A stretch of 20,291 nucleotides of DNA from a virus: positions 1 to 20,291 of IMG/VR virus record IMGVR_UViG_3300048590_000578; one strand, given 5' to 3'. Below are positions 1 to 20,291 of this stretch, in pieces. The position numbers were made by a program, and so were the translations under genes. Position 1 is the stretch's first letter. Each line of letters begins with the position of its first letter. The notes under the pieces are model-generated. The model did no database searches. It was not told where the DNA came from and was given only the letters and a program-made list of their open reading frames with translations.

Positions 1-175
1 CAGGTAATGTTGCGTGTAAACTCATCTGACCATCGCCAGCAATTCGCACAGCTTCGGTCGAGTTTATTGCTTCGTTGATCTGTATGCCATACCAGAGATT
101 TTGGTTCAACAATGTTCCGTGTCCAGCGCTGCGCGAGACTCCCCTCGCGCAGCTTATTGCCATACTCTTAACCAT
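1..175 (-). CDS. partial unknown protein leaving the left edge
   Basis: An open frame with no stop runs from an ATG at 175 to the left edge of the window, about 58 codons. It begins one base after the TAA (177-179) of the FN3-repeat gene, the tight spacing used throughout this operon. A second in-frame ATG lies at 163-161. The other two minus-strand frames are closed by stops just after 175, so this is the only open frame. The later part, with residues such as AVRIAGDGQMSLHATL, reads like ordinary structural protein sequence. The early part is dictated by a strong GC-rich hairpin (128-153) and is less protein-like. I do not recognise the family. By position it would be the next fibre, baseplate or assembly gene of the tail operon. 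The alternative is that the hairpin is a transcription end and the frame is open by chance. Confidence 0.45.
   Translation of the reverse strand, partial: MVKSMAISCARGVSRSAGHGTLLNQNLWYGIQINEAINSTEAVRIAGDGQMSLHATLP
128..153 (-). repeat. perfect 10-bp GC-rich hairpin after the FN3 gene
   Basis: Arms GCTGCGCGAG (128-137) and CTCGCGCAGC (144-153) are exact reverse complements around a 6-nt loop. It lies 24 nt beyond the stop of the FN3-repeat gene. No T-run follows on the minus strand, so it is not a classical intrinsic terminator. It could be an mRNA-stability or processing hairpin, or a translation-control structure at the start of the next frame. Confidence 0.6.
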
Positions 176-176
176 A

Positions 177-1076
177 TTATTCAGCAGTTGTGGTTAATGT
201 TTGATCGCTTCCATTTGTTGTGCCAACCGAGTTTGTTGCTACTACCCGCCAGTGATACTCAGTATCAGATTCGAGATCTTCAAGGGTTGCACCTATCTCA
301 ACAGGGTTAACTGCTGCATCAAGCGGGCTTTCATCTGCGGTTACGGTGCTACCATATGCAGTTGTAAGTCCGTACTCAATAATTACAGTAGTATCACGGC
401 CATTGGTGTCAACTGTTGCGCTAATTAATGCACTATCTGCACCAGGTGTTGAGTCCTCGTCGTCAATTGTAGGTGCCACTGCTGCAACGGTGCTAAATGT
501 AAACTCACTGCTGTAGCTTGTGCCTGCTGAGTTAACCATTTTAACGCGTGCTTTATAATTAGTGCCTGGTACAAGGTCTGTTATTGTTTTTTGACGTGTA
601 GCTGCTGAGCCCACAGCCACATCTGTTGCATCTGCACTGAATTCATAACCTGTAGTACCAACCACACCATATTCAAAAGATACGGATGTAAGTGAGCCCT
701 TTGGATTGACTGATGCTGATAATGTTGCGCTTACCTCTGTAGGTGTGCCTGCGCTTAATGTGCCTGCTGTTGCGCGTTCTATGCCATCAGGTAGTGCTAC
801 TCTTAAAAAGAGCCAAGGGCATACAACATCCTTAAGCATAAGCCCTGCAATGCCTGCTGTTTTATCTACTGTCATAGTAACCGCTTCCTGTGCAGAATCA
901 AGTAATTCGATTTTTTCAGTCAAATTATCTGAATTACCCCAAAATAGTGTTACTTGCAAGTCAATGTCAATGCTCTCAGCTTTAACAATGATGCTGCGGC
1001 CGGTTTGGCTTGATGGTCCTATTTTTACAATTGCCGGCAAATTTTTGCCCCTGGTAATTACGATTGTGTTTTGCAT
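177..1076 (-). CDS. phage tail/fibre accessory protein with two FN3-like domains
   Basis: This 299-residue protein has an N-terminal domain of about 105 residues, rich in beta-strand-like alternation, that starts MQNTIVITRGKNLPAIVKIG. Two fibronectin type III/Ig-like repeats follow at roughly residues 112-197 and 215-297. Each repeat carries the pattern 'FEYG/IEYGL...YG' early and 'L.P.T.Y..RV...NSAGT' or 'L.S.TEYHWRV.ATNSVGT' late. No signal peptide or membrane segment is seen. Such repeats on phage tail proteins usually give weak, reversible contact with cell-surface glycans. The place at the distal end of the tail operon, after the tail-tip and fibre genes, fits a fibre or baseplate decoration role. 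The N-terminal domain is probably the virion anchor; that is inference. The gene is separated from the fibre gene by an unusual 149-bp spacer. Confidence 0.75.
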   Translation of the reverse strand: MQNTIVITRGKNLPAIVKIGPSSQTGRSIIVKAESIDIDLQVTLFWGNSDNLTEKIELLDSAQEAVTMTVDKTAGIAGLMLKDVVCPWLFLRVALPDGIERATAGTLSAGTPTEVSATLSASVNPKGSLTSVSFEYGVVGTTGYEFSADATDVAVGSAATRQKTITDLVPGTNYKARVKMVNSAGTSYSSEFTFSTVAAVAPTIDDEDSTPGADSALISATVDTNGRDTTVIIEYGLTTAYGSTVTADESPLDAAVNPVEIGATLEDLESDTEYHWRVVATNSVGTTNGSDQTLTTTAE

Positions 1077-1225
1077 TGTTTGCAGGTTTTATGGTTGTTT
1101 TTTCAGTTTTTCAAAAAAAAAGGTCAGGTACTAAGGACATGGCCCGAAGGCGCGCCCGAGAGCTCCTATTGTAACTCATGCCTCGAGGGCATACTAAGTT
1201 CTCCCTGTAAATACCCGACCATATC
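1077..1225. other. 149-bp intergenic spacer between fibre and FN3 genes
   Basis: This is the largest gap in an otherwise tightly packed operon. On the minus strand it holds a tiny ORF (1166-1222, 18 codons plus stop) starting 3 nt after the fibre stop, an imperfect hairpin (1173-1200), a GC-rich patch around 1149-1165 and a T9 tract near 1116-1124 followed by A-rich leader sequence up to the FN3 start. The GC patch is richer in G+C than its surroundings. I see no TAnnTTTG promoter core in it. Confidence 0.5.
1173..1200 (-). repeat. imperfect hairpin in the fibre-FN3 spacer
   Basis: Arms ATGCC (1178-1182) and GGCAT (1188-1192) enclose a TCGAG loop. Outer arms AACT (1173-1176) and AGTT (1197-1200) extend it across an asymmetric bulge. 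It may stabilise or attenuate message between the fibre and FN3 genes. No T-tract follows it directly. Confidence 0.4.
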
Positions 1226-2419
1226 TTAAGTGTGCTTTAGTAAAATTGCGTTTGACCTGTACCTTAAAATAAGCGACAGGATTGTTGGCGGTACATAACC
1301 ATCGGCGGCGTATATTGCGCGGAGAAAAACCTCGTCGCTCAAATCGCCTATTAACTTATGCCCTGCCACAAGCGGGTGGTCAATTACAATCGCGAAGCGA
1401 AAGCCAATTGAAAGCGTGCCGCGGCCGGCTGCCTCAAGCGCCTTAATTGTTGCAAGGTTGGTTGAGTCAGATAGCTTGAAAAATTCGTTTGTTGCCTTAC
1501 TTTGCGCGTAAATGTACTCGTAGGGGTCAAGATCAATAAGCTGCTTTTCGCCCCTGGCCGCCGTTAATGGGAATTCTGTTTGCCGGCCGCTCGCCTGTAT
1601 GGATGCAACTTTACACACCGTTTGCCCGGCCCAATAGTTTGAGTTTGGGTACTTAGCCCCATTCTCGTGAGGCTCGTGAGCCCACTTTTTTTTGTGTGAT
1701 AAGTCGAATTCCCTGTAAACTCTTTTAAAACTCACGTCGTCAATACGTAGTGTGGTGGGGGATGCACCATAGGCCGTGAATGATATGCCAGGGTTAGCAG
1801 ATGTACGGCGCAGCCTAATGGTGTATGTTCCATCCGCCGTTATATCGGTTGACACGCCATTACTATACGAGGCCCTAATGATGCCTGAGCTGTAGCCGCT
1901 AATTGTAAATGTAAGCTCATACCAGGACCACGGTATTGCCGTTGACGTGCTTAATATTTGTGCAATGCCATCCCCGCCGGCCGCGTTTGTAAATGCAATA
2001 ACACCGCCGGCAACCTCAACATTGCCAGTGGCCACCCAGGCCTCAGGCTTCTCGCACTCGGGGTCAAGGCACAGCTCCTCGCCCAGATACTCAGATATAA
2101 GTTTGCGGCGGAAATTATTCCGCTTTCTGAAGCTCCATATTTCCGGGTTGTATTGTAAAAATGAAAGGTCTGCGGAGTCCCATTGCGCATATAGGCTATC
2201 TCTTACCGCCACCGGGTCACCGGCCGCCCTAAAGTGCCCGAAGCTCATCTGTAGCCTGGGTATTACAATACCGCCACCAGATAGCTTGTTTTCCTGCCCG
2301 CCGTTTAGCTTTTCATACAGCCCGTCAGCTCTGGCAAACAGGCCCACATAGCCTGCCGCCGGCTGCTCGCCTGCCGGGAGTATTGCAAAATCGTGTTGTA
2401 TATCTACCCTCTTACCCAT
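1226..2419 (-). CDS. phage tail fibre with lectin-like beta domain
   Basis: This is a 397-residue protein. The N-terminus (about residues 1-55, with 'AGEQPAAGYVGLFARADGLYEKLNGGQE') is the short virion-attachment style common at the start of phage tail fibres: a small strand-rich segment naming a 'digital' beta repeat and a Gly-rich linker. Residues about 129-233 form a jelly-roll-like module of the carbohydrate-binding type, ending in the typical 'LRIDDVSFKRV' strand. The C-terminal third is unrecognised and may be the receptor tip. The start ATG lies one base after the stop of the tail-tip gene, so the two are co-translated or co-transcribed. Likely role: host surface binding at the distal tail. 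No chaperone or hydrolase motif is seen. The fibre assignment is firm by context; the sugar-binding role is inference. Confidence 0.7.
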   Translation of the reverse strand: MGKRVDIQHDFAILPAGEQPAAGYVGLFARADGLYEKLNGGQENKLSGGGIVIPRLQMSFGHFRAAGDPVAVRDSLYAQWDSADLSFLQYNPEIWSFRKRNNFRRKLISEYLGEELCLDPECEKPEAWVATGNVEVAGGVIAFTNAAGGDGIAQILSTSTAIPWSWYELTFTISGYSSGIIRASYSNGVSTDITADGTYTIRLRRTSANPGISFTAYGASPTTLRIDDVSFKRVYREFDLSHKKKWAHEPHENGAKYPNSNYWAGQTVCKVASIQASGRQTEFPLTAARGEKQLIDLDPYEYIYAQSKATNEFFKLSDSTNLATIKALEAAGRGTLSIGFRFAIVIDHPLVAGHKLIGDLSDEVFLRAIYAADGYVPPTILSLILRYRSNAILLKHT

Positions 2420-2420
2420 A

Positions 2421-4022
2421 TCAGTTACAAATTGCCAGCCCGCTAACTGGTAGGCTGAAGTTAATTACAAGTGTATTATCACCTAAGTAGGTAACAAGCC
2501 CGTCGAGCTGCACGCCTGCCAGGTCTGTTATTACCACGGAAGGCTTTTTACCGAGGTTATGGTTAACGAGCCACGCCGCGGCCTGTGTGGGCTGTGAGTG
2601 AGTGTAATGCTTATCACTTACGCCTACCTCGGTTGACTTCATTATAATTCGCTCAACTATTTTTTGTATGCCGCTGGTGTCTGGCTGCTTCAGAACCACA
2701 TCGCCGACGATCAGGCTTTCATAAACCCAGCTTTCAATAATCCGCCTTTTATAGCCGATCACCTCCACCACAATGCCGGGGGCGTTAAGCTGCGGAATAA
2801 TGCTTGAGATAATTGTTAGCCTGTCGCCGAGGTCAAGGGTTATATTATTAGCTCTGAAGTAAATATCATCTGGCTTTACATTAAGCTTAACCTTTTGTTG
2901 GTGATCGACCAGGTAGGCAAGCGCCTTAGCCTCGAGCCGGGCCTTCGCGTCCAGGGCAAAGTACTCAGGCATTAAGGTATTCCAAATTTCAAATTTATCC
3001 CCCGGAAATACTTGATACCCGGGTGAGCCCGGAACCGCTATTCCGCCATCGAGTACATATGGAACCGCCGCGTATGAGGGCTGGTCGTCAATATCAACGT
3101 GCAGACATTTGAAGGTTAAACCGGCGCACTCGCCGGTTAAAAATGTCATTTGAGGGGTGCGGCCACTTATCGCGTAGTCGTCAACTTTAAACCCGGTTGG
3201 ATTCGTGGTAAATATATTACCGATCATACCGTTAACGGTCGTAACTGTAAGAAGGAACTGCGGGTATATATCATCAAACACGGCAACGCCCTCAATTATT
3301 TCTGTGGCTCCCGGAAATATAACCGGGCTGATGGACAGCCTTTCGCCGGTTGGGCTGTTTATGTCCGATCCGTAGGGGTATAGCCTGGTAATAACTTTGC
3401 TGTCATTACTTTTGTTGGCTGTTATCTCCCGAAGGCCTAAGCCCTTGCCAACCTCAAGCGTATGCACCGGATCATTAATAACCTTAGTCAGGTTAATTAT
3501 GTTATTGTTAACCGAGTAGTGTGTTTCCCACAAATCTGCGGCGGCCCTGAGCGCGTCAAGGCAGTTTGAGTTATTTAGCTGTATTGTCTTAGAATCTGCC
3601 GTAAGGCATGACCCAACCTGCCAGTTAGCAAGCGGCTGAAGGCGCTGCATGTTGGCCACCAGCTGGGTTAAGAATTCGAGGGGGCTGCAGTTCCATGATA
3701 CGTCTGAGGTGACGCCCGCACCTGTTGAATCGCTTATAAAAAATATTGCTTTTTCAAGCTCGTGCACGCTGCCTTTAAGCGTGCACTGGTACTTGAGCCT
3801 ATTGCTGTCGCGAATGGGTATTGGCGTGTCTCTGAAGTAATATCGCTGGCCGAATATAGTGCAGTAATCGCCCGGGCTTATTGTGGTTGGAGCAGCCCTG
3901 AAAAATTCGAGGTAGGCGGTTGAGTCGCCCATCGCATTGCGGCTTACATAGCTGGCCTCGGTTATTTGTACCGTTTTAATTACTGATCCTGCCCCAGGCA
4001 TTATGGTAATTGTCATGCTCAT
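2421..4022 (-). CDS. tail-tip/baseplate hub protein (Tal-like)
   Basis: This 533-residue protein overlaps the Dit-like gene upstream by 4 nt (ATGA). The N-terminal 350 residues have the look of siphovirus tail-associated/hub proteins: early strands with 'ISPGDYCTIFGQRYYFRD', then 'SPLEFLTQLVANMQRL' and a 'LDALRAAADLWETHYSVNN' segment, as in the gp27-like hub fold. The C-terminal 60 residues carry the recurrent phage motif 'YTHSQPTQAAAWLVNHNLGK' followed by 'PSVVITDLAG' and 'GLVTYLGDNTLVINFS', a small beta module that often ends tail-tip and fibre proteins. No peptidase or muramidase catalytic motif is visible. Likely role: closes the tail tube and connects to the fibres encoded immediately downstream. 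The order tape measure, Dit, Tal is the standard siphovirus order and supports the call. Confidence 0.72.
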   Translation of the reverse strand: MSMTITIMPGAGSVIKTVQITEASYVSRNAMGDSTAYLEFFRAAPTTISPGDYCTIFGQRYYFRDTPIPIRDSNRLKYQCTLKGSVHELEKAIFFISDSTGAGVTSDVSWNCSPLEFLTQLVANMQRLQPLANWQVGSCLTADSKTIQLNNSNCLDALRAAADLWETHYSVNNNIINLTKVINDPVHTLEVGKGLGLREITANKSNDSKVITRLYPYGSDINSPTGERLSISPVIFPGATEIIEGVAVFDDIYPQFLLTVTTVNGMIGNIFTTNPTGFKVDDYAISGRTPQMTFLTGECAGLTFKCLHVDIDDQPSYAAVPYVLDGGIAVPGSPGYQVFPGDKFEIWNTLMPEYFALDAKARLEAKALAYLVDHQQKVKLNVKPDDIYFRANNITLDLGDRLTIISSIIPQLNAPGIVVEVIGYKRRIIESWVYESLIVGDVVLKQPDTSGIQKIVERIIMKSTEVGVSDKHYTHSQPTQAAAWLVNHNLGKKPSVVITDLAGVQLDGLVTYLGDNTLVINFSLPVSGLAICN

Positions 4023-4453
4023 ATGGCCTCCGATTCTGATACTGATACATCGAGCCGGAACTTTAACTTCAGCTCCAGCCTTTTCTTCCCCGCATTTATA
4101 AACTTGCTATCAAGGCATGCGACATAATAAACCGCGAACTTCCGGCCCAGGGTTGAAACCTCCAGGTCACGGATACCGTCGGCGCTCAAAGCCGCAAAAA
4201 AAGCATCGCGGTTGGCCCACATGGTGCTTATGTCATTAGCGCTAAGCAGGAAGGTAAGTATTAAATCCCTGGCCTCAATCTTACGATTATTCAGGTAAAA
4301 GTCGTCGCCATTCTCATCGGCCCAGTTATACGTGCTTACCGGCTTCATATCCGGCAGCCGGGTAAGGTCATTTAATGATCCGCGCACGCTGAAGATACCG
4401 TAGGCGGTATATATATCAACGCCATCAATTAATATTTTGCTTGCTTGACTCAT
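4019..4453 (-). CDS. distal tail (Dit-like) protein
   Basis: This 144-residue protein is encoded between the tape measure and the tail-tip protein, overlapping both by 4 nt (ATGA junctions). It begins 'SKILIDGVDIYTAYGIFSVRG' and continues with 'RDLILTFLLSAND' and a strand-rich C-terminus. This resembles the N-terminal ring-forming domain of Dit proteins, where 'idG.d....gi.v' and 'r.i.l.f.......' strands form the hexameric hub. It is shorter than two-domain Dits, with no galectin-like extension, so it would supply only the ring joining the tail tube to the tip. The assignment rests on gene order plus the weak sequence pattern. Confidence 0.6.
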   Translation of the reverse strand: MSQASKILIDGVDIYTAYGIFSVRGSLNDLTRLPDMKPVSTYNWADENGDDFYLNNRKIEARDLILTFLLSANDISTMWANRDAFFAALSADGIRDLEVSTLGRKFAVYYVACLDSKFINAGKKRLELKLKFRLDVSVSESEAI

Positions 4454-7400
4454 CGCATTCTCACCCCGTCAGTTTCAATGGTTCTTAATATATTTTCAAT
4501 CCCCTCCAGCCTTCGGCAATAGCTTGTATTTTCAACAATCGCCTCCAGCGCCATGCGCATGGATGCGCGCGCCTGCCTCTCGTCGTGCAGCAGGTCATTA
4601 ATGGCAGCCGCGCTCATTCTTAAAGCCGTGAATTGCCCGAGCAGCTCAACCCCTGTTTGCTGGGTCATCTGCGAAAACATATTGCGCCGCTCATCGTCCA
4701 TATTTACAGGCGCGTCCTGCCCGAAAAGGTCGGGGTAGGCCTCAAGCGCCTGGTTAAAGCTTCTTGCGGCCTCATCAATTTTTGCACGGAAGGCTGCCTG
4801 CTCTGCCGGGGAAAGTGCCCCGTCCTGCATATCATTAGCCAGCTCGCTTACTGCTCTGTTTATAGGCTCAGATAAAAGCTTCATTTTAAGAGCGTTTTTA
4901 ATCGCGTTGGCCATGACCTGATCCGTTACCTTACCCCACGCCATTGCAGCGTTTTCACCCTCGTTAAAGGCATTAACAATGGTGTCGGTAAGCTCATTGG
5001 CGAGGTCAACGGAGTTGGTCTGTACCAAAAATTCTATGCGTTGCTGGCTGAGCTCGTCTGCCTGGTCGCCGAGCTGCTCGAGAGTTGACAGGTAGTCAAG
5101 CGCAATTTGAGCCTGCTCTCCGCTTATCCATCCCTCGGCAAGGGCTGTGCGTATTGCCTCGGCGTCGCTTCCGGCTTTGGTTACGGCCCTAAGCAGGTTA
5201 AGGTCAATTGTCTGATTAATGTCATCGGGGCCGGGCAAAAAGTCAAATTTAATGCCTTCGAGCTGCGCCTTAGTGGCCATAATACTTGACTCAATCATTG
5301 CAATTGTGTCAAGATACGCCTGCGGCTTGCCTGAGCCGTTGAGCTTATTTAGAGCGTTAATTTGCCTGTCAAGCGCCTCGGTGGTGTTATCAATTAATGC
5401 CCTGAGCCTTTCATTATAAAGCTCTCTTTCCTGCTCCATTTTCGCAAGTCTGGCCTGCCGTCCGAACTGCTTATCAAGCTCATTTGATATGGTTGCCATG
5501 ATGCTTACAATACTACCGAACGATGATATTGCATCACTGCCACCCTTTTTAAGGCCTTCAAGCGCGTCACCCAGCGAGCCGGATACTTGGCCTGCCAGGG
5601 ATACCATTCTACCGAGCTCCTCATTAATGCTACCAGCGGCCGGCGACATATTTTGCAGCAGCTGTGCAACGGTTCTGAAAGACTTACCAACCTCGCCAGT
5701 ACCGGACAAGGCCTGCTGGGCTTTTTTATAAACTGCCTCGAGGGCCTCAACGCTTTTACCCTCTGCCCTCATGAGCTCTATTTTTGCACCAATTTTTGCA
5801 ATAAATTCCTGCAGCTCTTTGCGGCCGAGCTCGCTAATCTTCTCATACTGCTGGAATTCATTTTCAAGAATGAGTTTATTAATTTCCTGGTCGCGTTTAA
5901 GCTCCGCTTCCTTGGCCTCATCATTATAGCCCGCCGCCCTGAGCGCGTCTATTTCTTTTTGCGAGTCCTCGGTTATTTGCTTAACCTTACCCCTGTATGT
6001 TTTGTACTTTTCGAGCAGCCTGTTAAGGGGCTGGCTATCGTCAAGGGCCTTCAGTTCCTTATCGCGCGCCTCAATGGCAACGGCGGCCTTATCGTTGTAG
6101 CCGGCCTGCGTGAGCTTAAGTATTTCGGCATTGTATTTTCTTTCAATTTCCGCGCGCTCCTCTGAGTAGGTTTGATACTGTTTTAAAAGCTCTTTAAATG
6201 CCGTTGAAATTTCGTTTTGCTCTGGTATAAGGGCCGCGGCTTTCTCAAGATTACCGGCTGCGTTTGCCTTTGCCAGCTCCTGGCTTATATACTCTTCATA
6301 GGAGGCGGCATTGGGCAGCCTCTTTGCAAAAATGGCGGCAGCCTCGGTTTGCCCTAAGTCAATCGCCTGCTTGTATAGCTCAAAGAACTGCTTAACCTCA
6401 GCAAGCTTTTGCGCGTAGGTTTGCTTTTCCTTTTCACCGCCATCGCCATCGGTTAAATCAAACTCACTAACGTTTAGCCCGCTTTTTTTTGCAAGTTCAA
6501 CAAGCTCCGCCTGCACCTGCTTTGCATCCCGTAGTAGCTGATCTCTCTCGGCAATGGCGGCTTTTATAAATTGATCCTTTCTTTCCTGCGCCTGCTGCTG
6601 TGCGAGGCCGGCGTCCCATTGCCTTTGGTAGCCCATTGGCGTGGCAACATTTGTATAGCCGTCGCCGCTCCTTTCAAATGTTGACAGGGGTTCCGCCTCA
6701 TACTTACGCGATCTCTCATCTGCCGCGAGAGCCTTATTAATGCTTGATTGTGACCGGGCCTGAAGATACATCGCCTGCACATAATCACTGGTTTTAGCCT
6801 TTAAAATATCAAGCCACTGCGCGAGTGTTTTATATCTACCAAATGTATCACCATACTTATCGTTTAACTCTTTTACGACTTTCTTTTCCTGCTCCTTAGT
6901 TCCGTTGAATTTATTAAGCTTTGATATTAGCAGGTCTATTTCAATCCGTGCCTTTCCGGCTTCAATATTCGCTTCAGTTTGAATCTGCCTTGCTTTACGC
7001 TGCTCCTCAACTGACTGCTTTTGCTTTGCAACAAGCCTGTCGTAAAGCGCTATAAGCGCGGGAATGGCAATGGCAACGCCGAGGGTCATTGTTGCCATAA
7101 GCGCCTTGGCCGCTGCATTGCTGCCCCATAGAGCCAGGGTAAGCCTGCCCTCTGCGGCTGCCCACAGCTGTTTGGCACGGGCTACGGTAACGGTCATAAA
7201 CGCGCTGTCTTTGTTCAGGGTTGTACTAACCTGCTGTAATCCGATGGTTATTGCCATGAGCCCCTGAACCTTAGTCTGAATTTTTTGAAGGTTTTCATTC
7301 TCGCCAGCGAAAAGGGCAACAGCACCGCCCGCGGCAGAAAAGGCCCCCGTGAGGCCGGTTATGCCCTGCGCGAAGCCGGTAAAGTCGGCCTGGTCGTCGG

Positions 7401-7893
7401 CAAGGTTTTTGGTAACGCTTCTTACGTCCCTAATTTCATCGGAGAGTCTGGCAGCCGCAATTTCCATGGCCTTATACTCCTCCGTATTCTGCCGCCCCGC
7501 AAGCCTCATTTTTGTAAGCTGATCCTGCAGGTCTCTTAGCCTATAAGTTAGCCTTCTGTTGCCCTCTGCAGCCTCATCGTATGCGGCCTCCATCTGGCCG
7601 AGGCTCGCCCGCTCCTCATCAAGAGCACGCTTAGCCGCGGATAGTTCTTGTATTGTTTCCTGCTTGGCCTTACCAGCCGCCACGCCATTAAGCGCCTTTT
7701 CCAGATTCTTTATATCCGCCTCAATGGTTTTGATTATTGCCTTTTGCTCAAGAACTGCCGCCTTGGCTTTTTTAGGCATATCGGTTGCCGCAGTGGTAAG
7801 CCTCGACATAGATTTAATGGCGACGTCGGCTTCCTTCCCGAAGCTATCCGGAATCGTAAATTCAACTTCTACTGGGCCGAGGCTGTCACTCAT
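4450..7893 (-). CDS. tail tape measure protein
   Basis: This is the longest gene of the window, 1147 residues. It is strongly alpha-helical with coiled coil over about residues 40-165, 290-480 and 560-740. A hydrophobic segment at about 264-284 (ALMATMTLGVAIAIPALIAL) is typical of tape measures, which insert in the host membrane at DNA ejection. Residues about 569-616 and 626-673 are an imperfect tandem repeat centred on 'AGYND'. The gene lies directly after the G/GT tail-chaperone frame, as in most siphoviruses, and before the Dit-like gene with a 4-nt overlap. Its product should set tail length, assembled with the chaperone. By the rule of about 1.5 angstrom per residue the tail would be roughly 170 nm (inference). 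No lysozyme or peptidase domain is recognisable inside it. Confidence 0.92.
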   Translation of the reverse strand: MSDSLGPVEVEFTIPDSFGKEADVAIKSMSRLTTAATDMPKKAKAAVLEQKAIIKTIEADIKNLEKALNGVAAGKAKQETIQELSAAKRALDEERASLGQMEAAYDEAAEGNRRLTYRLRDLQDQLTKMRLAGRQNTEEYKAMEIAAARLSDEIRDVRSVTKNLADDQADFTGFAQGITGLTGAFSAAGGAVALFAGENENLQKIQTKVQGLMAITIGLQQVSTTLNKDSAFMTVTVARAKQLWAAAEGRLTLALWGSNAAAKALMATMTLGVAIAIPALIALYDRLVAKQKQSVEEQRKARQIQTEANIEAGKARIEIDLLISKLNKFNGTKEQEKKVVKELNDKYGDTFGRYKTLAQWLDILKAKTSDYVQAMYLQARSQSSINKALAADERSRKYEAEPLSTFERSGDGYTNVATPMGYQRQWDAGLAQQQAQERKDQFIKAAIAERDQLLRDAKQVQAELVELAKKSGLNVSEFDLTDGDGGEKEKQTYAQKLAEVKQFFELYKQAIDLGQTEAAAIFAKRLPNAASYEEYISQELAKANAAGNLEKAAALIPEQNEISTAFKELLKQYQTYSEERAEIERKYNAEILKLTQAGYNDKAAVAIEARDKELKALDDSQPLNRLLEKYKTYRGKVKQITEDSQKEIDALRAAGYNDEAKEAELKRDQEINKLILENEFQQYEKISELGRKELQEFIAKIGAKIELMRAEGKSVEALEAVYKKAQQALSGTGEVGKSFRTVAQLLQNMSPAAGSINEELGRMVSLAGQVSGSLGDALEGLKKGGSDAISSFGSIVSIMATISNELDKQFGRQARLAKMEQERELYNERLRALIDNTTEALDRQINALNKLNGSGKPQAYLDTIAMIESSIMATKAQLEGIKFDFLPGPDDINQTIDLNLLRAVTKAGSDAEAIRTALAEGWISGEQAQIALDYLSTLEQLGDQADELSQQRIEFLVQTNSVDLANELTDTIVNAFNEGENAAMAWGKVTDQVMANAIKNALKMKLLSEPINRAVSELANDMQDGALSPAEQAAFRAKIDEAARSFNQALEAYPDLFGQDAPVNMDDERRNMFSQMTQQTGVELLGQFTALRMSAAAINDLLHDERQARASMRMALEAIVENTSYCRRLEGIENILRTIETDGVRMR
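5875..6189 (-). repeat. tandem 57-residue repeat within the tape measure
   Basis: Two copies of a helical unit with the shared core 'AGYND' lie 57 residues apart. The first contains KLTQAGYNDKAAVAIEARDK, the second ALRAAGYNDEAKEAELKRDQ. They correspond to DNA at about 6046-6189 and 5875-6018. The copies are clearly diverged, so the duplication is not recent. It is consistent with tail-length change by internal duplication. Confidence 0.65.
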
Positions 7894-7904
7894 TGCATTT
7901 GGTT

Positions 7905-8119
7905 TTAAACGTCACACTTAAATTCAATTTCATCCCAATTCTCAACGAACACCGGCCGGCTTCCCTTTTTGTACTTAATTCCATCTGCCAGCTTCATTCT
8001 GATGTTGCAGAGGCTTACACCCCAGAGCATGTATTCATCCGTCCATCCTGTTTTCTCCTGTACGCTCCACAGGAGTCCGAAGGGGCTATGGAGGCCATCA
8101 AAATAGCCTGTTAACTCCC
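7905..8119 (-). CDS. tail assembly chaperone frameshift extension (T part of GT)
   Basis: A coding-like frame ends with TAA at 7905-7907, 11 bases before the tape measure start. It is open back to a TGA at 8229-8231 but contains no ATG, GTG or TTG codon upstream of residue 'DEYMLW'. It lies in the -1 frame of the 153-residue protein encoded just upstream and overlaps its end by 115 nt. The protein reads 'LTGYFDGLHSPFGLLW', then 'EKTGWTDEYMLWGVS', which resembles the T extension of siphovirus tail chaperones. Those extensions recruit the tape measure and tail tube subunits. The missing start and the -1 relation predict programmed frameshifting, as in lambda G/GT, giving a product of about 222 residues. 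Candidate slip points are the GGG codons at 8117-8119 and 8132-8134. No perfect X XXY YYZ heptamer was found. Confidence 0.75.
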
Positions 8120-8572
8120 CCTCGTCGTCGGCCCCAGATTTGGCGCTGTTATCCTGGTTGCTATCGCTAATCTGGTAATACTCATAAAAGACTTTGTGCC
8201 CGAAAACTGCCTTATCATTGTATAGAGTTCAAGCAATTGCCATGCACTTAATTGCCTTAACAAGTATTTGCGCAGCCAAAGAGCCGGCTTTGTTATGTAT
8301 TTACGGTTGAGTGTTGCAATTGCCACAACTGTAAGTATGTCGTTGTAATACTCAAGCATAAATTTACCAGGTTCGGTCTCGTCTGCTTTTTTATCGGTTA
8401 TGCCTCTTGCGGTTAATATAGCAGCCATTTTTAACTCTGTGCCGGCATACAATTGTGTTATTGTTATGCCTATATTCCTGAGGCCAAGGATGCGTAAAAA
8501 AAGCGGGGCGGGTATATTGTATTTAACGCCCCGCTTTAACAGTGATTGTGCTGCTCTTAGCTCCTCATGCAT
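8111..8572 (-). CDS. tail assembly chaperone (G-like)
   Basis: This 153-residue mostly helical protein is encoded between the major tail protein and the tape measure, the conserved place of the G/GT chaperones. Its start overlaps the stop of the major tail protein gene (TAATG at 8570-8574). It includes 'FMLEYYNDILTVVAIATL' and 'WLRKYLLRQLSAWQLLELY', helices that resemble Bacteroidota tail chaperones by my reading. The last dozen residues (APNLGPTTRGS) look unstructured, fitting a frame that is often left by -1 frameshifting. The protein would bind the tape measure during tail assembly and be absent from the virion. A frameshifted version carries the T domain encoded at 7905-8119. Confidence 0.65.
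   Translation of the reverse strand: MHEELRAAQSLLKRGVKYNIPAPLFLRILGLRNIGITITQLYAGTELKMAAILTARGITDKKADETEPGKFMLEYYNDILTVVAIATLNRKYITKPALWLRKYLLRQLSAWQLLELYTMIRQFSGTKSFMSITRLAIATRITAPNLGPTTRGS
8117..8135 (-). promoter_or_regulatory. candidate -1 frameshift region of the G/GT chaperone
   Basis: Two runs of G lie near the end of the G frame: GGGG at 8132-8135 within CTG GGG CCG, and GGGGG at 8117-8121 within AGG GGG AGT. At either, a tRNA reading GGG can re-pair with GGG one base back. Both predict the same 222-residue product length. Neither is a full X XXY YYZ heptamer, so the exact site is uncertain. Confidence 0.4.
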
Positions 8573-9087
8573 TATGCAGGTGTAATACCTTTGATGATGC
8601 TTGATACGGTATCATCGCCAGGGCTCATAACTGTACCGGTGATCATAACCTTTGCTATGCCAGATGGTGCAAGGTTGTAATCGAGTTTTGATACAAATGA
8701 TACACGCGGCAGAATAAGGTAATGCCCGTTCTTGCTGCGGATGCGAAAAGCTTTTTCAATTTTACTTTTCTGTGCTGGTGCATTCCACACCTCTGTTGCT
8801 CCCGTGCCTGACTTGGTGCCACCAACAAACTTAATAAGTGTATCGGGGGTGAAGTCAATAAGGGTTAATGCCAGGGTACGTTTACCTGATGCCATGTCTG
8901 ACTCTTCAGGGTCGTCGTTCTCATTCGAGTAGTGCTCGGTAAGAGTAGGGTCCTCTTCGGTAAGGCTTGCCTCATCGCGATAGGTTGCACCAACAGATAC
9001 CCAATCTTCAACATCGGGTACGCCACCACCTACTGGGATGTCAGCCATATCAATACCGGCAAGGCCTTTTAATCTGATTTCGCTCAT
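8572..9087 (-). CDS. major tail protein (tail tube)
   Basis: This 171-residue protein overlaps the spanin-like gene by 4 nt and is followed by the G/GT chaperone and the tape measure. Its sequence is strand-rich with the features of siphovirus tube subunits: an N-terminal 'LAGIDMADIPVGGGVPDVED', a 'LTEEDPTLTEHYSNENDDPE' loop, then 'KRTLALTLIDFTPDTLIKF' and a late 'ITGTVMSPGDD'. It has no signal peptide or membrane segment. Its role would be to polymerise around the tape measure into the tail tube. The order tube, chaperone, tape measure is one of the most conserved in tailed phages and makes the call fairly safe, although I recognise the family by pattern rather than by a named motif. Confidence 0.75.
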   Translation of the reverse strand: MSEIRLKGLAGIDMADIPVGGGVPDVEDWVSVGATYRDEASLTEEDPTLTEHYSNENDDPEESDMASGKRTLALTLIDFTPDTLIKFVGGTKSGTGATEVWNAPAQKSKIEKAFRIRSKNGHYLILPRVSFVSKLDYNLAPSGIAKVMITGTVMSPGDDTVSSIIKGITPA

Positions 9088-9569
9088 TTTAACAGGGTTT
9101 TGCTTTTAAAAATTTTAACAATGTAAACAAGAGCAACAGCCCATAGAAGGCAACCGCTCACAATCAATACCTTAACAAGGTTTGAATAAGGCTTTTCTAC
9201 AATTACCGGCACCTGAGTAACAACAGGCACCTCCTTATAGATAGTTGTATCGCTTACTACAATAACTGTATCTTGGCGAACTGTGCGGGCATTTATTTTT
9301 AAACCCAAGCCACCGTCGGGGGTTTGAGTAATGATGCTTCGCAAAGCCATATACTTGCTGTTAAGCTCGGCATAATCGGCAAGTATTACGCGGTTATTGC
9401 TGTCGCAGGTAAACAGAGCGCTTACAGATGCATAATCCTGTGGCACGTGCAGTACTACTGGTCGCTGGCTGATCGTTGTGCGCGATTCAACCGGTACCTG
9501 TGTAATAAGTTTCTGAGGCTTGCAGGCCGCAAAAACAATTACAAGTAATATAAGTGCCAGGGTTTTCAT
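9084..9569 (-). CDS. u-spanin-like lipoprotein
   Basis: This 161-residue protein has an unusual double anchor. Residues 1-16 are a lipoprotein signal with lipobox FAAC (lipidated Cys16). Residues about 131-153 are a transmembrane helix (NLVKVLIVSGCLLWAVALVY) followed by a basic tail. The 115 residues between would cross the periplasm and are rich in Val and Thr. An outer-membrane lipid plus an inner-membrane helix in one chain is the topology of unimolecular spanins such as T1 gp11, which fuse the two membranes in the last step of lysis of Gram-negative hosts. Its neighbour upstream is a holin-like membrane protein, with a 4-nt overlap, so the two form a lysis cassette set between capsid and tail genes. 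The alternative is a lipoprotein of unknown role, but the topology is clear. Confidence 0.65.
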   Translation of the reverse strand: MKTLALILLVIVFAACKPQKLITQVPVESRTTISQRPVVLHVPQDYASVSALFTCDSNNRVILADYAELNSKYMALRSIITQTPDGGLGLKINARTVRQDTVIVVSDTTIYKEVPVVTQVPVIVEKPYSNLVKVLIVSGCLLWAVALVYIVKIFKSKTLLK

Positions 9570-9937
9570 AATATCTGCTCGCGTAGTGGATTAATGATGT
9601 CGTCGTCAACATTCATTTTCTCAAGAGCCTTAACAACTCCGGTTATTGCTCTTTGTATTTTTTCGAGCCGCTTGGTAAGATCACCTACCATTTTCTTCAG
9701 CTCATTGTTCTCGTCGTCGCTGCGTAGCTTATCTTCGATTAGTTCGCGATTTTGCTGCATAAGAGCATTAACAGATTTGAGCATTTCGCTAACCGATGAG
9801 CTTGCAAGCTCTACATTACCTTTGTCAACACGAGTGTTTGCTTCGTTGCGCATTTGCCTAAGGGTTACGAGTTGGAAAAAGAAGCCCCCGCCAAATGCAA
9901 CATTAGTAATTGCAAGTATTATCTCAAGTACCGACAT
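9566..9937 (-). CDS. small membrane-anchored coiled-coil protein, holin-like candidate
   Basis: This 123-residue protein starts at the ATG at 9937 (MSVLEIILAITNVAFGGGFF). A longer frame begins at 9979, but its first codons fall inside the terminator hairpin at 9968-9991, so the inner start is preferred. Residues about 2-26 form one membrane helix. The remainder is a charged coiled coil with heptad-like spacing ('LMQQNRELIEDKLRSDDENN'). The architecture of one N-terminal helix plus a cytoplasmic coiled coil occurs next to spanin genes in Bacteroidota phages, as far as I recall. By context (overlap with the spanin-like gene, between capsid and tail tube) it is the best holin candidate. No holin family motif is certain; it could also be a membrane-linked assembly factor. 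Confidence 0.5.
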   Translation of the reverse strand: MSVLEIILAITNVAFGGGFFFQLVTLRQMRNEANTRVDKGNVELASSSVSEMLKSVNALMQQNRELIEDKLRSDDENNELKKMVGDLTKRLEKIQRAITGVVKALEKMNVDDDIINPLREQIL

Positions 9938-9967
9938 GCACAGCGATTTGTTAAGGTTTGTAAAGAA

Positions 9968-9991
9968 GTAGCCCGGCAATTACCGGGCTAC
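9968..9991 (-). terminator. intrinsic terminator/attenuator after the capsid gene
   Basis: A perfect 9-bp stem (GTAGCCCGG at 9968-9976 and CCGGGCTAC at 9983-9991) encloses a 6-nt loop and is followed on the minus strand by TTCTTT. It lies 24 nt past the capsid stop and 30 nt before the holin-like start. It would end or reduce transcription after the capsid gene, so that lysis and tail genes are made at lower levels. The T-tract is short, so read-through is likely. Confidence 0.7.
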
Positions 9992-10014
9992 CCGGCTTTA
10001 TTTATCAGAACAAA

Positions 10015-11088
10015 TTATTCGCTTTCGGCTTCATAAACTGCTTGTACTACAGCTATAATACCCTCCTGATTTGCGCGACGTTTACGCCCGCCGGCACGGC
10101 ATAGGAAACTGAGTATATCACCATAGTAGGTTGCATCACCAGGATTGTCGAAGGCTTTTACCTCGCCCATTGCACGCTCAACTGAGTTGATGTGCCAGAA
10201 CAATGCAGCAGCATTATCGGTAGATGCCCCTTCAGTTTCAGGCGTAATCGGCACTGGAGTACTTGCATTATCGTATCTGGCTGCGGTTGATCTCATATAA
10301 AAATCAAACCCGTATAACCGGCCTATAGTGCCACGTGCAGGGTCCATAGCGGCACTAAAGTCGCGCTGCTGGTTTGCACTCATTTCCTGTATCAGCTGAT
10401 CATACATAATAGCATCAATAAGTGCATACCGGCCTTCCTGAGGAATACTCTTAACATTCATCTGTGTAGCTGCATTGCTCACATCTTTAAGTGTAATAGC
10501 TTTACGCAATCCGGTAGCACCACTGAGGTATGCTGCTGTACTTCCACCAGTTGTTCTAACTATAGATGCAGCAACAGTCGGTGACCAATTATATATCATC
10601 TCACCTGCAATTGACTCAACCAAAGCGTCTTTATCCTCAGCAATTACCGATTGCCTTTTGTCGTATGACATCTCAACTTTATCGGCATCAGGTATAAGGC
10701 GCGGGTCGGTTGTAAATTCGGCAAGGCTATAAGTTAATTCGCTATCGGTACGCTTAACAACGGTTGCAGGTAATGATGTACGGTCTTTTACAACAGTTGC
10801 CTTAGTACCAGCCTGTGGTATATGCACCACTTTGCCGGCAAGTACATACATATCGGCATTATAGGCTTTGCTTAAAAATGAATTGTCGGCAAATAAATTT
10901 GCAACAATATCAGTCTGCCAGATTTCTTTGTTAAGCGCCATACCAGCAGCACCAGCGGGCGCACCAGGCAGGATGCCAAGCACAAGAGTAAGGCCAACAG
11001 CCACAACGGCAGGAGCTCCAATAACCGAGCTGATAAGCGAAGCTACCAGCAGGTTAAACATCAGCGAGAGGGTTTTCAGGGTTTTCAT
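10015..11088 (-). CDS. major capsid protein with hydrophobic N-terminal extension
   Basis: This 357-residue frame encodes a major capsid protein of the HK97-fold type. It is recognised from 'MALNKEIWQTDIVANLFADN', 'GKVVHIPQAGTKATVVKDRT', 'FTTDPRLIPDADKVEMSYDK' and the later 'GRLYGFDFYMRS'. Residues 1-49, before the internal MALNKEIW start (ATG at 10941), are strongly hydrophobic (SLMFNLLVASLISSVIGAP, then AVVAVGLTLVLGILPGAPAG) and look like a signal or membrane hairpin. Two products are therefore possible: 357 residues, or 308 residues from Met50. The gene follows the protease and scaffold gene directly, which supports the capsid role and suggests that the extension may be removed. A strong hairpin terminator follows. 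I am confident of the capsid identity and unsure of the true start. Confidence 0.85.
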   Translation of the reverse strand: MKTLKTLSLMFNLLVASLISSVIGAPAVVAVGLTLVLGILPGAPAGAAGMALNKEIWQTDIVANLFADNSFLSKAYNADMYVLAGKVVHIPQAGTKATVVKDRTSLPATVVKRTDSELTYSLAEFTTDPRLIPDADKVEMSYDKRQSVIAEDKDALVESIAGEMIYNWSPTVAASIVRTTGGSTAAYLSGATGLRKAITLKDVSNAATQMNVKSIPQEGRYALIDAIMYDQLIQEMSANQQRDFSAAMDPARGTIGRLYGFDFYMRSTAARYDNASTPVPITPETEGASTDNAAALFWHINSVERAMGEVKAFDNPGDATYYGDILSFLCRAGGRKRRANQEGIIAVVQAVYEAESE

Positions 11089-11120
11089 CTTACAAAAATT
11101 GAGTTTTAAGTGAATTTTAA

Positions 11121-12206
11121 TTACATTTTAGGCTCGGTGCCGAACTTAGCCTTATACTTTTCTTTGAAAAGGTCGGGGCTTTTTGCTTTGAGCTCAGGAA
11201 GTTTGTTGGCTTTATCAAGCTCATCCCAGCTCATTTTTGCAAGGTCAGCGGCAATGTCCTGCGCGCCTTCAATCACCTGCTGTGCAGTTGCGCGTTTAGG
11301 AATTCCGGCAAGCATTGCTTTTGCTGTGTCAAAGTCTTTTTCAAAAGCGGTTTCCCAGGCTGCTGCGGCTGATGCCTCAATTCGCTGCTCGGTTTGCGCC
11401 GTTGCAATAAGTTGCTTGGCTTCATTCTTGCGTGCTGTTGCCTCGGCATCGCGATAGGTTTGTAATTTAGCCTCAGCAGCCTGAAGCCTTTGCTCCATAT
11501 TTGCAATTGCTGCAACTGCTTCGGTTTCCTGAGCCTCGGCAGAGAGGTTCAGTTTCATCAGTACTTGTTTCATCGGTTCGGGTTTTTGTGTTTCAGTCAA
11601 ATTTGCTGTGTACTGGGTGTAAAGGCTATCGAGCCCCACTTTAACAGCATCGTCTTTGCTGTACTTTATCTCTCCTTTAAGTGCTGTAAACTTATCGGTA
11701 GCAAGGCCCAGGGCAATTGCCTCGTCGGCATCAATCCAGTGATCGCCGCCATCAAAATAATCGGATGCTACGGCTTTCTCTGTTTTTTTTACCTTATTGG
11801 CAACCTTTTGAACAAAATTGTTTTGCATTGATCGCAACATCTTGGCAGCGTTAAGCATGTCCTGAGCTGTACCGGTTACATTACCTTTAGGAGGGTGGAG
11901 CATTAAAAAGCCGTTTTCGGCCATGTATAACCTGGTGCCTGATATTGCAAGCAAAGCGCCCATACTGGCTGCAATGCCATCGACATAAATGTCAACTTCA
12001 CCGTTAAACGACTGAATAAGGTTGTAAAGCAAGTTGCCTTCAAACACACTACCTCCTGTTGTGTGCATGTGCAGATCAATCTTTTTTAAACCCATGCGCT
12101 GAGCCTCGCCAAATACGCTGCTCATGCTGTAGTGATCAATCCAGCCGCCAACTGAGCCGTAAGCTGTGATTACCAATCTGTCGTTTAACTGTGCTGTGTG
12201 AAACAT
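11121..12206 (-). CDS. ClpP-like head maturation protease fused to a scaffold-like domain
   Basis: This is a 361-residue protein. Residues about 10-170 are a ClpP/S14-type serine protease: nucleophile Ser81 in GIAASMGALL, His104 in LMLHPP (the same 23-residue spacing as in ClpP), an oxyanion-type 'TTGGSVFEGNLLYNLI' strand-turn, and a late Asp region 'WIDADEAIALGLAT'. Residues about 195-330 are helical, charged and rich in Ala, Glu, Gln and Lys, as expected of a capsid scaffold. Protease-scaffold fusions cut themselves and the capsid N-terminus during head maturation. The gene opens the leftward operon and is followed 32 nt later by the capsid gene. A possible target is the hydrophobic capsid extension. 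The start ATG at 12206 is the only early one. Confidence 0.88.
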   Translation of the reverse strand: MFHTAQLNDRLVITAYGSVGGWIDHYSMSSVFGEAQRMGLKKIDLHMHTTGGSVFEGNLLYNLIQSFNGEVDIYVDGIAASMGALLAISGTRLYMAENGFLMLHPPKGNVTGTAQDMLNAAKMLRSMQNNFVQKVANKVKKTEKAVASDYFDGGDHWIDADEAIALGLATDKFTALKGEIKYSKDDAVKVGLDSLYTQYTANLTETQKPEPMKQVLMKLNLSAEAQETEAVAAIANMEQRLQAAEAKLQTYRDAEATARKNEAKQLIATAQTEQRIEASAAAAWETAFEKDFDTAKAMLAGIPKRATAQQVIEGAQDIAADLAKMSWDELDKANKLPELKAKSPDLFKEKYKAKFGTEPKM

Positions 12207-12249
12207 AAAAAAGTGATTAGATACTAATCAAAAACGATCATCAGAGCAG

Positions 12250-12281
12250 CAAAGATGTAGCACATAATTTAATCATGCAAA
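12250..12281 (-). promoter_or_regulatory. candidate leftward late promoter
   Basis: On the minus strand, TTTG (12278-12281) lies 18 nt before TACATCTTTG (12250-12259), 44 nt upstream of the protease start. This resembles the Bacteroidota pattern TTTG, spacer 19-21, TAnnTTTG, but the -7 box carries two extra bases. It is the best promoter candidate for the capsid and tail operon. Confidence 0.35.
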
Positions 12282-12285
12282 TAAC

Positions 12286-12302
12286 TGTACAAGGCTTGTA
12301 CA
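12286..12302. promoter_or_regulatory. 17-bp perfect palindrome, operator candidate
   Basis: TGTACAAG and CTTGTACA flank a single central G, in the 154-bp region between the divergent late operons. It lies just upstream of the candidate leftward -35-type box and 58 nt before the endolysin start. A dimeric regulator bound here could control both directions at once. No regulator gene is present in the window. Confidence 0.55.
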
Positions 12303-12360
12303 CTTATTTTTATAAGCATAATTTACACATTAATTTCGCTGTGTTTTTAATCAAAACAGT

Positions 12361-12750
12361 ATGAGTTACATCAATCCACTTACCGGCCGTGTTACATCAA
12401 AATTCGGCAACAGGCCACATCCCATTACCAAAAAAACAAGCTTCCATAATGGGGTTGATATTGCGGCAGTTATAGGCACTAAAGTAGTTGCACCAGCCGC
12501 CGGCACCATAACTGAAGCCTGGGAACATGATAGGGGAGGTTATTGCATGGCAATGCTTGATGATAAAGGTGTGCGCTTTGGATTTGCTCATCTTAACGAC
12601 TTTATTGCCAAAAAAGGCCAGAAAGTAAAAGCCGGCGAAGTAATAGCACTTAGCGGCAATACCGGCGCAAGTACTGGGCCTCACCTGCATTTTACTGTTA
12701 AGGTTAACGGGCAATGGGTTGACCCTCTTACATACTTTACATTTAAGTAA
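12361..12750 (+). CDS. M23 (LytM-type) zinc endopeptidase, endolysin
   Basis: This 129-residue protein consists of only the M23 catalytic domain. The zinc and catalytic residues are all present: His29 and Asp33 in HNGVDIA, His77 in FAHL, and His108 and His110 in GPHLHF. It would cut peptide cross-links of peptidoglycan. No signal peptide is seen, so release would depend on the holin, and there is no cell-wall binding domain. It is the first gene of the rightward operon, and its stop overlaps the small terminase start (TAATG). The lysis genes are therefore split: endolysin here, holin-like and spanin-like genes in the leftward operon. Because it leads a morphogenesis operon, a role as virion-associated peptidase cannot be excluded. 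Confidence 0.88.
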   Translation: MSYINPLTGRVTSKFGNRPHPITKKTSFHNGVDIAAVIGTKVVAPAAGTITEAWEHDRGGYCMAMLDDKGVRFGFAHLNDFIAKKGQKVKAGEVIALSGNTGASTGPHLHFTVKVNGQWVDPLTYFTFK

Positions 12751-13202
12751 TGGGACGTACAAAAGCAAACTTACAGCAGCTACGCGATTACGCTAAGCTG
12801 ATGTACACCAAGGAGCGAATCACTCAAAAAGAGATTGCCGCCCGGGTTGGTGTGAGCGAGGTAACTATAAGTAAATGGGCCAATGCCGATAAATGGGATG
12901 AGCTAAGGCTTAACCTGTCGGTTACACGCGAAGAGCGCATGATGAGCACCATTACACAGCTTACCGAGCTCGATAACGCAATAAGTAAGCAGCCCGAGGG
13001 ATTTCGCTACCCATCGAGCAAAGAGGCAGATATACGGCGCAAACTCGTTGCCGATTTGGCTGCACTTGAAGTTGAGTGCGGCATTAAGGATATAGTTGAT
13101 GTATCGGTTAAATTCCTTGAATGGCTGCGTAAGGTTGACCTTAAGCGGGCACAGGAAATAAGCGATTACTTCGATGCATTTATTAAAGAGCAATTGCGAT
13201 GA
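12750..13202 (+). CDS. terS: terminase small subunit
   Basis: This 150-residue protein has an N-terminal helix-turn-helix at about residues 25-50 (ITQKEIAARVGVSEVTISKW) and a long helical C-terminal half ending 'DYFDAFIKEQLR'. A DNA-binding HTH followed by oligomerisation helices is the usual small terminase plan, similar to the DUF1804-like proteins of Mu-type phages. It overlaps the large terminase start by 4 nt (ATGA). Its role would be to recognise the packaging site and load the large subunit. A transcription regulator is the main alternative, but the position directly before the large subunit makes terminase the better call. Confidence 0.82.
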   Translation: MGRTKANLQQLRDYAKLMYTKERITQKEIAARVGVSEVTISKWANADKWDELRLNLSVTREERMMSTITQLTELDNAISKQPEGFRYPSSKEADIRRKLVADLAALEVECGIKDIVDVSVKFLEWLRKVDLKRAQEISDYFDAFIKEQLR

Positions 13203-14731
13203 ATGCTGAAGACAAAAGAGCATCCAGCTATTGGGATGATTACCGTAAGAATCTTAAGGCATCCACTACGGTAGATAAATCACTCTCATTTGCCGAGCGC
13301 GAGCGCAAAAGGCGAGAGCTCGAAGCAAACCCAGCAGACTGGATGCGCGAGATGTTTCCGAACTATTGCACAGCTCCTTTTGCAAAATTTCAAATACGGG
13401 CAATTAACAGAATAGTTGCCAATCCTGAGCATTACGAAGTACTTAGCTGGTCGAGAGAGCTGGCAAAGTCAACCATAGTAATGATGACTATGATGTATCT
13501 TACTTTAACCGGTAAGAAGAAAAATGTTATACTTGTAAGCAATAGTTATGACAATGCAAACAGGCTGCTTGAGCCATATCGCATTAATCTCGACAGCAAC
13601 CAGCGCATTGAATATTATTATGGCGAACAGCGCAACCCTGGCAGCTGGATAGAAGGCGACTTTACAACAAAAAAAGGAGTAAGCTTTCGGGCGCTTGGCG
13701 CAGGACAAAGCCCCCGCGGTACCCGTAACGAGGCAATAAGACCCGACAGCATACTTATTGATGACATTGATACTGACCAGGATTGCCTTAATCCAGAGAT
13801 CATACAAAAGCGCTGGGAGTGGATAGAGCAGGCGCTTATACCTACCCGATCAATAAGTAACCCTCTTTTGCTCATCTTTTGCGGCAATATTATTGCACGC
13901 GATTGCTGTATTACTCGTGCAGGCGCCAAGGCCGACAGTTGGGATATAGTTAATATTCGCGATAAAAATGGCTTATCCAGCTGGCCTGAAAAAAACAGCG
14001 AAGAGCAGATAGACCGCGTACTATCAACCATATCAACCAAAAGTGCACAGCAGGAGTACTACAATAACCCCATAAGCGAAGGCACAACATTTAAAGAGCT
14101 ACGCTGGGGGCCTATACCGCATTTGTCAAAGTTCGCGGTGCTTGTTGCCTATGGCGACCCAGCACCGAGCAACAAAACCAGCAAGAAGGGATTAAAGCCA
14201 AACAAAACTTTAATGCTGTGTGGCCTGATGGATGGCAACCTTTATATAATAACCGGTTTCCTTGATTCGGTTACTAATGCTGCTTATGTTGACTGGTATT
14301 ACCTTATCAATGACTTTGCAAATAATAGCAAGGCTCAGATTTATTACTACATCGAAAATAATAGCCTTCAGGACCCCTTTTATGAGCAGGTGTTTATCCC
14401 TCTGTTTGTTGAGGCGGCAAAAACTAAAGGCATCATTATACCAATATCGCCCGACAATCGTAATAAGCCCGACAAGTTCAGCCGCATAGAGGGTAACCTT
14501 GAGCCGCTGAACAGGGCTGGGCGCATGATATTAAACGAGCGCGAGCGCGACAATCCACATATGCAGCGCCTCGAGGAGCAGTTTAAACTTGTGCAACCGG
14601 GCTTACCAGCTCCTGCTGACGGACCCGATGCCGTTGAGGGTGCAAACTGGATATTACAGCTCAAGCTTAGCAGTCTGGCAGGCGGAGCTATTACTATAGG
14701 CAACAAACCCACAAATAACAAACGTGTATGA
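13199..14731 (+). CDS. terL: terminase large subunit
   Basis: This 510-residue motor has both catalytic halves. The ATPase carries a deviant Walker A at residues 85-92 (SRELAKST, of the R..AKS/T type frequent in Mu-like terminases) and Walker B SILIDDID at 184-191. The 'FCGN' segment at about 227-230 fits the coupling motif III. The RNase H-like nuclease starts with the acidic strand 'AYGDPA' (Asp320) and later has 'YYYIENN' and a 'PDKFSRIEG' segment. The protein cuts concatemeric DNA and pumps it into the prohead. It overlaps both neighbours by 4 nt. Length is within the usual 450-600 range and nothing appears truncated. Confidence 0.92.
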   Translation: MNAEDKRASSYWDDYRKNLKASTTVDKSLSFAERERKRRELEANPADWMREMFPNYCTAPFAKFQIRAINRIVANPEHYEVLSWSRELAKSTIVMMTMMYLTLTGKKKNVILVSNSYDNANRLLEPYRINLDSNQRIEYYYGEQRNPGSWIEGDFTTKKGVSFRALGAGQSPRGTRNEAIRPDSILIDDIDTDQDCLNPEIIQKRWEWIEQALIPTRSISNPLLLIFCGNIIARDCCITRAGAKADSWDIVNIRDKNGLSSWPEKNSEEQIDRVLSTISTKSAQQEYYNNPISEGTTFKELRWGPIPHLSKFAVLVAYGDPAPSNKTSKKGLKPNKTLMLCGLMDGNLYIITGFLDSVTNAAYVDWYYLINDFANNSKAQIYYYIENNSLQDPFYEQVFIPLFVEAAKTKGIIIPISPDNRNKPDKFSRIEGNLEPLNRAGRMILNERERDNPHMQRLEEQFKLVQPGLPAPADGPDAVEGANWILQLKLSSLAGGAITIGNKPTNNKRV

Positions 14732-15057
14732 CACTTGCAACCATTGCAGCAAAGATCATTATTAAGCCGGTAAAGCTGGCAGTTTGGATATGGCTATCAA
14801 TTGATAACCTTATCATCAGGTTCCATGGGCGGCCGGCAGCTCTTAAAAGGGCTGTAAAAAGAGCTACAAAACTTCATAAAAAAACCGGTAAAAGATACCG
14901 GGTGTTTTTTCTTGCCCGCAGGTACAGGGTGTTTACCAGGCGAGATATAAAAGATCAGAAGAAGGCCGGAGTATTCAACCATTACATTAACAGCAGCCGC
15001 CTGGAAGGGCTCAAATTTTTTGACACCAACGTCCTACAACCATGTACATCGAAGTAA
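14728..15057 (+). CDS. basic protein with N-terminal hydrophobic helix, unknown function
   Basis: This 109-residue protein lies between the large terminase and DUF1320 genes, overlapping the first by 4 nt and the second by 16 nt. Residues about 3-30 are a mostly hydrophobic helix (AVWIWLSIDNLII). Residues 34-80 are very basic ('RAVKRATKLHKKTGKRYRVF', 'RRYRVFTRRDIKDQKK'). The tract 'GKRYRV' repeats as 'ARRYRVFTRRD'. Small basic proteins occur at this position in other Bacteroidota phages, by my recollection. A role in packaging or nucleic-acid binding at the membrane is guesswork. I do not recognise a named domain. Confidence 0.7.
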   Translation: MTLATIAAKIIIKPVKLAVWIWLSIDNLIIRFHGRPAALKRAVKRATKLHKKTGKRYRVFFLARRYRVFTRRDIKDQKKAGVFNHYINSSRLEGLKFFDTNVLQPCTSK

Positions 15058-15443
15058 CCGAGCTTACTACTCATCTGTACGATGAGAGCATCGAGGCCAT
15101 AAGTGGCGAAGATGAAACAATACTTACGGCTGCCATTGACGGGGCCGTTGCCGAAGCGAAAGGCTACCTGCATAAGTTTGACCTCGATACTATTTTTGAG
15201 GCCACGGGTAGCGACCGCAATGCTTTGCTTGTAATATTTGTAAAAGATATTGCAGTGTGGCATTACATTGCCCTTGCTAATGCCGGAATTGAATACAGCA
15301 AGCGCGAGAAGCGATACAATGCAGCTGTTGCATGGTTAAAGGGCGTACAAGAAGGCATGATTGTGCCCGATTTACCATTGCCAGAGGCCACTGATGATAA
15401 TCTTGCATATGGCAGTAACACCAAGCGCAATAATCACATTTAA
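15042..15443 (+). CDS. Mu gp36-like DUF1320 head-tail adaptor
   Basis: This 133-residue, mostly helical protein fits DUF1320 (phage Mu gp36). It has an N-terminal 'MYIEVTELTTHLYDESIEAI', a central 'AAIDGAVAEAKGYLHKFDL' helix and a 'KDIAVWHYIALANAGIEYSK' segment before a loop 'EKRYNAAVAWLKGVQEG'. The alternation is that of Gp6-like connector adaptors, which form a ring below the portal. It starts within the preceding gene (16-nt overlap) and ends 10 nt before the portal start. The position beside the portal supports the adaptor role. Confidence 0.75.
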   Translation: MYIEVTELTTHLYDESIEAISGEDETILTAAIDGAVAEAKGYLHKFDLDTIFEATGSDRNALLVIFVKDIAVWHYIALANAGIEYSKREKRYNAAVAWLKGVQEGMIVPDLPLPEATDDNLAYGSNTKRNNHI

Positions 15444-15453
15444 TTTTAAAACC

Positions 15454-16710
15454 ATGGCTATCAACAAAAAAAGGGGCGGCCCTGTAGATATACACCAACA
15501 GGTAATATCTGTGGTAACACATCCGGCACGTATCGAATCACAGGATGTGGGCAACTGGCGCAATGCAGTTAACAGCGCTAAATTAGGTTTACCTAATCAG
15601 CTTTACCGGCTGTACGAAAACATACTTACCGATGGTGTTTTTTCGCGAACGATTGAAAAGCGTATTGAAGCCATTACAAATGCAGAGCTTGTGTTTACCG
15701 ATGTAAATGGTAAATATATAGATGTAATCAATGATATGATTGATACACCCGAATTTGAAAAACTGCTGCGCGAGATTATGCTTGCAAAGGCCTGGGGTGT
15801 AAGTGTTATTGATATTACAAGTGTAATGCCATTCTCTTGCTTCAGTGTACCAAGGCGCAATTTAAATGTAAAAAAGAAACTCATTATGCCCGATGAGTTC
15901 AGCGATGCAGGATTAAACTACGAGGATATACCTTACATCATTGAAGTAAAAAGCGACGACCCCTTCGGTTTCATTTACAAAGCTGCTGTATATGTTATTT
16001 ATAAAAGGGGTGGATATGGCGACTGGGCTCAATTTATTGAGATATTCGGTATGCCATTCAGGCAGGGTGAATATAATGCACACGACCCGCAGAGCCGCGA
16101 CGAGCTCATTAAAAGCCTTACAAATATGGGTGGAGCATCATGGGCTGTTGTGCCTAAGGAGTCTAACCTTAAGATTACACCCATGTCGCAGGGTTCAAAT
16201 GGCGATTTATATGATAAGTTCCTCGACCGTTGCGATAAGGAGATACTTATAAGCGTACTCGGGCAAACAATGACTACTGTTGACGGCTCAAGTAAATCAC
16301 AGAGCGACACACACAAAGAGGTTGAGGAGGATATTAATAAAGCCGATCGCCGATTTGTGCGCAGGGTGTTAAACACACTTGTATTGCCTGTACTCGAGCT
16401 TGGCGGACTGCCTGTAAACAATGGCTGGTTTATGTTCCCCGAGCAGGGCGAAGCAATTAGCACCGAGAGTAAGGTAAAGATAGCATTAGACCTGAGGCGC
16501 GAGGGTTTACCTGTGAGCGACGAGTATCTGTATGAAATAAGTGGTGTACGCAAGCCTGCCAAGGGCGAAACGGTAAGCAAACCAGTAAACACATTGCTGC
16601 CGATTGAACCTGAGCTTAGAGATACAACACCACAAGCAAGCGTATTAGACCGGTTTTTCAGTTTTTTCGCGCAAGCCCTCCCAGGCAGGAGGGCACCTTT
16701 AAATTACTAA
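15454..16710 (+). CDS. portal protein, DUF935 (Mu gp29-like)
   Basis: This 418-residue protein starts at the ATG at 15454 (MAINKKRGGPVDIH). A more upstream ATG at 15361 lies inside the adaptor gene and is rejected. Diagnostic DUF935 features are 'LYENILTDGVFSRTIEKRI' early, 'WAQFIEIFGMPFRQGEY' in the middle, then 'DKEILISVLGQTMTT' and 'FVRRVLNTLVLPVLELGG'. It forms the dodecameric DNA gate at the unique vertex. The last 13 codons overlap, in another frame, the start of the gpF-like frame. A slippery heptamer at 16662-16668 and a hairpin at 16675-16694 predict that a fraction of ribosomes shift -1 after codon 405 and make a portal-gpF fusion of 682 residues. Ribosomes that do not shift end at TAA 16708-16710. 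Confidence 0.88.
   Translation: MAINKKRGGPVDIHQQVISVVTHPARIESQDVGNWRNAVNSAKLGLPNQLYRLYENILTDGVFSRTIEKRIEAITNAELVFTDVNGKYIDVINDMIDTPEFEKLLREIMLAKAWGVSVIDITSVMPFSCFSVPRRNLNVKKKLIMPDEFSDAGLNYEDIPYIIEVKSDDPFGFIYKAAVYVIYKRGGYGDWAQFIEIFGMPFRQGEYNAHDPQSRDELIKSLTNMGGASWAVVPKESNLKITPMSQGSNGDLYDKFLDRCDKEILISVLGQTMTTVDGSSKSQSDTHKEVEEDINKADRRFVRRVLNTLVLPVLELGGLPVNNGWFMFPEQGEAISTESKVKIALDLRREGLPVSDEYLYEISGVRKPAKGETVSKPVNTLLPIEPELRDTTPQASVLDRFFSFFAQALPGRRAPLNY
16662..16694 (+). promoter_or_regulatory. programmed -1 ribosomal frameshift signal (portal to gpF)
   Basis: Bases 16662-16668 are T TTT TTC in the portal reading frame, the canonical X XXY YYZ heptamer. A 6-nt spacer (16669-16674) follows. Then comes a perfect 7-bp stem, GCCCTCC (16675-16681) and GGAGGGC (16688-16694), around a 6-nt loop. 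Spacing and geometry match known -1 frameshift stimulators. There is no T-run after the stem, so it is not an intrinsic terminator. After the slip the reading continues in the gpF frame to 17501. Confidence 0.8.
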
Positions 16711-17501
16711 TTGATTCCACTTACCAGGGCTATGTTACGGCCGCTGCACCCGATGCCGATGAAACATTAAACGATCTTATTAACCGTGCCCTTAAAGCCA
16801 TATACGATGAAGCTGTTGATGTAAAAAAAGGAATTGAGCCAAACTTTTACAGCATTACACTCGATCAAATGAATGATGCTGTAAATAATGCTTTCCCTTC
16901 AATATCAACCGATGACCCCGACTATTCTTTTGTTCAGCAACTGCTAAAGAACAATAAGGTATTTGCCGCTTTTAAAACACACAGGCAGCAGAATGACATT
17001 GCACGGCAGTTGGTTAACGATGAAGGTAAGCTTAAGAGCTTTGCCGATTTTAAAAAGGATGTAGCCGGGCTGGTTGGTGATTATAACATGAATTGGCTTA
17101 AGACTGAGTACGATACAGCTGTTATACGCGCCCGCATGGCAAGCCGCCTTAAAGAGTTTGAGCGCGATTCCGATCTTTACCCGAATCTAAAATGGGTAAA
17201 AAGCACATCAGCACAAAAGCGCGAAATACATGAAAAGCTTTATGGACTTATTTTGCCAATAACCCATACATTCTGGACAAAGCATTACCCTGGCACGCTA
17301 TGGAATTGCAAGTGCGGTATTACCAACACCGATGAGCAACCAAATGGCGAGCGCTACGGCATTGAGCAGTATAATGAGCCTGTACCTGCCGGACTCGAAG
17401 AAAACCCGGCATTCAGCGGCGCAATCTACTCAAAAAAGCATCCTTACCGTACACAAGCTTATGCAGGTGCGGCCAAGGCTGTTAAAAATCATGTAAAATG
17501 A
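16668..17501 (+). CDS. gpF-like minor head protein, expressed as a portal frameshift extension
   Basis: This is a Mu gpF/SPP1 gp7-type minor head protein. Diagnostic parts are 'NNKVFAAFKTHRQQNDIARQ', 'DEGKLKSFADFKKDVAGLV', 'YNMNWLKTEYDTAVIRARMA', 'KLYGLILPITHTFWTKHYPG' and the Cys-x-Cys motif in 'LWNCKCGITNTDEQ'. The first ATG in frame is at 16869, but clearly coding sequence lies upstream ('DADETLNDLINRALKAIYDE'). From 16668 to 16869 the 67 codons contain no ATG, GTG, TTG or CTG. With the -1 slip after portal codon 405, this frame adds 277 residues. A 210-residue product from 16869 is the alternative. gpF proteins sit at the portal and help head assembly and DNA ejection, so fusion to some portal subunits makes structural sense. 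The stop overlaps the gpG start (ATGA). Confidence 0.82.
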   Translation, partial: RASPPRQEGTFKLLIDSTYQGYVTAAAPDADETLNDLINRALKAIYDEAVDVKKGIEPNFYSITLDQMNDAVNNAFPSISTDDPDYSFVQQLLKNNKVFAAFKTHRQQNDIARQLVNDEGKLKSFADFKKDVAGLVGDYNMNWLKTEYDTAVIRARMASRLKEFERDSDLYPNLKWVKSTSAQKREIHEKLYGLILPITHTFWTKHYPGTLWNCKCGITNTDEQPNGERYGIEQYNEPVPAGLEENPAFSGAIYSKKHPYRTQAYAGAAKAVKNHVK

Positions 17502-18073
17502 CACCGGCAGAGTTTCAAAAGCTTTTTGAAAGCCGTTTGAAAGACCTCAAGAAATATGCATCGCAGGACCTGCCACGGCATATGGGTAAAATTGCTGTTG
17601 ATGCATTTAGAGATAACTTTCACCAGGGCGGCTATCAGGATGATGAGTTTACAGCATGGAAGCCATCTAAGCGTATAGGGCAGGGTAAAAGCGCGGCTGC
17701 GGCTTATGGCACATTGCTAAGCAGCCGGGTAGAGCTCTATAACTCTATACGTTACTCAATAGCTGGTAATAAGGTTATTGTAAGCAGCGGCAAGCCATAC
17801 AGCCGCATACACAATGAAGGCGGCACAATAAACCAAACCATACAGGTAACTCCTAAAATGCGAAAATTTGCCTGGGCAAAATACTATGAAGCAAACGGGG
17901 GAGAGCCGGGCGATAGTGGCCGCGAATGGAAAGGGCTTGCATTAACCAAGAAGCAAGCAATTAACCGCACATTTACCATGCCCAAAAGGCAATTTATGGG
18001 GCCTTCGGCTCATGTAAAAAAGCTTATTTATGATCGCATGGTAAAAGACTTTAAACGAATTCTTTTTAATTGA
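17498..18073 (+). CDS. gpG-like virion morphogenesis / tail completion protein
   Basis: This 191-residue protein matches the phage virion morphogenesis family (Mu gpG, tail completion). It has an N-terminal amphipathic helix 'FQKLFESRLKDLKKYASQDL', 'DAFRDNFHQGGYQDDEFTAW', then 'LLSSRVELYNSIRYSIAGNK' and the strand 'SGKPYSRIHNEGGTIN', which is the family's most typical piece ('YA.iHneGG'). The C-terminus 'MPKRQFMGPS' is the usual closing motif. In the virion such proteins join the head-completion ring to the tail end. The start overlaps the preceding stop by 4 nt. Confidence 0.85.
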   Translation: MTPAEFQKLFESRLKDLKKYASQDLPRHMGKIAVDAFRDNFHQGGYQDDEFTAWKPSKRIGQGKSAAAAYGTLLSSRVELYNSIRYSIAGNKVIVSSGKPYSRIHNEGGTINQTIQVTPKMRKFAWAKYYEANGGEPGDSGREWKGLALTKKQAINRTFTMPKRQFMGPSAHVKKLIYDRMVKDFKRILFN

Positions 18074-18097
18074 TTTCAAACCTAATTTAAAGAGCTT

Positions 18098-18529
18098 ATG
18101 AAAGCAACATTAAAAGCCTTATTCGATCAACTTGCAACAATTAACGGGCTAAAATGGTACGATGAGGACTTCGGCCAGATTGACATTGCGCAGGATGATC
18201 AGCCGGCGGTTAAATTCCCATGCGCCCTGGTTACAGTAAACCAGCAGCACACACCGCTTGGGGGTTCGCAATACGATGTAAAGAGCAATATTACTATAAG
18301 AGTAGCTTTCAACAGACTTGGCGAGCGGCCAGCCAAAGCGGGAGAAGCATATACAGCTACACTTAATAAGCTGGATGTAGCCGATGCAGTACTCAGCGCA
18401 CTCGAAGGTTACGAGGTAGATGAAAGCCTCGGCCAGCTATATATTGTTGAGTACCTTACCGAAGCGCGTAACGATGGATTGATGGTAAAAGTAATTAAGT
18501 TTACCGAAACGCATCAGGAAGGGCTGTAA
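18098..18529 (+). CDS. neck protein, possible tail terminator
   Basis: This 143-residue protein is the last gene of the rightward operon, 24 nt after gpG. It has an N-terminal helix 'LKALFDQLATINGLKWYDED', a strand-rich middle 'VKFPCALVTVNQQ' and 'QYDVKSNITIRVAFNRLG', a helix 'KLDVADAVLSAL' and the final strands 'LYIVEYLTEARNDGLMVKVI'. The helix-strand-helix-strand order, together with its place after gpG, resembles the tail terminator proteins (gpU-like) that cap the tail tube and join it to the neck. I do not see a named family motif, so the function is inference. The bidirectional terminator follows 14 nt after the stop. Confidence 0.55.
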   Translation: MKATLKALFDQLATINGLKWYDEDFGQIDIAQDDQPAVKFPCALVTVNQQHTPLGGSQYDVKSNITIRVAFNRLGERPAKAGEAYTATLNKLDVADAVLSALEGYEVDESLGQLYIVEYLTEARNDGLMVKVIKFTETHQEGL

Positions 18530-18543
18530 GATGCCAAAATGGC

Positions 18544-18579
18544 AAAAAAAAGGCGAAGCGTTTGGCCCGCCTTTTTTTT
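18544..18579. terminator. bidirectional intrinsic terminator
   Basis: A8 GGCG (18544-18555) pairs with CGCC T8 (18568-18579) around a 12-nt loop, so the stem ends in a T8 tract on both strands. It lies between the rightward late operon and the leftward 112-residue gene (stop at 18591) and serves both. Confidence 0.85.
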
Positions 18580-18590
18580 ATTTGGTTTGA

Positions 18591-18929
18591 TCAGTAATCA
18601 AACTCTTCAAGTTTTCTTTCAAATGCTTGCCTTTCGGCCTCCTCTTCAATTTCCCAGGCAGCATCCTGAAGTATCTCTTTGATTCTTTCTTTGAAGTGTT
18701 TATTCAAAAACTCCTGCCAGCTATTAATTGGAGTTACTTCTTTGCCGTTTACGTTTTGAAATGTGCCATCCTCTTGCTCAAAGCAATCATCCATGGTGGC
18801 ATAGCTATCAAAATGCTCTTCAATATTTGGAAATACTGATTGGATATAGTATTCCTTATTTTCGTAGGTAAAATATAATCCTTGGCGGCCGTAACCTTCG
18901 CGTTTTGTGGTAAAATAAACTGTTTTCAT
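18591..18929 (-). CDS. unknown 112-residue protein, acidic helical C-terminus
   Basis: This protein begins 'MKTVYFTTKREGYGRQGLYF' with several aromatic residues and a strand-like N-terminal half that includes 'FPNIEEHFDSYATMDDCFEQ'. It ends in an acidic coiled helix with 'ILQDAAWEIEEEAERQAFER'. No signal peptide or membrane segment is seen. Its good TAnnTTTG promoter core 30 nt upstream and a private terminator indicate that it is an independently expressed gene, possibly in the lysogen. The neighbourhood (integration end, zinc-ribbon gene, methyltransferase) makes a prophage accessory or anti-phage/anti-restriction role possible, but nothing in the sequence proves it. I do not recognise a family. 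Confidence 0.75.
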   Translation of the reverse strand: MKTVYFTTKREGYGRQGLYFTYENKEYYIQSVFPNIEEHFDSYATMDDCFEQEDGTFQNVNGKEVTPINSWQEFLNKHFKERIKEILQDAAWEIEEEAERQAFERKLEEFDY

Positions 18930-18958
18930 GGTTTTGTGTTTTAGGTTGTTTGATGCAG

Positions 18959-18966
18959 CAAATGTA
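18959..18966 (-). promoter_or_regulatory. Bacteroidota-type -7 promoter core of the 112-residue gene
   Basis: TACATTTG on the minus strand matches TAnnTTTG exactly and lies 29 nt upstream of the ATG at 18929, so the leader would be about 25 nt. No clear TTTG box at -33 is seen. The repeat triplet at 18991-19020 lies 24 bp further upstream. Confidence 0.65.
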
Positions 18967-18990
18967 CAACCACCCCATAAACTTATTCGG

Positions 18991-19020
18991 TTATTAAACG
19001 CTTATAAACGAATATAAACG
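18991..19020. repeat. three 10-bp-phased TAAACG repeats
   Basis: Three consecutive 10-mers end in TAAACG (18995-19000, 19005-19010, 19015-19020), with four bases between them. On the other strand these are CGTTTA units. The exact 10-bp spacing puts all copies on one face of the helix. A looser TAAAC occurs at 18978-18982. They may bind a regulator of the adjacent promoter or be arm-type integrase sites. Confidence 0.6.
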
Positions 19021-19039
19021 TTTAAAAATGATTAGCAGT

Positions 19040-19246
19040 TTATCTCATTGTAATGATACTTGCCAGGGCATATATAATCATAATAACAGCAACAATAAAT
19101 ATTATACCTTGTGCAGCTGCATTACCCTTTGGCTGTGGCTGTGGCTGCATTTGAAAATGTTGCCGGTTAACTATTGTTGCAGCCCCGCAATTGCCGCAAA
19201 ATCTTGCACTATCGGGCAGCTGTGCCCCGCATTGTTCGCAATACAT
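19040..19246 (-). CDS. small zinc-ribbon membrane protein
   Basis: This 68-residue protein starts at the ATG at 19246 (MYCEQCGAQLPDSARF). A longer frame begins at 19270, but that region holds the promoter core and is rejected as start. The N-terminus is a zinc ribbon with two Cys pairs (CEQC and CGNC, 12 residues between). A Gln/Pro-rich linker (QMQPQPQPKG) follows, then a membrane helix at about residues 45-66 (GIIFIVAVIMIIYALAS). Such 'zinc-ribbon plus one helix' proteins are common and mostly uncharacterised in Bacteroidota and other bacteria. It may be a host-like membrane sensor or a moron. It is expressed from its own TAnnTTTG promoter core. Confidence 0.72.
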   Translation of the reverse strand: MYCEQCGAQLPDSARFCGNCGAATIVNRQHFQMQPQPQPKGNAAAQGIIFIVAVIMIIYALASIITMR

Positions 19247-19267
19247 ATTTTTAGGTTTTTGAAAAAA

Positions 19268-19275
19268 CAAATGTA
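19268..19275 (-). promoter_or_regulatory. Bacteroidota-type -7 promoter core of the zinc-ribbon gene
   Basis: TACATTTG on the minus strand, 21 nt before the ATG at 19246, matches TAnnTTTG exactly. It lies in the 36 nt between the integrase stop (19283) and the zinc-ribbon start. The core is identical to that of the 112-residue gene. Confidence 0.6.
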
Positions 19276-19282
19276 CTGTAAT

Positions 19283-20119
19283 TTATATTGCAATTGATTC
19301 AATTGGTGATTTTATTTTGCTTATTAAGTTGTGGCTGATGTGTGTGTAAATTGCAGTAGTTTTAACATTCGCGTGCCCTGCCAGCTTCTGAATAAGATTA
19401 ATATCAACACCAGCTTCAACCATGTGTGTAAAGCTACAATGCCTCATTAAGTGAGTATAAACCCGTTTATTATTTATACCTGCTTTTTTGGCAAGTTGCT
19501 TTATAACCTGATTAACTGATGTTTCTGAGTATTGCAGAGCAAATTGACCATTTAATACATACTCCTTTGGCTTATACTCAAAGTAGTACTTTTCAAGCAA
19601 AGGAATTAAAGTGCCAGGAAGCATTACTTGCCGGTCCTTTTTACCTTTTGCAGCTAAAATGTTAATGATCATCCTGCTTCTATCAATGTGCTGCCATTTT
19701 AAATTTAGCAACTCAGATACACGCAAACCACATGCATACAGCAATGATAATATTACCTTGTGTTTCAAATTATTGCAGGCTGTAAACATTGCTTGTATTT
19801 CCTCTTGTGATAACACTATTGGTAACTTTTTTTCACCTCTCGGGTACTCAATATATTTAAATTTAAGGGGCTGCTTTCCGGTGAGCTCATAAAACAATTT
19901 GATTGCTGATATCCGATGCTTACGGCTGTTTATAGTATTAGACTCAAGCAACCAGCCTTTAATCTGCTTTTCACTTATTTCGCTTGGCTTTGTCGCCACA
20001 GGCTCAAAGTGTTTTAAAAACAACTCAACCTGAGAACTGTAGTTTTTAATTGTGTTTTCAGCGTAGTTTTTCAAACGAAGATCGTCGGAATACTGCTGTA
20101 TGTACTTTCCGATATTCAT
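19283..20119 (-). CDS. int: tyrosine recombinase / integrase (XerC/D-like)
   Basis: This 278-residue protein has a SAM-like core-binding N-terminal domain (about residues 1-90, with 'RLKNYAENTIKNYSSQVELF') and a catalytic domain. The catalytic set is complete: Arg133 in CGLRVSELL, Lys158 in AAKGKKDR, His223 and Arg226 in HLMRHCSFTH, His249 in AGHANVKTT and Tyr258 in AIYTHI. It should cut and rejoin DNA at an attachment site through a covalent 3'-phosphotyrosine. The length is that of XerC/XerD-type enzymes without an arm-binding domain. It lies beside the accessory genes at the end of the element. Likely prophage integration and excision. A host Xer or a mobile-island enzyme is the alternative. 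No attachment site is recognised with confidence. Confidence 0.88.
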   Translation of the reverse strand: MNIGKYIQQYSDDLRLKNYAENTIKNYSSQVELFLKHFEPVATKPSEISEKQIKGWLLESNTINSRKHRISAIKLFYELTGKQPLKFKYIEYPRGEKKLPIVLSQEEIQAMFTACNNLKHKVILSLLYACGLRVSELLNLKWQHIDRSRMIINILAAKGKKDRQVMLPGTLIPLLEKYYFEYKPKEYVLNGQFALQYSETSVNQVIKQLAKKAGINNKRVYTHLMRHCSFTHMVEAGVDINLIQKLAGHANVKTTAIYTHISHNLISKIKSPIESIAI

Positions 20120-20155
20120 GGTGTAATGGTTTAATTGTTAGTCTGTTGTAAGGGT

Positions 20156-20165
20156 TTTGTACAAA
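20156..20165. promoter_or_regulatory. TTTGTACAAA palindrome between methyltransferase and integrase
   Basis: A perfect 10-bp palindrome lies 37 nt upstream of the integrase start and just after the methyltransferase stop. Its TTGTAC/GTACAA half-sites are the same as those of the 17-bp palindrome at 12286-12302, though the centre spacing differs. It may be an operator; short palindromes also occur by chance. Confidence 0.35.
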
Positions 20166-20171
20166 TAATAG

Positions 20172-20291
20172 TTAGGCGTAATGCTGAGACAGCCATCCGA
20201 AAATATGAGCGATGACATCAACAGTCCAGCCATTTCCTATCATTTTTCTAATTTGGTTTTCGGTAGCCACACCATCAAAGTAATTTTCAGG
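20172..20291 (-). CDS. C-terminal part of a probable C5-cytosine DNA methyltransferase
   Basis: A frame open to the right edge ends with TAA at 20172-20174 and gives 39 residues. The stretch KMIGNGWTVDVIAHI is characteristic of motif X, the last conserved block of cytosine-5 methyltransferases ('GN.w...v...i'), which closes the S-adenosylmethionine pocket and, in this Dcm-like group, reads GNGWTVDVIAHI. The rest of the enzyme, including the catalytic PC motif, is beyond the window. Phage and prophage methyltransferases protect their DNA from host restriction. Same strand as the integrase, with a 52-nt gap. The call rests on one motif, hence moderate confidence. Confidence 0.65.
   Translation of the reverse strand, partial: PENYFDGVATENQIRKMIGNGWTVDVIAHIFGWLSQHYA

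What the first reader, a model, noticed from the sequence alone, without database searches (positions are those of the whole stretch)
16662..17501. Programmed -1 frameshift fusing the portal to the gpF-like minor head protein
Seen directly: the gpF frame is -1 relative to the portal, has no ATG/GTG/TTG/CTG in its first 67 codons although these look coding, and the portal end carries T TTT TTC in the correct phase. A 6-nt spacer and a perfect 7-bp GC-rich hairpin follow. All canonical elements are present together. Known cases of phage -1 frameshifting are mainly tail chaperones, capsid decorations and some transposase-like genes; Mu encodes gp29 and gp30 separately. Inference: a minority of portal subunits carry gpF as a C-terminal domain (682 residues), which would set the gpF:portal ratio on the unique vertex.
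Basis: partly seen in the sequence, partly recalled or inferred. Interest (0 to 1): 0.88.

Follow-up and report, generated by a model that had tools for sequence, protein, structure and literature searches.

The report
Ribosomal frameshift fuses portal to gpF
In this Bacteroidota phage, and in a large group of its relatives, a conserved slippery sequence plus RNA hairpin at the end of the portal gene lets some ribosomes shift back one base, so that some copies of the DNA-entry portal carry the minor head protein gpF (in some relatives with a toxin-like tail) as an extra domain.

Summary
T TTT TTC lies in phase at 16662-16668, with a 6-nt spacer and a perfect 7-bp stem at 16675-16694. The gpF frame (-1) has no usual start codon before 16869. 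Comparative evidence makes a programmed -1 frameshift close to certain. The same motif with a 9-nt spacer hits 10 contigs, none of them portal or gpF. In a protein-based sample, 46 of 46 dereplicated loci that carry the in-phase T-run have a 6-10 bp stem starting exactly 6 nt downstream, with compensatory changes. The codon before the T-run is always NNT although the residue varies. Rarer relatives use other X XXY YYZ heptamers (A AAU UUU, A AAA AAG, G GGA AAG) with the same 6-nt spacing. In a third arrangement portal and gpF are in one frame, yet heptamer and hairpin persist; there, slipping would yield a portal-only product, as in dnaX. The frame roles switched at least six times on the portal tree while the signal stayed. 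Hankyphage carries the signal, with gpF ending in a predicted glutamine-deamidase domain. I found no earlier description in the open papers held. Efficiency and stoichiometry are untested.

The parts
15454..16710 (+). portal protein gene (Portal_Mu/DUF935), 0 frame, 418 aa; stop codon TAA at 16708-16710
16662..16668 (+). slippery heptamer T TTT TTC in phase with the portal frame
   Evidence: conserved in relatives
16669..16674 (+). 6-nt spacer GCGCAA
   Evidence: all 46 dereplicated loci have a stem that starts exactly after 6 nt
16675..16694 (+). stimulatory hairpin: 7-bp stem GCCCTCC/GGAGGGC, loop CAGGCA
   Evidence: compensatory changes in relatives
16668..17501 (+). gpF (Phage_Mu_F) part read in the -1 frame after the slip, 277 aa, stop at 17499-17501
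16869..16871 (+). first ATG of the gpF frame; rejected as the gene start (inside helix 58-75, absent in L180)

Best explanation
The portal gene ends in a programmed -1 ribosomal frameshift site. Ribosomes that reach U UUU UUC with Phe-tRNAs in P and A sites are held by the hairpin 6 nt downstream; a fraction slip back one base, pass the portal stop and go on through gpF, making a 682-aa portal-gpF fusion. The rest stop at 16710 and release the 418-aa portal. Both products share the portal's N-terminal 405 residues and can enter the same ring, so the slip rate would set how many gpF copies (in many relatives with an attached toxin-like domain) sit at the portal vertex. In the sister group with both proteins in one frame, the same site would work in reverse, as in dnaX: non-slipped ribosomes make the fusion and slipped ones make portal alone. 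Shown here by sequence: the element, its phase, spacing, covariation, interchangeable heptamers, and the absence of a conserved gpF start. Inferred: that slippage happens on the ribosome, its rate, and the mixed ring.
For: 1) Anatomy complete and in phase. 2) Motif searched as DNA only in 2.9 million viral contigs: 118 of 120 hits encode portal and/or gpF; the same motif with the spacer 3 nt longer gives 10 hits in the whole collection, 0 of 10 portal or gpF. 3) Sample found by portal protein only: of 106 loci with both genes, 80 have gpF in -1 with an in-phase T-run, 1 has gpF in -1 with in-phase G GGA AAG, and 13 are in-frame fusions that keep the T-run. 4) All 46 loci dereplicated at 70% portal identity that carry the in-phase T-run have a stem starting exactly 6 nt on; pairs 5 and 6 take four to five pair types and pair in 46/46, against a shuffle maximum of 35 and 31. 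5) The codon before TTT TTC/T is NNT in 141/141 dereplicated loci, with 11 different codons, where 22% of upstream codons are NNT (loci were chosen for the T-run). 6) Other heptamers obey X XXY YYZ with the same 6-nt spacer and a stem: A AAU UUU (L285), A AAA AAG (L286), A AAA AAA (L290), G GGA AAG (L155, L282). 7) Type B stops 6 nt after the heptamer, before the stem, so the stem there is not kept for the 0-frame protein; in type C gpF is not in the -1 frame, so it is not kept for that either. 8) No conserved start: 71 of 111 have no ATG within 30 codons of the slip and 39 no ATG/GTG/TTG; 35 of 57 type-A loci lack a start near the portal stop.
Against: No experiment here shows slippage or the fusion protein. 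The hairpin of the window alone is not more stable than expected for its composition. Some relatives, among them hankyphage, also have an ATG overlapping the portal stop, so gpF could additionally be made alone by coupled re-initiation. A few relatives lack the signal: plain in-frame fusions (e.g. L145, L156) and separate genes with ATG starts (L003, L013, L014, L321), so the mechanism is not indispensable for the family. The dereplicated sets used for points 4 and 5 hold only loci that carry the in-phase T-run.
Confidence: 0.93

Rival explanations
1. Separate gpF gene with its own start: re-initiation after the portal stop, a non-standard start such as ATT at 16710, or the ATG at 16869; heptamer and hairpin are incidental.
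For: AGGAGGG in the 3' arm of the hairpin resembles a Shine-Dalgarno sequence some 15 nt before ATT 16710; 13 of 57 type-A relatives have an ATG, and 9 a GTG/TTG, at the portal stop. Separate genes with ATG exist in L003, L013, L014, L321.
Against: The start is not conserved while the heptamer is; ATG 16869 is inside a confident helix and absent in L180; L290 has no start within 200 codons; type C has no need of a start yet keeps the element; the first codons after the slip align with hankyphage from residue 1.
Confidence: 0.04
2. Transcriptional slippage on the T run (RNA polymerase adds or skips U) rather than ribosomal slippage makes the fusion message.
For: A homopolymer run is present, and poly-A runs occur in L286 and L290.
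Against: Runs are nearly always exactly six T in one fixed codon phase, whereas polymerase slippage does not depend on phase; non-homopolymer heptamers A AAU UUU and G GGA AAG stand at the same place with the same spacing; a stem 6 nt DOWNSTREAM is the layout for ribosomes.
Confidence: 0.03
3. Sequencing or assembly error, or a decayed gene: portal and gpF are really one frame.
For: In-frame fusions exist in relatives (L010, L011 and others).
Against: The -1 arrangement with the identical element recurs in over 100 independent contigs and in named genomes and cultured phages (hankyphage BK010646, Elizabethkingia TCUEAP3, Bacteroides oleiciplenus, Hoylesella oralis); the portal tail after the slip is closed at a conserved distance.
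Confidence: 0.005
4. The conserved nucleotides are kept only by the protein sequence (an FFxxAPxxxxGA motif), not as an RNA signal.
For: In types A and C the 0 frame reads FF..AP....GA over the stem.
Against: In type B the 0 frame ends before the stem, and the stem survives; paired positions covary; the codon before FF keeps T in its third position while the residue changes; other heptamers replace FF altogether.
Confidence: 0.01

Closest known systems
Tail assembly chaperone -1 frameshift of tailed phages (lambda G/GT; SPP1 17.5/17.5*, which uses the same UUUUUUC heptamer, PMC6316719)
   Same: canonical -1 heptamer in a phage structural operon giving a short and a C-terminally extended protein in a set ratio
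   Different: here the pair is portal and gpF/MuF of the head; the products would be virion components of the portal vertex, not tail chaperones; a mirror-image in-frame version exists
Capsid or tail-tube frameshifts giving mixed virion subunits (Listeria PSA, Lactobacillus A2 capsid; SPP1 gp17.1/17.1*, 3:1)
   Same: a shifted minority of structural subunits carries an extra C-terminal domain
   Different: the subunit is the dodecameric portal and the extra domain is the MuF minor head protein
In-frame portal-MuF fusions of Microbacterium phages, clusters EA/EB (PMC7302621) and PHROG 35074/220
   Same: same two proteins joined in the same order
   Different: single-frame fusion; no slippery site described
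SPP1 gp6-gp7 (portal with minor capsid protein; one to two gp7 per capsid, PMC5576092; strong gp6-gp7 binding, PMC6316719)
   Same: MuF protein held at the portal in few copies, supporting the start of infection
   Different: non-covalent, separate genes; here the link would be covalent and the copy number set by recoding
dnaX tau/gamma frameshift (from general knowledge)
   Same: type C relatives: 0 frame gives the long protein, a -1 slip soon meets a stop and gives the short one
   Different: phage portal gene; the window itself has the opposite layout
MuF polymorphic toxins of temperate phages (PMC5576092)
   Same: relatives' gpF carries Gln_amidase, CdiA_C or PBECR2 domains
   Different: that paper describes separate muf genes; here the toxin-bearing MuF would be joined to the portal by frameshifting; the window's gpF has no such domain

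Membership tests
programmed -1 ribosomal frameshift site | X XXY YYZ heptamer in the 0-frame phase | tested here: met
   16662-16668; same phase in all -1 relatives that carry it
programmed -1 ribosomal frameshift site | stimulatory structure 5-9 nt downstream | tested here: met
   stem 6 nt on, 7 bp; 46/46 relatives at 6 nt with covariation
programmed -1 ribosomal frameshift site | evolutionary conservation of the signal beyond what the proteins require | tested here: met
programmed -1 ribosomal frameshift site | measured slippage and trans-frame product | not testable with these tools
   needs reporter assay or mass spectrometry; hankyphage virion mass spectrometry exists (PMC12135933, S6 Table) but the file could not be read here
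Portal_Mu (PF06074, Mu gp29) | profile match over the whole domain above cut-off | tested here: met
   E 8e-65, 219.9 bits against cut-off 23.9
Phage_Mu_F (PF04233, Mu gp30/gpF, MuF) | profile match above cut-off, gene directly downstream of portal | tested here: met
   34.1 bits against 29.6; adjacency
MuF polymorphic toxin | C-terminal toxin domain after MuF | tested here: not met
   window gpF ends after the MuF domain (277 aa); met in relatives L006, L043, L011, L019, L040
tail chaperone G/GT frameshift | gene pair between major tail protein and tape measure | tested here: not met
   the pair lies between terminase and neck genes and encodes portal and gpF
Rfam RNA family | match at gathering score | tested here: not met
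   0 matches in the window; no curated family covers this element

The most novel reading that the evidence does not exclude
A large clade of Bacteroidota phages builds a mixed portal ring by recoding: a -1 frameshift whose signal outlives repeated swaps of which frame is long and which is short fixes how many of the twelve portal subunits carry gpF (in many phages a gpF-toxin), so that the MuF cargo is covalently part of the portal and its dose per virion is set by the ribosome.
Probability: 0.6. Interest if true: 0.87.

Novelty: new variant of a known kind. Interest (0 to 1): 0.77.

Why it matters
It changes the gene model of a widespread group of phages, including the common gut hankyphages, whose portal and MuF genes are annotated as separate. 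It gives a concrete answer to how a low copy number of MuF protein could be placed at the unique vertex, a question open since SPP1 gp7 was found at one to two copies. The swapped-frame relatives offer a natural test: selection kept the signal while long and short products changed frames, so what is selected is the presence of both products. Prediction programs for frameshifts and phage annotation pipelines can use the motif directly.

Tried and rejected
Fold energy of the window alone: not significant, so I turned to comparative evidence. Profile-based locus search with 29 diverse portals failed for lack of a conserved stretch; smaller alignments worked. Own-genome search: the window is the whole virus record, so nothing was added. 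Met16869 start: rejected. Upstream Shine-Dalgarno stimulator as in dnaX: only 20 of 141 loci have an SD-like motif within 20 nt, so not a general part. Poly-A heptamers in plain in-frame fusions (L145, L236, L253): in lysine-rich linkers, without strong stems and with early -1 stops; left undecided. L141 and L174 have gpF in +1, probably indels in assemblies; not used as evidence. L076 and L108, the two motif hits without portal or gpF, look like chance. Fold search of the gpF model in PDB gave no meaningful match. Rfam: no match. Literature: the papers read on hankyphage, Porphyromonas phages and PRFect do not mention a portal frameshift; term searches found no such case.

Full report
OBSERVATION. 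The portal gene runs 15454-16710 (Portal_Mu). Its last codons are ..CGG TTT TTC AGT TTT TTC GCG CAA GCC CTC CCA GGC AGG AGG GCA CCT TTA AAT TAC TAA. The heptamer T TTT TTC is at 16662-16668, the spacer GCGCAA at 16669-16674, and the stem-loop GCCCTCC-CAGGCA-GGAGGGC at 16675-16694. gpF (Phage_Mu_F) is open in the -1 frame from 16620 to its stop at 17499-17501, and its first ATG/GTG/TTG/CTG is the ATG at 16869. A slip joins 405 portal residues to 277 gpF residues, 682 in all.

IS THE UPSTREAM PART OF gpF REAL? Yes. Between window and L002 the stretch from the portal stop to Met16869 has substitutions 4/7/28 at codon positions 1/2/3 of the -1 frame (19/14/33 against L180), and L180 has no Met at that place. 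AlphaFold2 on the post-slip sequence with 28 relatives gives mean pLDDT 91 and pTM 0.88. Residues 1-8 are disordered, and helices start at residues 10, 32 and 58. Met16869 is residue 68, inside helix 58-75, so a start there would remove two helices and break the third. tblastn aligns hankyphage and other Bacteroides phages from residue 1 of this post-slip sequence.

IS THE SIGNAL CONSERVED? I took two routes. First, a DNA pattern without protein information, TTTTTTCG NNN A N GCYCC N{1-15} GGRGC, was run over IMG/VR. The same pattern with the spacer lengthened by three returned 10 contigs in the whole collection, none with portal or gpF. In whole genomes the pattern hit 3 of 395 in the phylum of Bacteroides clarus, at the same places as portal loci already found there (L273, L275, L279), and 1 of 398 in the phylum of Stenoxybacter. 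Second, relatives were fetched by portal protein alone: 123 loci, 106 with both genes. Of these, 80 have gpF in -1 with an in-phase T-run (76 TTTTTTC, 4 TTTTTTT); 1 (L155) has gpF in -1 with in-phase G GGA AAG; 13 are in-frame portal-gpF fusions that keep the in-phase TTTTTTC (12 listed after removing L146, whose T-run lies elsewhere, plus L142 seen); 9 are in-frame fusions without it; and 3 are others. In 46 loci dereplicated at 70% portal identity, found by protein and carrying the in-phase T-run, every one has 6-8 consecutive pairs starting exactly 6 nt after the heptamer. Pair 5 occurs as C-G, G-C, T-A and A-T; pair 6 as G-C, C-G, T-A, A-T and T-G. Both pair in 46/46, against a shuffle maximum of 35 and 31. 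Across 141 loci dereplicated at 80% that carry the T-run, the codon before it is always NNT but is eleven different codons, where only 22% of upstream codons end in T. This last count is conditional on the T-run, so it shows diversity of the residue rather than a free test.

INTERCHANGEABLE HEPTAMERS. Where the T-run is missing and gpF is still in -1, other canonical heptamers stand at the same junction, again followed by 6 nt and a stem: A AAU UUU in L285, A AAA AAG in L286, A AAA AAA in L290, G GGA AAG in L155, and G GGA AAG in L282 with a 12-bp stem closing a long branched loop. This is hard to explain by anything but tandem slippage on the ribosome, and it speaks against RNA polymerase slippage on a homopolymer.

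THREE ARRANGEMENTS. Type A (window, hankyphage): the 0 frame runs through the stem and stops 15-54 nt after the heptamer. Type B: the 0 frame stops at once (usually GAC TAA) before the stem. Type C (Porphyromonas phages, Bacteroides clarus and Pedobacter zeae prophages): portal and gpF share one frame, yet the in-phase heptamer and stem remain, and the -1 frame closes 47-122 nt on. A slip in type C therefore yields portal alone, a mirror image of the window's layout, comparable to dnaX tau/gamma. On a portal tree of 132 loci the three types need 15 changes, type C alone 7, at least 6 of them forced by well supported branches; the window's type-A group of three sits beside a type-C group with full support (FastTree, so approximate). 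The stem is thus kept whether or not the 0 frame covers it and whichever frame holds gpF, which excludes a purely protein-level reason. Because type C retains the signal too, what seems selected is that both products exist.

NOT A CONSERVED START. In 111 dereplicated -1 loci, 71 have no ATG and 39 no ATG/GTG/TTG within 30 codons after the slip. In type A, 35 of 57 have no start codon at the portal stop. Hankyphage does have an ATG overlapping the stop, which is why annotators split the genes there; some phages may use both routes.

HOW FAR IT REACHES. Hosts named in the records are Bacteroidota (Bacteroides, Parabacteroides, Prevotella, Hoylesella, Pedobacter, Chryseobacterium and others), apart from one Aliivibrio-labelled MAG that may be contamination. 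In the control phylum (Stenoxybacter's), none of 7 portal loci with a recognised gpF has the T-run. Cultured or named phages with the signal: hankyphage p00 (BK010646) and its kin, and Elizabethkingia phage TCUEAP3 (stem GCTCCTCA/TGAGGAGC, different in sequence, same place). Porphyromonas phages are type C. Winoviridae (Peternella, lotta8-1, FPSV-S1) lack it.

FUNCTION. [quoted passage not shown] A fusion made by a fraction of ribosomes would achieve the same low number by incorporation into the portal ring. In relatives the gpF part continues into Gln_amidase (hankyphage, L043), CdiA_C (L019, L040) or PBECR2 (Porphyromonas L011) domains, the kind of cargo described for MuF toxins (PMC5576092); in those phages the frameshift would dose the cargo. 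The window's own gpF has no such extension. Rate, ratio and assembly are inference.

KNOWN OR NEW. -1 frameshifts in phage structural genes are well known, and in-frame portal-MuF fusions have been noted (Microbacterium EA/EB, PMC7302621; PHROG 35074 and 220 span both). The same heptamer is used in SPP1 17.5 (PMC6316719). I found no report of a portal-MuF frameshift; the hankyphage, Porphyromonas phage and PRFect papers are silent, and Rfam has no family matching the window. The library holds open-licence papers only, so an earlier mention elsewhere is possible.

Noticed in passing
window 7905-8572, minus strand: The 153-aa gene between tail tube and tape measure is followed by an open -1 frame region without an own gene; a GGGGGAG run lies just before its stop. 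Probably the usual tail chaperone G/GT frameshift pair.
   Followed up: partly
L154, L158, L159, L161, L170, L172, L175, L176, L177: Chitinophagaceae-type genomes carry a Portal_Mu gene that ends before the linker, with no gpF, no slippery site and other conserved genes around it; perhaps a domesticated element.
   Followed up: no
L006, L043, L011, L019, L040: gpF C-termini of relatives carry Gln_amidase, PBECR2 or CdiA_C domains: toxin-like cargo that would be attached to the portal.
   Followed up: partly
L155, L282, L285, L286, L290: Other canonical slippery heptamers at the same portal-gpF junction in Bacteroidota genomes, one with a long-range 12-bp stem.
   Followed up: yes
window 16668-17501 model: Confident AlphaFold model of the gpF/MuF domain has no convincing match in the PDB, so the MuF fold appears not to be represented by a solved structure detectable by Foldseek.
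   Followed up: partly
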